This document shows positions 1-64,000 of a stretch of DNA of 64,000 nt, piece by piece (position 1 is the first letter of the stretch; each line of letters starts with the position of its first letter). Below the pieces are notes generated by a model that worked only from the letters and a program-made list of their open reading frames with translations, searched no databases and was not told where the DNA came from. Source of the DNA: Candidatus Poribacteria bacterium (GTDB taxonomy: Bacteria; Poribacteria; WGA-4E; WGA-3G). The stretch spans positions 3,280,204 through 3,344,203 of the forward strand of contig OY282386.1 in assembly GCA_958295945.1 (NCBI GenBank), read 5' to 3'. A program made the translations under genes and the position numbers.

Positions 1-1337
1 TATTGCTAACATTGTCAGCATCCGCTGAAGAAGCTAAGGTGTTTAGTCTTGAAGATAGTCTACAAATTGCAAAACAGAACAATCTTACTATTCAGGTAGC
101 TGAACAAAACTTACAATCTGCTGAAGCACAAATCAGTACTGCCCGCGCTACAATGCTACCAAGACTTTCTGCAAATGGAAACTATACATATTTTAAAGAT
201 GTACAAAAATCAGTAATTCAAGCAGAGGGAGGTTTTGGGTTTCCTATACCTGGCGAAAACATGGATGAAATGTTGACACCGAGTGTAGATAATGAGACTG
301 AACTGATTGAATTGGAGTTTGGGGCACATCATAATGTTCAAGGTACAGTCAATTTAACACAACCTGTTTTCGCATGGGGACGCTACTACTACGGTTACCA
401 AGCAGCAAAACTTCAATACGAAGCAACGCAAAAAGAACTAAACGCTGCTTATGAAAAACTCCGTATGGATGTAATTGAGGCATTCTATCGTGTGTTGATA
501 GCACAAGAACTCGTGGCAGTGGCAGAACAAAGTGTTGAATTAGTAAAAAAGCAACTTGGTATTGCGGAAACATCTTTTGATGCTGGTGTTACAACTAATT
601 TTGATGTCCTGCGGGCAAACGTCCAACTTGCAAATGCTGAATCACAATTAATTCGTGCCAAAAACGGAGTCAAAACAGCACAAAACTTATACAAAACCTT
701 ACTTAACCTACCACTTTCTGACGAGATTTCTGTTGAAGGTTCTTTTGAAATAACTGAAGTCCAAGTTCAACTGAACGAATTAATTAACTCGGCTTTGGAA
801 ACACGTCCAGAAATCAACAGATCTCAACTGAACGAACAAGCAGGTCAAAAGCAACTGAGTGTCGCGAAGACTCGCCGCCTTCCTGATCTCGCCTTTTTTT
901 CAAACTACCAAATTTCCCATAGCGAAAGACTTACGGAAATGAACCGAATCTGGAGTCTAGGTCTGCAAATCAATATACCTATTTTTGATGGATTTGCTTC
1001 TCGAGCGGGTGTAAAACAGAGCGAATCGGTTCTAAAGCAGCTTCAATTGGGCACTAAACAGGTTATGTCGGCTGTTGAGTTTGAGGTGCGCAATACCTAT
1101 CTCGCCTTGCTTGAAGCAAAAGCTCTCATTGATGTCCAGCGTGAAACCGTTACACAAGCAGAAGAAAGTGTTCGTATTGCAAACCTGCAATTTAAGAACG
1201 GTATGATTACGACTGTAGGACTGACTGACACACAACTCGCATTGATGCAGGCAAAAGTTAATCGCCTACAAGCACAACACGACTATGTTGTGGGTTTAGC
1301 ACGACTGGAGAAAGCAATAGGACAAAAAATAGAATAG
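1..1337 (+). CDS. TolC-family outer-membrane efflux protein (5' end outside window)
   Basis: This is an outer-membrane channel subunit of a tripartite efflux pump. The first visible residues (LLTLSASAEEAKVFSLEDS) look like the tail of a signal peptide followed by the usual TolC opening (sLedsLqiAkqNNltiq), so the true start lies left of the window and the TTG at position 3 is unlikely to be it. The 444 residues show the two internal OEP repeats: long helices rich in Ala, Gln and Glu, with Asn-Leu-Pro-Leu turns and an N-terminal beta strand containing FAWGRYYYG. Adaptor and pump genes follow on the same strand after 75 bases, giving the classical order of an efflux operon. The substrate cannot be told from the sequence. 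Confidence 0.9.
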   Translation, partial: LLTLSASAEEAKVFSLEDSLQIAKQNNLTIQVAEQNLQSAEAQISTARATMLPRLSANGNYTYFKDVQKSVIQAEGGFGFPIPGENMDEMLTPSVDNETELIELEFGAHHNVQGTVNLTQPVFAWGRYYYGYQAAKLQYEATQKELNAAYEKLRMDVIEAFYRVLIAQELVAVAEQSVELVKKQLGIAETSFDAGVTTNFDVLRANVQLANAESQLIRAKNGVKTAQNLYKTLLNLPLSDEISVEGSFEITEVQVQLNELINSALETRPEINRSQLNEQAGQKQLSVAKTRRLPDLAFFSNYQISHSERLTEMNRIWSLGLQINIPIFDGFASRAGVKQSESVLKQLQLGTKQVMSAVEFEVRNTYLALLEAKALIDVQRETVTQAEESVRIANLQFKNGMITTVGLTDTQLALMQAKVNRLQAQHDYVVGLARLEKAIGQKIE

Positions 1338-1412
1338 GCATCTCTTACCTAAGAGATACTAATCAGACATGAAGGTGGATATTTATCTATCATTGGAAGG
1401 AGAATTAGACAA

Positions 1413-3020
1413 TTGAAAAGACTTTGGATTGGCATTATCGTAATCGCAGTAATCGCAGTAATCGCAATGTTCCGATTCTTGAAACCTGAAAAACCTGCAA
1501 TTGAAGCCACAGATCAAACTGATGTTTCTAAACCTGTAGAAATTAAAAAAGCCAAACGTGGAGAGATTCGCTCGGAACTCCAGTTGTCAGGAACAATAGA
1601 AGCAGCATCGCATGTGAGGGTAATACCCAAAATCTCTGGACGTATTATTTCCCTTTCTGTAAATGAGGGGGACCGTGTCAAAAAAGGCCGTTCACTTGCT
1701 GTCATTGAACATGAGGAGTTAACACTTGCGGTAGAACAAGCAGAAGCAACCCTTGAATCTGCTGAGATTGGATACTCTCAGGCACAGCAACTTGCCGAAG
1801 TGCGCGTGCATTCACAGGTCGCGCAGGCAAAAGCACAACTCATGGCTGCCGAAGTATCATTACAACAGGTCCAAGAACTTGCCAAAATTCGAACGGATAC
1901 GCAAATAGATCAAGCTGAAGCAGGTTTAAAATCCCTTGTGGCAAATTTGGAAAAAATCAAAACTGGGGCGCGCGATGAAGACCGTCGTCAGGCTGAAGCA
2001 GGTTTGAATCAAGCGAAGGCGAACCTGCTCAATGCCCAAAATAACTATGCACGTATGAAGCAACTTTTCAAAAACGGAGCAATAAGCCAGCAATCGTTAG
2101 AGAACAGTCAGACACAATTAGATATTGTTACTGCTCAACATAAAATTGCTGCCGAACAAGTTCAACTTATTGATAACGGCGCGCGGGAAGAAGATATTCA
2201 GGCAATGGAAGCGCAGGTCGAACAAGCAAAGGCTGCTCTTAGACTCGCACAAGCCCAAGCCACTACAAAAACATGGGAAAAAGATATCGCATTGGCACAA
2301 GCACAAGTTGAAACAGCACAAGCTGGCCTTATATCAGTAAAAGCATTAGAAAAAGCAAAAAGTTGGGAAGCAGAGATTACGACTGCAAAAACTACACGTA
2401 CACAAGCGAACATCGCCCTTAAACTTGCCAATAAACGACTTAGAGATGCCACAATTGAAGCACCTATTGATGGTGTAGTCTCACAACGTTTCTTAGATTT
2501 AGGTGGAATGGCAGCACCAACAGCACCATTATTTGAAATCGTAAATATTGACACAGTCAAAGCCACAACAGAAGTTATCGAAGTTCATTTGAGTCAATTG
2601 GCATTGAATCAACAAGCATCAATCAATATTGATGGAATCAATACTCCGATTGAAGGTACAATCACATATATCAGTCCAACGTTACAGCCGATGCAGCGTA
2701 CTGCAAAGGTTGAATTTCAGATTGATAACCCTGGAAGCATGCTCAAACCAGGAATGTTTGCTAAAGTCACCGTGCCTGTTGAAGTGCGCTCAGACGTAAT
2801 TTTAGTCCCACGAGTTTCACTTATTGAAGATTCTGGCACTAAAACGCAAAATGTTTTCGTAGTTGAAGCGGGTTTGAGCCAACGTCGTCCTGTGGAAATA
2901 GGACTCTCTCGTGGTGGTGAGGTGGAAATACGCGACGGACTGAATGAAGGAGACTCTGTCATTGTTGCTGGACAGCATTCTCTCAAAGTAGGAGAAAGTG
3001 TCACGGTTGTTAATCCTTGA
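1413..3020 (+). CDS. RND efflux periplasmic adaptor (HlyD/MFP family)
   Basis: This is a membrane-fusion protein linking the inner-membrane pump to the TolC channel. The start is TTG, supported by GGAAGGAGA about ten bases upstream; no ATG fits as well. Residues 1-20 form one membrane anchor, then a lipoyl half-motif (VRVIPKISGRIISLSVNEGD), a coiled-coil hairpin of roughly 230 residues (about 105-340), the second lipoyl half (DATIEAPIDGVVSQRFLDLG) and a beta-barrel/MP domain. At 535 residues it is longer than typical RND adaptors of about 370-400; the extra length lies in the hairpin. The phrase GARxED followed by an Ala/Gln-rich heptad stretch occurs twice, suggesting duplication within the coil. 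Confidence 0.9.
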   Translation: MKRLWIGIIVIAVIAVIAMFRFLKPEKPAIEATDQTDVSKPVEIKKAKRGEIRSELQLSGTIEAASHVRVIPKISGRIISLSVNEGDRVKKGRSLAVIEHEELTLAVEQAEATLESAEIGYSQAQQLAEVRVHSQVAQAKAQLMAAEVSLQQVQELAKIRTDTQIDQAEAGLKSLVANLEKIKTGARDEDRRQAEAGLNQAKANLLNAQNNYARMKQLFKNGAISQQSLENSQTQLDIVTAQHKIAAEQVQLIDNGAREEDIQAMEAQVEQAKAALRLAQAQATTKTWEKDIALAQAQVETAQAGLISVKALEKAKSWEAEITTAKTTRTQANIALKLANKRLRDATIEAPIDGVVSQRFLDLGGMAAPTAPLFEIVNIDTVKATTEVIEVHLSQLALNQQASINIDGINTPIEGTITYISPTLQPMQRTAKVEFQIDNPGSMLKPGMFAKVTVPVEVRSDVILVPRVSLIEDSGTKTQNVFVVEAGLSQRRPVEIGLSRGGEVEIRDGLNEGDSVIVAGQHSLKVGESVTVVNP

Positions 3021-3078
3021 CATATTGAATGCTTATACCGAGAATACGTAAAGACTGATTGCAACAAAAATTTTTACT

Positions 3079-3084
3079 AAGGAG
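3079..3084 (+). promoter_or_regulatory. Ribosome binding site deciding the RND pump start
   Basis: AAGGAG stands 13 bases before the ATG at 3098. The in-frame TTG at 3059 has no such site, so 3098 is preferred as the pump start. Confidence 0.6.
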
Positions 3085-3097
3085 AAATTTAGCAAAA

Positions 3098-6000
3098 ATG
3101 TCCATTCCAAAAATGTCAGTGAACAACCCAGTATTAGCAAATATGCTGATGATTCTTATTATTATATTTGGTTTGTATGCATGGATTACACTACCGAGAG
3201 AACTGACCCCAGAAATTGCGTTACAGAGTGCAACGGTTACAACATTATATCCTGGTGCATCTCCAGAGGAGGTGGAAAAACTTATATCTGCTCCAATCGA
3301 GGATGCTATTGAGGAAAATGTCAATAAAATCAATCTAATGCTTTCTACTTCATCGGAAGGCAGGTCAATTATTACAATTGATTTTGATGAGATGAGCAAT
3401 CGTGAATTTGATAAAGAGATGGAGAATCTACGCACTGCTGTTGAAGGTGTAAATGACTTACCCGAGGAAATATTAGACGATCCCAAAGTGGTGGAATTGG
3501 ATGTTGCTTCCGGTTTTCCAATGTTGACTATAGTCGTCGGTGGTAGTATTTCTGAGGCACAGATGCGAGATATTTCTGAAGAACTGAAAGATGAGATCTT
3601 AGAAATCAAAAATATCGCATCCGTACAAATTGCAGGACTACGTGAAAGGGAAATTTGGATTGAAGTAAACCCCGATCGATTGAAAGCCTATAATCTTCCT
3701 ATAGCAGCCATTAACAGGGCTCTGCAAGTGGGAAATATCAATTTACCTGCCGGTACATTGGAAATCGGTAATACAGAGTTTATGGTCAGAACAATGGGAG
3801 AATTCACCAATCCAGACTACATTGGGAATACCATTATTAGTGTCCAACCATCCGGCACACCGATCCGACTTCAAGATGTCGCAACAGTATCTGATACTTA
3901 CGAAGAAGCACGGACCCTATCTCGTATTGATGGTGAATCCTCAATTAGTTTAAGTGTACAGAAAAAGAAAGAGGGTAACACTATTTCATTGGTTGCAGAA
4001 CTTCGTGATTTAGTTGAAAGACATAAAGATAATCTACCTGACGGTGCTGTTTTAACACCTGTCAACGACTATTCGGTCATCCTAAAAGAACGGTTGGGAA
4101 TCCTTGAGACGAATGCTGTATTTGGACTCATTCTTGTTATATTGATGCTATTTCTTTTTATTGGATGGCGTAATGCATTATTTGCTGCACTCGGGATTCC
4201 AGTTGCGTTTATGGCGACATTTTGGTTCATGTCAATAGCAGGTTACACACTGAGTGGTGTAGCACTGTTTGGTCTTATTTTGGTCGTTGGTATTGTCGTT
4301 GATGATGCAATTGTTGTCATTGAAAACACATATCGGCACATTGAAAGAGGAGAATCTCCAAAGGTTGCTGCGATTCGCGGCGCAGAGGAAGTAGGTTGGC
4401 CGGTCTTGGCTGCAAGTTTGACAACAATTGGCGCATTTGGTCCACTCATGTTTATGTCCGGTGTTTCAGGACAGTTTATGCGAATCGTTCCTATAATGGC
4501 GATTATCGTTTTAGTTGCGTCACTTTTTGAAGTCTTTGTTATTCTTCCAGCACACGTATCAGAATGGGGAAAAGCAAGAATACAGACAGGTCGAAGCAAT
4601 CTTGAATCTCTGCGAACGAGGTCAAGAAATATTTTCAGTCTCACGATCATCATCGCAGGATTCTTTGCGTGGTTTGCCACGATTTTTGACATCATCCGAA
4701 GAAGATATGTCAGAATCCTAAAGCTTACAATACGAAGAAGATATGTTTTTGTAAGTAGTGTCATCTTGATTGGCATGGTTACATGTGTAGGGGCATTTTT
4801 TGTTCTTGACAAAGAACTCTTTCCGGGTGAAGATTTTCCCCAATTCTATGTCAAAGCAGAGATGCCGCCATCCTACGGTATTCAGGAGACAACAGCTGTA
4901 ATCGCTCAACTTGAAGATGCAGCAAAGAAACTCCCAGAAACCGAGATCGCTGCAATTGTAAGCAATATCGGTTTACATACACCTACTGCCGGACTAATAG
5001 AAGGCATTACATACGGATCAAATTTTGGAGAACTTATCATTGAGCTTGTCCCAAAACAGGAACGGACACGGAATACCGACCAGATTATTGCTTCACTACG
5101 TGAAAACACTACCAATATAAGTGGCATTGAAGAACTCAATTTTGTCAAACTTCAAGGTGGACCACCACAAGGACAAGATGTTGAGGTGAAGGTAAAAGGA
5201 ACACATTTTTCACAGTTAGTTGAAATTGCAGATCGATTGAAAGTGACATTAGGTGAAATTGATGGCGTTGAAGATATCAGGGATGATTTCCGAATTGGTA
5301 AATCTGAATTACGAATCTATCTAAAACCTGAAAAAGCAGCACTGTTTGGCATGACTACTATGCAAGTTGCTCAGACTGTTCGTAATGCAATTGAAGGTGC
5401 GAAAGCCACAACCTATCGTGAAGCGGATGAAGCGATTGATGTCGTTGTCAAATATAGGGAAGACCGTCTACAAACAATCGCGGAACTGAAAGATTTATTG
5501 ATCACAACGCCTACAGGAGCGATTATTCCACTAAAAGATGTAGCAGTTATTGCTGAGGAAAAAGGGTATGCGGATATAAGAAGGTTTGAAGGGGAACGTG
5601 CTATTACTGTATACGCATCTGTTGATAGAACAAAAACTTCTCCCTTCCAAGTCAATCAAATCCTCATGAGTTCTTTTGCAGATATTGAGTCATTATATCC
5701 AGGATATAGACTTGATTTTCGTGGTGTATTTGACGAAATACGGGAATCATTCTCAGAATTATGGAAGCTCTTTATTGTTGGTGTCCTTGTCATCTATGTG
5801 ATATTAGGTGCACAATTCAAATCGTTTACACAACCGGTAATTATCTTGTTTGCTGTGCCGTTTGGAATGATAGGTGCTATGGTTGGGTTGCTCTTTTCCA
5901 ATGCCACACTTAGCATGGTTGCGATGTTTGGTATAGTCGCACTTGCAGGAATTGTGGTTAACGACTCTATTGTGTTAATTGATTTCATCAACAAATACCG

Positions 6001-6325
6001 TGCACTCGGTTTCAACAGATGGTATGCTATACTAAAGGGTGGAAGTATCCGTTTACGACCAATCATTCTTACTTCATTGACAACGATATTCGGACTCACT
6101 CCGATGTCACTTGGATTTGGTGGAAAATCTCCTATATGGACACCTATGGCAAATACAATTATCTTCGGTCTTGCATTTGCAACGCTTATGACACTGTTTG
6201 TCATGCCATCTTTATATGCTATCACGACTGATATAGGTAATGTATTTCGGAAAAAGACAGAGGAAGGATATGACACTGTTTCTGACAGAGATATGTTAGG
6301 TGCTGCCGTCCCTGCTGATGATTAG
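3098..6325 (+). CDS. RND-family efflux permease
   Basis: This is the inner-membrane proton-driven pump of the tripartite system. The 1075-residue protein has the AcrB-like plan: TM1 near the start (NPVLANMLMILIIIFGLYAW), a large periplasmic loop, a TM2-6 cluster, a second loop and TM8-12. The TM4 motif GIVVDDAIVVIEN carries the paired aspartates (residues 402-403) used for proton relay in the family, and the second half has the equivalent GIVVNDSIVLIDF. Loop sequences such as TTLYPGASPEEVE and ADIRRFEGERAITVYASVD are typical. Cargo is unknown; the family moves drugs, bile salts, lipids or metals. It is the last gene of the operon. Confidence 0.92.
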   Translation: MSIPKMSVNNPVLANMLMILIIIFGLYAWITLPRELTPEIALQSATVTTLYPGASPEEVEKLISAPIEDAIEENVNKINLMLSTSSEGRSIITIDFDEMSNREFDKEMENLRTAVEGVNDLPEEILDDPKVVELDVASGFPMLTIVVGGSISEAQMRDISEELKDEILEIKNIASVQIAGLREREIWIEVNPDRLKAYNLPIAAINRALQVGNINLPAGTLEIGNTEFMVRTMGEFTNPDYIGNTIISVQPSGTPIRLQDVATVSDTYEEARTLSRIDGESSISLSVQKKKEGNTISLVAELRDLVERHKDNLPDGAVLTPVNDYSVILKERLGILETNAVFGLILVILMLFLFIGWRNALFAALGIPVAFMATFWFMSIAGYTLSGVALFGLILVVGIVVDDAIVVIENTYRHIERGESPKVAAIRGAEEVGWPVLAASLTTIGAFGPLMFMSGVSGQFMRIVPIMAIIVLVASLFEVFVILPAHVSEWGKARIQTGRSNLESLRTRSRNIFSLTIIIAGFFAWFATIFDIIRRRYVRILKLTIRRRYVFVSSVILIGMVTCVGAFFVLDKELFPGEDFPQFYVKAEMPPSYGIQETTAVIAQLEDAAKKLPETEIAAIVSNIGLHTPTAGLIEGITYGSNFGELIIELVPKQERTRNTDQIIASLRENTTNISGIEELNFVKLQGGPPQGQDVEVKVKGTHFSQLVEIADRLKVTLGEIDGVEDIRDDFRIGKSELRIYLKPEKAALFGMTTMQVAQTVRNAIEGAKATTYREADEAIDVVVKYREDRLQTIAELKDLLITTPTGAIIPLKDVAVIAEEKGYADIRRFEGERAITVYASVDRTKTSPFQVNQILMSSFADIESLYPGYRLDFRGVFDEIRESFSELWKLFIVGVLVIYVILGAQFKSFTQPVIILFAVPFGMIGAMVGLLFSNATLSMVAMFGIVALAGIVVNDSIVLIDFINKYRALGFNRWYAILKGGSIRLRPIILTSLTTIFGLTPMSLGFGGKSPIWTPMANTIIFGLAFATLMTLFVMPSLYAITTDIGNVFRKKTEEGYDTVSDRDMLGAAVPADD

Positions 6326-6398
6326 AATTACATAAGGTAAAAATAGTTTCCCTATGTCGAACTGACCGAGATATAATTTGCAAAATGGAGATATTATA

Positions 6399-7682
6399 AT
6401 GGCAACATTAGAAGGCTTCAGAGTGCGAAATTTTGGTGTGCTTAAAGATGTTACGCTTGGTCGCCTATGGGACAGACGGAAAGAAGAAGCACTGACTCCA
6501 ATGACTGCGATTATCGGAAAAAATGGAGTCGGTAAGAGCACATTATTTGATGCTTTCGGTTTCTTATCCGATGCTCTCAACTTTAATAATGTTGAAGAAG
6601 CATGTAATGCACGCGGACGCGGCGGCTTTGACAGAATTCGAACACAAGGGACAACAGACCCTATTGAATTTGATGTGTACTATAGAGAACACTGGAATTC
6701 CAGACCGATTACATACCAAATTGCTATCACAACAGATAAATTTGGATATCCGTATGTACTCCGTGAACGTTTTCGACAAAGACGAAGAGGACAGACGCGT
6801 GGTTGGCCTTTCTCCTTCTTAATTCTTAATAACGGAAGCGGTATAGCATGGAAAGGTGAACAAGTCGGTATACAATTTGTTGAAATTGAAGATCTGGATG
6901 ATTTTGATCTTTTTAAGGCATTGACAGAAGATGAGGAATCTGGACATACAGAGGAAATAGAAATGGATGACCTACGAAGACTTAGTATAACTACACTTGG
7001 TGCTTTGAAGCAGCATCCAAGAATCTCAGCTTTTCGCAGGTTTATTGAAGGGTGGTATCTCAGTTACTTCACCCCGGATGCTGCACGTAGTCTACCAATG
7101 GCAGGACCACAAAAACAACTTAATACACAGGGAGACAATCTTGGAAACGTTGTGCAATACATAAAACGTGAACACCGAGAAAGATTCGAAACTATTTTGA
7201 GAAACATTGCTGACAAAATACCTGGAATAAACCAAATTGATACAGAAGACACTAATGATGGCAGACTACTACTAAAGTTTAACGATAAAGGATTTCAAGA
7301 CCCATTTTATGCTCAACAGATGTCCGACGGGACACTCAAGATATTTGCCTATCTCCTAATGCTTGAAGATCCAAACCCACCGCCATTCCTCTGTATTGAG
7401 GAACCAGAAAATGCCTTGTACCATAAACTTTTAGAAATTCTTGCTACCGAATTTCGAGAACATGCAACGAGGCGTAAAGGCGGATCACAGGTTTTTGTTA
7501 CAACACATCAGCCATACTTAGTTGATGCGTTAGATCCAAAAGAAGTATGGATTCTTGAAAAAGGAGAAGATGGGTTTTCGAAAATTCGGAGAGCAAGTGA
7601 AGATCCTCTTGTAAATAATCTTGTTGAAGAAGGTTTGCCTTTAGGTGGACTCTGGTACAGTGATTATCTGGATCCGAGGTGA
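6399..7682 (+). CDS. AAA family ATPase, SMC/OLD-like (AAA_21 type)
   Basis: This is a 427-residue P-loop ATPase of the ABC/SMC-like clade seen in defence and DNA-repair modules. The Walker A motif GKNGVGKST is at residues 40-48, an ABC-like signature region follows at QQMSDGTLK, and Walker B with two acidic residues (PPFLCIEEPEN) is near 334-335. The H-loop region VFVTTHQPYLVDAL follows. The start ATG has GGAG eight bases upstream; an upstream in-frame TTG is less likely. The next gene begins on the stop codon (TGATG), so the two are translationally coupled. The partner is a Toprim-like DUF4276 protein, a split version of the OLD nuclease or RloA/RloB arrangement. A defence role is inference. 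Confidence 0.85.
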   Translation: MATLEGFRVRNFGVLKDVTLGRLWDRRKEEALTPMTAIIGKNGVGKSTLFDAFGFLSDALNFNNVEEACNARGRGGFDRIRTQGTTDPIEFDVYYREHWNSRPITYQIAITTDKFGYPYVLRERFRQRRRGQTRGWPFSFLILNNGSGIAWKGEQVGIQFVEIEDLDDFDLFKALTEDEESGHTEEIEMDDLRRLSITTLGALKQHPRISAFRRFIEGWYLSYFTPDAARSLPMAGPQKQLNTQGDNLGNVVQYIKREHRERFETILRNIADKIPGINQIDTEDTNDGRLLLKFNDKGFQDPFYAQQMSDGTLKIFAYLLMLEDPNPPPFLCIEEPENALYHKLLEILATEFREHATRRKGGSQVFVTTHQPYLVDALDPKEVWILEKGEDGFSKIRRASEDPLVNNLVEEGLPLGGLWYSDYLDPR

Positions 7683-8335
7683 TGATGCACTTTGAGATAT
7701 TGGTTGAAGATAAATCTGGTGAGAAAATGCTTAATATTTTATTGCCATTGATTATCGGTGAGCAACATACATATCAGATTCATTCGTATAAAGGAATTGG
7801 TCATATACCTAAGAATCTTAAGAGCAGGACAGCTGTAAGTAAACGCATTTTACTTAATCAACTTCCAAGGCTGCTCAGAGGATATGGTAACACATTTTCC
7901 AAATATCCTTTGAACTATCAAGCAGTTGTAGTTGTTATTTGCGATTTGGATAATGAATGTTTAAAATCATTTAGACAAGAACTCTTTAGTGTTCTGGATA
8001 CTTGTAAACCAAAACCAGAGACACGATTCTGTATTGCCGTAGAAGAAGGTGAAGCATGGCTGCTTGGTGATATCACTGCAATTAAGAAGGTGTATCTCAA
8101 TGCTAATGACAAATTTCTGAATGGTTATCAAAATGACGCTATCTGCGGAACATGGGAACTTCTGGCTGATGCAATCTATGTTGGAGGGGCAGAAAAATTG
8201 AAAAACCAACCTTGGAATGTCATCGGTAGGATAAAGTCAGAATGGGCAGAACAGATAACCCCACATTTAGACATAGACAGAAATAAATCACCCAGTTTCT
8301 GTTATTTTCGTGACAAGATTCGTGAACTAATCTGA
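7682..8335 (+). CDS. DUF4276-like putative Toprim nuclease partner
   Basis: This 217-residue protein overlaps the ATPase stop codon by one base. The N-terminus (MMHFEILVEDKSGEKML) carries the early acidic residue expected in Toprim folds. A hydrophobic strand ending in DLDNE (VVVVICDLDNE) supplies a DxD pair, followed by a strand and AVEEGEAWLLGD with further acids. This pattern fits the DUF4276/RloB group that accompanies AAA ATPases in restriction-linked loci. I infer metal-dependent nucleic-acid cleavage controlled by the ATPase. The C-terminal third has aromatic and lysine-rich helices with no motif I recognise. GTG at 7679 and ATG at 7685 are alternative starts. Confidence 0.7.
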   Translation: MMHFEILVEDKSGEKMLNILLPLIIGEQHTYQIHSYKGIGHIPKNLKSRTAVSKRILLNQLPRLLRGYGNTFSKYPLNYQAVVVVICDLDNECLKSFRQELFSVLDTCKPKPETRFCIAVEEGEAWLLGDITAIKKVYLNANDKFLNGYQNDAICGTWELLADAIYVGGAEKLKNQPWNVIGRIKSEWAEQITPHLDIDRNKSPSFCYFRDKIRELI

Positions 8336-8378
8336 AGATTTGTAAAAAAGACTATATGAAACAGTATGAGGGATCAAT

Positions 8379-9338
8379 ATGAAAATTGCTTTTATTGGTG
8401 TTGGTGGTATTGCTGGAAATTACCGTGGAAGTCTCAGACGTTTGCAGCGTCCTATTGCTGCAATATGCGATATCAACGCAGATCGCGCTGAATCTGTTGC
8501 CAGTGATGAAAACGCAACAGCATACATAGACCATCAAGATATGCTACAGAAAGAAAATCCAGACGTGGTTTTTACATGTATTCCTCCTGGCGCACACACC
8601 ACACAAGTTGCTGATGCTGCGAAATCAGGGGCTGCAGTCTTTGTCGCAAAACCTGTCGCACAGGATTTGACTACAGGCAAAAACGCTCGTGATGCAATCG
8701 CAGAGTCAGGTGTCATCAATCAAGTCGGATATATGGCGCGGTATAGTGACATCACTGACAAAGCCAAAGAGTTAATCGGAGATAGAGAACTTTCAATGGG
8801 GATTGGCAGATTTCTCGCGCGGATGGGAGCAAGTCATCCTTGGTGGGGGAAATTTGATGTATCCATTGGACAAATGGTTGAACAGACAACTCACGTATTT
8901 GATCTAATCCGCTATTTCTTAGGAGATGTTGAGACTGTCCAAGCATTCGGCATCAAAGGTGTATCTGGTAATATTGCTGACTTTGAGGAGTGTACTGTCT
9001 GTAATCTGAAGTTTACGAGTGGAGCCGTAGCAAGCATTACAAGTACTTGTGTGGCGCGTGCACATGAGAGTTTTGCAACAGAATTGGTTGGGGATGATAT
9101 CTATCTCAAACTTACACACGATTTAGGTATGCGCGGACAGATAGCTGGTGAAGGTGTAGAATATACCGGTTCTGAAGCAGGATATTTCCGTCAGGTGGAG
9201 CAGTTTGTCAAAGCCGTTGAATCAAATGATCAGAGTATGGTTCGTTCATCTTATGCTGATGCATATAAGACGCTCGCTGTTACACTTGCAGCCAATCGTT
9301 CGTTAGAGTCAGGACAGGTTGAGCAGGTTATTGAATAA
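8379..9338 (+). CDS. Gfo/Idh/MocA family oxidoreductase
   Basis: This is a probable NAD(P)-dependent sugar or inositol dehydrogenase of 319 residues. The N-terminal Rossmann fold begins MKIAFIGVGGIAGNYRG, and the conserved nucleotide-site motif is represented by FVAKPVAQD (usually EKP). The C-terminal alpha/beta domain contains GQMVEQTTHVFDLIRYFLGDVETV, where the histidine is the family's usual catalytic candidate. GAGGG lies nine bases before the ATG. The gene stands alone between two ATPase-nuclease modules and points toward the second. The substrate is not predictable; EKP changed to AKP is a small departure from the family consensus. Confidence 0.88.
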   Translation: MKIAFIGVGGIAGNYRGSLRRLQRPIAAICDINADRAESVASDENATAYIDHQDMLQKENPDVVFTCIPPGAHTTQVADAAKSGAAVFVAKPVAQDLTTGKNARDAIAESGVINQVGYMARYSDITDKAKELIGDRELSMGIGRFLARMGASHPWWGKFDVSIGQMVEQTTHVFDLIRYFLGDVETVQAFGIKGVSGNIADFEECTVCNLKFTSGAVASITSTCVARAHESFATELVGDDIYLKLTHDLGMRGQIAGEGVEYTGSEAGYFRQVEQFVKAVESNDQSMVRSSYADAYKTLAVTLAANRSLESGQVEQVIE

Positions 9339-9376
9339 ACATCAATAATAATGATAGTGGTATAAAGTTAACAATT

Positions 9377-9895
9377 TCACCGTTTTATAGATTTCTTAAT
9401 TGCTTCTGCTATATTACCTTGATAGCCGCAAGTTGTTGTGTTAATTGTAAAGTTATCGCTTCGAAAAATTATTCTTGATGTTCTTAGTTGGTCATACTGT
9501 GTCTTATCCAATCCATTGTGAACTAAGATAGGTATCAAATCAATCTTGATATTTTTGGGTGTAAAATCATCAACGATTCGAGCTCCTTCTTGCAATTGTG
9601 CCAGAACATCTGAAGCCTTTACATCTCCACTTTTGAGTTCCAGCGGAACACCTACGAGGATATCCTGTATGTCGTCAATGTAAAAAAGCACATAATCACA
9701 TTGATTTGTTGAAGCACTTGCTGGAGGGGAGGCAAGATCAACATCCAAGATTACCCTTTTAGATGGAATGTTTGCCATAGATATTCTGCAACCGCTTTTT
9801 CTATATGATGTTGCTTCCCTATTACCTACATTTTGACGAATCTCCTCAAGAATTTCAATCTGATTCACGACTACCTCAATCTCTTTGCTTCTCAT
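9377..9895 (-). CDS. Putative PD-(D/E)XK nuclease partnered with an ATPase
   Basis: This is a 172-residue protein I cannot assign to a named family. It contains an arrangement typical of PD-(D/E)XK nucleases: an Asp at about residue 67 in a hydrophobic strand (CDYVLFYIDD), then VPLELKSGD with Glu86 and Lys88, and a following helix with Gln (VLAQLQEGARIVDDF). The start at 9895 is the ATG closest to the neighbour's stop; the reading frame stays open upstream to 9946. It overlaps the 3' end of the ATPase gene by 20 bases, so the two are co-expressed. The likely role is the effector nuclease of a two-gene system; this is inference from motif and position. Confidence 0.55.
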   Translation of the reverse strand: MRSKEIEVVVNQIEILEEIRQNVGNREATSYRKSGCRISMANIPSKRVILDVDLASPPASASTNQCDYVLFYIDDIQDILVGVPLELKSGDVKASDVLAQLQEGARIVDDFTPKNIKIDLIPILVHNGLDKTQYDQLRTSRIIFRSDNFTINTTTCGYQGNIAEAIKKSIKR

Positions 9896-11123
9896 ACAAT
9901 TGCTGAAGATTAACGGATCGGTTGTAAAGACCTTCAGCAACGTCATGGTAATCTTTAGGAGGAAATCCCTTCATTGAATCAAATGGTATTTCCTTTACAG
10001 GTAAATCTTTTTGAAAATGCCATATACCGACTTCCTCTTGTAATAACCAACTCCCTGATCCGTCAATTTCTTTATCTATTTGTCCTTCAAGAACCAAATT
10101 CCCAATTTCCTGAAGTAACCAATCACTATGTGTTGTGATAATCACTTTTACTCCTGCCCGAACCAGTCTTGCGAGAATGACAGCCATATCCGCTTGTGCA
10201 CCAGGATGTAAGTGTGCCTCCGGTTCTTCAATGATGAGTGTGTCCCCAGGTTCCACATATCCACGCAGATATAAGACTAATGGAGCAAGTTCAGAAACCA
10301 TTGCTGATGTTCTTGTTATACTTGTTGATTGTCCCGCTTCTTTGGGGTGGAATTTGATTTCAGGGTACCCGTTCTGTGATGATACAATATCTATTACGCC
10401 TCCAAGTATATGCGATTCTAACGCATCAACGATCGCTGTTAATACAGGATTTGGTTTGTTGTTTTCTTGATATAGAGTTAGATACTGCATAAAATCAACA
10501 ACAGCTGCAGAAAGTGTCGGAATATGTATATGTCCACTGTTTTTACGAAGTGTCTTCTCCATAAGAGAACTTGCTACAATACGATGAGTATGTAAGATAC
10601 CATTGCGGGTAGCAGGTAGAAAATACCATTTTGACTGATTTTTATTGTTGGACATGTCATATAACTGTAATCCAGGCGACGATTTATTCGTGGTGATTTT
10701 AGTATCCTGTATTGTGAATGAGAAATATGGGTTTTTCTCATCTGGATAGATAAATCTGATAATAAACTCAAGATAATCTTTCTCATTACCTGCGTATCTG
10801 CATAAATCAAATACAGATGGAACATCATAATATCGTTCAAGAGCAAATTCTATTATTTCTAACTCGTTCAGTTTGGAGTTTAATGTTTCCTTTTGAATGT
10901 ATTCAAAAGCATTCGTAGATTCAGTTGTAGGAAAGCCGTAAGACTCACGAAAAATAGTGTGCATCATATACATCAAGGTGCACATATAAGTTTTCCCAGT
11001 GTTGCTTGGACCGACAAACACAGTCAATGGACGTAAATCAATCTTTGCCTCAGAAATTGGTCCAAAATTTTTGACTTCTATTTCAACCTTTGACTGTTCT
11101 TGTGTGTCTTTGACTTCACTCAT
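9876..11123 (-). CDS. AAA family ATPase, OLD/RecF-like (AAA_15/21)
   Basis: This is a 415-residue ABC/SMC-like ATPase. Motifs in order are Walker A VGPSNTGKTYM near residues 36-46, a signature-like SAMVSELAPLVLYL, Walker B with paired glutamates in GDTLIIEEPEAHLHP, and an H-loop in VKVIITTHSDWLLQEI. The second ATG (11123) is chosen because GAGGAT lies eight bases before it and would abut the first ATG at 11129. The gene begins 23 bases after the GH88 gene and overlaps a small putative nuclease downstream. The ATPase differs strongly from the one at 6.4 kb, so the two modules are not a recent duplication. A defence function is inferred. Confidence 0.82.
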   Translation of the reverse strand: MSEVKDTQEQSKVEIEVKNFGPISEAKIDLRPLTVFVGPSNTGKTYMCTLMYMMHTIFRESYGFPTTESTNAFEYIQKETLNSKLNELEIIEFALERYYDVPSVFDLCRYAGNEKDYLEFIIRFIYPDEKNPYFSFTIQDTKITTNKSSPGLQLYDMSNNKNQSKWYFLPATRNGILHTHRIVASSLMEKTLRKNSGHIHIPTLSAAVVDFMQYLTLYQENNKPNPVLTAIVDALESHILGGVIDIVSSQNGYPEIKFHPKEAGQSTSITRTSAMVSELAPLVLYLRGYVEPGDTLIIEEPEAHLHPGAQADMAVILARLVRAGVKVIITTHSDWLLQEIGNLVLEGQIDKEIDGSGSWLLQEEVGIWHFQKDLPVKEIPFDSMKGFPPKDYHDVAEGLYNRSVNLQQLYEKQRD

Positions 11124-11146
11124 AATCATATCCTCATATTTGTAAG

Positions 11147-12517
11147 TTAGAAAAACGTCAAATAAGGTTTTTCTTCAATTTCTCGTAATAACAATAGTGC
11201 AAGTTCACGGGCATGATAATCACCCCACATGGATGCTTCTCCACACGGAATCTTCTTGCCTTCTGGCACATAATCCCATCCATTCGGACGGTGATATACT
11301 GAGTGCAGCAGTAATCCTTGGTGCGTATCGGAAGTAGAGAGATACGGTTTAGCAAATAGTGTGTTTGCAACAGTTAAACCTGCTTGATAGTATGTGCTAC
11401 CTGCCTCTGCCTTGCCATGCTTCTTATGATAATTTCCAAGTCGGATAAGTCCTTGTGCAGCAATTGCAGCAGCAGAACTATCCACCGGTTCATAATCGTT
11501 GTACGGGTCAGAGTGTGCAGTCAGATAATCACCAAGTTCTACTAAACCGGGTGCACCTGTATCCCAATAAGGTATGCCATCTTGTGCCGTGTTTTCAATG
11601 TAGAAATCAGCAGTTGCTTCAGCGGCTTTCCGCATGTGTGCTATTGCTTCAGCATAACCACCGTATGGTTCAAGATCGGTTTCTGACAGTGTATCGAAAA
11701 ACTCAAGTTGTTCTGCGTATCCTGTAATAATCCATGCCAATCCTCTCGTCCAAGTCGTAAACGGTGAGTAGCCTTGTTGTGTGCTTGGACAACGGAAGTT
11801 TCCATCATTCGTATTGAAGATTGACTCATGCACAACACGTCCCCGTATATCATAAGCATCACGACCTTCGCCATAATAAACATTATACTTTGCAGTTGTC
11901 TGTGAATGCTGAACGAGTCTATCCAATAGATTGAAAGCGATATCACCTTCACCCATTAGCACAGCACCGAGTGTGTGACCGACTGCTAAAACACGCAGTG
12001 AACGGATGGTATCAGAGAACAGTGAATGTGGACCATTGAAAGATGCAATATATCCTGTTCCATCCTTTATTTTAGTCCAACGACTCGCTTGTACAGCTGC
12101 GGATGCTTTCAATGCGATTTCATAGAAATGCATTTCATTGTCGTCCCACGGAATAACCTTTTCACGCATCAATCTGCGAAGGTTGCCGTAAGTGGAGACA
12201 TTGTTAAACCCATGATCATGCACACCGATATGGGTGACATGTGGTGCCATCTTCTCAATCGTATTTTTTCTGCCGATGTCAAGGAATTGCTCATCACCGG
12301 TAGCATCAAATTGAAGGATGGCCGAACCGAACTGGAAGCCTTGTGTCCACTCAGTCCATCCCCGAGTGGTATATTGTCCAGCAACTGTAAATACTGGCGT
12401 TCCATTTTCTGGTTTCCACGTATCTTTAATAGTCAATATTTTTTGACCAGAGTATTCAAAAAGCTGTTCTATCTGTGGTTTTAAGTCCTGAATTTGTAAT
12501 GAATGATTTATCTGCAT
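11147..12517 (-). CDS. Glycoside hydrolase family 88 (unsaturated glucuronyl hydrolase)
   Basis: This 456-residue enzyme is predicted to remove unsaturated uronic acids from oligosaccharides made by polysaccharide lyases. It has the (alpha/alpha)6-barrel signatures of GH88: TEWTQGFQFGSAIL near the N-terminus, the HDHGFNN segment containing the first catalytic Asp candidate, and FSDTIRSL containing the second. Later motifs TWTRGLAWIITGYA and CGEASMWGDYHARELAL also match. There is no signal peptide, so it probably acts in the cytoplasm on imported oligosaccharides. The heptose adenylyltransferase gene lies 49 bases upstream and the ATPase gene 23 bases downstream. Confidence 0.88.
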   Translation of the reverse strand: MQINHSLQIQDLKPQIEQLFEYSGQKILTIKDTWKPENGTPVFTVAGQYTTRGWTEWTQGFQFGSAILQFDATGDEQFLDIGRKNTIEKMAPHVTHIGVHDHGFNNVSTYGNLRRLMREKVIPWDDNEMHFYEIALKASAAVQASRWTKIKDGTGYIASFNGPHSLFSDTIRSLRVLAVGHTLGAVLMGEGDIAFNLLDRLVQHSQTTAKYNVYYGEGRDAYDIRGRVVHESIFNTNDGNFRCPSTQQGYSPFTTWTRGLAWIITGYAEQLEFFDTLSETDLEPYGGYAEAIAHMRKAAEATADFYIENTAQDGIPYWDTGAPGLVELGDYLTAHSDPYNDYEPVDSSAAAIAAQGLIRLGNYHKKHGKAEAGSTYYQAGLTVANTLFAKPYLSTSDTHQGLLLHSVYHRPNGWDYVPEGKKIPCGEASMWGDYHARELALLLLREIEEKPYLTFF

Positions 12518-12566
12518 GTGTCCTCGATTCTGTGTATAAAGAGTTCAATATCGTAATAATAGCGTG

Positions 12567-13055
12567 TCAAGTACTCCCATAACGTTCACATATAGTTTCA
12601 ATAAGATTCGTTGTTGATTTACCCGGTACGTTAAGTCCAACGACAACTTTGCCTCCGTTTTTCTCAACGACATCTCTTTCAATGAGTTGTTCCAGCTTGT
12701 AGTCGCCACCTTTGACATGGATATTCGGTTTAAGCTCAGCGAGTATTTCAATAGGAGTTAATTCTGGAAAGATGACGACATAATCAACGCATTCTAAGCC
12801 AGCGAGCATTTCTGCGCGTTCAACATCGGGAATTAACGGACGGTTTTCACCTTTTAGTTCCCTGACAGAACTATCACTGTTGACTGCAACTACAAGCACG
12901 TCCCCTTGTTGTCGTGCTGTTTGTAGATAACGTAGATGTCCCAAATGCAGAACATCGAAGCAACCGTTCGTGGTGACGACAACTTTACCGTCTGTTCTGA
13001 GTTGTTGAAGTATTGCTGCAAGTTCGTTGCGTTGATATATCTTGTTTGGTGTCAT
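12567..13055 (-). CDS. rfaE2: D-glycero-beta-D-manno-heptose 1-phosphate adenylyltransferase
   Basis: This makes ADP-heptose for the lipopolysaccharide inner core. The 162-residue protein matches only the C-terminal nucleotidyltransferase domain of the bifunctional HldE/RfaE. It has the cytidylyltransferase fingerprint TTNGCFDVLHLGHLRYL (HxGH motif), then AVNSDSSVRELKGENRP and HVKGGDY, and a late GLNVPGKSTTNLI equivalent to the ISSTxII signature. The kinase half is absent here and must be encoded elsewhere. Its presence supports a Gram-negative envelope with heptose-containing LPS. Confidence 0.9.
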   Translation of the reverse strand: MTPNKIYQRNELAAILQQLRTDGKVVVTTNGCFDVLHLGHLRYLQTARQQGDVLVVAVNSDSSVRELKGENRPLIPDVERAEMLAGLECVDYVVIFPELTPIEILAELKPNIHVKGGDYKLEQLIERDVVEKNGGKVVVGLNVPGKSTTNLIETICERYGST

Positions 13056-13151
13056 AGTTTTAAAAGTTTATCACGCTTTGTATCGTTTGGCAACTTGGTT
13101 TTGTTTTAGGTGTGTATCTGTGTTCTCTCGTAATTTTCGTTTATTAGACAT

Positions 13152-13212
13152 GTCGGGGCACAGAGACCCCGACCTACAATAGTATGACACGTCGGGGCAC
13201 AGAGACCCCGAC
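13152..13212. repeat. Two copies of a dispersed GTCGGGG hairpin
   Basis: Two units (13152-13173 and 13191-13212) each read GTCGGGG, an 8-base CACAGAGA loop, then CCCCGAC, followed by CTACA. Related units with a changed but still pairing stem (GGCGGG/CCCGCC, and GGGTCTCTGTGACCC in reverse) occur at 54380-54440. They lie between divergent genes and may be transcribed as terminators or act as mobile REP-like hairpins. Confidence 0.75.
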
Positions 13213-13236
13213 CTACAGTGAGATGTTTATACATTA

Positions 13237-13265
13237 TTGCACAATCTCACTGCATTTGCTATAAT
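13237..13265 (+). promoter_or_regulatory. Sigma-70-like promoter for the EF-Tu-like gene
   Basis: TTGCAC (13237-13242), a 17-base spacer and TATAAT (13260-13265) form a good vegetative promoter about 50 bases before the start codon of the EF-Tu-like gene. A strong AAGGAG at 13305-13310 precedes that ATG by six bases. Confidence 0.6.
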
Positions 13266-13316
13266 AATTGATAATGCAAGAAACAATAATTACATTGAGA
13301 AAATAAGGAGAAATAG

Positions 13317-14486
13317 ATGGACGACAAAAGAGGTGCAGCACATCCCTCCCTTCCCATAAGCACACTGGGCGCGTCAGGACATGGTAAAACAACGCTGACA
13401 GCTGCTATTGCAAGAGTCGTTGCGAAAATCGGTTCTATTCTTTCTAAAGTTGACACGCCATTTGAACAACTGATACCAAATCACCATCCTATACGGGAAG
13501 GGGTAAGCATTACCTATCGTTCAATAGATTACGAAACCAGTGGAAAACACTATACACAGATTGACTGCGAAACACACTTGGATATTGTTAAGATGTTAGT
13601 CACTCGTTCATTTACCATTCAGGGAGCAATTTGGGTGGTTAATGCTGTTGATGGTGTTACACAGGAATCCGCAGAACATATACGCATCGCAAACAGATTA
13701 AATATACCTACGGTTGTCTCCTTTCTCAATACACAGAATTCTGCAATTGATGATGAACTTATAGATATTTGCAAACAGGAGATGCGCGAATTACTCACCG
13801 ACAATAACAAGCGGGGATGGGATGAAGAGAACAATCCTATCATCGTTGGTGATGCAAATAAGGCGTTAAAATACAAAGGTGACCGCATAGACTCTGACCA
13901 ATGGAAACCCATTGTTGATTTGATATTTGCCATGAATCGGTGTATGCCAAAACCCATCAATATGGGCAACCTTCCCCCAATTATGCCGATCTATGAGATA
14001 GTTGAGGAGCAGAAAGAACGCGTAACTATAAAGGGTGAACTGGTTCAAGGACACCTTGCTGTTGGTCATGCTGTAGATATTGTTGGGAAAGGTGATAGAA
14101 TCAAGACAAAGTGTCTTAGCATAAAAGAGAATGAAGTCTGTGTTGAGTCTGAACCCGATTGGTTGTCTGTTGGACAGGTGTTATGCCATCCGAAAACAAT
14201 AAAGGCACATTCTGATTTTACTGCTCTTGTGTATCTGCTGACGCAAGAAGAGAGTGGCACCCATATCCCACTGATTGAAAATGACAAACCTGAGATACGT
14301 CTATGGGGTGTTGATATATCAGCGCGACTACATCTTCCCACAAATATATCAATCGTCTCTCCAAGTGAGAATGCTGATGTTTCATTTTCGCTTGAACTGC
14401 CTCTTGCCATGGAAGTAGGCACGACTTTTGAGGTCAAGAAGATGGGGTCTCGGATTGGACTCGGTGTTGTTACGTCGGTAGATTAG
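13317..14486 (+). CDS. Divergent EF-Tu paralogue with degenerate GTPase motifs
   Basis: This 389-residue protein aligns by eye with elongation factor Tu along its whole length. G1 is intact (GASGHGKTT, residues 18-26), switch I is recognisable (EGVSITYRSIDYE), domain II begins near KGELVQGHLAVG and domain III ends GSRIGLGVVTSVD. The G3 motif DCPGH has become DCETH (Gly to Thr86, His87 kept). G4 NKxD has become NTQN (residues 138-141), and G5 SALK is DANK. Guanine specificity should therefore be lost and hydrolysis altered. The gene has its own promoter and a strong ribosome site, so it looks maintained rather than decaying. It may be a pseudo-GTPase binding tRNA, ribosome or an EF-Tu-targeting inhibitor; this is inference. 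Confidence 0.82.
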   Translation: MDDKRGAAHPSLPISTLGASGHGKTTLTAAIARVVAKIGSILSKVDTPFEQLIPNHHPIREGVSITYRSIDYETSGKHYTQIDCETHLDIVKMLVTRSFTIQGAIWVVNAVDGVTQESAEHIRIANRLNIPTVVSFLNTQNSAIDDELIDICKQEMRELLTDNNKRGWDEENNPIIVGDANKALKYKGDRIDSDQWKPIVDLIFAMNRCMPKPINMGNLPPIMPIYEIVEEQKERVTIKGELVQGHLAVGHAVDIVGKGDRIKTKCLSIKENEVCVESEPDWLSVGQVLCHPKTIKAHSDFTALVYLLTQEESGTHIPLIENDKPEIRLWGVDISARLHLPTNISIVSPSENADVSFSLELPLAMEVGTTFEVKKMGSRIGLGVVTSVD

Positions 14487-14490
14487 ATTC

Positions 14491-15198
14491 CTACTGTGCA
14501 GCTGCAATAGCATCAGACAAATTTAGATCACCTATATAAAGTGCGCGTCCGATAATCGCACCATAAGCACCGATGTTCTTTAGTGCTTCAATGTCTAATA
14601 GGGATGTGACACCGCCTGATGCAATCACATCGGCAGAAACGGCGTTGACTATATCGGCAGTTGCGTTGACATTAGGTCCCTTGAGCATGCCATCACTTTT
14701 GATGTCTGTATAAATGATGGTTTGGACTTCATCCATCTCTACAGCAAATTCAACTGCAGATTTCTGAGAAACTTCTAACCACCCGTGTGTGGCGACCATG
14801 CCGTCCTTTGCGTCAATACCAACTGCAATTCGTTCTCCATGCTTTTCACAAGCCTGCTTCACTAAACTCGGTTGCTTGAGTGCAGCAGTGCCTAATATTG
14901 CCCGATGTACACCTAATGCTAATACAGCATCTATATGTTCCATACTACGGATGCCACCACCAAGTTGAGTTGGAATATCAAGGGTATCAACGATTTCACG
15001 GACAATGTGAAGGTTTGCTGATTCGCCTTGAAATGCACCATCTAAATCAACAAGATGTAGGTATTCTGCCCCCTCTGCTTGCCACTGTTTTGCCATCTCA
15101 ACGGGAGAATCAGAGAAGACAGTTTCCTGTTCTGCTATCCCTTGGATGAGATTTACGCATTTTCCACCGCGTAGGTCTATAGCTGGTAATATCTGCAA
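14491..15198 (-). CDS. hisA: HisA, ProFAR isomerase of histidine biosynthesis
   Basis: This enzyme converts ProFAR to PRFAR by an Amadori rearrangement in histidine synthesis. The 235-residue (beta/alpha)8 barrel has the family signature at its start (MQILPAIDLRGGKCVNLIQG, with the catalytic Asp in AIDLRGG). It also has LVDLDGAF, QLGGGIRSMEHID, VGIDAKDGMVATHGW with the second catalytic Asp, YTDIKSDGM, and the phosphate-binding VIASGGV and AIIGRALY. No other his gene is present. It ends four bases from the convergent EF-Tu-like gene and lies just downstream of an ABC permease gene, an unusual context for hisA. Confidence 0.95.
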   Translation of the reverse strand: MQILPAIDLRGGKCVNLIQGIAEQETVFSDSPVEMAKQWQAEGAEYLHLVDLDGAFQGESANLHIVREIVDTLDIPTQLGGGIRSMEHIDAVLALGVHRAILGTAALKQPSLVKQACEKHGERIAVGIDAKDGMVATHGWLEVSQKSAVEFAVEMDEVQTIIYTDIKSDGMLKGPNVNATADIVNAVSADVIASGGVTSLLDIEALKNIGAYGAIIGRALYIGDLNLSDAIAAAQ

Positions 15199-15213
15199 TG
15201 TTCTTCCTTTCTG

Positions 15214-16113
15214 TTATTCTTCACGGAATATTCCGAGTAATTTCAATTGTGCTATTGAGATAATAGCAATGATGATAAACAATACCCATCCGATTGTGGC
15301 AGCATATCCGAGACGCATGAATTGAAATCCGTTCTTATAGAGATACATCACAATAGTTGTGCCTGCATCAGCAGGTTCACCGCCATTTGTCAATATGAAT
15401 GGTAGATCAAAGAGCTGAAACGAACCGATCATTGATACGACGACAACAAAGGCGATTACGGGTCGTAATGAAGGTAATGTAATATGAATAAAGGACTGCC
15501 ACCAATTTGCCCCATCCACAGCTGCGGCTTCATACAATTCCTGACGAATGCCTTGTAGACCTGCCAAAAAGAAAATCATATTGAAACCTGCCCACTGCCA
15601 CACACCTGTTAGTATGACAGCAAGCATCACATATCTTGGGTTGCTAAGCCAACCGATTTCTTTGCCAAACAACAGAAATTCGTTGTTGATCAATCCAGCG
15701 CGTTGATCGTATATTAGATTGAATATGATTGCTACAAAAACCCCTGCGACAAGTACGGGTGTAAAAAATGCAAGTCGTAGGAAGTTCTTTCCTTTCACGA
15801 ACTTCGCATTCAGAAGTATCGCAAGGAACAAAGCGATTGGTAATTGAAGCAACAGTGTTCCAAGTGCGAAATAGGTTGTATTCAGCAGGGATTTCCAGAA
15901 GATTGGATCGCGAAACAGATCTGTAAAGTTCTCAAATCCAACGAATATTCTACTCTTGAATCCACGCATCTCATAGAATCCCATGACGAGAGAAGAGATG
16001 AGCGGATATACCATGAAAAGCGCAAACAGAATGAAAAACGGTGCTATAAATAGATATGGCGCGAATTTCTGTTGCTGATTCCATAAGGTGTACCTATCCC
16101 GTTTAGTTTTCAT
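15214..16113 (-). CDS. Sugar ABC transporter permease (MalF/UgpA type)
   Basis: This 299-residue inner-membrane protein has six predicted helices. It starts with WNQQQKFAPYLFIAPFFILF, common in sugar-importer permeases. The ATPase-coupling EAA loop is visible as ELYEAAAVDGANWWQSFIHITLPSLRP. It overlaps the end of the binding-protein gene by 11 bases, so the pair is coupled. Neither the usual second permease (MalG type) nor a dedicated ATPase gene is next to it; a shared ATPase elsewhere is common for this class. The likely substrate is an oligosaccharide or polyol phosphate, by family only. Confidence 0.9.
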   Translation of the reverse strand: MKTKRDRYTLWNQQQKFAPYLFIAPFFILFALFMVYPLISSLVMGFYEMRGFKSRIFVGFENFTDLFRDPIFWKSLLNTTYFALGTLLLQLPIALFLAILLNAKFVKGKNFLRLAFFTPVLVAGVFVAIIFNLIYDQRAGLINNEFLLFGKEIGWLSNPRYVMLAVILTGVWQWAGFNMIFFLAGLQGIRQELYEAAAVDGANWWQSFIHITLPSLRPVIAFVVVVSMIGSFQLFDLPFILTNGGEPADAGTTIVMYLYKNGFQFMRLGYAATIGWVLFIIIAIISIAQLKLLGIFREE

Positions 16114-17473
16114 TTGTAGCTACTATCCCCCACCGTTCTTTATCTTTTGCTATAATTGATCGCACTTTTTCTGCAAGTTCTGTCAACACCTGCCGTGGTG
16201 TTTGCTTTTGTGTGACAGCAGCAAAGATTGCATCGTTTAGTAAATCTGCTGCTTCTGACCAATATGGATTCTGATAACGTGGTGGTAATTCAGGTGCGAG
16301 TTCTATAAATAACTCCCCAAGCGGCTGTCCACCTAAATATTCAAGTGGTTGTTTTAATGCTTCGGCATCCCATGCAGCTTTGAGTGGTGGAATAATCAAC
16401 GTTGTTTCGTATCGGTTTATCAAACTTGATCTATCAAAATAGGTGAATTTCAGTAGTTCCCATGCAAGGTCGGGATTCTCACACTGCTTTGTTATGCCAA
16501 TCATTGTGCCGCCGCGTGTCGTCGTGCGTCTGCCACCGATTTCCCAAGCAGGCATACTTATTGCTTTCCATTTGCCAGACATCTGCGGCACTTGACTTTG
16601 AAGTAGTCCTACATACCAATCTGGTGCAAGTATGGACAGGATTTTCCCATCTTGCATTGCTGCGTAGTTGCTGGGATCCCCGTGCCATGTGCCGTAGACA
16701 GGTGTTGCGATTTTATATTCATTAAATAGAGATGTGAAGAATTCCAGTGTTTGAATTGCGATTTCACTGTCAATTATGACATTGCCTTTAACATCAAAAA
16801 AGCCACCGCCTCTTTGTAACAAAAGGTTCATATAGTCACTTTCAGTTTTGTTATCAAGGACGATAGCGTATTGGTCAATTTCTCCATCTCCATCAAGGTC
16901 GCGCGTTGCTTCTTTGGCTGCGACTATGAAGTCATCCCAAGTTTCAATCTCAGCCATCTCAACACCGGCGGTTTTAAACAGGTCATCTCTGTATAGGAGG
17001 ACAACCGGATGCAAGTCGTGTGGGATTCCAAATATTTTATCTCCATAAGACCAAGGTGTGAACCGACTGATGACGAACTGGTCTAACCATCCTTCGCTTT
17101 CTAAACGGGGACGTAGATCAACGAAACCGACTTCATCAATATCTCCCTTTAAGAAACGTCCGATAGAATTGATCTCAACTTCAACAATGTCGGGAGCACC
17201 GAAGTCGGAGAGTAATGCTGTGAGGAGTTTGTCGTGCATCGTTCCACCGAAATTGATAAGTTGCACATTTACATCAGGATGCGAAGTTTTGTAGATTGGC
17301 AAACGTGCTTGATATTCTTCGTAATGTGTCGGTGCGAATACCCAAAATTCTAATTCTTTTTCCGCTTCATCTGCTGGTGCGAATATGAAAAGGCATGAGA
17401 TTAGGAAAAGAATCAACATAACCATCGGACCTTTGCCGAGTGGGAAGTTTTCTGGATCATAAGGGAAACGCAT
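16103..17473 (-). CDS. Extracellular solute-binding protein (sugar ABC importer)
   Basis: This 456-residue family-1 solute-binding protein is anchored or exported by an N-terminal hydrophobic segment (MVMLILFLISCLFIFAPA). It contains LEFWVFAPTHYEEYQARLPIYKTSHPDVNVQLINFGG and DLDGDGEIDQYAIVLD, both characteristic of the group. The cysteine in LISCLF could be lipidated, but the lipobox is weak. It is the first gene of a permease unit ending in hisA. The large family size and lack of a substrate motif prevent a finer assignment. Confidence 0.88.
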   Translation of the reverse strand: MRFPYDPENFPLGKGPMVMLILFLISCLFIFAPADEAEKELEFWVFAPTHYEEYQARLPIYKTSHPDVNVQLINFGGTMHDKLLTALLSDFGAPDIVEVEINSIGRFLKGDIDEVGFVDLRPRLESEGWLDQFVISRFTPWSYGDKIFGIPHDLHPVVLLYRDDLFKTAGVEMAEIETWDDFIVAAKEATRDLDGDGEIDQYAIVLDNKTESDYMNLLLQRGGGFFDVKGNVIIDSEIAIQTLEFFTSLFNEYKIATPVYGTWHGDPSNYAAMQDGKILSILAPDWYVGLLQSQVPQMSGKWKAISMPAWEIGGRRTTTRGGTMIGITKQCENPDLAWELLKFTYFDRSSLINRYETTLIIPPLKAAWDAEALKQPLEYLGGQPLGELFIELAPELPPRYQNPYWSEAADLLNDAIFAAVTQKQTPRQVLTELAEKVRSIIAKDKERWGIVATNEN

Positions 17474-17510
17474 AAAGTGCCTTTTTTGCAGTAATTACAC
17501 ATTTTGGATA

Positions 17511-17576
17511 TGTAGGAGGGAACTCCGATTTCCGATTACCACTGAGTTAAATCGCGATTCGGCGATCGCTCCTACA
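17511..17576. repeat. Inverted repeat bounded by TGTAGGAG / CTCCTACA
   Basis: A 66-base unit with inverted ends TGTAGGAG and CTCCTACA and an internal GATTCGGCGATCGC segment stands between two divergent genes. It resembles a dispersed intergenic element and has no coding frame. The rest of 17577-17780 shows no gene; it carries the ribosome site (GGAGG) for the FmdB-like gene at its end. Confidence 0.55.
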
Positions 17577-17780
17577 GTGACGTGAATAATTGTTTTATAC
17601 TTCACCATAATTGCGTTGTGAAATTCGTGCCATCTGCGATTCTGATTATCGGAGTTAGAAACCGCGCCAACAATCGCTACCTGCTTCCTATCATTTTTGA
17701 CTTGACAATTCGGTATATTACCATTAAAATTTATCAAATCATAGTTATTTTATCAACTAAGAAATGGAGGATGATGCTAT

Positions 17781-18098
17781 ATGCCTACGTATGATTATAA
17801 ATGTCTTGAATGCGAAGACCAGTTTGAGAAGTTTCAAGGCATTACAGCACCGCCGCTTGAAGAATGTCCTGAGTGCGGTGGTAAAGTAAAACGTCTTATC
17901 GGTGCAGGTGCTGGTCTGATATTCAAAGGTTCAGGGTTCTACATCACAGATTATCGTAGTGATGGTTATAAAGAATCCGAAAAGAAAGATAAGAAAACAA
18001 AATCAGAGAAAAGCGATAAATCAGAAAAGAAATCCGATACGAAAAGCGAATCAAAAAGTAAGTCAAGTGATTCTGGTAAGTCAGCAGAAAAAACTTAA
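17781..18098 (+). CDS. FmdB-family zinc ribbon protein
   Basis: This 105-residue protein has an N-terminal FmdB/CxxC regulatory domain: MPTYDYKCLECEDQFE and, about twenty residues on, ECPECGGKVKRLIGAGAGLIF, giving two CxxC pairs for one zinc ion. The segment GSGFYITDYRSDGY is also a family hallmark. The C-terminal half is an unstructured tail of Lys, Ser and Asp/Glu. Its role is uncertain; the family was first noted near formamidase genes and is often a predicted regulator. GGAGG precedes the ATG. A zinc exporter gene follows after 35 bases. Confidence 0.85.
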   Translation: MPTYDYKCLECEDQFEKFQGITAPPLEECPECGGKVKRLIGAGAGLIFKGSGFYITDYRSDGYKESEKKDKKTKSEKSDKSEKKSDTKSESKSKSSDSGKSAEKT

Positions 18099-18133
18099 AG
18101 TCAAACAAGCTGCTATCAACATAGGGAAACACA

Positions 18134-19075
18134 TTGCATAATCACCAACATCATCACAATCCAGACGAACCGCATGTTCACCACCATCAACACACGCTTC
18201 AGAAGAAATTTAGGCTGGCACTGTTGGTCACCTTTTTTGTGTTCCTTGTTGAGTTAGTAGGTGGATATCTGACCAATAGTCTTATGTTGTTGAGTGATGC
18301 TGCACATATGTTGTTGGATGTGCTATCACTTCTGATTAGTTGGTTGGCTATTTATCTCTCTACGCGTCCAGCAACATCATCTCGGACTTTTGGTTATCAT
18401 CGTGCCGAAGTGTTCGCTGCATTTATCAACGGTGTATCGTTAATTGGCGTATCTGGTTGGATTTTCTATGAAGCATATCAAAGGTATTCTTCACCAGAGG
18501 AAATAAAAGTAACCGCTTTGTTTGTTGTTGCATGTTTTGGATTAGTAGCGAATCTGTTTATCTTGTTGAAACTTCATGGTCATAGTCATGATAACCTAAA
18601 TGTGCGGAGTGCAGTGCTTCATGTGGTCGGAGATACACTTTCATCGGTTGCTGTTGTTGTTGGTGGTCTGATTATATATTGGACAGAATGGTATCCTATT
18701 GATGCTATCCTCAGTTTCCTAATCGGCGGTATAATACTCTTCGGTGCATTTAATGTGACCAGAGAAGCAGTTCATATTCTTTTGGAAAACACACCGCGAA
18801 ATACGGATGCACACACTGTCGCAAAACATATTCGTGATTTAGCCCCAGTGAAAGATGTTCATGATATGCATATTTGGTCTCTGTGCTCAAACTATAGGGC
18901 ATTGAGTGCCCACATAGTGCTTGATGAAAACACCACGCTTGCTCAGGACCAAATTCTTGAACAGATTAACGCGGTATTACAAAATCAGTTTAATATCAAC
19001 CACACAACGCTTCAACTTGAGCAGATTCCGTGTACACAGGCGGGTAACTTACTGTGCAATGCACAACATTCGTAG
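18134..19075 (+). CDS. Cation diffusion facilitator (CzcD/ZitB-like zinc exporter)
   Basis: This 313-residue inner-membrane Zn2+/H+ antiporter starts with a histidine-rich head (HNHQHHHNPDEPHVHHHQH), probably a metal buffer. TM2 carries SDAAHML and TM5 carries HVVGDTLSS, which together hold the intramembrane HxxxD-type zinc site. A second His cluster (LHGHSHDNLNVR) is in the loop before TM5. The C-terminal ferredoxin-like domain shows DVHDMHIWSLC and HTTLQLEQ, the usual CDF ending. The start is TTG; no better start precedes the His-rich region. It follows the zinc-ribbon gene, suggesting co-transcription. Confidence 0.92.
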   Translation: MHNHQHHHNPDEPHVHHHQHTLQKKFRLALLVTFFVFLVELVGGYLTNSLMLLSDAAHMLLDVLSLLISWLAIYLSTRPATSSRTFGYHRAEVFAAFINGVSLIGVSGWIFYEAYQRYSSPEEIKVTALFVVACFGLVANLFILLKLHGHSHDNLNVRSAVLHVVGDTLSSVAVVVGGLIIYWTEWYPIDAILSFLIGGIILFGAFNVTREAVHILLENTPRNTDAHTVAKHIRDLAPVKDVHDMHIWSLCSNYRALSAHIVLDENTTLAQDQILEQINAVLQNQFNINHTTLQLEQIPCTQAGNLLCNAQHS

Positions 19076-19082
19076 CTTCGCT

Positions 19083-19709
19083 TTAGATATGTTCTTCCTT
19101 TAAACGATGTGCTTTCCTATTCAGTGAAGGATCTTTAGAAAACTTTAATGTGGCTTGTACAAGTCCATCTACATGAGATACCATATCCTTCTCTACCTGT
19201 ACTATTCGGCTCATAAGATATGGTTGATCACTTGCCTGTATCGCCTGCCTCATGATTGAGAGTAGATATAGATAAATTGTGTCTGACTCACTCCCCTCAA
19301 TTTCGATTGCAATTTCAAAGGCTTCATCTAAAGATATTCTTCCACTTTCAACTTTAGATTCGTGCGCATCCAATGCATCTGTGATATCTTGTATGGAAAT
19401 AGGTGGGAATGCTACTATAGGTGATGTTGTTTCATCAGTATCCGTTTCTGAAATAACTGTGTCTTTCCCAAAAGTTTCTATACAGATTGCGCGTCCAAAA
19501 TCTACAAGTATATAGTGTTGCCATTCTTCGGTGCTCATCCTTTCCCAAAAGCGTGCAATTCTTTCATCATAGTCTCCCAAATGCAGCGCGAAGGAGGCGT
19601 ATAGTTTTGCTTGTCGCAGTTCAAGGTTTTGGCAAATATCAAAAAGTTCTTCTAATGTCAATTTTTCTCCTTGTGTTGGGTGTGATGATGGAACCTGGTG
19701 CCTGTCCAC
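19083..19709 (-). CDS. Ferritin-like diiron protein, unassigned
   Basis: This 208-residue, mostly helical protein has carboxylate and histidine positions that fit a four-helix ferritin/rubrerythrin bundle: an early helix with LELRQAKLYASFA, then MSTEEWQHYI (ExxH-type), and in the second half AFEIAIEIEGSESDTIY and VEKDMVSHVDGL (ExxxxxH). The two pairs are separated by a long acidic linker (residues about 85-120). I infer a diiron or structural ferritin-like fold. It is convergent with the zinc exporter gene. No specific enzyme can be named. Confidence 0.6.
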   Translation of the reverse strand: MDRHQVPSSHPTQGEKLTLEELFDICQNLELRQAKLYASFALHLGDYDERIARFWERMSTEEWQHYILVDFGRAICIETFGKDTVISETDTDETTSPIVAFPPISIQDITDALDAHESKVESGRISLDEAFEIAIEIEGSESDTIYLYLLSIMRQAIQASDQPYLMSRIVQVEKDMVSHVDGLVQATLKFSKDPSLNRKAHRLKEEHI

Positions 19710-19726
19710 TATGGTAGAGTTTTGAA

Positions 19727-20177
19727 TTAATTGGACATATTTATGATCTCTTCAAGTGTTTTATCTTTGTTATATTCTCGTAATCGTTTTATGTTTGCAA
19801 AGTTGTGTTCAATAGGGTTATAGTCTGGTGAATTTCGCTTTTGATCACATCGTTCCTTATAGCCGAGTGTCTTTTTTTTCTCGAGATACCAAGTTTTCGC
19901 AGTCCATACCAAATACAATAGTATGAGACACCAAAATGATTAGCACGTTCAATAATAGTCTGATCGGGAAAATCTTGGACATGTTGTGTGAGTGCTTCAT
20001 AGTCAATACATCTGGGACCTTTAGGCCCCGTTTTTTGTGGGGCAAGTGGGTCTGACGCATTTAGCCATTTGTAGATAACTTCACGTGAAATATTGAAAAG
20101 TTTCGCAGCTTCTACTTTGCTATTACCATTTCAATGAAATCAAGAACGCGTTGTCGTCTGTCTATTGAGTATGCCAT
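19727..20177 (-). pseudogene. IS630-family transposase remnant
   Basis: Reading the minus strand from 20177 gives an IS630/Tc1-like N-terminus (MAYSIDRRQRVLDFIE). After a frameshift comes a helix-turn-helix stretch (KVEAAKLFNISREVIYKWL), then TGPKGPRCIDYEALTQHV. A second shift leads to KKTLGYKERCDQKR. The frame then jumps directly to NSPDYNPIEHNFANIKRLRE, the C-terminal DDE signature, so roughly the whole catalytic core is deleted. At least two frameshifts and one deletion make it inactive. It lies between a ferritin-like gene and a broken integrase, marking an old mobile-element landing zone. Confidence 0.8.
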
Positions 20178-20222
20178 AATACCAGATACTATATCACAAA
20201 TATAAAAATGTGTAATAAAAAT

Positions 20223-21178
20223 TTATATTTCACCATAGTTGCCCTTTTCTTTAAACCTCGCAATCGTACCACGTTCTGCCATCTCCGCTCTGGCATAATG
20301 TGCGGGCATCTGTGAATTCTTCCATCTACCTGCGACTTGTAAGTCTACAACCGAAGCACCGGCTTTGGCAAGGGATACCGCAGAACCGACATGCAAGGAA
20401 TGCCCTGATATAAATCCATCAACACCGGCATCCGCAGCCCGTTTCTTGATAATCCGTCTGGCAGAGACATCCGTGAGTCTACCCGATTGGATATGGTCAC
20501 CTCGCCGAATCGGACAGAATAAAGCACCACGATCAATATCGATTTTCTCACGATACTGCTTTATCGCTTTGCGTGTATCTGATGTGACATACAATGCTTC
20601 ACCAGTGCCCTCTTGATCTGTCTTTGACCTTTGGACAACTAATGTGTTTTGTTTGAAATGACCAACGTTGACCGAGACCACTTCAGAAATCCGAAGTAAA
20701 CAGTCAGACATCAACCGTATCATAGCAGAATCCCTATACCCCGCAACAGAGTTATCTGCTTCGGCAAATGCACACACGCGTTCAACATCCGCCCATGTCA
20801 AACCGTCTACTTGACCGCGCCCTCGACCTTTCAAATCTCTGCGGATTGTTCGCAATCGCTTGGTTGAAATCGGGAACTGAACATCAGACGCTTTGACATT
20901 ACTGAAATACCATTTGATAGCAGCTAAAGCCATGCTAATCGTTGCGGGGCAACTCCCTGTGCATCTAAAGTTGAAAGATACCCTGCTAACTGTGAATCGG
21001 TAATAGTATCCAGTGCTTCACCTATAGAAGATAGAAACGCATCCAGTTGTTGCCACGCATGCTTATAGGCTCTACGAGAATTCGGTGATAACGCTTCCCA
21101 CGCAATACCAATACGAAGTTTATCCTCATCGGACAGTTGTAAGTCTGTTCTCGTTTCAATCGGTGCTAATGCTTGCAT
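20223..21178 (-). pseudogene. Tyrosine recombinase (integrase), frameshifted
   Basis: The N-terminal core-binding domain (20924-21178) and the catalytic domain (20223-20933) are in different frames. Losing one A from an A run near 20940 explains this: restoring it gives ...GVAPQTISMALAAIKWYF. The catalytic part shows LLRISEV (Arg I), RSKTDQEG (Lys), SGHSLHVG, GRWKNS and the HYAR tyrosine. The second arginine of HxxR is His, which normally abolishes strand cleavage. The intact length would be about 318 residues, typical of XerC/D-like or phage integrases. Both lesions indicate an inactive gene. No attachment site could be identified. Confidence 0.78.
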
Positions 21179-21395
21179 CGTCTTTGTCCTCGTTGTTGGA
21201 GCGGTGGTTTATCACAATACACTTCGCAATATCTAAACCATAGAATATAGAGTTATACTTATCTAAACTATTAGAGACAACGTTCCCGCGTATTTCTACG
21301 AAATCATTCGTATTGAGATGGCGAAGTGAATATGTTTGATCACGTTCAAATGAACAAAGCACTTCATATGTTTTATCCCTCTTTGGCTGCTTTTA
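21156..21395 (-). pseudogene. OB-fold (tRNA_anti-like) fragment
   Basis: An open stretch after an in-frame stop reads DKTYEVLCSFERDQTYSLRH, then DFVEIRGNVVSNS, then LDIAKCIVIN. This cadence (C-x-F ... gd.V.irG.v ... L..C.i) matches the OB-fold tRNA_anti-like domain, usually part of a longer lipoprotein or membrane protein. No convincing start or ribosome site is present, and the end overlaps the broken integrase. I read it as a remnant. Confidence 0.3.
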
Positions 21396-21401
21396 TGCAT
21401 T

Positions 21402-21683
21402 TTAACATAATTCCACCAATATTTTTCTAATACCAATCCATTCAACGAATACGGATTCACCATCAGATTCTAACCATTCAAGTATTGTTCCATGATCTAA
21501 CCAATATCCATGTTTCATATAGAAATGCACATCCGATCCAATCAGGTATAGAGCCCAAAGTTGAAAGGTTATCCATATCATAAATACCCAACAGCCACAC
21601 CCAGTATTATCTTCAAATAAAGATAAATAATGCAAGAAAGCCAAAATAAAAGTGCCCACAATAAATCCACTAACTATAATCAT
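21402..21683 (-). CDS. Small membrane protein, unknown
   Basis: This 93-residue protein has two hydrophobic segments (IIVSGFIVGTFILAFLHYL and CWVFMIWITFQLWALYLIG), with a Cys pair in TGCGCW between them and a polar C-terminal tail rich in Trp and Glu. I do not recognise a family. An upstream ATG with a strong ribosome site (AGGAGG, 21756-21758) opens only a 12-codon frame, so this gene may be translated by re-initiation or belong to a truncated parent gene. Confidence 0.5.
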   Translation of the reverse strand: MIIVSGFIVGTFILAFLHYLSLFEDNTGCGCWVFMIWITFQLWALYLIGSDVHFYMKHGYWLDHGTILEWLESDGESVFVEWIGIRKILVELC

Positions 21684-21719
21684 TGCTTACCTTTGCACCG
21701 ATCACAAAGTTGCGTTTGT

Positions 21720-21758
21720 CTAAATTGAAAGTTGTGCCTTCAAATCAACCCAGTTCAT
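21720..21758 (-). CDS. Twelve-codon frame with strong ribosome binding site
   Basis: AGGAGG lies nine bases before an ATG that opens MNWVDLKAQLSI and stops. The strong site and short product suggest either a leader peptide for the small membrane protein downstream or the truncated head of a lost gene. There is no further evidence. Confidence 0.25.
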   Translation of the reverse strand: MNWVDLKAQLSI

Positions 21759-21801
21759 TGTGTTATTCCTCCTGTGAAAAAGTGTTCAAATTTTGATATA
21801 C

Positions 21802-22341
21802 TTACTGGTTTATCGGGAGTTGTGACTGACTAAGTATTGCTTGACGCATGAGTAAGAGATCCTGATTATTGATGTCAAGAAGAATCGCTTCATCCATATC
21901 TGCTAATGCTTCGTGAAACTGTTTTAGGTGCTGTTTGCAAACTGCTCGATCTATATAAAAGATATGATTTTTAGGGTCTAATCTAATAGCCTCATCAAAA
22001 TCTTCAATAGCCTCATCGTATTTTTTTAATCTATGGTTTTGTGCCCCGCGCAGATAAAACCTATTTGCTTCTGTAAGTTGCCAGCGTGAATATGTAGGTT
22101 TATCATACTCAACCCGTCTTTCCTTATGAAGTTTTGTTAGAATACTCGCTACAATAGGGTGTGCGCGTTCTCCGAATCTATACATCATACTATCAATACC
22201 AAGTCTATCATTAATTTCTTGAGTTTTCAAATACGATTGTTCCTGAAATAAAAGTTCCAAGACAGCCTCCTCCAGCTTAATCAATCCTATTTTTGCCTGT
22301 AGTGCGGGCGTTTCCATACTATCAAGGTGTTCCGAATTCAT
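21802..22341 (-). CDS. Winged-helix-like and TPR-repeat protein
   Basis: This 179-residue protein has residues about 20-95 resembling a winged-helix module (LEEAVLELLFQEQSYLKTQEINDRLGI ... ILTKLHKERRVEYD ... SRWQLTE). Two and a half tetratricopeptide repeats follow (YLRGAQNHRLKKYDEAIEDFDEAI, then FYIDRAVCKQHLKQFHEALADMDEAI). The combination suggests a DNA- or protein-binding adaptor, but no function can be named. It stands alone with a long upstream gap. Confidence 0.6.
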   Translation of the reverse strand: MNSEHLDSMETPALQAKIGLIKLEEAVLELLFQEQSYLKTQEINDRLGIDSMMYRFGERAHPIVASILTKLHKERRVEYDKPTYSRWQLTEANRFYLRGAQNHRLKKYDEAIEDFDEAIRLDPKNHIFYIDRAVCKQHLKQFHEALADMDEAILLDINNQDLLLMRQAILSQSQLPINQ

Positions 22342-22532
22342 CGTTATACTTTCCTCCTCTAAAAAGTGTACATATTACGACAATGTTTTCTAAGCGGAAT
22401 TATCAAAAACTATTAAAGCATAGAAATATAAGGGTTCAAACAAATTATGAGAAAATAAACCATTTTCGGGTTGAAAAATTACACAGAATAGTATATATGG
22501 TAAATTATTGAATTAATTCTATACATTGCTGA

Positions 22533-22554
22533 GGCGAGGTTAGGAAACCTCGCC
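22533..22554. repeat. Dispersed hairpin GGCGAGGTT-AGGA-AACCTCGCC
   Basis: A perfect 9-base stem with an AGGA tetraloop is followed by TACC. The same architecture with a different stem (GGAGCGGTT/AACCGCTCC, AGGA loop, TACC) occurs at 54160-54181. Otherwise 22342-22583 holds no gene. Confidence 0.7.
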
Positions 22555-22583
22555 TACCGTGGAAAGAAAGTGTAGATTTAATT

Positions 22584-22850
22584 TCATACTTCACCATAAT
22601 TCCACTCAATATCATCAAGAGTATTTGCGGTTGTCACCTGTTTTAAAAGAGCATCAAGACGGTTGCGGCTTCGCATTCTTGAGATTTTATTGACAAACGT
22701 ATCTGGAACTTCGCCGATGCGAAGGTCAAGTAGTTTCAAGAGAAACTCCCGTTTGGCTTATATCTTCCCATGTTCCTCACCTTGTTTAATACCGCGTTTC
22801 TCACTTCGTTGTATAAGAGTTTCTGCACCTGTCATAATGATGTTGTTACT
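22584..22850 (-). pseudogene. C-terminal remnant of Rpn/PD-(D/E)XK transposase-like nuclease
   Basis: The minus strand reads IQRSEKRGIKQGEEHGKI, then a stop codon, then AKREFLLKLLDLRIGEVP, DTFVNKISRMRSRNRL and ALLKQVTTANTLDDIEW up to a natural stop at 22584. This tail is typical of the recombination-promoting nuclease/putative transposase group common in cyanobacteria and similar genomes. The nuclease domain is missing and an in-frame TAA interrupts the rest, so it is a dead fragment next to a MITE. Confidence 0.6.
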
Positions 22851-22917
22851 TCCTCATAATATCAATGTCATAGGATAACATACTTCAGTTAGACTGTCAA
22901 TAGATTGGAATTGCAGT

Positions 22918-23440
22918 GGGTATGTAAAGTTTTTGGCATGAACCATTTCATTTTCATGTTGAATGGAAAGCTTGAAATCCAATTCAAAACCGAATGCGCT
23001 TCCAGTATTCATTGGGTTGAAAACCCTCCAACTATGTGAGATGAATGTCCGAGGTGCAATGAATTGCGCTTGGTGAATGTGCATAAGACATTCACATTGA
23101 ACGCGTGTCTTGTTAATGAAATCCGAGATTTTTCCTTTGTCAAAACCGTACAATTACCGTACAATTGACGTACAAATTCACGTACAACCTGTACGTTCTT
23201 GTACGTCGCTGTAAGAGTAGTGGACATAAGGGTTCGTCCGGTGTCTATTAAAAAAGAGAAATTTTTTAAATTGTACGTTTTCTGTATATTCTCTATGTCT
23301 TGAAAAGATTGCTTGTAGGATGATCGTTATTCCTTGTGTCCGTTGTTTTGTTTTCATTATTCTCTTCCTTATTCAACAAGTTATATGTGACGTATATTAT
23401 AACACAACCAAATTACTTAAGTCAAATTATTATTTACAAT
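22918..23440 (-). mobile_element. MITE family 1, copy A (one end altered)
   Basis: This is homologous to the complete element at 35873-36544 but in reverse orientation. The left end is GGGTATGTAAAGTTTTTGGC. Internal parts include the GTAC cluster, the consensus-like promoter (TTGACT, 18 bases, TATAAT read on the minus strand) and the 59-codon frame beginning MKTKQRTQG. The second frame, MSTTLTATYKNVQ, is disrupted by an extra GTAC unit. At the right the element abuts another end sequence, GGGTGTGTAAGTTTTTGG (23442-23459), so a second insertion or deletion happened there. Confidence 0.75.
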
Positions 23441-23491
23441 TGGGTGTGTAAGTTTTTGGATATTTGACACAGAGATATAAACTTCTGTTTT

Positions 23492-23522
23492 CTTTAGTCC
23501 TGTAGGGACGGAATGTTTATAG
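23492..23522. repeat. Dispersed TTTAGTCCxGTAGGGACG repeat, single copy
   Basis: TTTAGTCCTGTAGGGACG followed by GAATGTTTATAG is one copy of the roughly 30-base unit that appears four times at 53862-54031. Its core GTCC-GTA-GGAC is a short palindrome. The remaining bases to 23591 carry nothing recognisable. Confidence 0.6.
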
Positions 23523-23591
23523 AAACTGAGTAGTCTCCAGTTCTGTGAGACAGTCAGTGAATTCAAGAAGCATTACATTCTATCAGTCATA

Positions 23592-24647
23592 TTATATTTG
23601 TAGGGGTAATGAAATTGCATTGCCAGATGACATACTGCGTGTGACCGCCTCTGTGAACTCCATATACTTAACGCCAGTATCAAAGTCAGTGTGAGTGATG
23701 GTTTCTCCACCTCTGATTGCGTTTACAAATTCTTCCTCCACACGCCATCCACCCTCTTCCTCTACGGATATATCTATCTCATTTAACGCTTCATCACCTT
23801 TTTGTCCACCATAAAGTTTGTTTCCAGAAAATCGTAGCGTCCCAAGACTTCCGAAGATAAACACCTCTGGCACTCCAGCTAACCCCGTTACAGCAGAGAT
23901 TTGCATGTGGAGTTGCGCGCCACAGCGGAGTTCACCGATAACATCAATATGTTCTGGTATTCGGACTGAACGCATTATGCCATCATCATCCGGACGCATT
24001 TTGACGAAGGTATTACCCATAGCAGAAATACGTGTTGCTTCACCGACCCAACGCATGATCGCTTCATACCAAATACCCATGCTCATGATGTTTAACCCAC
24101 TAAGGTCAAAATCTTGTCTCCATTGGAGCGGCGTTTCAGTATCCAGAAACGTACCTCCTGCCCGCACTTCAATTGCGAGTACATCTCCGATATATCCCTC
24201 TGCGATCAATCGTTTTATCGTATTGTCCACTCGAAGCGTCATTGGAGAAGGGACGATCTGTGCAGTTAGCTTCGATTTGCGACGTGCCATGAGACGCATT
24301 GCATGTGCTTCACGAGCATTCATTGCCATTCGTGCTTCACACATCACATGTTTATTTACCATCAGTGCGGATACAGTTGCACGGCAGTGCATGTAGGGCC
24401 ATGTTCCTATGACGATGGCGTTTGTCTCATTATCGTCAATTGCATCTTGCCAATGTTGATAGATTTTTGGTATACCAAACTCGTCTGCTACACGTTGAGA
24501 TGATTCCTGACTGCGATTGCATACACCGATTATCTCAACACCTTCTATTGCTTGTAGTCCGGGGATATGTCGTGATTTTGTGTTTTTTCCTGCTCCGATG
24601 ATGCCGACTCTGACTGTTTCTGATGCCACTCCGATGCTCCTTGCCAT
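23592..24647 (-). CDS. Gfo/Idh/MocA family oxidoreductase
   Basis: This 351-residue putative NAD(P)-dependent dehydrogenase has the Rossmann motif VRVGIIGAGKNTKSRHIPGL and the second-strand VIGVCNRS. The MCEARMAMNAREAH segment stands where the usual EKP motif lies (here EAR). The C-terminal domain includes GGTFLDTETPLQWRQD and FGSLGTLRFSG. The EAR variant and the missing typical histidine motif make its activity less certain than in the other copies. Its ATG follows the stop of a 60-codon gene with no gap (TAAATG), and that gene overlaps a PIN-domain gene, so all three form one transcript. Confidence 0.82.
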   Translation of the reverse strand: MARSIGVASETVRVGIIGAGKNTKSRHIPGLQAIEGVEIIGVCNRSQESSQRVADEFGIPKIYQHWQDAIDDNETNAIVIGTWPYMHCRATVSALMVNKHVMCEARMAMNAREAHAMRLMARRKSKLTAQIVPSPMTLRVDNTIKRLIAEGYIGDVLAIEVRAGGTFLDTETPLQWRQDFDLSGLNIMSMGIWYEAIMRWVGEATRISAMGNTFVKMRPDDDGIMRSVRIPEHIDVIGELRCGAQLHMQISAVTGLAGVPEVFIFGSLGTLRFSGNKLYGGQKGDEALNEIDISVEEEGGWRVEEEFVNAIRGGETITHTDFDTGVKYMEFTEAVTRSMSSGNAISLPLQI

Positions 24648-24830
24648 TTAGGCAGCAGGCGTTTCTGGTTTCTTCTTACGAGATGTACAGAAATCTGCAT
24701 ATTTCACACCTTGCTTCAACCGTCTTTCCTGCCGCCGCATCACAAATTCTTTATAGGTCTCCAGGTCACCAAAGATGGCGACAAGACGTGCCTTCGCCTG
24801 TCGAATGTCTTCCACTGGATTTTTATACAT
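24648..24830 (-). CDS. Small protein, probable antitoxin of the PIN gene
   Basis: This 60-residue protein has a predicted helical N-terminal half (NPVEDIRQAKARLVAIFGDL) and a basic tail (TSRKKKPETPAA). It overlaps the PIN toxin-like gene by one base and abuts the oxidoreductase. Size and coupling fit a VapB-like antitoxin, although the order is toxin first, which is reversed from most vapBC loci. The family was not recognised. Confidence 0.5.
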   Translation of the reverse strand: MYKNPVEDIRQAKARLVAIFGDLETYKEFVMRRQERRLKQGVKYADFCTSRKKKPETPAA

Positions 24831-25321
24831 TAGAGTCCCTCCATTATCGATTTTGGTGAGTCAACGTGAGGTGGTGAATAACCAGCATCGCGACAAACCT
24901 GATCAATCTTTGGGCGAGTATACGTGTTTGCAAGATGCGCGAAGTTCCACGTTGCAAGATAAGGAATATTGTGTGTGGCAGCAACGGCTACATGTAAAGC
25001 ATCAATAAATGCTGACTGTGGAATTGCATTTTGGGCAATTAAATGCCCAGCGACCTCAAATTCCAAAGCAGCTGCAACTACAATTGTGCAGTCCTCAACC
25101 GCCTGCAGCCGATCGGCCGCTCGATCTTCATCACCCGCTGATATTTCATCAATGACAATGTCTGACAAAATAAACTCAAAGCGAGCATCTTGCCAAAACT
25201 CACGTGTGATTCTTTGCCATTCTGCTATTTTTGGATCTTGACTTAGGCGAGCAACCAGATTGCTCAGTATCGTCGCGTCGATATAGACTTGGTACACCTT
25301 GCCTAACGAGTTAATTTCCAT
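24830..25321 (-). CDS. PIN-domain ribonuclease, VapC-like toxin
   Basis: This 163-residue protein has acidic residues in PIN order: YIDATILSNL (Asp15), VIDEISAGDEDRA, and the C-terminal SAFIDALHVAVAATHNIPYL followed by ATWNFAHLAN. The family cleaves RNA with Mg2+, often initiator tRNA. The start could be the ATG at 25321 or another at 25333; neither has a strong ribosome site. It is followed by a small putative antitoxin. The next gene upstream (25371) is also PIN-like, so two such nucleases lie in tandem. Confidence 0.75.
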   Translation of the reverse strand: MEINSLGKVYQVYIDATILSNLVARLSQDPKIAEWQRITREFWQDARFEFILSDIVIDEISAGDEDRAADRLQAVEDCTIVVAAALEFEVAGHLIAQNAIPQSAFIDALHVAVAATHNIPYLATWNFAHLANTYTRPKIDQVCRDAGYSPPHVDSPKSIMEGL

Positions 25322-25370
25322 TCTTAAAATCATAGCACACAGAGGTGTTAAAATGCAACATTTTTTAAAT

Positions 25371-26129
25371 TTAGAGTTGTGAAGCCTCATAACTTGAGAT
25401 TATTTTGATACCGTATTCCGCTTCCAGGCGACTTTTATTTATCTCATGAAATATAGATTTAGTCCCTGCACTCCGAGCCTTGTCATTTGTACAAAAGAAC
25501 TCATTACCTGCTGCATAGTGCGCCGCAAGCGATTCACCGTCAACCCACTCGGCAATGGCTTTCAAAAACTTTTTCCTACGTTTGATTGGTATCAACTGAC
25601 TGCCCGCATCAAACAGATTGAATTCCTCTTTAAGTTGATTGTACGCTGTCTGTCCACAACCCATACTTGTTATGTAGTCAGCACAACTTGATAGGCGTTC
25701 AGCGTATCTCCAGAATTCATCAATATCATCATTGGTGTTATCCATATACATTTCATCTGGAATTTCTTGAGTGCGGACAGTACCGGCATTTGCCATTCTA
25801 AGCACCCGGAACCCAAGATTTCGCGCTTCTAAAAGCTTAGCCTGCTGCTTTGGATGGTGGCCTGGGTGAAGTTCAACGTTTGGGGCAACACATACTTGCA
25901 TAACCAACTTCTCACCTTCAGCTGGTAAATGATTAACTGTTATACGCGGACGGTAATCCTCAAAGAACTCAGCTCTAATCTTCCTTTTAATGGATTCTAA
26001 ACTTAAAGCTATTTCACAGATATATGCCTGAATTCTGCCGTTGCGAATTTTGTCTTTTATAATTGCCAGGTGACGGTTATCTTCATCAATTACTTTTTCC
26101 CAGACGTTTGAATCAAAAGTTACATTCAT
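25371..26129 (-). CDS. PIN-like domain protein, second type
   Basis: This 252-residue protein begins MNVTFDSNVWEKVID, the first-Asp pattern of PIN domains. Near the end are FFCTNDKARSAGT and IKIISSYEASQL, matching the last PIN strand and acidic site. The middle (about residues 60-190) is a helical insertion with EFWRYAERLSSCADYITSMG. The chosen ATG has GGAG seven bases upstream, preferred over a TTG at 26141. It lies 55 bases downstream of the restriction-methylase gene, so it may belong to the same defence cassette. Its target is unknown. Confidence 0.6.
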   Translation of the reverse strand: MNVTFDSNVWEKVIDEDNRHLAIIKDKIRNGRIQAYICEIALSLESIKRKIRAEFFEDYRPRITVNHLPAEGEKLVMQVCVAPNVELHPGHHPKQQAKLLEARNLGFRVLRMANAGTVRTQEIPDEMYMDNTNDDIDEFWRYAERLSSCADYITSMGCGQTAYNQLKEEFNLFDAGSQLIPIKRRKKFLKAIAEWVDGESLAAHYAAGNEFFCTNDKARSAGTKSIFHEINKSRLEAEYGIKIISSYEASQL

Positions 26130-26183
26130 AATATGCTCCAATTCCCATCAATAAAAATGCTATAAGTTTACATCTTAATATGG

Positions 26184-29087
26184 CTATTCTTCATCCAACT
26201 CAACCTTCGACTTCTTGCCACCGTGAATACTCGGCTCTTGACACAACATTTTGCGTAGTAATGCAAGCCCTTCATGCACATCTGGACGTTCCTTTTCGGT
26301 GATACCGAGTACCTCTGATAACAACAAACGATCCAATTCCTGACGCACTGAATCCTCATCCATCTGATTAAAAGGTAACATCTTCTTATGTTTCAGTTGA
26401 TTGAAAATCTGTTCCGCATTTGCCAATGCCTCATCAGAGAGTTCTCGTACATCTAACGTAGACATTGATTCCAAAGAAGCTTTTGAACCTCTGCCACGTC
26501 CTGGGTGCTGCTTACTAGAACTAAGCCAATAGCACAAAAATCCCAACGTGGAATTACCCCATAAGGTCCATACGTAATCATAAACCTGTTTTTCCTTAAA
26601 AACGATGTTGGGAATAGAATCAACACCGATGGAATCTTGTTCGGTAAACATTACAGCAAGGGAGTGCGAATTGAACCCCATATCTCTGTTATAGTGAACC
26701 CTACTATTCAATTCTAATATCTTTTGTGCCTTATTTTTTGCATGCTGGCGGATAAAAGCATGAGAATCGGGTGAAACAACTATTGAACGTTGAATTTTGC
26801 AATCTACTTTCCACAGACACGGATACTCAGCAGTATCGGGACATCCTATTTCAACGTCAAATGCGCCCCTCTTTCCTTGATCGTGGATATCCCGATGATC
26901 TGCCCCAGTTCTAGCAATTTCTGATACTTGACAGATTGAGACATCTATAGCGGTTTTCTGTCGAGGGAGTTGCAACACTCCATTAGCAAGTTGATATGCC
27001 GATTGAACCACAGTCAAGTCTTTGATTCGGCACACTGGCCATCCAACCTCGCCAGATTCCAAGGGCGCGGAGACAGCATGTCCTATGATATCATCACCGA
27101 TCTTGATAAGGTTTCCTTTATTAATTCCACCTTCAAGATTTTGTATATCTTTAAATTCGTGGATACTCCTGGCAACTTCTAAAGCTTCTAGTTCACCATC
27201 AGGGCAACGCGTAAGACATACGAACGTTGCTCGCCCAGTGTTTTTTGATTTTCCTCGAGCAGCGATGATGATACATTCTGCCATGTTAGTATCAGATGAG
27301 AATGTGCAGTTTTTAATGTCTGCATCAGCAATGGTAATAACAATCATGTTGTGGTATTTCTCTGACAACAATTTTCGTACTTTATGCCAACTGTTTCCTA
27401 CGATAGTTGTCACAGGTAAAACAAATGCCATTTTGCCGTTCTGTTTCAGCATCCTATCTGCAAGATCAATAAAGTCCGGACCAAGCCCAGGGTTATTGCC
27501 TCTAAGTTCACATTTCTGTGCTTTCCGTGATGCTTGCATTTTCGCCTTTTCTTTTTTGTCGGCGAAAATACTCTTGGGCAAATTAGAATTACTATCAGCA
27601 CCACTCCGTGTATAGGGAGGATTCTGAATAACGATGTCAAATTCACCATGTTTGAAAGCATCTTTAAGATCTGTTGATTCTGTGCCTTGTCCAGTAGCGG
27701 TTTCCATTGTACTGAGAGGTATGGGCAACGTTCCAGGATCGCTAAGAAGGTTTATGGCACCGATAGCGTAAAGACCATCCATACGTGGTGTGCCATAAGG
27801 CATTGTGTGAATACGTGTGCCACCAATGCGAACATCGGGATAGGTGCTTGCAATAATAGACGCTGTCAGGTGCGCAGCATTCGGTAAAATATCACATCCG
27901 ACGAGATTATTTTCCATCATATATTGATGGATTGTCTCCCCTTTGCCGCCAGTTTGTTCATAAAGCATTAGTAATCTCTGATATACGCCGTTGAGGAGTG
28001 AACCTGTGCCACAGGCGAAATCGGCAATTTTAAGTTTTTTCGGATCGCGGTTAAGTTCTGGTAACGCAAGGGCACAGAGCAGTGCAGAAGATTCGGGACG
28101 GGTATAGTTCGCTTTGAGGATTTTTCGATTGTCAATAAGTTTCTGGAACACTATTCCTGCAAGTTCATGCTCTTGTGCAAGTCCCATCTTTTCTAATTCG
28201 CGGGCGGTATCTCGCAGTACACTCAAAATCTCACCAACGAGTTTATCATCCGCGGCAAGTGTTTCGACAAGTTTGTAGGCAACGTTGAAAATTGGGGCAT
28301 AGTTAACCTTTTGGATTTCTTGCCATGCGTGGAGGATTTCGTCTGAATCAAGTTGTCCATATTCTGCGGTGAGTTCACTGAGTGATGGAACGTTTTCTAA
28401 ATCTGGTTTACGCGCAAGGGAACTTTGGAACACCAACGCGTTGCTAATGATGAGCATTGCCATCTGGGTAGTTTGGTCACCTGGTTCTTGAACGAGAAGT
28501 TCACCTATTCTTTTGCCGATTTGGGGACGTTGTTCAATTGCACTATTGACGATAACCGCAGCATGATGGACACCATTTTCCAGAACTTCGGCTGCTTTTT
28601 CAATTTTGGTGATGGGAGTAGCACCAATGCGAACTGCAGTTGCAATATCGGCAATACTACCGTGTAGCCAACCTTTTTTGGGGAATCTATGGGGTTCATC
28701 AAGGTTGAGAAGAATATACGCGAAGTCTTTTGCGTCATTTAGATTTTCACTAATCTCATCGCGTGGCATTGTGCGGAATCTGTATGGAAGGCGGATAACC
28801 ATTGCACTGGTAAGTCTCTCCCGTGTCATAGCGAGTGTCTTACCTAAGTACTGCTCACGTGCCTGCTTTTCGCCTGTTTCATTGGGGCCGCGCTTGTAGT
28901 CAATTTTTACCTCAACTGCCATTGGGTTTCGTTCAACTGTACGTATAATCGCATCAGGTTTCATTTTATTTTCAACGAGTGGCTTCGTTGTCTGCTCATA
29001 GATTTTCCATTTAGCACTCATCGGCAACAGGATTTCTACGAATAATGTTGTTATGGTGTTTTCGCTGTTTGATGGTTGATGTTGCAT
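26184..29087 (-). CDS. Fused nuclease-N6-adenine methyltransferase (type IIG/I-like)
   Basis: This 967-residue protein has an N-terminal PD-(D/E)XK motif: Pro44-Asp45 in KPDAIIRT and Glu59-x-Lys61 in AVEVKID. A long helical linker leads to an N6-methylase domain with the SAM motif IADFACGTGSLLNGVY and the catalytic FDIVIQNPPYTRSG. The C-terminal third (from about 700) is a probable target-recognition region, including GSKASLESMSTLDVRELSDEAL at its end. This is the type IIG layout of restriction and modification in one chain. No separate HsdS gene is visible. PIN genes follow on the same strand. Confidence 0.85.
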   Translation of the reverse strand: MQHQPSNSENTITTLFVEILLPMSAKWKIYEQTTKPLVENKMKPDAIIRTVERNPMAVEVKIDYKRGPNETGEKQAREQYLGKTLAMTRERLTSAMVIRLPYRFRTMPRDEISENLNDAKDFAYILLNLDEPHRFPKKGWLHGSIADIATAVRIGATPITKIEKAAEVLENGVHHAAVIVNSAIEQRPQIGKRIGELLVQEPGDQTTQMAMLIISNALVFQSSLARKPDLENVPSLSELTAEYGQLDSDEILHAWQEIQKVNYAPIFNVAYKLVETLAADDKLVGEILSVLRDTARELEKMGLAQEHELAGIVFQKLIDNRKILKANYTRPESSALLCALALPELNRDPKKLKIADFACGTGSLLNGVYQRLLMLYEQTGGKGETIHQYMMENNLVGCDILPNAAHLTASIIASTYPDVRIGGTRIHTMPYGTPRMDGLYAIGAINLLSDPGTLPIPLSTMETATGQGTESTDLKDAFKHGEFDIVIQNPPYTRSGADSNSNLPKSIFADKKEKAKMQASRKAQKCELRGNNPGLGPDFIDLADRMLKQNGKMAFVLPVTTIVGNSWHKVRKLLSEKYHNMIVITIADADIKNCTFSSDTNMAECIIIAARGKSKNTGRATFVCLTRCPDGELEALEVARSIHEFKDIQNLEGGINKGNLIKIGDDIIGHAVSAPLESGEVGWPVCRIKDLTVVQSAYQLANGVLQLPRQKTAIDVSICQVSEIARTGADHRDIHDQGKRGAFDVEIGCPDTAEYPCLWKVDCKIQRSIVVSPDSHAFIRQHAKNKAQKILELNSRVHYNRDMGFNSHSLAVMFTEQDSIGVDSIPNIVFKEKQVYDYVWTLWGNSTLGFLCYWLSSSKQHPGRGRGSKASLESMSTLDVRELSDEALANAEQIFNQLKHKKMLPFNQMDEDSVRQELDRLLLSEVLGITEKERPDVHEGLALLRKMLCQEPSIHGGKKSKVELDEE

Positions 29088-29216
29088 GTGATTTCCATAA
29101 ATTAAATTGTTATGCTGTCGTTGATTTAATTATAGCAGTTTAGGAAATATAAATGAATTGATTTAATAATGCCAGTACAATTCAATTCATTCCGTAAACT
29201 TATATAATGATGAATA

Positions 29217-31967
29217 CTATTCAGATTGCAGTTTAGTAAGGATTTGTCGGGCATGTAGACGGGCAGCACTATCATTTGCATGCAGGTCTTTCTCAATCAG
29301 CTGAACGCCAGACTTGTCTCCAAGAGATGCAAGGTCATAAGCTGCAGCACGTTGGATGTTAGGATTGTTATGTGCTAACAGTGCTTTCAAGCCATCCACC
29401 GTTTCAGCTTTCTTCTGGATTTCCGTGATGTTGATATTGGTGTCATAGTATTCTGCATAGAACCACGGATTTCTTAAACTTACGTTAACAACATCCCATG
29501 AGAACCAAATTGGTCTGTTAAGATTATATTTCATGTGGATTTCTCCAAATGATAATTCATCCTTTAAACTCGTTGGGAGTCTAATCTCTTTTGCGTTTGG
29601 TTGGCTTAGTTGAGAGAGTAAAATAGCCGCGGACCTACGTGTTTCTTTATCAGAACTATGTAATTTCCGGTTAGCGAGAGATTTAATCCATTGTAGACAA
29701 GAGTCATCCCCAAGTTGGCTAAGAATATAGGCGATTTCCGCAGAAACACTCCTGTTTCTCGATTGTAGAAAGATTTCTATTAGCGGTTTAATGTCTTTAT
29801 CATCACCTGTTGTGCGTATTTTATATATTACATCTGAAATGATTTCGTTGTATCTATTTTGTCTGCCTAATATTTGAATCCAAAGTTGAGTCATATCGGT
29901 GTCTGCATAATTCAATAAGGCTTTATGGGCAGAAACCTCTAAACTACTACGAGATGAAGAACTGACATTTACGAGTGAGGAACTCAGCAGTTTCAATGGT
30001 TTAATCGCTTCAGGTTTGCGTAACTCACCGAGTTGAAAGCATACATGTTCTAACTGTTTTATGTCGTGATTGTTGATATGATTTGGATCTAACATTTTGA
30101 GCATTGCATTAAATTGCATTGGTGTAGGTTCTTTGATCTCAAAAGAGGCTTTAGGAGAAATGAGCGGCTTTTCCCATGCCATTAGACTAGATTTCATCTG
30201 ACTGCCAAGTGGCGGATTTTTGTCTAAACTTGTCCTCTTGGATGCTGGATTGGGTTTCCAAGGAGAGAAGAACATTTTCAACTGAACAAAATACTGACCC
30301 GATTGGAAGAGACGGTAATTTTTGGAAACTGGAATAATGTTTGTAATCACCGCATTAGGTTGTATTATATTGAAATGTTTAGGGTTCACTGGCAACAGTA
30401 TGACTTCATCGTCTCCATCCTTGGCTACTGTAAGATTATATTCATTTGTATCAATTGAATGATACCTATTACTTTGACCGTAGACTTCTGCCTTAGTCCC
30501 ATCGGGCTGTTGAATCTCTAACTTCAAATAACCTGATGAAACATCTTTTTTGAATCCGATTCTAATTGGATAATCACTTACGTTCCTGATAGTATATTTC
30601 AGAGCAATGGGATGTCTATAATCATACTTCGTTGAAACCATCTCTATTTTTAGTTCTAAAGGGTTTTTCCCAGACAATTCGTCAATTGTCAATAATGCTG
30701 CATTGCGTGTATTTCCTCTACTATCATTTGCAAGTTGTTCTAACTTTGGAATCATCTCTGTAAATTTCATCTTTCGGATAATGTTGATGGCACTGATTCG
30801 CACATCAGGGTTATTATCGTCAAGTAATTGTGGAATGTATTTGTGTATTTCTGCATTGCAAAAGGCACCAAACTTTGTGAGTGTTTCAACTGCCTGCAAC
30901 CGGAGTTGAGAAGATGGGTTCAGTGCAATTGTTCCGACTGCATCAATTGCTTCTGGTCTGTTAAAGGTTGCCAATGCTGTCAAGACTGTCGGTGACGGGT
31001 TTTGTTCTGCGATTTTCACTAATGCGACAAAACCGTCTTGTCCCATGTCTTTTAGAGCGTTTACCATTGCAGATTTTAATGCTTCATTTTCAGTTTCAAT
31101 ACATTCCGATTCAAAAACAGGGATAAATTCTTTATTTTTAACTTTTCGTAATACCTTAAAGATTCTTCGTTTTACGTCAACGGATTCAGTGGATTTTACT
31201 GTATCCAACAATTTTTGCATACTTGACTGACCAAATTGAGCCATGCGGTTTAATACAGATGGGGAAATACTGCTTGCAACACGACTGCCAAGGTCAGAAT
31301 CGGAATCCATTGCTTCCAATAGGATTGAAACGGTTCTGGGCTCATCAATTTGTGCTGTTTTTTGTAGCGTTTCTTTCAGTATGTCGATTTCATTGATGTT
31401 TGGATATTTAAGTATTTTAAGGAGTTCTGGTATTGCGCGTTTGTCTTGGAAATCAGCTAAAACGAATACCGCTTCTCTTCGTTTTTCTGGTGCTGTTCTG
31501 GGATTATTTATTTGCTTAACAAGATATGGAATGCCCCGTTCATCTTTCATTTTCAATAGGACATCAACTGCAATTCTTTGGGTTGCTGGATCAGCATCAA
31601 GGTGTTTAGCCATAAATTTTTTTGTAAATTCAGCATCTATGCTAGCCATAATATGTGCAGACTTACGTTGCATCCAAACGTCTTCATGATGTATGAAGAC
31701 TACGGAAAGGGCAGACATTACGCCATGTTCTGGATAATAATATTGAATAGAAAGAATGGCATTTCTTCGGGTTCGCTGATCATCATTTGTCAAGTTTTTA
31801 ATCAGAAACGGAATTGCCTCATCACCCATCAGGAAAAGTTCATATCCCAATCGATTTGTGTCATCCCATCTGGTTTCCAGCATGTTTAGTATCTTGTTTT
31901 CATCAGCATGTGTTGTAGCACACAATATTACTAATAACAGAGAGATTATGCATATCAAGTATTTCAT
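29217..31967 (-). CDS. Exported HEAT-repeat protein
   Basis: This 916-residue protein has a signal peptide (MKYLICIISLLLVILCATTHA). Residues 30-420 are HEAT/PBS-lyase-like repeats (for example DERGIPYLVKQINNPRTAPEKRREAV in pieces). A beta-rich middle domain of about 200 residues follows, containing IALKYTIRNVSDYPIRIGF, and then another run of HEAT repeats to the end. This points to a periplasmic scaffold. There is no catalytic motif. The promoter region lies between it and the divergent coaE gene. Confidence 0.8.
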   Translation of the reverse strand: MKYLICIISLLLVILCATTHADENKILNMLETRWDDTNRLGYELFLMGDEAIPFLIKNLTNDDQRTRRNAILSIQYYYPEHGVMSALSVVFIHHEDVWMQRKSAHIMASIDAEFTKKFMAKHLDADPATQRIAVDVLLKMKDERGIPYLVKQINNPRTAPEKRREAVFVLADFQDKRAIPELLKILKYPNINEIDILKETLQKTAQIDEPRTVSILLEAMDSDSDLGSRVASSISPSVLNRMAQFGQSSMQKLLDTVKSTESVDVKRRIFKVLRKVKNKEFIPVFESECIETENEALKSAMVNALKDMGQDGFVALVKIAEQNPSPTVLTALATFNRPEAIDAVGTIALNPSSQLRLQAVETLTKFGAFCNAEIHKYIPQLLDDNNPDVRISAINIIRKMKFTEMIPKLEQLANDSRGNTRNAALLTIDELSGKNPLELKIEMVSTKYDYRHPIALKYTIRNVSDYPIRIGFKKDVSSGYLKLEIQQPDGTKAEVYGQSNRYHSIDTNEYNLTVAKDGDDEVILLPVNPKHFNIIQPNAVITNIIPVSKNYRLFQSGQYFVQLKMFFSPWKPNPASKRTSLDKNPPLGSQMKSSLMAWEKPLISPKASFEIKEPTPMQFNAMLKMLDPNHINNHDIKQLEHVCFQLGELRKPEAIKPLKLLSSSLVNVSSSSRSSLEVSAHKALLNYADTDMTQLWIQILGRQNRYNEIISDVIYKIRTTGDDKDIKPLIEIFLQSRNRSVSAEIAYILSQLGDDSCLQWIKSLANRKLHSSDKETRRSAAILLSQLSQPNAKEIRLPTSLKDELSFGEIHMKYNLNRPIWFSWDVVNVSLRNPWFYAEYYDTNINITEIQKKAETVDGLKALLAHNNPNIQRAAAYDLASLGDKSGVQLIEKDLHANDSAARLHARQILTKLQSE

Positions 31968-32056
31968 TGTTAACTCCAGAAGTTGTCATATAGTCAATTG
32001 TATCAGAAATAGACTGAGTGTATCAATATGTTTTAGAATTCAAAGTGTGTAAATTA

Positions 32057-32085
32057 TTGTGTTATTTTACTCCATGCATTATACT
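32057..32085 (+). promoter_or_regulatory. Promoter placing the coaE start at the 5' end of its mRNA
   Basis: TTGTGT (32057-32062), a 17-base spacer and TATACT (32080-32085) would start transcription at about 32092, next to the ATG at 32093. No ribosome site precedes the ATG. Leaderless translation is therefore likely. Confidence 0.4.
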
Positions 32086-32092
32086 GCATTAT

Positions 32093-32737
32093 ATGAAATC
32101 AGAAACAAAAAAGGATCGTGGTATTATCGTCGGCATAACCGGTGGTATAGCATGCGGCAAAACAAAGGTATCAGAATTACTAGCCGAAAAAGGGGCAATA
32201 CCGATTAACGTTGACGAGATTGGTCATCAACTCCTTAGGTTTGACAGTCCTGTTATTGATGAACTGATTGAGACATTTGGGACTGAGATACTTGATCAAT
32301 CGGGAGATGTCAGCAGAAAGAAATTGGGGGCAATCGTTTTTAACGATAAGTCCGCACGTGAACGACTCAATGCCATTCTACATCCACTGATCATTCACCG
32401 TTCCCATTCCCGTGCTCAACAACTTGTTCATGAGGATCCGTCTTGTGTAGTATTGCTTGATGCCCCACTGCTTATTGAAGCAGGTGCTTATGATTCTGTT
32501 GATTTGATTGTCGTTGTAACCGCTTCAAACGAAACACAATTGCAACGGATATTAGAACGTAGTCAAGAACAGAACCGTCCACTCACTGAAGCCGACGCTC
32601 AATCACGTATTGACTCACAAATGCCTTTATCTGAAAAGGTGAAGTATGCTGATGTCGTCATTGAAAATGAAGGATCTCTTGAAGAACTACAGAAGCAGGT
32701 AGAGTCATTATGGGATAAACTTCATAAAGACTTATGA
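32093..32737 (+). CDS. coaE: Dephospho-CoA kinase
   Basis: This enzyme catalyses the last step of coenzyme A synthesis: ATP-dependent phosphorylation of dephospho-CoA at the 3'-hydroxyl. The 214-residue protein has the P-loop VGITGGIACGKTKVSELL and the NVDEIGHQL motif with the catalytic-site Asp. It also has RKKLGAIVFNDKSARERLNAILHP, VVLLDAPLLIEAG and RILERSQEQNRPLTEADAQSRIDSQM in pieces, all family-specific. The reading frame continues upstream to 32018, but the ATG at 32093 best matches the family start and the promoter position. Confidence 0.95.
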   Translation: MKSETKKDRGIIVGITGGIACGKTKVSELLAEKGAIPINVDEIGHQLLRFDSPVIDELIETFGTEILDQSGDVSRKKLGAIVFNDKSARERLNAILHPLIIHRSHSRAQQLVHEDPSCVVLLDAPLLIEAGAYDSVDLIVVVTASNETQLQRILERSQEQNRPLTEADAQSRIDSQMPLSEKVKYADVVIENEGSLEELQKQVESLWDKLHKDL

Positions 32738-33817
32738 GGCGTTCCAAAGCACATTTATGGCATTTGCTTTGATAACACAGTAGACGTCCTTACCATTACT
32801 CAGTTGGAGTTGGTCCCTTGCTTCATGCGTAATTTTAACGGAGAGTCTATACCCCTCAACCAGAATTGATACGATTATTTGGTCATCAACGCCATCAATT
32901 GTGCCCCGTAGAATGTTTCTTGCACTAATTGGTAAATTGGGTTCAAGAGAAATTATAATGTCCTCTGCGCGGATGGCTATAGGCACAAGGTTACCTATTT
33001 CAGTATCTATGAAAGGAATTACAAGAAGTTGATTACCAATTTCTAATTCCGTTACACCTCGCTGTTCATCTGAGTTTGCTACTGGGAGTGAGAATATATT
33101 TTCCACACCTATCATATTTGCTATAGGTAACGCTGAAGGTGCGGTTAGCAACTGATGCGGTTCTCCATTGGCGATAATCTTTCCTTCCGAGAGAAGAAAT
33201 GCCTCGTCAGCAAGTGCCATTGCTTCAGATATGGCATGCGTGACATAGATGATTGGTATCTCAAATTCGTTTTTGATGTGATGTAGATATGGAATAATCC
33301 TGCTTTTCAGTCCACCATCCAATGATGCAAGTGGTTCATCCATCAGAAGCAGACGTGGTTCCATTGCCAGTGCACGTGCAATCGCAACCCGTTGACGTTG
33401 TCCTCCCGATAGTTGATTCGGATATCGTTGTAGTAAATCGGCAATTTCAAGTGTGTCAAGCACTTGGGAAAGACTATATCGATTTTTACGCTTCGTCTTA
33501 GATTGACCATAACGAATATTCTTTTCAACTGTAAGATGGGGAAATAGGTGTCCTTCTTGAAATATATATCCGATTCGGCGTTTATCGGGTGGCACACTGA
33601 TTTTCAAATCGGTGTCAAATAGTTTGTTGTTACCAAAAAGGATCTGCCCTTTATCAGGCGAGAGTGTTCCACTGATACAGTTGAGCAGTGTTGTTTTTCC
33701 GCTACCAGATGCACCTAAAAAGGCAGTTACCTTTTGATGCAGTTCACAATCAACATCTAATATAAATTTACCGAGACTTTTCTTTATATTGAGTAGAATA
33801 TTATACTTATCGGACAT
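32732..33817 (-). CDS. modC: Molybdate ABC transporter ATP-binding protein
   Basis: This cytoplasmic ATPase powers molybdate import. The 361-residue protein has Walker A GASGSGKTTLLN, the ABC signature LSGGQRQRVAIARAL, Walker B LLLMDEPLASLD and H-loop IIYVTHAISEAMALADE. A C-terminal TOBE/MOP-like region (about 280-361) includes ISARNILRGTIDGVDDQI, as in ModC. The start ATG at 33817 is preferred over a TTG three codons earlier. Upstream are modA, modB and a Gly/Asp-rich small gene. Its stop overlaps the convergent coaE 3' end by a few bases. Confidence 0.9.
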   Translation of the reverse strand: MSDKYNILLNIKKSLGKFILDVDCELHQKVTAFLGASGSGKTTLLNCISGTLSPDKGQILFGNNKLFDTDLKISVPPDKRRIGYIFQEGHLFPHLTVEKNIRYGQSKTKRKNRYSLSQVLDTLEIADLLQRYPNQLSGGQRQRVAIARALAMEPRLLLMDEPLASLDGGLKSRIIPYLHHIKNEFEIPIIYVTHAISEAMALADEAFLLSEGKIIANGEPHQLLTAPSALPIANMIGVENIFSLPVANSDEQRGVTELEIGNQLLVIPFIDTEIGNLVPIAIRAEDIIISLEPNLPISARNILRGTIDGVDDQIIVSILVEGYRLSVKITHEARDQLQLSNGKDVYCVIKANAINVLWNAS

Positions 33818-33860
33818 ATTTGCCAAACATTATAGTTGAAAAAGGTAGGTTTCCAGCAAT

Positions 33861-34175
33861 TTATTCAAAACCACCACCATCAAATCCTCCCCCACCATCA
33901 AATCCTCCCCCACCGTCAAAACCACCACCGTCGAATCCGCCGCCATCACTTCCACCAGAATCCGCATCTCCAGAAGTATCATTATCTAACATACTGCCAA
34001 GAATTAGACCCGTGAAAAGTGCATCTTCCGTATCACTATTGGGGTCAACGGAATCAGCACCATCACCGTGCCTTCTCTTTCTATTCTGAGATTTGCCTTT
34101 ATTTGTAGATTTAACTATAGCAACTAAAATAACAAAAAATGCTATCGTGACTAAGAAAAACACAAAAGTTCCCAT
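33861..34175 (-). CDS. Small membrane protein with Gly/Asp/Phe-repeat tail
   Basis: This 104-residue protein consists of one N-terminal transmembrane helix (TFVFFLVTIAFFVILVAIV), a basic stretch (KGKSQNRKRRHG), an acidic linker and a C-terminal tail of repeated GGGFDG units. A strong ribosome site (AAGGAG) precedes the ATG. It lies between modB and modC, an unusual place. The tail resembles the Gly-rich ends of TPM-domain proteins and some secreted adhesins, but the catalytic part of those families is absent. Its role is unknown. The repeated codons (mostly GGx, GAx) make replication slippage likely. Confidence 0.7.
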   Translation of the reverse strand: MGTFVFFLVTIAFFVILVAIVKSTNKGKSQNRKRRHGDGADSVDPNSDTEDALFTGLILGSMLDNDTSGDADSGGSDGGGFDGGGFDGGGGFDGGGGFDGGGFE

Positions 34176-34323
34176 CTTTTTCTCCTTTTAAATCTGCTGT
34201 TATCACTAAGTCCAGCAAAGTTTTTAATTGTAGATACCCACCCTACAATGTGTGAATGGTTTCCGATATTGAGAATTACCAAAAAATAAATTAATCTTCA
34301 TCAAAGCACACCTAACTGTTGTT

Positions 34324-34989
34324 CTACCGCAGGTTAATTCGTTCTGTCATCCATATAGCAACGAACGCAAGTATTGTTGAAATTAGAACTAATCGGTAAG
34401 CAGTAATATCATCACCCAGCTGCACCGATTGAAAAATTGCCAACGCAATGGTCTGCGTTTTACCGGGGATATTCCCTACCACCATCATTGTTGCCCCGAA
34501 CTCCCCAAGACTCTTTGAAAATCCAAGAATACCTCCACTTATTATCCCACGATACGCCATCGGTACAGTTATCGTCCAAAAGACTTTGATAGGTGAAGCA
34601 CCGAGTGTTCGTGCAGCATTTTCAAGTTCTGATGGCACGGATACCATACCTGTCATGATGCCCCGAACTAACAGTGGAAACGATATTACCGATACAGCAA
34701 TTACAACAGCAAATTGTGTAAAAACAATCTCTATATTGAAAAAGTTAGACAATATACTGCCAACAGGTCCGTTTTTACCCAATAATATTAGGAGCAGATA
34801 ACCACTGACTACAGGTGGCAGAACCAGTGGTAACATCACTAATGTATTGAGAAATGTCTTCCCTGGAAATTCTCGTTTTGCTAGCAGCCATCCTACGAAC
34901 ATTCCTGGTGGAAACATTACAACGAGGCTAAGCAAGGCAACCTTTATAGATAGGACAAGAGCAGAAACTTCAGCAGGTGTAATCCTCAT
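34324..34989 (-). CDS. modB: Molybdate ABC transporter permease
   Basis: This 221-residue inner-membrane subunit of the molybdate importer has five or so helices. It begins ALVLSIKVALLSLVVMFPPGMFVGWLLA, typical of ModB. The EAA coupling loop is visible as ELENAARTLGASPIKVFWTITVP, and GFSKSLGEFGATMMVVGNIPGKTQT is a family signature. The preceding modA ends 20 bases upstream. The operon order modA-modB-(small gene)-modC is normal apart from the inserted small gene. Confidence 0.93.
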   Translation of the reverse strand: MRITPAEVSALVLSIKVALLSLVVMFPPGMFVGWLLAKREFPGKTFLNTLVMLPLVLPPVVSGYLLLILLGKNGPVGSILSNFFNIEIVFTQFAVVIAVSVISFPLLVRGIMTGMVSVPSELENAARTLGASPIKVFWTITVPMAYRGIISGGILGFSKSLGEFGATMMVVGNIPGKTQTIALAIFQSVQLGDDITAYRLVLISTILAFVAIWMTERINLR

Positions 34990-35009
34990 TGTGATGAATC
35001 AGTTCTACG

Positions 35010-35813
35010 TTATTTTGCGGATGTAGGAGATAGACATGTAAATCCGTGTTTTTCAAATATCTCTGTTGCAATGGGTTCTTTTAAAAATGCGAGAAACGTT
35101 TCTGCAAAATCTTTATTATTGCTGTTCTTTAAAATAACCGCGGGATAGACTATTCTTGAATGCGTTTCGTCGGAAAATTTGAATAGAACTTTGACCTTGT
35201 TCGTAACATTTGTATCGGTTTCATATACAATTGCAATATCTACATTTCCTGATGTAAGATATGCAAGCGTTGCACGCACATTTGTGCCAAAGATGAGTTT
35301 CGGCTTAAACTTCTCCCACAATCCAAAGTGTTCCAATGCCTCTTGTGCGTAGCTTCCAGCAGGAACAATTTCAGGATGTCCCATCGCAATTCGCTTTATA
35401 GATGTATCCAACAACTCTGTGATATTTTCAATATTTATCTTTGTATTCTTCTGAGATACAACGACTAAACGGTTTGTCAACACATCCGTTCTTGTTCCAT
35501 CTTCAAGTAAACCGCGTGCGTCTAAGGCATCAACCTGAATGGGACTTGCTGAAATGAATACATCTGCTGATGCCCCTTTTTCTAATTGACGTTGAAGCGT
35601 TGTAGATGCAGCCAAGTTATAATGCACACGAATGTCTTGGTGTTCGGTAAATTGTGCTCCAATTTCAGTGAGCGCATCGGATAAACTTATAGCCGCAAAG
35701 ACATGTAACTCACGTTGTTTCTGTTTGTCTGATTGACATCCCGATATACCGTAGGAGATGAGTAGAATTATCAATAGAGAACACGCAAGAGCGTCACGTT
35801 GCACTATCTTCAT
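35010..35813 (-). CDS. modA: Molybdate-binding lipoprotein
   Basis: This periplasmic molybdate/tungstate-binding protein has 267 residues. The N-terminus is a lipoprotein signal with a lipobox (LISYGISGCQSDK), so the mature protein is anchored at Cys. The binding-site sequences are typical: VFAAISLSDALTEIGAQF (anion-contact Ser), NLAASTTLQRQLEKGASADVFISA, and VPAGSYAQEAL. A GAGG site lies nine bases upstream. It is the first gene of the mod operon. No molybdate riboswitch or ModE site could be recognised in the short leader. Confidence 0.93.
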   Translation of the reverse strand: MKIVQRDALACSLLIILLISYGISGCQSDKQKQRELHVFAAISLSDALTEIGAQFTEHQDIRVHYNLAASTTLQRQLEKGASADVFISASPIQVDALDARGLLEDGTRTDVLTNRLVVVSQKNTKINIENITELLDTSIKRIAMGHPEIVPAGSYAQEALEHFGLWEKFKPKLIFGTNVRATLAYLTSGNVDIAIVYETDTNVTNKVKVLFKFSDETHSRIVYPAVILKNSNNKDFAETFLAFLKEPIATEIFEKHGFTCLSPTSAK

Positions 35814-35990
35814 CTTGAAGACCTCATTTCATATAGTCTACCAGGTAATGTGTTATCTGTCAAGTATCATGCGGGTGTGTAAAGTTTTTGGCACTAAACT
35901 CAATATCCGATGAAATGGACACGTTTTTCCAAAAAACTGTAAAATATTAAAAGAAATGTTAAAAATTGTAAATAATAACTTGACTTAAGT

Positions 35991-36020
35991 AATTTGATTG
36001 TGTTATAATATACGTCACAT
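35991..36020 (+). promoter_or_regulatory. Internal promoter of MITE 1
   Basis: TTGACT, an 18-base spacer and TATAAT lie upstream of the short frame in this copy. The copy at 53 kb has the perfect consensus TTGACA and TATAAT with the same spacer. Conservation of the promoter across three copies suggests the element is transcribed. Confidence 0.6.
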
Positions 36021-36047
36021 ATAACTTGTTGAATAAGGAAGAGAATT

Positions 36048-36227
36048 ATGAAAACAAAACAACGGACACAAGGAATAATGATCATCCTACAAGCAATCTT
36101 TTCAGGACATAGAGAAAGTACAGAAGACGTACAATTTCAAAAATTTCTGTTTTTTAATAGACACCGGACGAACCCTTATGTCCACTGCTCTTACAGCGAC
36201 GTACAAAGACGTACAGGTTGTACGTGA
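36048..36227 (+). CDS. MITE-borne 59-codon frame (MKTKQRTQG...)
   Basis: An ATG preceded by GGAAGAG opens a 59-residue basic product starting MKTKQRTQGIMIILQAIFS and ending RRTGCT. The same frame, of the same length, is open in the copies at 22918-23440 and 53041-53731, with several amino-acid changes but no stop. It sits just downstream of the conserved promoter. It is not similar to any family I recognise. It could be a residual transposase head or a small accessory protein of the element. Confidence 0.4.
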   Translation: MKTKQRTQGIMIILQAIFSGHRESTEDVQFQKFLFFNRHRTNPYVHCSYSDVQRRTGCT

Positions 36228-36378
36228 ATTTGTACGTCAATTGTACGGTTTTGACAAAGGAAAAATCTCGGATTTCATTGACAAGACACGCGTTCAATGT
36301 GAATGTCTTATGCACATTCACCAAGCGCAATTCATTGCACCTCGGACATTCAGCTCACATAGTTGGAGTGGTTTATAA
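36178..36378 (+). CDS. MITE-borne second frame (MSTALTATYK...)
   Basis: This overlaps the first frame. The 66-residue product contains VQVVREFVRQLYGFDKGKI and SDFIDKTRVQCECLMHIHQ, which looks helical and possibly DNA-binding. The first 45 residues are kept in the copy at 53 kb, with few changes; the copy at 22.9 kb is frameshifted by an extra GTAC unit. The GTAC array lies inside this frame, so sequence constraint could come from the DNA rather than the protein. Confidence 0.35.
   Translation: MSTALTATYKDVQVVREFVRQLYGFDKGKISDFIDKTRVQCECLMHIHQAQFIAPRTFSSHSWSGL
36201..36246. repeat. Array of five GTAC sites at helical spacing
   Basis: GTAC occurs at 36201, 36211, 36220, 36232 and 36243: intervals 10, 9, 12 and 11, a mean of 10.5 bases. 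A further GTAC is at 36129. The cluster is kept in the other copies, one of which has gained a unit. This looks like a phased binding array for a protein. Confidence 0.6.
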
Positions 36379-36416
36379 CCACGATTACATAGTTGGAGTG
36401 GTTTATAACCACGAGG
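36357..36416. repeat. Two tandem 30-base units holding a GTGGTTTATAACCAC hairpin
   Basis: The unit ACATAGTTGGAGTGGTTT followed by ATAACCACGATT is repeated directly, and a third, diverged unit (GGGTTTTCAACCC) follows. The hairpin is the same family as the TTGGAGGGGTTT-type units found elsewhere in the window. Confidence 0.75.
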
Positions 36417-36697
36417 ACATAGTTGAAGGGTTTTCAACCCGAAGAATACCCTAAGCGCATTCGGCTTTGAATTGGATTGATTGGATTTCAAGCTTCCATT
36501 CAACATGAAAATGAAATGGTTCATGCCAAAAACTTTACACACCCGTATCATGCTAGGAGTGGCAGGATTAATTAGTCTTAGGATTTTCTTAACTCCTACT
36601 AAATAACCCCGCAATTTTCCATAAATGTTTGGCACAAAATGATGAACGTGATATAATTGAACCATAATTATACTTGATTACTAAAGGAATGCAAACG

Positions 36698-37768
36698 ATG
36701 AATGAAACCTCAATAGAACTACTGAAATCACTAACGCAAGCAGATGGAATCCCCGGTTATGAGGCAGAAGTGAGAGACGTATTTCGCCACGCAGTCTCAG
36801 ATGTTGGACCAATTGAAACCGACAAATTGGGGAGTATTTTTTGCACCCGTGCAGGCAGTTCAGAGGAACCCCGTATTGTGCTCGATTCACATTTAGATGA
36901 AATCGGTTTTGTTGTGACAAATGTCACGGATAATGGTTTTGTCAAATTCCTCCCACTTGGCGGATGGTGGGGACACACACTTTTGGCACAACGAGTCAAT
37001 ATCAAAACCAAACAGGGAAAAATACCGGGTGTAATCGGTTCAACACCACCACACTTGTTATCAGGTTCACGTGACAAAGTATTAGAAATAAAAGACCTAT
37101 TTATTGACGTGGGTGCAGAGAACGAAGAACAAGCCGTAGAAGAATATGGTATATTACCCGGATGTCCAATTGCACCTTATGGACCTTTTATGCAGTTGAA
37201 GAATGAAAAACTACTCACTGCAAAAGCATTTGACAATCGCGTCGGTGTCGCACTTGTCATAGAAGCACTATTGAAAATTGAAGAACATCCAAACACCGTT
37301 ATCGGCGCAGGAAGTGTGCAGGAAGAAATCGGATTGCGTGGTGCCAAGACTATGGCTGCAAGTGTGGAACCTGACCTTGCGATTGTACTTGAAGGACCTC
37401 CTGGAGATGATACCCCAGGATTGAGTGTCGGAAATACACAAGGAAAACTCGGTGGCGGTGTCCAAATCAGGATAATAGACTCATCAATGGTTGTCAATCC
37501 GAAGTTAGCAGAATATGTGGTTGAAACAGCAAAGAAACATGAAATCCCATATCAACTCGGTGTGCGACAATCAGGTGGAACAGATGGCGGCGCAATTCAC
37601 ACATTCGGTAGAGGTGTGCCTTCTGTTGTACTCGGTGTACCTTCACGATATATACATAGTCACGTCTCTATTATCAACATTGATGACTACAACGCAGCAT
37701 TGGATCTGACACTGAAACTTGTGCAGGAAATTGACTCGTCCGTTGTGGAAGGATTTCTGTTCAATTAG
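36698..37768 (+). CDS. M42 family metallopeptidase (glutamyl aminopeptidase-like)
   Basis: This 356-residue cytosolic aminopeptidase belongs to the FrvX/YsdC/M42 group, with two metal ions per active site. Motifs are LDSHLDEIGFVV (His and Asp), AKAFDNRVGVAL (bridging Asp), GSVQEEIGLRGAK (catalytic Glu pair), IVLEGPPGDDTPG (Asp/Glu ligand) and RQSGGTDGGAIH with the last His region. A start at 36698 is chosen because AAAGGA lies ten bases upstream; frames starting at 36674 or 36689 fit less well. Family members form tetrahedral dodecamers that degrade peptides. Confidence 0.92.
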   Translation: MNETSIELLKSLTQADGIPGYEAEVRDVFRHAVSDVGPIETDKLGSIFCTRAGSSEEPRIVLDSHLDEIGFVVTNVTDNGFVKFLPLGGWWGHTLLAQRVNIKTKQGKIPGVIGSTPPHLLSGSRDKVLEIKDLFIDVGAENEEQAVEEYGILPGCPIAPYGPFMQLKNEKLLTAKAFDNRVGVALVIEALLKIEEHPNTVIGAGSVQEEIGLRGAKTMAASVEPDLAIVLEGPPGDDTPGLSVGNTQGKLGGGVQIRIIDSSMVVNPKLAEYVVETAKKHEIPYQLGVRQSGGTDGGAIHTFGRGVPSVVLGVPSRYIHSHVSIINIDDYNAALDLTLKLVQEIDSSVVEGFLFN

Positions 37769-37832
37769 ACACGTATTAAGACATACTCAAGAACTGTAGG
37801 CGCGCTTGAATTTCAGAATTCTTATATAATAA

Positions 37833-37975
37833 CGAAAGTTGCCACCGATCATTTGTTGGAGGGGGTTGTAACCCCGATTTATATGAAGTGACGCTAAAAT
37901 ATGCAGAAATCCTTTGTTTCTTCGTTTGATAAAGTCCTTTGATGATTAATATTCAATGGGTAGCAACTTAGGTTA
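37833..37975 (+). mobile_element. MITE family 2, copy at 37.8 kb
   Basis: A unit of about 143 bases is bounded by inverted ends AACGAAAGTTGCCACC and TAGCAACTTAGGTT. It contains the TTGGAGGGGGTTGTAACCCCG hairpin (in two parts) and a stretch, ATATGCAGAAATCCTTTGT, shared almost exactly with the reverse copy inside MITE 1 at 53.5 kb. It carries no frame. The rest of 37769-38045 has only the ribosome site of the next gene (TTGGAGGA). Confidence 0.65.
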
Positions 37976-38045
37976 AATATTGAAAAATCGTGAAAAGTGA
38001 CTCATGTCCAGTCTTAATACTATTCTTGTGCTTGGAGGATAAACA

Positions 38046-38885
38046 GTGGAAACCAACTTACCGAAAGTCCCATTCTGTAATCACCAAATCAGCAAGTTGT
38101 TGATTGGTGACAATCCAATTTACGGTTATTCTCATTTTAATAAACTGCTTTCACAACATCAACAAGAGTTCCATACACCAGAACAAGTTGTTACTACGCT
38201 TAAGCGTGCAGAGGAAGTTGGAATCAATGGGTGGCAGAATAGTGTGACAGATCGTTCAATCTCCGATCTGCAACGATATCGTGATTCGGGTGGCACGATG
38301 CATTGGTTCTGTCTAAGTTGGAGTTCTGTGTGGTATGAAAACCCTGACCAAGTATTTGAAGATGCAAAACACAATCCGATCGGTATGGCACCACACGGAG
38401 GTGGTGTTGGCCAAAGGTGTCTACGGGAAAACAAACTTGGTCATTTGCAGGATATCCTCAAAAGGATTCGCGACACCGGTAATCTGGTCGGTTTATCGGT
38501 GCATGACCCGAAACTGGTGCATATCGCTGAAGATGAAGATTGGGATATAGACTATTACATGACAGCACTCTATAACCTACACGGTGGCACACAGAAGTTT
38601 ACAGAAAAGTTCGGGTACGCACCCTTAGGTGAAATCTATGCACGCGAAGACCGTGACGAGATGAGTAAAACGATTCAACGCACTGAAAAACCATGCATCA
38701 TCTTCAAAGTACTCGCAGCAGGTCGGACAATCGGAAGTCCACAACAAATTCGTGAAGAGATAAAATACGCTTTAGAGAACTCAAAGTCGAATGATGTGTT
38801 ATTACTCGGTATGTATCAGCAATTCGGCGACCAAATTGGAGAAAATGCTAAGATGATTTCAGTCCTTTGTGCTGAAAAGAGTTAA
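38046..38885 (+). CDS. TIM-barrel-like protein, function unknown
   Basis: This 279-residue protein starts with GTG and a good ribosome site. Sequence elements HQISKLLIGDNPIYGYSHFN, GINGWQNSVTDRSISDLQRY, TGNLVGLSVHDPKLVHIAED and IFKVLAAGRTIGSPQQI alternate strands and helices like an aldo/keto reductase-type barrel. The canonical AKR catalytic tetrad cannot be located. It is probably a cytosolic enzyme acting on a small carbohydrate or cofactor; this is only a fold-level guess. The gene stands between two mobile-element remnants. Confidence 0.55.
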   Translation: METNLPKVPFCNHQISKLLIGDNPIYGYSHFNKLLSQHQQEFHTPEQVVTTLKRAEEVGINGWQNSVTDRSISDLQRYRDSGGTMHWFCLSWSSVWYENPDQVFEDAKHNPIGMAPHGGGVGQRCLRENKLGHLQDILKRIRDTGNLVGLSVHDPKLVHIAEDEDWDIDYYMTALYNLHGGTQKFTEKFGYAPLGEIYAREDRDEMSKTIQRTEKPCIIFKVLAAGRTIGSPQQIREEIKYALENSKSNDVLLLGMYQQFGDQIGENAKMISVLCAEKS

Positions 38886-38935
38886 ATTTTATCATGGTTT
38901 TTGTAATGGATTGATCGTCTAACATTAATAAAAAA

Positions 38936-39309
38936 CGGATTCAATGTGTATGTCTTACGCACATTCAGCAAGCGCAATTCATTGCGCCTCGGACATTCAT
39001 CTCACATTGTTGGAGTGGTTTTCAACCACGATTTATTAGAATGTCAACAGTGTTGGAGGGTTTTCAACCGATGAATACCCTAAGCGCATTCGACTTTGAA
39101 TTGGATTGATTGGATTTCAAGCTTTCCATCCAACATGAAAATGAAATGGTTCATGCCAAAACTTTACATACCCGCTAAGAATGACAAACTTGAAATCGTT
39201 TTGCCATGTATTGAAGAAAAGAAACGGCATAAACCATTGTATCGCGGGGTCTCCTTACCCCTGTGATACAATGGTGACTGGGATATTTTGCCAATAACTT
39301 TACACACCC
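38936..39309 (+). mobile_element. MITE family 1, partial copies (right ends)
   Basis: From 38936 the sequence follows the 3' half of MITE 1 (ACGCACATTCAGCAAGCGC and two TTGGAGTGG/TTGGAGGG hairpins), ending with GCCAAAACTTTACATACCC near 39173. A second right end, TGCCAATAACTTTACACACC, follows at 39289-39308. The promoter and frame half is missing. This looks like one truncated copy next to a remnant of another. Confidence 0.6.
39233..39275. repeat. Long inverted repeat ACCATTGTATC / GATACAATGGT
   Basis: An 11-base perfect stem continues into GGGG/CCCC after a two-base mismatch, forming a hairpin with a short loop. It lies between two MITE ends. Confidence 0.6.
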
Positions 39310-39371
39310 GCACAAATGAAACAAATTGCCGGTTTTATGCGTATTTATAATAACGTGAGTTTGAAAATAGT

Positions 39372-40010
39372 TTAGAAGTTAAAAAGCATAGGTCCATCGT
39401 TGATTTCCTGAAGTTTTCGCAGGTTCACCGAGGGTTTGTGCTCTAAAAGTTGATAAGCAATCAGGACAGTAACCACATTCACTTGAAAGTTGACAGGACT
39501 TCTATGTCGGCTGTGTTCCTGCTGTGTCTGTGTTTTCAGTTCCTTGATCACAGATTCAATAATCACACGTTTTCTCAACCACTCCTCATCGGAAGTCCAC
39601 AGCGGTTCGGGTTTCATATTCGGATGGACTTTGTCCATCAAGTTGATACCTTGCTGGCGAAGCGTTTCCCGCATGTCTTTAGAGATATATCCCTTATCTC
39701 CGTAGAGGGAACCCTGCAGTCCAACCACTGAATCGGGTAAGGGTTTTCGGTCATCTGTGTTGCCCGGTGTGAGTTGAATACCTAAAACTTCGCCTTTCTC
39801 ATTGATGATCAGGTGAAGTTTAAAGCCAAAGAACCAGCCCATAGAGGTTTTTGAACGCCCCGCATATTCAGCAAAGACACGATGTGCTGAAATCCGCTTG
39901 TTATCACACACGCACAGACGCGTGGAATGGACAAAAGAGGTGCCACTACATTCTCCGAGGTGCACATCAAGAAAATTGTCGAGAGTTGCAGCACCTCTTT
40001 TTTTGGAGAG
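39372..40010 (-). pseudogene. IS982-family transposase, truncated and mutated
   Basis: The minus strand encodes the C-terminal two thirds of an IS982 DDE transposase: SGTSFVHSTRLCVCDNKRI, KTSMGWFFGFKLHLIIN, TPGNTDDRKPLP, YGDKGYIS and KRVIIESVIKELK. The first catalytic Asp (normally F-I/V-D-S-T) is His. The N-terminal third is gone; the frame runs upstream into IS1-derived sequence. Both facts make it inactive. The fusion point is near 40010. Confidence 0.8.
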
Positions 40011-40017
40011 TTTTCGG

Positions 40018-40763
40018 TTAAATAATGATACTGTGTTGTGTTTGTCCGATTTTAAGGATGTCAAAGACATCTCCATTGACGCGAAATCTCGCAAATAAGG
40101 CAACCGTTATGTGGACCATTTCCACACTTTTTGAAACGATAATAGACTTGCGCTTAAATCGTCCGAACCAATGACGCATCCGGCAATTGTTGCGTTCAAT
40201 AGCATGTGTTTCCGCTTTGTCCTGGACTAACTTATCCTTGGGGAGAACCGACTCATAAGCCTGATAGTTGTCTGCATAATAAACCTGCACATTCCACTTT
40301 TCCAAGCGGTCAATGAGTTTTTTCAAGGTTGCTTTATCCCGATCACTACACTCCCAGGCGATGAGTTCTCCAGTCCCACGACACAAAACTTTCCAAATCC
40401 AGAGTTTCTGCTTTTTTCAGATAATGCCACATCTCATCCCTTCGTATGTTAATTGGCAAGCACGACAGCACCGGTTTCCTGGGATTCAGGTGGTTTGCGT
40501 GTTCGCTGCCGAAGTTTCTTATCCAATCAAGGATGGTGGAGGGCGATGTGTGAAGCATTTTTGCGATGGCATTCATGGATAGCCCATGGCAATAGAGCCT
40601 GGCAATATAGCCTGGCAGCGAGTGTCTTCTCTGTGAGGGGTCTCCCGCGGGGCACATGGTTTTCTGTCCATTGATAGTTGCAGGCTTTGCACTTATAGCG
40701 TTGTTTTTCGTTGATGAACCCGTTTTTGACGAAGTGTGAGTGTTGACATCTTGGGCAGTTCAT
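40018..40763 (-). pseudogene. IS1-family transposase, frameshifted
   Basis: Minus-strand pieces in order are a zinc-finger head (MNCPRCQHSHFVKNGF, CKACNYQWTENHVPRGRP), a helix-turn-helix in a second frame (ARLYCHGLSMNAIAKMLHTS, DWIRNFGSEHA) and LKKAETLDLESFVSWDW. The catalytic part is in a third frame (LIAWECSDRDKATLKKLIDR, HAIERNNCRMRHWFGRFKRK). IS1 elements use one programmed -1 shift, but here there are at least two breaks. The left end is replaced by an IS982 remnant. The intergenic region 40764-41157 holds no gene, apart from a dispersed hairpin at 40974-40998. Confidence 0.75.
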
Positions 40764-40973
40764 AAGAGGACCTCTCCTTGTTGGGTGTGTCCGGATTTTT
40801 CATGAGGATACCGTCCCAGTCTTTCTGCGTCAAGAAAAAAATGATTTTCACTTTTTCTTGACACTTTTTCAGAAAAGGGCTATACTTTGTGATAATCGAA
40901 CAAAATGAGGCAAGAGTGGTCTGAGGGACCTCTATCTCATCATTAATTTATCGAAAACCCTCCTTAAAAGCAT

Positions 40974-40998
40974 GTCCTGCGGGGAGACGCAAACCCCA
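40974..40998. repeat. Dispersed CCTGCGGGGAGACGCAAACCCC unit
   Basis: The same segment, often inverted, appears at 59807-59825 and 60519-60541 with its GCGGGGA/TCTCCCCGC arms. It is a non-coding, REP-like unit. Confidence 0.6.
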
Positions 40999-41157
40999 CA
41001 CTAATATGAAATGTCTAATATGAAATGTCTAACGAACACCGACATCGCGTAATTACTTTACCTACGCTGCTATCTCTGCTATTATTTGTTATCTGTTTGA
41101 ATATACTTGAATTAATAACATGCTACCCGTTGATTTTGATATGTAAAAGAATTAACT

Positions 41158-41859
41158 GTGAAAGAATTAACAAGATATTGGGTATATGCCCTATTTTCTT
41201 TTAAAGGTCGGATCAGTCGGAGATGGTTCTGGTTCTGGACCGTGTCAAGTGCTGCTGTCCTGATTTGTGCTGGATTAGGGGTGCTGCAGCGATGGTTATA
41301 CCTACATATAGGATTTATCCAGCGTATCAATACTATCACCTACATCATTTCTTGGGTAATATTCTTATATATACTCTACACAACAGTTGCTGTGTGTATA
41401 AAAAGACTTGCTGATACTAATAGAAAGAAGTGGGAGGTGGTTTTGGCACTTATTCCTGTAATAGATTGGTTCTGTTTTGGTATTGGGGCTGAACAGTTAT
41501 TAATTGGCGGGTCTATTCCAATAATGAGCAATTATATAAATTTAGGAATAGATCGCTTCTCTATTGGAGTTGTGGGAACAGTGATTTTATATTTACTATC
41601 TCCTTTCTGCATTGTTTACATCTCAATTGTCTGCGGTTTTCTCACTACGGAGCCTTCCACTAAAACGGATCAACGAAATTGGGGCAAGTTTTTTAAACGA
41701 TTATTATTGGTAAGTTCAATCATAGCATTTTGTGTGGTTTTCGTAATTACGGCGGCAATCGGAAATAATTACGCGATCGGTTTTGGTTTTTGGAGCGTTT
41801 GGCTTGTTTGGGGAATATACGGGGTAATTCGTTGGATATACAACGGATTACGGAATTAA
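41158..41859 (+). CDS. DUF805-type membrane protein
   Basis: This 233-residue inner-membrane protein has five or six helices. It opens with the DUF805 hallmark FSFKGRISRRWFWFWT and later has AVCIKRLADTNRKKWEVVLALIPVID, which match the family's R-x-R and K-R-L-x-D motifs. Members are widespread and uncharacterised. The GTG start has a weak ribosome site. It precedes two lipoprotein genes on the same strand. Confidence 0.75.
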   Translation: MKELTRYWVYALFSFKGRISRRWFWFWTVSSAAVLICAGLGVLQRWLYLHIGFIQRINTITYIISWVIFLYILYTTVAVCIKRLADTNRKKWEVVLALIPVIDWFCFGIGAEQLLIGGSIPIMSNYINLGIDRFSIGVVGTVILYLLSPFCIVYISIVCGFLTTEPSTKTDQRNWGKFFKRLLLVSSIIAFCVVFVITAAIGNNYAIGFGFWSVWLVWGIYGVIRWIYNGLRN

Positions 41860-41912
41860 CGTAATCTGTAATTTAATCATAATAAAATTTAATCATAATA
41901 AAAGGAGACCAA

Positions 41913-42275
41913 ATGAAATTAGCCATATACACATTATTACTCGTGACTATATATTCAATTGGGTGTAATGATGCCAATCGTTTTATTACGTCAACAGGTA
42001 TATCTTCAGATGCGATTAAGCCTTATACTGAATATCAATTGCGACAACTTATAATTGATTCAGGCTCTGGTGAAAGTCTTGTTTATAGTACTAGACGTTT
42101 AATGCAGGAGGAAATAGAACGAAATGGGAATCCTTCTAAATATAGTCTGAAAAAATGGAACGATTTACGCATTACGTATAAACCACGTATGGGAGAAAAT
42201 AAGTTTCATGCCGCAATGAACCTTGCAGATCATGATGTCTTAAGAGGGTACACTCGGTATGGGCATCGGAAGTGA
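41913..42275 (+). CDS. Small lipoprotein, unknown
   Basis: This 120-residue protein has a lipoprotein signal (LLLVTIYSIGCNDAN, Cys at the lipobox) and a charged, probably helical mature part with no recognised domain. AAAGGAG precedes the ATG. The downstream formylglycine-type lipoprotein starts 15 bases after its stop. Both are exported and presumably work together in the cell envelope. Confidence 0.6.
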   Translation: MKLAIYTLLLVTIYSIGCNDANRFITSTGISSDAIKPYTEYQLRQLIIDSGSGESLVYSTRRLMQEEIERNGNPSKYSLKKWNDLRITYKPRMGENKFHAAMNLADHDVLRGYTRYGHRK

Positions 42276-42289
42276 AAAAGGAGAACCTA

Positions 42290-43423
42290 ATGAAAAAATT
42301 GTCTCTATACGCATTCCTCATGATTTTTGTATTCGCAACCAGTTGCTTTGAAAAAATAGATATACTGGTTCCACCCGAAGCAGACGAGACCCGACCCATA
42401 AACGACATGGTACACATCCCAGCAGGCACATTCTCTATGGGAGATGTGGAAGTGGCACACAGTTTTTTGCTCAACTATCTTGACAAATATGGCACTCCAC
42501 GTACACGTCCCGAAAAAGAAGTCATACCGGAACATTGGGAAGAAGTCTACACAGACGAGTTCTGGATTGATAGAAACGAGGTGACACTTAGCGAATATTT
42601 GGCTTTTGCAGAGGCGACAGGTCGGGATGTCCATGAAACCATAATGAGACCCGGCTACGACAAACGCTTCACAAGCGCAAATAGTCTTCCTGTTCTGCAT
42701 GTCACATTAGAAGAAGCAAAGGCTTATGCCGAATGGGTAGGCAAAAGAATACCAACAGCTGCTGAATGGGAAAAAGCAGCACGTGGCGGTTTGCACAAAA
42801 CACCCTACATGTACGAAACAGGTGAATATCCAGGACGGATAAACACCGATATATTTGGCAATAAAACGATAATACCCCTGGGAAACTATGTGCTACACGG
42901 TTTAACACGAGGACGCCCGGGAGGTAATCGACTTTTGCCCGAATTTGGGGCAGCCCCATGGACTAGACCCCATGTGCTTCCGAGACACAACATAAAATAT
43001 TACCAACGCAAAAATGAGTACGGCATACACGACATGGGTGGGAATGTTTCTGAATGGACAATTGAAAGCGATCAAATAGTTCGCGTCCAACTTCCTGAGA
43101 GTTATTTAAAGGAGTTTGAAACTTGGAATGGCGCTAGGGTCCTAACTGGTATTGATACGGCAATTGTCGTTCGTGGAGCTGCTTATTTTAATAGTTGGGG
43201 TTGGTTTTTGAGCTATGATGGGATGGGACCCAGAGAAGACAGGATTAGATTCAGTAATGATCTCACTGTTGGGAGGCAACATAAGAAGATAGTGAATCCA
43301 GAGCAGGCAAGCCCCGGTGAAAATGATAATCCACATGATGATTATCGCGTTAGAGGTGTAGGTTTTCGTTGTGTTTCTGATGTTCCACCTGAACTTCTTC
43401 CCCTTATAACCAAAGAAGAATAA
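42290..43423 (+). CDS. Formylglycine-generating-enzyme-like (SUMF1) lipoprotein
   Basis: This 377-residue exported protein has a lipoprotein signal (FVFATSCFEKID). The mature part is an FGE-sulfatase/C-type-lectin fold: DMVHIPAGTFSMGDVE, DEFWIDRNEVTLSEYLAFAEATGRD, LPVLHVTLEEAKAYAEWVGKRIPTAAEWEKAARGG in segments, YGIHDMGGNVSEWTIE and GVGFRCV. I do not see the pair of active-site cysteines of true FGE, so an enzyme role is uncertain and a binding function is more likely. The start is the ATG at 42290 with AAGGAG upstream, not the GTG at 42272. Confidence 0.82.
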   Translation: MKKLSLYAFLMIFVFATSCFEKIDILVPPEADETRPINDMVHIPAGTFSMGDVEVAHSFLLNYLDKYGTPRTRPEKEVIPEHWEEVYTDEFWIDRNEVTLSEYLAFAEATGRDVHETIMRPGYDKRFTSANSLPVLHVTLEEAKAYAEWVGKRIPTAAEWEKAARGGLHKTPYMYETGEYPGRINTDIFGNKTIIPLGNYVLHGLTRGRPGGNRLLPEFGAAPWTRPHVLPRHNIKYYQRKNEYGIHDMGGNVSEWTIESDQIVRVQLPESYLKEFETWNGARVLTGIDTAIVVRGAAYFNSWGWFLSYDGMGPREDRIRFSNDLTVGRQHKKIVNPEQASPGENDNPHDDYRVRGVGFRCVSDVPPELLPLITKEE

Positions 43424-43428
43424 AAAAT

Positions 43429-43458
43429 ATGCCGAGCACCAGTCGCTGTACTCGGCAT
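43429..43458 (+). terminator. Hairpin after the lipoprotein operon
   Basis: ATGCCGAG and CTCGGCAT pair over eight bases around a 14-base loop, six bases after the stop codon. No T run follows, so it is a weak intrinsic terminator at best. Confidence 0.4.
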
Positions 43459-43554
43459 CTCTATATCACCACATTCTACATGTAGGTTTTCGTTGTGTTT
43501 CTAATGTTTTTCCGCAATAATATTGGACTCACCGAAACGCACAAGTAAAAAAAC

Positions 43555-43583
43555 TGACATACTCCCCACGCTAAAGCATGGGG
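43555..43583. repeat. Orphan IS200/IS605-like end hairpin
   Basis: ACATACTCCCCACGCTAAAG followed by CATGGGG forms the subterminal hairpin typical of the right end of IS605/IS1341 elements, but no tnpA or tnpB lies nearby. It is a solo end or the remnant of a deleted copy. Confidence 0.45.
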
Positions 43584-43730
43584 TCTGGGTTCTGGAGAGT
43601 TAGACACAAACTTGATTGTGATAAGCCGACTTATCAATATATTTCGAACATTTCAGAAACGAAGACGTTGCGGTATCATGCCTCTCACGTATATTTGACA
43701 GAACTCACGTTATAATACTATATACAAAAA

Positions 43731-43906
43731 TTGACAAATTTGTTCTGTTTATTGTAAAATTGACAAATTTGTTCTGTTTATTGTAAAATATATTTGACAT
43801 ACACCACGTTATGTTGTATACTTAAAATCTGTTTTGGGAATGAAAGTAAAGTTCATCCCGTTCTTTGAAAATAAATTTGACTTATGTGTAGACTCTATAG
43901 TATACT
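43731..43906 (+). promoter_or_regulatory. Stack of sigma-70 promoters for the rRNA operon
   Basis: Four -35/-10 pairs follow one another: TTGACA-18-TAAAAT at 43731-43760, the same at 43760-43789 (an exact 29-base tandem copy sharing one base), TTGACA-17-TATACT at 43794-43822, and TTGACT-18-TATACT at 43877-43906. Stacked strong promoters are normal in front of rRNA operons and explain transcription of tRNA-Ala, 23S and 5S without a 16S gene. Confidence 0.7.
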
Positions 43907-43974
43907 AATATACCTTATCATAAGGGTTTGACTTAGGTCAGATTTCGTGGTTGATTGAATACCACATGGCGCGA

Positions 43975-44047
43975 GGGGGTGTAGCTCAGCTGGGAGAGCA
44001 ACTGCTTTGCACGCAGTAGGTCAGCGGTTCAACTCCGCTCATCTCCA
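43975..44047 (+). tRNA. tRNA-Ala (anticodon TGC)
   Basis: The acceptor stem GGGGGTG pairs with CATCTCC (two G-U pairs), the D arm is GCTC...GAGC, and the anticodon stem ACTGC/GCAGT encloses TTTGCAC with TGC. The T arm is AGCGGTTCAACTCCGCT. CCA is not encoded. It precedes the 23S gene as in typical rRNA spacers, but no tRNA-Ile and no 16S gene accompany it. Confidence 0.95.
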
Positions 44048-44097
44048 TCGCCTAAATGAAATGCAACGCATTTCTGAAAATATAGGCGGCGTTCTTT

Positions 44098-44140
44098 GAC
44101 AACATGAATAGTAGAGGGTAAATCGGTAGAAAGAAAAATA
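44098..44140 (+). other. 23S rRNA processing stem, 5' arm
   Basis: GACAACATGAATAGTAGAGGG and TCGGTAGAAAGAAAAATA pair with 47143-47185 (TTATTTTTCTCTGCCGA and TACTATTCAGTTGTC), forming the long helix that encloses 23S rRNA precursors and is cut by RNase III. Confidence 0.6.
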
Positions 44141-44145
44141 TCACC

Positions 44146-47142
<2,997 letters not shown>

Positions 47143-47203
47143 ATTTATTTTTCTCTGCCGACCCCTCACATACTATTCAGTTGTCAAATATTATTAGACA
47201 CCT

Positions 47204-47321
47204 TTCCGGTGGCTACAGCGAAGGGGACACACCCGTTCCCATTCCGAACACGGTAGTTAAGCCCTTCAGCGCTGATGATACTTCGGGGGCAACCCCGTGG
47301 GAAAGTAGGTCGCTGCCGGAA
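47204..47321 (+). rRNA. 5S ribosomal RNA
   Basis: A 118-base RNA whose ends TTCCGGTGGC and GCTGCCGGAA pair. It contains CATTCCGAACACGG and the loop E region GGGAAAGTAGG, typical of bacterial 5S rRNA. It lies about 60 bases after the 23S gene and is followed by a strong terminator. Confidence 0.95.
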
Positions 47322-47329
47322 TTCTTACT

Positions 47330-47361
47330 AAAGGGCAGGTTCTGAACCTGCCCTTTGTTTA
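47330..47361 (+). terminator. Intrinsic terminator of the rRNA operon
   Basis: AAAGGGCAGGTT and AACCTGCCCTTT pair perfectly over 12 bases with a three-base loop, followed by GTTTAT. It lies eight bases after the 5S end. Confidence 0.85.
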
Positions 47362-47414
47362 TAAGAATAACTCATTTGACATCAAATCTACCCATCTTTT
47401 ATGGCAAAGACTTA

Positions 47415-47436
47415 TAGGGACAACGAATTGTCCCTA
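47415..47436. repeat. Hairpin TAGGGACAA-CGAA-TTGTCCCTA
   Basis: A perfect 9-base stem with a CGAA tetraloop lies between the rRNA operon and a convergent oxidoreductase gene. It is possibly a bidirectional terminator or another dispersed REP unit. Confidence 0.65.
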
Positions 47437-47454
47437 CAATTGTTTTAGATTTGG

Positions 47455-48426
47455 CTAAACGAGAGATACCTTCGTCTTTTCTTTTGCTGATTGATATGTG
47501 GCTAAAACTACAGCGACTGCATCTTTCCCGCCTCTACCGTCAATTATCGGTGTCTTGTTATCTCGGATACATTCAACAAAATGCGTGAGTTCACCGACAA
47601 CGTGACTCGGTCCAGAACGATCAGGGATTATCTCTTCCCAGTCACCTCCTGCACGCTTCTTGATATAAGCAACATCCGCTCCCATGTCCAGACGAAGTGA
47701 ACCCTCTGAACCGTCAATTATAGTTTCATTTGTGCCACGCGCACCGAGGAAACCTCCCCATCTGAGGATACCGACTACATCTGTATCGTAACGGATGAGA
47801 GAGACGGTATAATCCTCCCAATCGTCATGTCCAGAAAAACTACCGACTTCCGCAGCAACGGTGAGTGGCGTGCCACCGAACCAGTTGATTAAATCGGATT
47901 TGTGAATGCCATTCTCTAACAATCCACCCACAGTGCCATACCAACTTTCGGGTCGGTTGCGTGGTGCGTTGTAGGGACCAGTATAATCTGTTTCAATATA
48001 GACAATATCACCAATATCGCCATCATCCACCATCTTTCTACCGAGTTCGTGGACAGGATAAAAACGAAGAACTTGTCCGACCATCAGATGTGTACTTGCT
48101 TTATCATGTGCAGCAATCATCTCGTCCGACTCTTCAAGTGTCAATGAGAGTGGCTTTTCACAGAAGGCATGAACCCCTGCTTCTGCTGCATCCACGACGA
48201 CTTTAGTATGTGCAACAGGTGGTGTGGCAATAACAACACCATCAACGAGTGTAAGGAGTTCTTGATAGTCTTGGAATGCCTTGATGTTGTGTCGTTCAGC
48301 AACTGCTTGTGCAGCATTGAGCCGCAGGTCAGCAACACCTACAAATTCACAGTTTTCTACATTCGGGAGCGAGTTGCAATGGCCATTTCCCATGCCCCCT
48401 ACGCCGATAACACCTATTTTAATCAT
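47455..48426 (-). CDS. Gfo/Idh/MocA family oxidoreductase
   Basis: This 323-residue putative NAD(P)-dependent dehydrogenase is the most canonical of the three in the window. It has MIKIGVIGVGGMGNGHCNSL (Rossmann), VDGVVIATPPVAHTKVV, HAFCEKPLSLTLEESDEMI with the full EKP motif, and VGGLLENGIHKSDLINWFGG with the catalytic-type His. Members act on inositol, glucose or uronic acids. It is monocistronic and convergent with the rRNA operon. Confidence 0.92.
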   Translation of the reverse strand: MIKIGVIGVGGMGNGHCNSLPNVENCEFVGVADLRLNAAQAVAERHNIKAFQDYQELLTLVDGVVIATPPVAHTKVVVDAAEAGVHAFCEKPLSLTLEESDEMIAAHDKASTHLMVGQVLRFYPVHELGRKMVDDGDIGDIVYIETDYTGPYNAPRNRPESWYGTVGGLLENGIHKSDLINWFGGTPLTVAAEVGSFSGHDDWEDYTVSLIRYDTDVVGILRWGGFLGARGTNETIIDGSEGSLRLDMGADVAYIKKRAGGDWEEIIPDRSGPSHVVGELTHFVECIRDNKTPIIDGRGGKDAVAVVLATYQSAKEKTKVSLV

Positions 48427-48584
48427 GAGTCTATTCCTTTTTTTGAAGTTATGAGGTTATTTTGAAAAGAATTTACCTTAAAGCATATATGGTGTCAATT
48501 GGTTTATGGTTGTTCATGCCAATTATTGTGAGAGTATGTAACAGATAAAGACTGAAATATTATCTTACGGTTGAGAAGACACAA

Positions 48585-49541
48585 TCACTCATCCTCTTTC
48601 ATAGCATGAATCAATGCCTGACTCATTTTGTCCCGGAGGGTTTGCTGTCGTTCATCAGTCCACTGATAAAATCCTTCTCCAGATTTCACTCCGAGTTTAC
48701 CTGAGTCCACCATCTCTTGCAGAAGCGGATTGATGTCGTGGGAACTGTTTAGGTCTTTATAGAGTTCTTCAAAGGCGGCAAGCACCAAGTCCCACCCCGC
48801 GAGTTCAAAGACTTCAAAAGGTCCGGCAACGCTAAGTCGTCTTCCAAAACTATTACGCACGACGAGATCCACTGTCTCAGCACTGGCAATCCCCTGCTCA
48901 ACAATCGCAAATGCTTCTCTGATGAGTGCTGCTTGTAGTCTCGGTCCCACAAATCCGAGTGCTTCTTTCTCAATAATAGCAGGCGTTTTTCCAATAGCAG
49001 TTAAGAGGTCAAAAGTCACAGATACGGTCTCATCAGATGTGTTGGAACTACGGATTAACTCAACAAGTGGGATCAAGTAAGGTGGATTAAAGTAGTGTGT
49101 GTTGAGTATCTTATCCGTGCGTTTGGTGTTAAGTCCTATCTGACTCGGCATCAATGCTGTCGTATTGCTTGCTAAAATAGTATGTAGTTGGCATAAGTTG
49201 TCCAATTTCTCAAAAATCTGTTGTTTTAACGGAAGATTTTCGGTGACTGCTTCTACCACATAATCTGCTGTTTCTACGGCAGCTGAAAGTTTAGTTGTCG
49301 TCTGAATATGTTGCAATGTTTCGGGTATGCTCGTTTGTTCAATGATACCGTGTTCTGCAAGCAGTTTTAGGTTTCTGCCAACCTGTTCGCGAGCATTGTG
49401 AAGTAGATCATCGGTAATGTCGTGGAGACAGACACGATAGCCTGCACATGCAAACTCTTGTGCGATACCGTGTCCCATCAATCCTGCACCGATGACTGCG
49501 ATATTATTGATGTCCTTAATTTCTCTATTAGGCAAATTCAT
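48585..49541 (-). CDS. 3-hydroxyacyl-CoA dehydrogenase (3-hydroxybutyryl-CoA type)
   Basis: This oxidises 3-hydroxyacyl-CoA to 3-ketoacyl-CoA with NAD+. The 318-residue protein has NNIAVIGAGLMGHGIAQEFACAG (NAD site), VVEAVTENLPLKQQIF, ILASNTTALMPSQIG, then KILNTHYFNPPYLIPLVELI, which carries the catalytic His in the H-F-x-N-P-x-x-x-P-L-V-E signature. GFVGPRLQAALIREAF and a C-terminal dimer domain follow. Its ATG overlaps the rsmI stop by four bases. It could serve fatty-acid or butanoate metabolism; no acyl-CoA gene partner is in the window. Confidence 0.92.
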   Translation of the reverse strand: MNLPNREIKDINNIAVIGAGLMGHGIAQEFACAGYRVCLHDITDDLLHNAREQVGRNLKLLAEHGIIEQTSIPETLQHIQTTTKLSAAVETADYVVEAVTENLPLKQQIFEKLDNLCQLHTILASNTTALMPSQIGLNTKRTDKILNTHYFNPPYLIPLVELIRSSNTSDETVSVTFDLLTAIGKTPAIIEKEALGFVGPRLQAALIREAFAIVEQGIASAETVDLVVRNSFGRRLSVAGPFEVFELAGWDLVLAAFEELYKDLNSSHDINPLLQEMVDSGKLGVKSGEGFYQWTDERQQTLRDKMSQALIHAMKEDE

Positions 49542-50218
49542 GCTCCTATAACGATAGTAAATTCCCCACGGGGTTGAGTATTTCGGAATTTTTCAAGAGC
49601 TTGACTAATGTTCCCTCTGAATATCTCTTCAAATTTTTTGGTTAATTCACGTGTAATCACAATATCGCGTTCTCCCATCACATCCATTGCGTCCTCAAGA
49701 AAACGACAAAGTCTATGTGGTGACTCAAACAGGATAAGTGTGCGTTCTTCCTCTGCAAGCAATGATAATTGTCGTTTCCGTTTGCCGGATTTCGGTGAGA
49801 GAAAGCCATGAAATGTGAAGTTATGGAGTGGGAGACCTGATATAGCAGCAGCTGCAAGGATTGCTGATGCACCAGGTATCGGCACAATTGGGATAGATGC
49901 TGCGATACATTCTTGTAGGAGTGGGTAGCCAGGATCTGAAATAATTGGTGTCCCAGCGTCTGATACAAGTGCAATGGATTCTCCTGCTTTTAGATGGACA
50001 ACGAGTTTTTCGGCTTTTGCATGTTGATTGCCTTCAAAGTAACTTGTGAGAGGCGTTTTGATTTCGTAGTGTGATAGGAGTCCGCGAGTTTTTCGGGTGT
50101 CTTCTGCGGCAATGAGATCTACCTCTTTGAGGATGCGAAGTGCGCGTAGGGTGATATCTTCTAAATTCCCGATAGGTGTACTAACGAGGTAAAGGGTGCC
50201 AGATTCAGATTGATTCAT
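49538..50218 (-). CDS. rsmI: 16S rRNA (cytidine(1402)-2'-O)-methyltransferase
   Basis: This methylates the ribose of C1402 in 16S rRNA, tuning decoding. The 226-residue protein has the tetrapyrrole-methylase fold motifs TLYLVSTPIGNLEDITLRAL and DLIAAEDTRKTRGLLSHYEI, then LVSDAGTPIISDPGY, VPIPGASAILAAAAISGLP, FHGFLSPKSGKRKRQL and ILFESPHRL, all diagnostic. The start is set at the Met just before this homology, as the reading frame extends 46 codons further without similarity. It is the first gene of a pair with the hydroxyacyl-CoA dehydrogenase. Confidence 0.95.
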   Translation of the reverse strand: MNQSESGTLYLVSTPIGNLEDITLRALRILKEVDLIAAEDTRKTRGLLSHYEIKTPLTSYFEGNQHAKAEKLVVHLKAGESIALVSDAGTPIISDPGYPLLQECIAASIPIVPIPGASAILAAAAISGLPLHNFTFHGFLSPKSGKRKRQLSLLAEEERTLILFESPHRLCRFLEDAMDVMGERDIVITRELTKKFEEIFRGNISQALEKFRNTQPRGEFTIVIGA

Positions 50219-50445
50219 ATTACTGTGATTGGTCAGATGTGCGCTAAGTTGAATAAAAAAATCATTTGTAGTTTTTAGTTTAGATGGATGTGTTATTTTA
50301 GCAGATGATGCGTATTGATGCAAGCGGTGTAGATTCATGCATCTTGACATCAGCATCTGACTATACTATACTTTAGATAGTCCTGATTTATTACAATCGG
50401 CAAAAGATATTATGTAAATACTAACAAATAATCTATAGGAAAATA

Positions 50446-51288
50446 ATGATTGGAATAGGGTTTTCAGGACGTTGTATTAAGTTTCCTCATTTATGTGTCA
50501 TCGCAACATGTTTTCTGTTGCTAACAACACACGCAATTGGACAGACTAAATATCCGTTTGAAATTGCACGTCCGTTATATGTGGGGGCACGCGCATTATC
50601 AATGGGAAATGCCTTTACCGCAGTTGCTGATGATGCTACCGCAGGTTTTTGGAATCCAGCGGGATTAATTCAGTGGCAAGGCGTTAGACTATTCGGTCTA
50701 ACTAAGTTTCATGACCAACACTACTATCGGTTTGACCCTAAAGGTGTTGGGTTTAGTTGGCGTGGCAACAGTTTGTATTGGGGAAATAAAATTGCACTTG
50801 ATGTATCAAGTGGTGTTCCAGATTTTAATTACTACAGTTTGGCACGGCAACTTGGTCCGCATTTTGCTGCGGGATTTAGCCTAAAATTCAAACGTATGCA
50901 TCCTTCCGATTATTATCAATTCTTCGGTTATCACACATCTTATGACATCGGTTTGCTGTTTAAACCGCGTCCAGAACTCAAATTCGGAATCTTGTTGCAG
51001 AATCTTGATGGACATAGTATTCAGTGGGTCACCCTCGGTTCTGCTTACCGACATGATACCTATCTATTTTCTGCAGACATTGCCATCTCAACTGAGGCGG
51101 CAAAACGTGAACTATACTTCGGTATTGAATGGATGCCATCATCCTTATTTTCCATGCGAGTCGGAAGTTCTGATGGAAATATAACAGCTGGTGTTGGTCT
51201 GCGTATCATTGATGTAATTGTCAATTATGGACGTATATATGAAGGACGTACAGTGTCCGATTTTATTTCAGCAGAGATACAGTTCTGA
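50446..51288 (+). CDS. PorV/PorQ-like outer-membrane beta-barrel protein
   Basis: This 280-residue protein has a signal peptide ending near THAIGQ. The mature N-terminus has the signature VGARALSMGNAFTAVADDAT and GFWNPAGLI, shared by PorV/PorQ and FadL-like barrels. Alternating hydrophobic strands run to the end (VSDFISAEIQF, terminal aromatic). Relatives act in type IX secretion or as porins, but no other type IX gene is visible here, so the exact function is open. It is monocistronic. Confidence 0.78.
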   Translation: MIGIGFSGRCIKFPHLCVIATCFLLLTTHAIGQTKYPFEIARPLYVGARALSMGNAFTAVADDATAGFWNPAGLIQWQGVRLFGLTKFHDQHYYRFDPKGVGFSWRGNSLYWGNKIALDVSSGVPDFNYYSLARQLGPHFAAGFSLKFKRMHPSDYYQFFGYHTSYDIGLLFKPRPELKFGILLQNLDGHSIQWVTLGSAYRHDTYLFSADIAISTEAAKRELYFGIEWMPSSLFSMRVGSSDGNITAGVGLRIIDVIVNYGRIYEGRTVSDFISAEIQF

Positions 51289-51380
51289 AGGTTCCCTACA
51301 GTATTTCCTTGTTAGCGGGTAATTCCATTTCTATTAATTTTTGTTTCATTACTGGTTGTTAGAAATGAAACGAAGGACGA

Positions 51381-51505
51381 CACAAACTAACAGTTTGTGC
51401 TACAAAAGTGCGACAATATATATTAGAAATGGTATGATTTTGTAACCAGATATGTCCAAATCAACGTCGAATGCCCTTATTGTATTCATCGGGGTTGAAA
51501 ACCCC
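51381..51505. repeat. Two dispersed hairpins between divergent genes
   Basis: CACAAACT-AAC-AGTTTGTG (51381-51399) and GGGGTTGAAAACCCC followed by TCCAAC (51491-51505) occur. The second belongs to the TTGGAGGGG family found in both MITE families. No gene is seen between 51289 and 51527. Confidence 0.65.
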
Positions 51506-51527
51506 TCCAACAAGAGAGATGTAGCAT

Positions 51528-52943
51528 TTATTTATCGATCTTTTCCCAATCTAATGCTGTGGAATCCCATTCAAATTGTTGTAATGGACCAAATTTTAAG
51601 TTGATCGTTAGACTCTTAGGTGTAGGTGAACTGTCAAACAGATTGAAATCTCGGACAACAACATAAGTATGTTGTCCATCAGTAATTGAAGCACATGTAT
51701 CAATAAAATCGTCGAGATTTCGTATCTGTTTTCCATTAATGTTGAGGATAACAACCTTAGAATTTCCGTTGCGTTCTTGCACACCGATCCGTGAGAAACT
51801 ACTTCCGGCGGCTGCGTGTGGCAGATAAACTCCATCTGCCTCAAGGTAAAGTAACCGGCGTAGTTGTGGGGTAATATCGTGAAACACAGCTCCGCCAAAA
51901 CGAACAAATCTCTGTACCTTCCTTTTCTCTAAATCTTCCACAGGTACATTTAGAGTCAGATGTTCACCGTTACGATAGATCTCTAAGGACACATTTTTGC
52001 CAACGTTCTGATTTAAAATGGCATCAAAGGTGTATAAATCATCTCGTATGAGTTGATTGTTAATGCGGTAGATAATATCGGACGCGCGGAGGATGGCTTC
52101 ACCGGATGTCTTTGGCACCATAGATTCAACTTGAATAACCTTGGGTGTTCCTGCTTTTGAAGGACCGATTTCCTTTCGTAATTCAGCGGGGAAGCTGAAG
52201 TGTTTTATTGCTTCACCGATAGATATGAGTTCCAAATCAACACCTATTTCACCTCGGTGGATTGGTATTTCGTTCTGAATTAATTGTAAGGTATCAATGA
52301 GGTAGTCAATAGGCAATTCAAAACTGGAAGTGTCGGTTCCGCGAGCATGGATAGCGATGACATCGCCTGCTGTATTCCATACTGGACTCCCACTTGACCC
52401 ACCTGTTCTATCAAACGTAGTGTGGATATAACTTGAATGCCTATCACCTTTATTCACATTTAGGTTTGCAATTCTCCCAAATTTGATTGAATATTCCTCT
52501 TTCTCATTGTTACCTATGAGCAGGAGTTCATCACCGAGTGAGAGTTCTCCCCATTTTCCGAGTTGAACGGCTTGTAGATCAAACTCAACTTCAGTCGGAT
52601 CAATCTTGTAGAAACCGAAATCGTGTGTCGGATCATAGTATAGTATCTGTGCTTCCGTGAAACTGCCATCGTGAAAGTTGATTTTGATATTGGCAGGACT
52701 GGTACCGGTTACATGTCGGTTTGTAGCGATTATTCCACGTTCAGCATCAACAACAAAACCGGTGGCAAAACTTGTGCCTTTTGTTTCTGTTTCAAAAACA
52801 ACTTCGGAAGCGGTTTCAACGTTCACTACCATCGGTTTAAAGCTTGCGATCTGATCTGTCCAGTCGTGCTGTGCATAAGCATTAACTGCAATCAATATGA
52901 ATACGAGAAAATAAACGGGTGTCTTTTGTTGTATATGTTTCAT
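51528..52943 (-). CDS. Trypsin-like serine protease with PDZ domains (HtrA-like)
   Basis: This 471-residue exported protein has a signal peptide ending near NAYAQ. The protease domain shows the catalytic triad in order: His in IIATNRHVTGT, Asp in DPTHDFGFYKID, and Ser in TGGSSGSPVWNT. Two PDZ-like segments follow (about 240-345 and 345-460, including SDIIYRINNQLIRDDLYTFDAI and VVILNINGKQIRNLDDFID). It fits periplasmic quality control of DegP/DegS type. The ATG at 52943 has GGAACCT upstream and is preferred over a GTG at 52955. Confidence 0.88.
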   Translation of the reverse strand: MKHIQQKTPVYFLVFILIAVNAYAQHDWTDQIASFKPMVVNVETASEVVFETETKGTSFATGFVVDAERGIIATNRHVTGTSPANIKINFHDGSFTEAQILYYDPTHDFGFYKIDPTEVEFDLQAVQLGKWGELSLGDELLLIGNNEKEEYSIKFGRIANLNVNKGDRHSSYIHTTFDRTGGSSGSPVWNTAGDVIAIHARGTDTSSFELPIDYLIDTLQLIQNEIPIHRGEIGVDLELISIGEAIKHFSFPAELRKEIGPSKAGTPKVIQVESMVPKTSGEAILRASDIIYRINNQLIRDDLYTFDAILNQNVGKNVSLEIYRNGEHLTLNVPVEDLEKRKVQRFVRFGGAVFHDITPQLRRLLYLEADGVYLPHAAAGSSFSRIGVQERNGNSKVVILNINGKQIRNLDDFIDTCASITDGQHTYVVVRDFNLFDSSPTPKSLTINLKFGPLQQFEWDSTALDWEKIDK

Positions 52944-53040
52944 TAGGTTCCTCACAGTTTGAAATATGAATTCGTATGTACTAACATTGCTAATTTTAAC
53001 ATTTTAATCTGATGTGTGTCAAATGCTTATGGGAATATAG

Positions 53041-53731
53041 GTATATTAAGTTTTTGCCATGAACCATTTCATTTTCATGTCGTATGGAAAGCTTGAAATC
53101 CAATCAATCAAATTCAAAGCCGAATGCGCTTGGTGAATGTACATAAGACATTCACATTGAACGCGTGTCTTGTCAATGAAATCCCAGATTTCTCGCTTAT
53201 CAAAACCGTACAATTGACGTACAAATTCACGTACAACCTGTACGTTTTTGTACGGTGCTGTAAGAGCAGTGGACATAAGGGTTCGTAAGGTATTTATTAA
53301 AAAACAAAAATTTTTGAAATTGTACGTCTTCTGTACTTTCTCTATGTCCTGAAAAGATTGATTGTAGGATGATCATCATTCCTTGTGTCCGTTGTTTTGT
53401 TTTCATAATTCTCTTCCTTATTCAACAAGGTATATATGTGACGTATATTATAACATAATCAAATTGCTTATGTCAAGTTAATATTTACAATTTTTAATAT
53501 TTTCTTATTATTTTAACCTAAGTTGCTATTTACTGAATATTAATCATCGAATTGCTTTATCAAATGAAGAAACAAAGGATTTCTGCATATTTTAGTGCCA
53601 CTTCTTATAAATCGGGGTTACAAACCCCTCCAACAAATGATAGGTGGCAACTTACGTTATTTTACAGTTTTTTGGAAAAACGTGTATATTTCATCGGATA
53701 TTAAGTTTAGTGTCAAACACTTTACACACAT
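53041..53731 (-). mobile_element. MITE family 1, reverse copy with nested MITE 2
   Basis: This is homologous to 35873-36544. It carries the 59-codon frame (minus strand from about 53406), the second frame at 53046-53276 (76 codons here), and the perfect-consensus promoter TTGACA-18-TATAAT. Both ends are degenerate (GGTATATTAAGTTTTTGCC; AGTGTCAAACACTTTACACA), so this copy is older. Its outer part is split by a MITE 2 insertion at 53516-53660. Confidence 0.75.
53516..53660 (-). mobile_element. MITE family 2, inserted inside MITE 1
   Basis: The ends AACCTAAGTTGCTA and TGGCAACTTACGTT are inverted copies. TTATTTT occurs on both sides, consistent with a short target duplication. The body matches 37833-37975 in reverse. 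The intact copy of MITE 1 at 35.9 kb lacks this segment, which proves insertion. Confidence 0.7.
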
Positions 53732-53861
53732 CACTCCATTTCAGGGTTGTTTAGTTTTAGGATTTTCTTAACTCTTACTAAATGTCAAAGACAGTAGGTT
53801 CGGTTTCCTAACCACACCATAGGCGTCAATTTAAGGATTAATTTGCATGGCGATAACGTTC

Positions 53862-54031
53862 TTTAGTCCAGTAGGGATGGGATGTTTATAGCTAAACGCC
53901 GTCATCACAGCTGTTAGTCCCGTAGGGACGATATGTTTGTAACAATCGAAACGTATAAACATATCGTCCCTACGGGACTAAGAAATGGGTGTTGAACGTT
54001 GTGCTATAGACATATCGTCCCTACGGGACTG
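53862..54031. repeat. Four TTAGTCCCGTAGGGACGATATG units, two in each orientation
   Basis: Units at 53862-53892 and 53913-53941 read TTAGTCCCGTAGGGACGATA, then TGTTTATAG. Units at 53953-53981 and 54004-54031 are its reverse complement. Spacers are 11-22 bases and differ. There is no leader and no cas gene, so it is not a CRISPR array. A fifth copy is at 23492. Confidence 0.75.
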
Positions 54032-54159
54032 AGGTCACTAATAAAACGGATTGATCTTCTTAAATTACGCCTGCCATTGTAGGGCCAAATCAAGTAATCA
54101 ACGGTATGAACGCCTGATGAGGATTAAGAAATAAATCAGGTAATTTCCTTGAGAAGTTC

Positions 54160-54440
54160 GGAGCGGTTAGGAAACCGCTCCTACCGGGTTTGAGAAAATG
54201 AGAATTACCCGTTTAATAATTTAATCTTCATTAGGCGTTCCCCCAAATCAACGCCAAATGCGCCAAATCAACGGTATGAATGCCATTAGACGAATACGCG
54301 TGTGGTATTCGCCATGATTCCCCGTGTGGCATTTGGCGGGTATGAATGCGCTTAGACGAATACGGGTTTGGTATTCCCCGGGTCTCTGTGACCCGCCATT
54401 CCTTGTCCTGTAAGGCAACGGGCGGGCACAGAGACCCGCC
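54160..54440. repeat. Cluster of dispersed hairpins before the amidase gene
   Basis: GGAGCGGTT-AGGA-AACCGCTCC (54160-54181), GGGTCTCTGTGACCC (54380-54394) and GGCGGG-CACAGAGA-CCCGCC (54421-54440) occur within 280 bases, interleaved with two copies of a CAACGGTATGAATGCC/GACGAATACG phrase. No gene is supported between 53732 and 54610. Confidence 0.7.
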
Positions 54441-54610
54441 CCTACAATTCATGGTAAGAAGTTAGGACAAAATCTTTACACACTCCCCTGACTCCATCTA
54501 TGTAGACATTTCACCTTTGATATGTTATATTATGGTGAAGGAATAGCAAATAGAGACACCTCAAGATAGTAATGAGTGAGGTGTAAAAACTCTAATTAGG
54601 AAGGATTTTA

Positions 54611-55540
54611 ATGGCAATACATCATTTTACTCCGACTGTCTACCATACTGCGATCGGGGCTCACAAGCCGGTGCTCCATATTAATAGTGGTGATACCGTT
54701 TTTACTACAACTGTAGACAATGCCGGTTATGATGCATCGGATACGCAGGTGACACCGGGTGGTAATCCACAGACGGGTCCGTTTTATATTGAAACAGCAG
54801 AACCGGGAGATACACTTGTCGTTTGTTTTGACAAGCTTCTTCCGAATCGAAAAGTAGGAAGAACTGCTACGGTTGTTGCTCCGAATGTGCTTGATCCGTA
54901 TTATGTCGCATCTGAGATGCCGGAAAGTGGTCGTGCAGAATGGCATGTTGATGTTGAGGCATGGACTGCTACTTTAATAACGCCTGAGACGCAGTTGGGT
55001 GAACTTACATTGCCGCTTGAACCAATGGTGGGTTGTTTTGGTGTTGCCCCGCCGCGTGGTCAGGTTATCTCCACTGCAACGTCCTCTACACACGGTGGGA
55101 ACATGGATTACCGTGGTTTTAAAGAAGGGGTTACAGTCTATCTTCCGGTCTTTGTTCCTGGCGCGCTTTTTCATCTTGGAGATGGACATGCAGTTCAGGG
55201 AGATGGTGAAATAGTTGGTACTGGAATAGAAATCTCCTTTGATGTTCAGTTCAGCGTTGAAGTCATTAAAGGCAAATCCATAAATTGGCCACGTGCGGAA
55301 AATGACGACTACATTCTTACCGCTGGTAATGCCCGTCCGTTAGATCAGGCGGTACAACATGCAACTACAGAACTTCTCCGATGGCTGGCTGAGCTTGGTT
55401 TGGAGAAAAGTGCTGCGCATATACTTTTGGGGCAAACCGTTGAATATGATATGGGTAATGTGTTTGATCCTGCCTATACGATGGTTTGTAAGCTAAAGAA
55501 ATCCATATTGCGCGAGATAGGAATTTGGGATGTCGATTAA
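54611..55540 (+). CDS. Acetamidase/formamidase family protein
   Basis: This hydrolyses a short-chain amide, releasing ammonia. The 309-residue protein has the FmdA/AmdA pattern: INSGDTVFTTTVDNAG, GNPQTGPFYIETAEPGDTLVV, MVGCFGVAPPRGQVISTATSS, HGGNMDYRGFKEGVTVYLPVFVPGALFHLGDGHAVQGDGEI in consecutive pieces, and the C-terminal SVEVIKGKSINWPR. AGGAAGGA precedes the ATG. The FmdB-like gene at 17.8 kb is not linked. The end overlaps the convergent SDR gene by four bases. Confidence 0.9.
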   Translation: MAIHHFTPTVYHTAIGAHKPVLHINSGDTVFTTTVDNAGYDASDTQVTPGGNPQTGPFYIETAEPGDTLVVCFDKLLPNRKVGRTATVVAPNVLDPYYVASEMPESGRAEWHVDVEAWTATLITPETQLGELTLPLEPMVGCFGVAPPRGQVISTATSSTHGGNMDYRGFKEGVTVYLPVFVPGALFHLGDGHAVQGDGEIVGTGIEISFDVQFSVEVIKGKSINWPRAENDDYILTAGNARPLDQAVQHATTELLRWLAELGLEKSAAHILLGQTVEYDMGNVFDPAYTMVCKLKKSILREIGIWDVD

Positions 55541-56364
55541 GATTTGTTCATCTCTAATTCTGCCATAGATCTTAGATTGAGGAGAGGTGTCATCACACCA
55601 CCAGAAGCAGGGATGACGACCCCGGTATCGTATAACTTCATCGCAGCGATAGTTGCTTGTGCTACATCTTCAGGGGTGCCGGGACGTACCATAAAGATAT
55701 ACCCCTTCTCGGCTGCTTCTTCATAATCGGGAATACGGACACGGGATAGGTCTGTATTTATGACACCTGCCGCGATACCATTCACCTTAATAGCGTGCAT
55801 GGCTAATCTGCCTGCATAAGCACGCATGCTCATCTCTAATCCAGCCTTTGAAATACAGTATGCCGTGCGGTTATCGGACGCCATTGTATCGGAGATAGAA
55901 AGCGTGTAGATGATACATCCGCGGATTTCATTTTCTATCATGTAGTTTGCAACGCGTTGTGTGAGAAAATGTGGTGCCTTTAAATTTGTGTTCACCAGCA
56001 GATCAAATTGTTCTGGTGTTTCCTCAAGAATATCAGCGATACGTGTGATGCCAGCATTGTTTATAAGTATATTAACCTTTCCGAATGCATTATGTGCAGT
56101 TTCAAGCATTCTTTGGTGTGCATCTAATTCGCTGATATCCGCTTGGATGATCGCTGCCTTTCTACCGAATGACTTGACTTTTTGCTGGACTTCTTCGGCT
56201 GCATCCCGATTCTGATTATAATTGATGAGTACGTCAGCACCTTGTCGTGCTAATTCAATAGCGATTGCGCGTCCGATTCCTCGACTGGACCCGGTTACGA
56301 TTGCTGCACTATCTTCTAATGAAGCGTCAGTTGCAAAAAATCCAAGGTCTGTATCTGTTGACAT
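55537..56364 (-). CDS. Short-chain dehydrogenase/reductase
   Basis: This 275-residue classical SDR oxidoreductase has a cofactor motif at SAAIVTGSSRGIGRAIAIEL (TGxxxGIG), then ILINNAGITRI (NNAG). The catalytic Ser lies in IIYTLSISDT and the YxxxK pair in AYCISKAGLEMS. FabG-like ketoacyl or sugar dehydrogenase roles are typical; the NADP-preferring Arg/Ser pattern is suggested. It is the last gene of the unit starting with the oligopeptide ATPases, 11 bases after the nucleotidyltransferase gene. Confidence 0.9.
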   Translation of the reverse strand: MSTDTDLGFFATDASLEDSAAIVTGSSRGIGRAIAIELARQGADVLINYNQNRDAAEEVQQKVKSFGRKAAIIQADISELDAHQRMLETAHNAFGKVNILINNAGITRIADILEETPEQFDLLVNTNLKAPHFLTQRVANYMIENEIRGCIIYTLSISDTMASDNRTAYCISKAGLEMSMRAYAGRLAMHAIKVNGIAAGVINTDLSRVRIPDYEEAAEKGYIFMVRPGTPEDVAQATIAAMKLYDTGVVIPASGGVMTPLLNLRSMAELEMNKS

Positions 56365-56375
56365 GTCCTTACTCC

Positions 56376-57320
56376 TTATTCATCCTCTTTACTTTGTGCA
56401 AGAGAATTGGTAAACATATTTAGATCGTCGGAAAAACTCTGGTATAATCTTTCTATGTTTCTTGCATGTTCTTCTGTATTGTCATAAATTAATTCTTCAG
56501 CATAGATGTTGTTTATCTTGTGCCGAAATTCCAGCAGAGACTCTAAAAGCAAAAAGGTTTCATGTGAAATCACAGGCTGTCTTTCTGGACGTTGTTTTGT
56601 CATCTGTTCAAGTAGATTCTTATGCCATCTACTACCGCGGGAAAGGTGTCCATCCACTTCATCTGCTATCCGTTCAAAAATACGTTCAATCCCACTATAG
56701 ACATCTGAAAGTTTTCCAGTTATTGATTCCTCTATATATTGCCTAAAGTTAGTGGGAACTAACTCAATATCTTCTAATGCTTTACCGATAGAATTGACGG
56801 TAGATTCAATTTTTGCACATTCATCGTTGATACGTTGAGTTAATTTAATCCTGTTCAATTCGTATATTTCTTCCGCAACAATGGGAAACACTTTTCGGTT
56901 GTGATGATCGTATATTGTTTTCCAAAATGTGGTCAGTCTTTCTTTTTCTATGGAGATTGCTTGTTGTTGAATTCTTTTTCGGAAGAGTTTTTTCGTCAGA
57001 TCAAAATTAATCAGGTCAATTTTGAACCCTGTTTCCATGTCCCAGACTTTATTGGTTGCTTTTGTATGTTCTTTATCTGTGAGTCCCCAAACTGCGATAT
57101 CAATATCTGATGATTTTGTGAAGCAAATCGGTTCTGTAAGTGAGCCAAAGATAGCGACCTGCTTTGCGTTGCATTCATCATAGAGGAATGCTGCTATTCC
57201 ATAAGCGACCTGCCATGCGCGTTCTAACAGCGTTTCATCAACTTTTCGGTTTTTCCAACGATTTTCAAGCTGCTTCCTGCATGATGCAAGTTCTTCTGGG
57301 GTTACTATATGTTTAGACAT
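56376..57320 (-). CDS. Nucleotidyltransferase (MNT-like) fused to a HEPN-like domain
   Basis: This 314-residue protein carries a minimal nucleotidyltransferase motif near residues 55-80 (VAIFGSLTEPICFTKSSDID). The C-terminal half is helical and ends with LLESLLEFRHKINNIYAEEL, which resembles the FRHxxRHxY segment of HepT/HEPN ribonuclease toxins, although the second His is Asn. It looks like an MntA-HepT pair merged into one chain with a possibly altered active site. It lies two bases downstream of the OppF-like gene. Confidence 0.6.
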   Translation of the reverse strand: MSKHIVTPEELASCRKQLENRWKNRKVDETLLERAWQVAYGIAAFLYDECNAKQVAIFGSLTEPICFTKSSDIDIAVWGLTDKEHTKATNKVWDMETGFKIDLINFDLTKKLFRKRIQQQAISIEKERLTTFWKTIYDHHNRKVFPIVAEEIYELNRIKLTQRINDECAKIESTVNSIGKALEDIELVPTNFRQYIEESITGKLSDVYSGIERIFERIADEVDGHLSRGSRWHKNLLEQMTKQRPERQPVISHETFLLLESLLEFRHKINNIYAEELIYDNTEEHARNIERLYQSFSDDLNMFTNSLAQSKEDE

Positions 57321-57322
57321 GA

Positions 57323-58321
57323 CTATACTCCCTTTAATTCCAAAGTATCACTAAAGTGGCACGCGACTTTGACACTAGAAGTAATCTCACGCAGTTCAGG
57401 TGTTTCCTTTTTGCATAAGTCATCTGCATAAGGGCACCTTGGATGAAAATGGCAACCTGATGGTGGTTTAGAGGGATCTGGTACGTCTCCCTCAAGACGT
57501 ATCAGATCACGTTTGCGTTGTTCCTTCGGGTCTGGTATTGGTACTGCAGAAATCAATGCTTCAGTATAGGGGTGTTTGGGGGATTTGTAGAGTTGTTCTG
57601 CATCGCTGATTTCCACAATTTTCCCGAGATACATCACAGCAACACGGTCGCTGATATGTCTGACAACGCTGAGGTCGTGTGCGATAAAGATATATGAGAG
57701 TTGAAACTTTTCGCGCAATTCTGCCAACAGATTGAGGATTTGTGCTTGTACTGAGACATCAAGTGCGGACACCGGTTCATCTGCCACGATCAATTCTGGT
57801 TGCAGAGCTAAAGCGCGTGCAATCCCGATTCGTTGGCGTTGTCCTCCACTGAATGCGTGTGGATACCGTTGCATGTCTTGTGATGTTAAACCGACCGATT
57901 CTAACAGTTCAACGATTTTGTCTTGCAGTTTATCTCTTCTGACTGTCCGGTTAACCCGAAGTGGTTCACCGACGATTTTTGCTACAGTCATTCTGGGATT
58001 TAGGGATGACTGTGGGTCTTGAAAAATCATCTGTATACGTCTGCGGAAGGGACGCATCTGTTTCGCAGTCAACTTTGCTAAATCTACTTGTTCTTCTCCG
58101 AAAGTAAAATTACCTTCTGTTGGTGTGATGAGTCTGAGAAGGCATCTGCTTGCAGTAGTTTTTCCGCATCCGCTTTCTCCGACTAATCCGAGTGTTTCAC
58201 CGCGTTCGACTTCAAAGCTAATGCCATCCACAGCTTTGACCTGTCCGATGGTGTGGCGGAGAATTCCTTTTCGTATAGGGAAATATTTTCGTAGTTTTTT
58301 TACTTCAAGCAGTTTGGACAT
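57323..58321 (-). CDS. Oligopeptide/dipeptide ABC transporter ATPase (OppF/DppF)
   Basis: This 332-residue ATPase has [19 protein letters not shown] (typical OppF opening), Walker [18 protein letters not shown], signature [19 protein letters not shown], Walker [19 protein letters not shown], and the oligopeptide-specific C-terminal [14 protein letters not shown] with Fe-S-like Cys spacing. The ATG at 58321 has GAGGAA upstream and overlaps the OppD stop. No permease or binding-protein gene is linked, so it probably serves a transporter encoded elsewhere. Confidence 0.93.
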
Positions 58322-59381
58322 CAGGTTTTTCCTCACAAAGCCAACATCTCACTGTATGGGTTTCGTTTTCTATTTCTACACTATTGTTGGGTGTATAAGT
58401 CTTGAGATCTGGCATTTGTTCGCAGTCTTGGATACATTCTGTACATCTTGGTTGAAAAGAGCATCCGTTAGGAAGTGCCAACGGATGCGGCACTGTTCCT
58501 GGGATAGAATCCAAAGTATTTTTCTGGGTGCCACTGAGCGTTGGAATGGAATTGAGCAACCCGCGTGTGTATGGATGTAATGGATTATAGAAGATGTCAT
58601 CAACGGTGCCCTTTTCAACAACGCGTCCTGCATACATAACGACCACTTCGTCTGCCATGTCAGCGATAATGCCGAGGTCATGTGTAATTAGCATAATAGC
58701 CATACCAATTTCTGCTTGCAGGTCCTGCATGAGAGCGAGTACTTGTGCTTGTATAGTGACATCAAGTGCTGTTGTGGGTTCATCTGCTATGAGAAGTGTA
58801 GGTTCACAACAGAGAGCCATTGCGATCATGACCCGTTGACGCATCCCTCCTGAGAGTTGATGTGGATATTCATCTACTCGTTGTTCAGGTGCAGGAATGC
58901 CGACCCGTTCAAGCATCTCAATAGCAAGTTTTCTCGCCCAACTTAGGTTGGTATGAAAACCCAAACGTGCCAGAAATGTCGGTTCTTGTTCATGGTGTAA
59001 GACAATTGCTTCAACAATTTGGTCTCCAACGGTAAAGACAGGATTGAGAGAAGTCATCGGTTCCTGAAAAATGAATGCGATTTCGTTGCCTCTGATTTCA
59101 CGCATCAGTTTGCTCCGCGGTGAAACTTGTGTTATGTTTAACGGCGTTTCGTCTTCTTCACGGTAAAACAGGACCTCGCCTGCTTCGATTCTACCTGGAT
59201 TTGGCACAAGTTGGAGTAAGGAGAGACCTGTGATGCTTTTTCCACATCCGCTTTCTCCGACAATGCCGACAGTTTTACCGCGTTCAATGGAAAAACTGAC
59301 ATCGTTTACAGCGTGGACAAGTCCACCTTCTGTGGGAAACACTGTTTTTAGATTTGAGACTTCAAGCAATGGTTGTGTCAA
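58305..59381 (-). CDS. Oligopeptide/dipeptide ABC transporter ATPase (OppD/DppD)
   Basis: This 358-residue ATPase is the partner of OppF. It has [21 protein letters not shown], Walker [21 protein letters not shown], signature [16 protein letters not shown], Walker [19 protein letters not shown], and the C-terminal Cys-rich [14 protein letters not shown]. It contains a roughly 30-residue insertion ([19 protein letters not shown]) between Q-loop and signature that is common in the family. It is first in the operon OppD-OppF-NTase-SDR. Confidence 0.93.
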
Positions 59382-59971
59382 TTTTTATGTCCGATAATCT
59401 AACGTTTTTATACTGTGAATATGTGTATAAGCAAGTTTAAGTCCTAACATTCAAGTTTTGCCTTCCCAAGTGAGTTGGAAGATTGGAAGATTGCAACCCA
59501 TAGCGTTTCTTGCAGTCTTTCTGTTTTCCAACCTTCCTGAAAACCTAAAATTTGTTTCTTAATATTGCCTATATATTATCTGAAAATTGGCGGTTGGTCA
59601 ATACTATTTTAGTGGTGTTGGTGCGTAATACCAAATTCCTTAAGTTGACACCTATGGGGGGTGTATCTCCCGCCGGACGTTGAGAGTATTACTTACTTAA
59701 GCGTAAGCAAGTGTATTCACTATTTTTACACGCTGCGAACAGAGCGAAAAAGTGCGTGCATCGACCTAAGAAGAAACCGCACACATGAGAATTGTATAAA
59801 ATGCAAGGGGTTTGCGTCTCCCCGCAAGACGACAGACGATGACACATATTTATTTATCATTAGGGGAGAGGGACGTGATAAACAAATATGTGTGGTCATC
59901 CGTTTGTGGCAGATGTTTTAAAACGCTTCTGCCACGGCGAGGTATACACGTTTTTTGCGATAGCGACAAAC
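59382..59971. other. Long intergenic region without a supported gene
   Basis: It holds a dispersed GGGGTTTGCGTCTCCCCGC hairpin (59807-59825) and otherwise low-complexity A+T-rich sequence. An 86-codon frame at 59661-59921 has no ribosome site and runs across the repeat, so it was not called. Confidence 0.5.
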
Positions 59972-60499
59972 CTATAAATCATAACTAAGTCCAAGCAAAA
60001 AAGCTTTGTTCGTATACATTGTAATGAGGCTCATTTTTCTAAACGTCATGGCAACCCCAACTTCAATAGGTATACTGAAAATGTGATAGTCCCGCCCTGC
60101 GAAAGACAACCTGTTGACAGAAACCACACTCAAAAAAGGTGTCAACGACCAATGTGATCCACCCGCAACTTGATAAGAGAGCCCACCAGCCCCAGTGATA
60201 TTCAGACTACCGAAATGAAAACCGCCACTATCAGCTGCGTAATGCGTGTATGAGTAGCTGCCACCTAAACTCGCCCGCCAGAAACAGTTCAGGTTCGAGA
60301 TGCCTATCGGATAGGAACGTGTGTATCTCAACTGAAGTTCGTTATCCGGCAGCACCTGTAAATGCTGAACGTGAGAACTTGTCCGAAAGCGCATGCCTTC
60401 CATATATAAACTTGTCTCCGCTGCTGCGGTCATTGTCAGAAATGCCACGACCCACACACTGACAAGAATGGCCATAGATTTTGAAAAATTAAAGTTCAT
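59972..60499 (-). CDS. Small outer-membrane beta-barrel protein, unknown
   Basis: This 175-residue protein has a signal peptide (SKSMAILVSVWVVAFLTMTAAAE). The rest is alternating strands (LQLRYTRSYPIGIS, GGSYSYTHYA, SLTPFLSVVSVNRLSFAGRDYHIF) ending AFLLGLSYDL with a terminal Leu, like an 8-stranded barrel. The start is set at the Met after GGAGG with six-base spacing. It may be a target of the neighbouring sigma/anti-sigma pair; that is only positional. Confidence 0.6.
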   Translation of the reverse strand: MNFNFSKSMAILVSVWVVAFLTMTAAAETSLYMEGMRFRTSSHVQHLQVLPDNELQLRYTRSYPIGISNLNCFWRASLGGSYSYTHYAADSGGFHFGSLNITGAGGLSYQVAGGSHWSLTPFLSVVSVNRLSFAGRDYHIFSIPIEVGVAMTFRKMSLITMYTNKAFLLGLSYDL

Positions 60500-60518
60500 C
60501 GTTTTCCTCCGTTTTATT

Positions 60519-60541
60519 GCGGGGATTTTGCGTCTCCCCGC
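60519..60541. repeat. Hairpin unit in the leader of the small barrel gene
   Basis: GCGGGGATTTTGCGTCTCCC followed by CGC pairs GCGGGGA with TCTCCCCGC. It is the same family as 40974-40998 and 59807-59825, and lies about 20 bases upstream of the start codon. Confidence 0.5.
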
Positions 60542-60559
60542 AGGACGTGTTAAGTAAAT

Positions 60560-60748
60560 GAGGGGTGTGCATAAATAATTCCGATTCAAATATGTGGTTA
60601 AAGGTAGTTGGGGCGCACAACGTTCCATCAACAAGTTCAAAGATGCACAATGAATTGTGGGAGGACAAACGGAATTTCTATAAATCAAACAGCCTCTGAA
60701 GTCTGTTCGGACTTGTGTTAAAGAGCCAAATATTTATGCACACTCCTC
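60560..60748. mobile_element. Putative MITE family 3, 189 bases
   Basis: The ends GAGGGGTGTGCATAAATA and TATTTATGCACACTCCTC are inverted with one mismatch in 18. There is no convincing frame inside. It occupies the space between the barrel and the anti-sigma gene. No other copy is visible in this window and no target duplication could be confirmed. Confidence 0.55.
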
Positions 60749-60790
60749 AACAAAATAACCCTATAGAATTTTTGATACTGTTACTCAGCC

Positions 60791-61474
60791 TTATAGATTT
60801 GTTTTGATGTCATTCCAGAAAAGTGTGAGCTTATCGCTCATAGTTTTCGGATAGGGTGCATCAACGGTTTCTGCATTCTGATTGCTGGTATCGGTGTGCC
60901 ACATTTCCTCTGATTTAATGTCAATGAAAGGACGAGAAAGACCAATCTTGTTCTCTCCTATAACATTAGTAGAAAGTACTTGCTTTTCCTTGACACTGTT
61001 ATATTTCAGTGATCCTAATTGTGACGGTGAAGTTTGTCCTGGTTTCACTAAACGGGATGCTTCCATTGCGGTCAAACCGAGAGGCTGCTTTGGTGCATCT
61101 GTAAAAAAAGCGAATTTTACTAAAAAAGCGGACACAACCATATAGCAAAGTACTGCAACACCATTGACAAGGCGGGGTGAAAGGTCTAAATTGACTTTAT
61201 TGAAAATCCATGAAAATGGGTTTGCAAAGAATGCGGTTTGGTTCTGCTTATGAATTTCCCTGATTTTGTTCTGGATATTCCCGATTAATTCAGGAGGAGG
61301 GGTTGGTGCTTCAAGATTTCCTAACACCGTAGCAGTATGCATTAACCCTTCATATTCAATTTGGCATTTCATACATCCACGTAGATGTTTTAAAAATTCT
61401 TGCCGTTTTGTTCCAGTTAATCTGGAATCTTGACGGTGCAATACTAAGTGTTCACGAGTTTGTTCACATTTCAT
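60791..61474 (-). CDS. Anti-sigma factor with zinc-finger domain
   Basis: This 227-residue protein has an N-terminal anti-sigma zinc-finger (ZAS-like) motif: MKCEQTREHLVLHRQDSRL, then EFLKHLRGCMKCQIEYEGL (His-x3-Cys-x2-Cys). One transmembrane helix is near residues 120-140 (VAVLCYMVVSAFLVKFAFF). The rest is a periplasmic region of about 85 residues. It follows the sigma-factor gene by 58 bases. It probably holds the sigma factor inactive until an envelope signal acts. ATG 61474 has GAGGA upstream. Confidence 0.82.
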   Translation of the reverse strand: MKCEQTREHLVLHRQDSRLTGTKRQEFLKHLRGCMKCQIEYEGLMHTATVLGNLEAPTPPPELIGNIQNKIREIHKQNQTAFFANPFSWIFNKVNLDLSPRLVNGVAVLCYMVVSAFLVKFAFFTDAPKQPLGLTAMEASRLVKPGQTSPSQLGSLKYNSVKEKQVLSTNVIGENKIGLSRPFIDIKSEEMWHTDTSNQNAETVDAPYPKTMSDKLTLFWNDIKTNL

Positions 61475-61532
61475 TTTAACAATCCTCACTAATATATAGA
61501 TTAAGAGATTGTTCATGTATTCATGGTCCTAC

Positions 61533-62090
61533 TCAATAATAGTATTTTTCCAATTTTGTTTTGAGGTTCTGCGTTGCCTTGTTTAATCTGGAGGCAACGG
61601 TTCCGATAGAACAGTCAAGTATTTCAGCGATCTCTTTGTATTTGAGATGTTGCATATAAAATAGTGTCACCACCTCGCGTTGCTTTGGTGGCAAACGGTC
61701 AATAGCAGCTTGAACTACTTGACTTTGTTCAGTCTTTAATGCCTTGCGTTCTGGGACATTATGTTCAACAGTCAAACCGCGTGCAGACGATTCTTCGGTG
61801 TATGCCTCAATCATTCTGTTGCGAGACTTGGCTTTTCGGATAAATTGATTGCACGTGTTTAGCCCGACGCGATATAACCAAGTTCCAAATTGCGATTGGA
61901 AACGAAAAGATTTTATAGACTTATATGCCTCTAAGAATGTTTCTTGCGTGGCATCTTTAGCATCTTCAGCATTTCCGAGCATTCGGAATGCAAGTCCATA
62001 TATTTTGGATTGATGGCGATTAACCAATTCGTTGAACGCCTCAACATCGCCTTCTACTGTTTTATGTACGTATACATCATCTGGAATCAT
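61533..62090 (-). CDS. ECF-type RNA polymerase sigma factor
   Basis: This 185-residue sigma-70 family protein has only regions 2 and 4. Region 2 shows VNRHQSKIYGLAFRMLGNAEDAKDATQETFLEAYKSI in pieces, and region 4 shows LPPKQREVVTLFYMQHLKYKEIA and a helix-turn-helix in ILDCSIGTVASRLNKA. It resembles RpoE/SigW groups. The downstream gene is its probable anti-sigma factor. A candidate target set is the nearby barrel gene. GGTGG lies six bases before the ATG. The 120-base upstream region to 62211 shows no gene. Confidence 0.9.
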   Translation of the reverse strand: MIPDDVYVHKTVEGDVEAFNELVNRHQSKIYGLAFRMLGNAEDAKDATQETFLEAYKSIKSFRFQSQFGTWLYRVGLNTCNQFIRKAKSRNRMIEAYTEESSARGLTVEHNVPERKALKTEQSQVVQAAIDRLPPKQREVVTLFYMQHLKYKEIAEILDCSIGTVASRLNKATQNLKTKLEKYYY

Positions 62091-62211
62091 AAAAGTCCAC
62101 CTTGGGCAAAGGTTATATATTATGTTGTGTCAAGATTTATTTTTCTTCAATTTATTTTTAGAATTATGACATGTTTTTGTGATTTATCAAATGTTAATAT
62201 GATGACAGTAA

Positions 62212-62568
62212 TTATTCATTAGTTTGTTCTTTTTCCAATTCCTCAAGAATTTGTGCAATAATAGGCTGCAGTGATGGGATTATATCCTTAACAGTATTCC
62301 AGACAATCCTATAGTCAATATCATAATATGCATGAGTGAGTCTATCTCGCATTCCAGTCATTTGCCGCCATGGCACCTGAGTATATTTTTCGCGGATGGA
62401 ATCAGGAATGTGCTTAGCTGCCTCACCTATCAACTCAAGCTTCTTAACAACTGCAGTAGTGGTCTTATCGTCGTGCCGGAACGTTTCAAAATCCATATCT
62501 ATGATGAATTCGCATACAGCGGTCATTGCTACATGTATGTCTTTTACATAACGTCTTATATTTCTCAT
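62212..62568 (-). CDS. hepT: HepT-like ribonuclease toxin (HEPN, DUF86)
   Basis: This 118-residue helical protein carries the toxin active-site motif RX4HXY at residues 74-81 (RDRLTHAY). MNT partners adenylylate the tyrosine in this motif to silence the toxin. The frame overlaps the upstream mntA gene by four bases (ATGA). Family members cleave RNA as dimers. Confidence 0.85.
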   Translation of the reverse strand: MRNIRRYVKDIHVAMTAVCEFIIDMDFETFRHDDKTTTAVVKKLELIGEAAKHIPDSIREKYTQVPWRQMTGMRDRLTHAYYDIDYRIVWNTVKDIIPSLQPIIAQILEELEKEQTNE

Positions 62569-62852
62569 AAACTAATCAAATCAATATATACATTTTCCTG
62601 AATTTCATCTCGGAGCCCTCCACGTGTTACCACATCTACCTTACATCCCAGTTTATCTTCAAAAAACAGTTGAACACCAACTAGATCAAATAAAGTAGCA
62701 CTAGCATCCAAATCTATCAAAAGATCCAAGTCACTATCAGGATTGTTGTCTCCCCTTGCATAAGACCCAAAGATACCTATTATTTCCGTTTTAAACTGCT
62801 TTCGAATTTCATCCTTTTCCTTAGCAACTATTTTTTTTACTTCATCAATCAT
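62565..62852 (-). CDS. mntA: MntA-like nucleotidyltransferase antitoxin
   Basis: This 95-residue minimal nucleotidyltransferase has the exact motif GSX10DXD (IFGSYARGDNNPDSDLDLLI) and a third acidic strand in CKVDVVTRGGL. It is predicted to modify HepT with AMP. The ATG at 62852 has GAGGA eight bases upstream and is preferred over an earlier in-frame start at 62867. The pair is a complete, apparently intact module, unlike the fused version at 56.4 kb. Confidence 0.87.
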   Translation of the reverse strand: MIDEVKKIVAKEKDEIRKQFKTEIIGIFGSYARGDNNPDSDLDLLIDLDASATLFDLVGVQLFFEDKLGCKVDVVTRGGLRDEIQENVYIDLISL

Positions 62853-62894
62853 GGTGTTATTCCTCAAATAATCAGATATTCCTACATGTCAGTT

Positions 62895-64000
62895 CTACTG
62901 ATTCATAAGTTCTTCAATCGCATCAATTTCTTTGGGAACTGCATCTGTTAGTACTTCATAACCATCTTCTGTGACGAGGATGTCGTCCTCAATGCGGATG
63001 CCGATGCCGAGATATTCAGGTGGAACTTTTTTCGTGCCTTCCGCGATGTATAGTCCGGGTTCAATCGTGATGACCATACCGGGTTCAAAAGTTTTGTATT
63101 CCCCTTCTGCGTCGCGCACGCAATTCACATCGTGCACATCTAAACCGAGCATGTGACCGATACGATACATATAAAATTGCTTGTATGCCTCTTTTTTGAT
63201 TAGTTTCTTCGCTTTACCCTTTAATAGTCCGAGTCGTAGCATACCATCTGTCAGTAATTCTATAGACTTCTGATGTGGTTCATCTATAGATACACCGGGT
63301 CGTATAGTGTCAATAATTGCATAATGAGCATCCAGAACTATTTGATATATTTCTCTTTGTGCTTCGGTAAAGGTGCCGTTGACAGGGAAGGTACGTGTTA
63401 CATCCCCACAATAGCGTTTATATTCTGCCCCCGCATCAATCAGTACAAGCGTATTATCTTTGATTTGGCAGTTATTTGTTGTATAGTGAAGAGTGGTTGC
63501 ATTTCCACCGCTTGCGACGATTGTTGGAAAGGCTGTGCCGTTTGCACCACTGCTACGGAATGTTGCGTCAACAATACCCTCCAATTCGTATTCGTACATA
63601 CCCGGTTGGGCTGCTACCATTGCTGCGATATGTCCGTCGACGGTGATGTTGGTTGCCTGCCGAATCCGTTCTAATTCTGTGTCGTTTTTGATTAGTCGCA
63701 TTTCACTGAGAATGGGACTGGGGTCAACAAGCGTATTAATACCCTTTCCTGTGCGTATGTGGGATCTGACACCTTGCTTAAAGTGGGAAAGTATTTGTGA
63801 ATCCACGTGAGAATTTGAACCGAGTGTGTAATATAGTTTTTTTGCATTTTTTAGGTATTTACTGATGCGTTTGTTGAACTTTTCTATAGAATATGCCTTG
63901 TCTGCGCCGTAGTGTTCACAAGCATCTTTCACGCCGACCCGCTTCCCATTCCATATTTCTGCTTTTTCGTCTTTTGGGAGAACGAAAAGAATATATTGAT
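62895..64000 (-). CDS. Xaa-Pro aminopeptidase (M24B), N-terminus outside window
   Basis: This removes N-terminal residues preceding proline. The minus-strand frame runs to the right edge (YILFVLPKDEKAEIWNGKRVGV...), so the start lies beyond the window; the GTG at 63932 is internal. The dinuclear metal site is complete: Asp in VLIDAGAEYKRYCGD and the next Asp in GDVTRTFPV, His in YRIGHMLGLDVHD, Glu in MVITIEPGLYI, and Glu in GIRIEDDILVTEDG. HYTTNN and RQATNITVDGHIAAM are also typical. At least 368 residues are visible of about 440. Confidence 0.92.
   Translation of the reverse strand, partial: QYILFVLPKDEKAEIWNGKRVGVKDACEHYGADKAYSIEKFNKRISKYLKNAKKLYYTLGSNSHVDSQILSHFKQGVRSHIRTGKGINTLVDPSPILSEMRLIKNDTELERIRQATNITVDGHIAAMVAAQPGMYEYELEGIVDATFRSSGANGTAFPTIVASGGNATTLHYTTNNCQIKDNTLVLIDAGAEYKRYCGDVTRTFPVNGTFTEAQREIYQIVLDAHYAIIDTIRPGVSIDEPHQKSIELLTDGMLRLGLLKGKAKKLIKKEAYKQFYMYRIGHMLGLDVHDVNCVRDAEGEYKTFEPGMVITIEPGLYIAEGTKKVPPEYLGIGIRIEDDILVTEDGYEVLTDAVPKEIDAIEELMNQ

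Follow-up and report, generated by a model that had tools for sequence, protein, structure and literature searches.

An EF-Tu paralogue encoded by a Candidatus Poribacteria chromosome is best explained as a neofunctionalised, non-cycling pseudo-GTPase whose remodelled domain II/III face would let it act as a binding scaffold or a regulator. The family would have been inherited vertically within one order of the Poribacteria, which live in sponges and in the sea, and the reading as a whole is given a probability of roughly 0.55. Few known proteins are as highly conserved as EF-Tu. The paralogue has lost both the switch and the pocket for the tRNA end yet is under strong selection, so that a translation factor of ancient origin seems to have been put to some other use. 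Order-wide occurrence under such selection, without switch or tRNA pocket, implies that the fold of EF-Tu can be freed from translation elongation, and makes the paralogue a natural test of which EF-Tu parts serve which partner. The features of the gene are located in a 64,000 nt stretch, here called the window (Table 1).

Table 1. Position of the paralogue gene and its features in the window; residue numbers are those of the window protein unless E. coli numbering is stated
Feature	Position	Strand	Observation
Promoter TTGCAC, 17-base spacer ending TGC, TATAAT (extended -10)	13237..13265	+	Conserved in 8 genus species
Shine-Dalgarno AAGGAG	13305..13310	+	AGGAG conserved in genus
EF-Tu paralogue gene, 389 aa	13317..14486 (stop included)	+	ORF, ATG start
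P-loop GASGHGKT, residues 18-25	13368..13391	+	GK kept 61/62, Asp21 (E. coli numbering) mostly replaced
Former switch I, residues 58-66	13488..13514	+	RGIT changed; modelled as confident beta structure
G3 DCETH, residues D83-H87	13563..13577	+	Asp kept 62/62, Gly lost 61/62, His kept 43/62
G4 NTQN, residues N138-N141	13728..13739	+	Asn kept 61/62, guanine-reading Asp kept only 13/62
Helix D, residues 145-162	13749..13802	+	E147 and E155 (E. coli E144, E152) invariant 62/62
G5 GDA replacing GSA	13848..13856	+	Ser173 (E. coli numbering) to Asp 60/62, Asn 2/62
Domain II, residues 219-296	13971..14204	+	Lowest dN/dS; carries conserved VGKGDRIKT (14082-14108)
Deletion site of canonical loop 268-281 (E. 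coli numbering)	14150..14151	+	Deleted in 62/62 paralogues
Domain III, residues 297-388	14205..14480	+	New invariant H316, D323, W330, K374, K375 at former T-stem/domain-interface positions

Distribution, selection and expression

The 389 aa protein has the three-domain EF-Tu fold and aligns with EF-Tu end to end, as a preliminary description made from the sequence alone had proposed. In profile searches the EF-Tu equivalog TIGR00485 is matched over its full length at 223 bits, below the curated cut-off of 522.4; Pfam GTP_EFTU and GTP_EFTU_D3 are both above cut-off, and the best sequence matches among solved structures are EF-Tu chains. Identity to canonical EF-Tu is about 31-34%. The chromosome, of 5.34 Mb, also carries a normal tuf gene, for which that description had advised a search; it belongs to the str/S10 operon (399 aa, with DCPGH and NKAD).

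Orthologues, a search for which had also been proposed as a check, are present in 71 of the 73 genomes of one Poribacteria order, without internal stops in those reported; the two members lacking the paralogue are MAGs of 78-86% completeness. An intermediate form, G053, was found in one genome of a neighbouring family of the same class, and the remaining families of the class and phylum have ordinary EF-Tu at most. Patterns specific to this paralogue family, run against 84,980 species genomes, returned 62 loci, every one named Poribacteria. A phage or viral origin was rejected: among the phage records, the matches listed are just 29-32% identical, the level of ordinary EF-Tu, and the viral contigs gave no relative. 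Frameshifted orthologues were likewise rejected, the four split matches being three in-frame insertions and one orthologue (G048) cut at contig ends.

G053 carries the family marks YETSGK, the YRGNNL..WQP stretch, NDK and FTMKK, and groups with the paralogues in the tree at a support of 100. The position of the paralogues among canonical EF-Tu has a support of just 54-56, with long-branch effects possible, and their stem branches are long. G053 no longer has PG in G3 or RGIT in switch I, whereas NKID and GSA are retained, as is a portion of the loop in domain II. This mixture, seen in a single genome, indicates that loss of the GTP switch probably preceded the loss of guanine recognition and of the tRNA pocket; the intermediate makes the sequence of losses directly testable.

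Within the genus, dN/dS of the paralogue is 0.07-0.13 overall (domain II 0.00-0.08, mostly up to 0.05; G domain 0.09-0.23; domain III 0.03-0.28), and that of canonical tuf is 0.03-0.04. By these ratios the paralogue is under purifying selection and is no decaying copy. The promoter and ribosome site form conserved blocks in the eight species while the rest of the upstream DNA has diverged, which supports expression of the paralogue. Both elements had been taken as strong and as showing expression; their existence and conservation hold up, but the codon usage is not of the high-expression type, with a CAI at the 5th percentile and ribosomal-protein log-odds at the 37th percentile versus the 94th for tuf. 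Codon bias as a mark of high expression was thus negative. As the genome has little codon bias, low codon adaptation is only a weak sign of modest expression; the codon and partner analyses cover the fetched stretches of the genome. No RNA element was found. Directly upstream of the promoter, at 13153-13216, the palindrome TCGGGGCACAGAGACCCCGACCTAC occurs twice, 39 bases apart. It has 17 dispersed copies in the genome (at most 2 mismatches), and among eight aligned upstream regions the pair is present in the window only.

Nucleotide site, tRNA pocket and predicted conformation

Residues were counted in 62 paralogues, with 14 tuf genes of Poribacteria and the E. coli EF-Tu as reference. The changes of DCPGH to DCETH and of NKxD to NTQN, noticed in the preliminary description, are confirmed in the window protein (residues 83-87 and 138-141, respectively). 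In E. coli numbering, Asp80 of G3 is kept in every paralogue, Gly83 is lost in 61/62 and His84 is kept in 43/62. Loss of NKxD holds family-wide for its Lys and Asp, which drift (position 138 is Gly in 26, Asn in 14, Asp in 13 and Glu in 7), but not for Asn135, kept in 61/62. The P-loop had been called intact; its GKT is indeed kept (Gly23-Lys24 in 61/62, Thr25 in 60/62), but Asp21 is lost and is Gly in 50/62. Larger changes had been missed, namely this P-loop Asp, switch-I Thr61, the G5 Ser and a 14-residue deletion in domain II. Thr61, the Mg/gamma-phosphate Thr, is lost in 62/62. The paralogues therefore do not have an intact switch as defined by the P-loop Asp, RGIT, DCPGH and NKxD. The expectation that GTP would not be bound normally points in the right direction, given the lost switch residues, but is incomplete, as GKT, the G3 Asp and the G4 Asn are kept. 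In the most divergent orthologue, G042 (L133 / L146), the P-loop is lost too (VGEKSND) and the frame is still open.

The retained residues could be read as those of a nucleotide-using protein of changed base specificity, in which the P-loop, Asp80 and Asn135 hold the phosphates while the base pocket is adjusted by the loss of Asp138 together with the Asp gained in G5. Near-complete conservation of GKT, Asp80, Asn135 and the Ser-to-Asp change in G5 (60/62) favours this, as does the Asn at position 138 (E. coli numbering) of the window protein, a change reported to shift EF-Tu towards xanthine nucleotides. However, drift at that position speaks against any single new specificity, catalytic His84 and Thr61 are not kept, and G042 has no P-loop; changed specificity is accordingly unlikely. 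Conservation of GKT, Asp80, Asn135 and the new G5 Asp does leave room for a pseudo-enzyme or an altered nucleotide pocket, and the conserved P-loop, D83, N138 and D179 (window numbering) could be an active nucleotide site, which would count against the non-cycling pseudo-GTPase.

The domain II deletion takes Asn273 and Leu277 in all 62 paralogues. Loop 268-281 contributes these two residues to the aminoacyl-tRNA 3'-end pocket of EF-Tu; residues are assigned to tRNA and antibiotic contacts from established knowledge. His66, Phe218, Thr228, Glu259 and Arg288 (E. coli numbering) are replaced, and most T-stem contact positions are changed. Without the 3'-end pocket of EF-Tu, the paralogue, judged by its residues, cannot hold the aminoacyl-tRNA 3' end in the canonical manner. 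The preliminary description had suggested a tRNA carrier. A carrier dedicated to one kind of tRNA, or to a tRNA-like RNA, would draw on the EF-Tu fold and on the conserved basic VGKGDRIKT loop, which could bind RNA, but with pocket and T-stem contacts so altered it is quite improbable.

Nineteen polar residues are fully invariant across the paralogues, 12 of them in domains II/III (T264, E279, W282, K293, Y306, E312, H316, D323, W330, D333, K374 and K375). Several of these replace T-stem or interdomain contacts, which suggests that the domain II/III face has been remade for binding. Helix D of EF-Tu is a docking site for EF-Ts and L7/L12 (PMC5574714, PMC5770553). In the paralogues Leu145 of this helix (E. 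coli numbering) is kept in 57/62 and Leu148 is replaced by Ile or Met. Two glutamates of the helix are invariant, but enrichment of invariant columns in helix D versus the rest of the G domain is not significant (Fisher p 0.39), so that special conservation of the helix as a docking site gains no support from this count.

Structure prediction, another of the proposed checks, gave a confident EF-Tu fold. An AlphaFold2 model built with 17 paralogues in the alignment has a mean pLDDT of 88.9 and a pTM of 0.85, with the switch regions near 89-94 and switch I as beta structure. Its leading PDB matches are EF-Tu at TM 0.85-0.88, GDP-form entries included; the GTP-form entries 1exm, 1eft, 1ttt and 2c77 are absent among the best 50 matches. 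By the same method canonical EF-Tu had both switches below 50 (model quality 76.8) and was nearest to GTP-form structures (TM 0.71-0.77 versus 0.55-0.62 for open forms). Since the control is GTP-like and the paralogue model open, the paralogue is predicted to be locked in an open, GDP-like form. This is support rather than proof, as the canonical model is poorer and its alignment less diverse.

Proposed function and alternatives

A duplicated EF-Tu would have kept its fold and lost GTP/GDP cycling, and would most likely sit permanently in an open, GDP-like arrangement, the retained P-loop perhaps holding phosphate or nucleotide. Its domain II/III face would then act as scaffold or regulator. 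More speculatively, the partner may still lie within translation (EF-Ts, the L7/L12 stalk or the ribosome), a possibility rated well short of an even chance; as helix D is not significantly enriched, a partner in translation stays a suggestion. More tentative again is the broader proposal that, in one order, EF-Tu was converted stepwise, with the intermediate G053 extant, into a pseudo-GTPase that stays open permanently and, via a dedicated partner, regulates translation or some other core process. A second EF-Ts as partner was rejected, there being one tsf only; this sole EF-Ts of the genome is a short frame of 201 aa (L154, G000:C1:4282264-4282752). Gene neighbourhoods compared across the order revealed no common operon partner, and in its own family the paralogue gene stands alone, usually convergent with hisA.

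Many members of the Poribacteria are sponge symbionts, a lifestyle that would suit a surface or host-interaction protein. EF-Tu does moonlight at the surfaces of other bacteria (PMC6822514). However, no signal peptide is apparent by eye, and the divergent members L129, L130 and L133, whose record names suggest open water and not sponges, carry the paralogue, so that it is probably not tied to a host; a surface role is very improbable.

The preliminary description had also raised an EF-Tu decoy for toxins, phage factors or elfamycins. Such a decoy, or an immunity factor that would capture agents directed against EF-Tu, is hardly to be expected either. EF-Tu is a known target, and the candidate defence pair HEC-01 is located about 5 kb upstream in the window. 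Against an elfamycin or thiopeptide sink, the antibiotic-binding residues are not kept: the kirromycin-resistance positions carry G316S/C, A375E and E378K, further changes are R230E/D, R333W and deletion of G275, and pulvomycin and GE2270 positions are altered as well. For toxins and phage factors, most target surfaces would be gone at the observed identity to canonical EF-Tu; dN/dS is low, no defence neighbour is common to the order, the paralogue has no PADLOC match, and codon usage gives no sign of abundance. A slowly decaying, functionless duplicate, to which the long stem branches and the missing P-loop of G042 might point, has a practically negligible probability, and a pseudogene was rejected: in place of the missing orthologues, relaxed selection and stops that the preliminary description had named as counter-evidence, there are 71/73 genomes, no stops, dN/dS of about 0.1 and a conserved promoter.

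Comparison with known systems and neighbouring genes

Canonical EF-Tu (TIGR00485) and the paralogue have in common the three-domain order and fold, the P-loop GKT, the G3 Asp and the G4 Asn; the paralogue is without the switch residues, the guanine-reading Asp, the acceptor-end loop and the elfamycin pocket. The sole distinct bacterial EF-Tu-like subfamily in a 2015 survey is actEF-Tu or EF-Tu3 (tuf3) of the Actinomycetales, described there as a translation factor that is apparently condition-specific and withstands antibiotics directed at EF-Tu (PMC4342817). It too is a second EF-Tu confined to one lineage, but the paralogue is found only in Poribacteria, its switch and tRNA pocket are gone, and it has lost contacts with the translation machinery. 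Archaeal aSelBL likewise arose by duplication of an EF1-family factor; its G domain is disrupted to a variable extent and its function is unknown (PMC4342817). That factor is SelB-derived and archaeal, whereas the paralogue is bacterial, restricted to one phylum and EF-Tu-derived (EF-Tu model 223 bits versus SelB 40 bits). The Poribacteria family is thus neither actEF-Tu nor aSelBL, and a literature search found no report of it. EF-Tu in an open, GDP-type form is a working partner of the hibernation factor Balon in the Balon-EF-Tu(GDP) complex (8rdw; PMC10901736), which the paralogue model matches at TM 0.85; that complex contains ordinary EF-Tu, and the likeness is one of model shape only.

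Two gene pairs are located upstream of the paralogue in the window. At 6378-8329 (+), an AAA_21 ATPase and a DUF4276 protein match PADLOC HEC-01A and HEC-01B (E 1e-187 and 5e-96, respectively) and are a candidate anti-phage defence pair. At 9377-11129 (-), an AAA_15 ATPase (PD-T4-4_A/AriA-like) overlaps a small protein without Pfam or PADLOC match, and this pair recurs in about 20 relatives.
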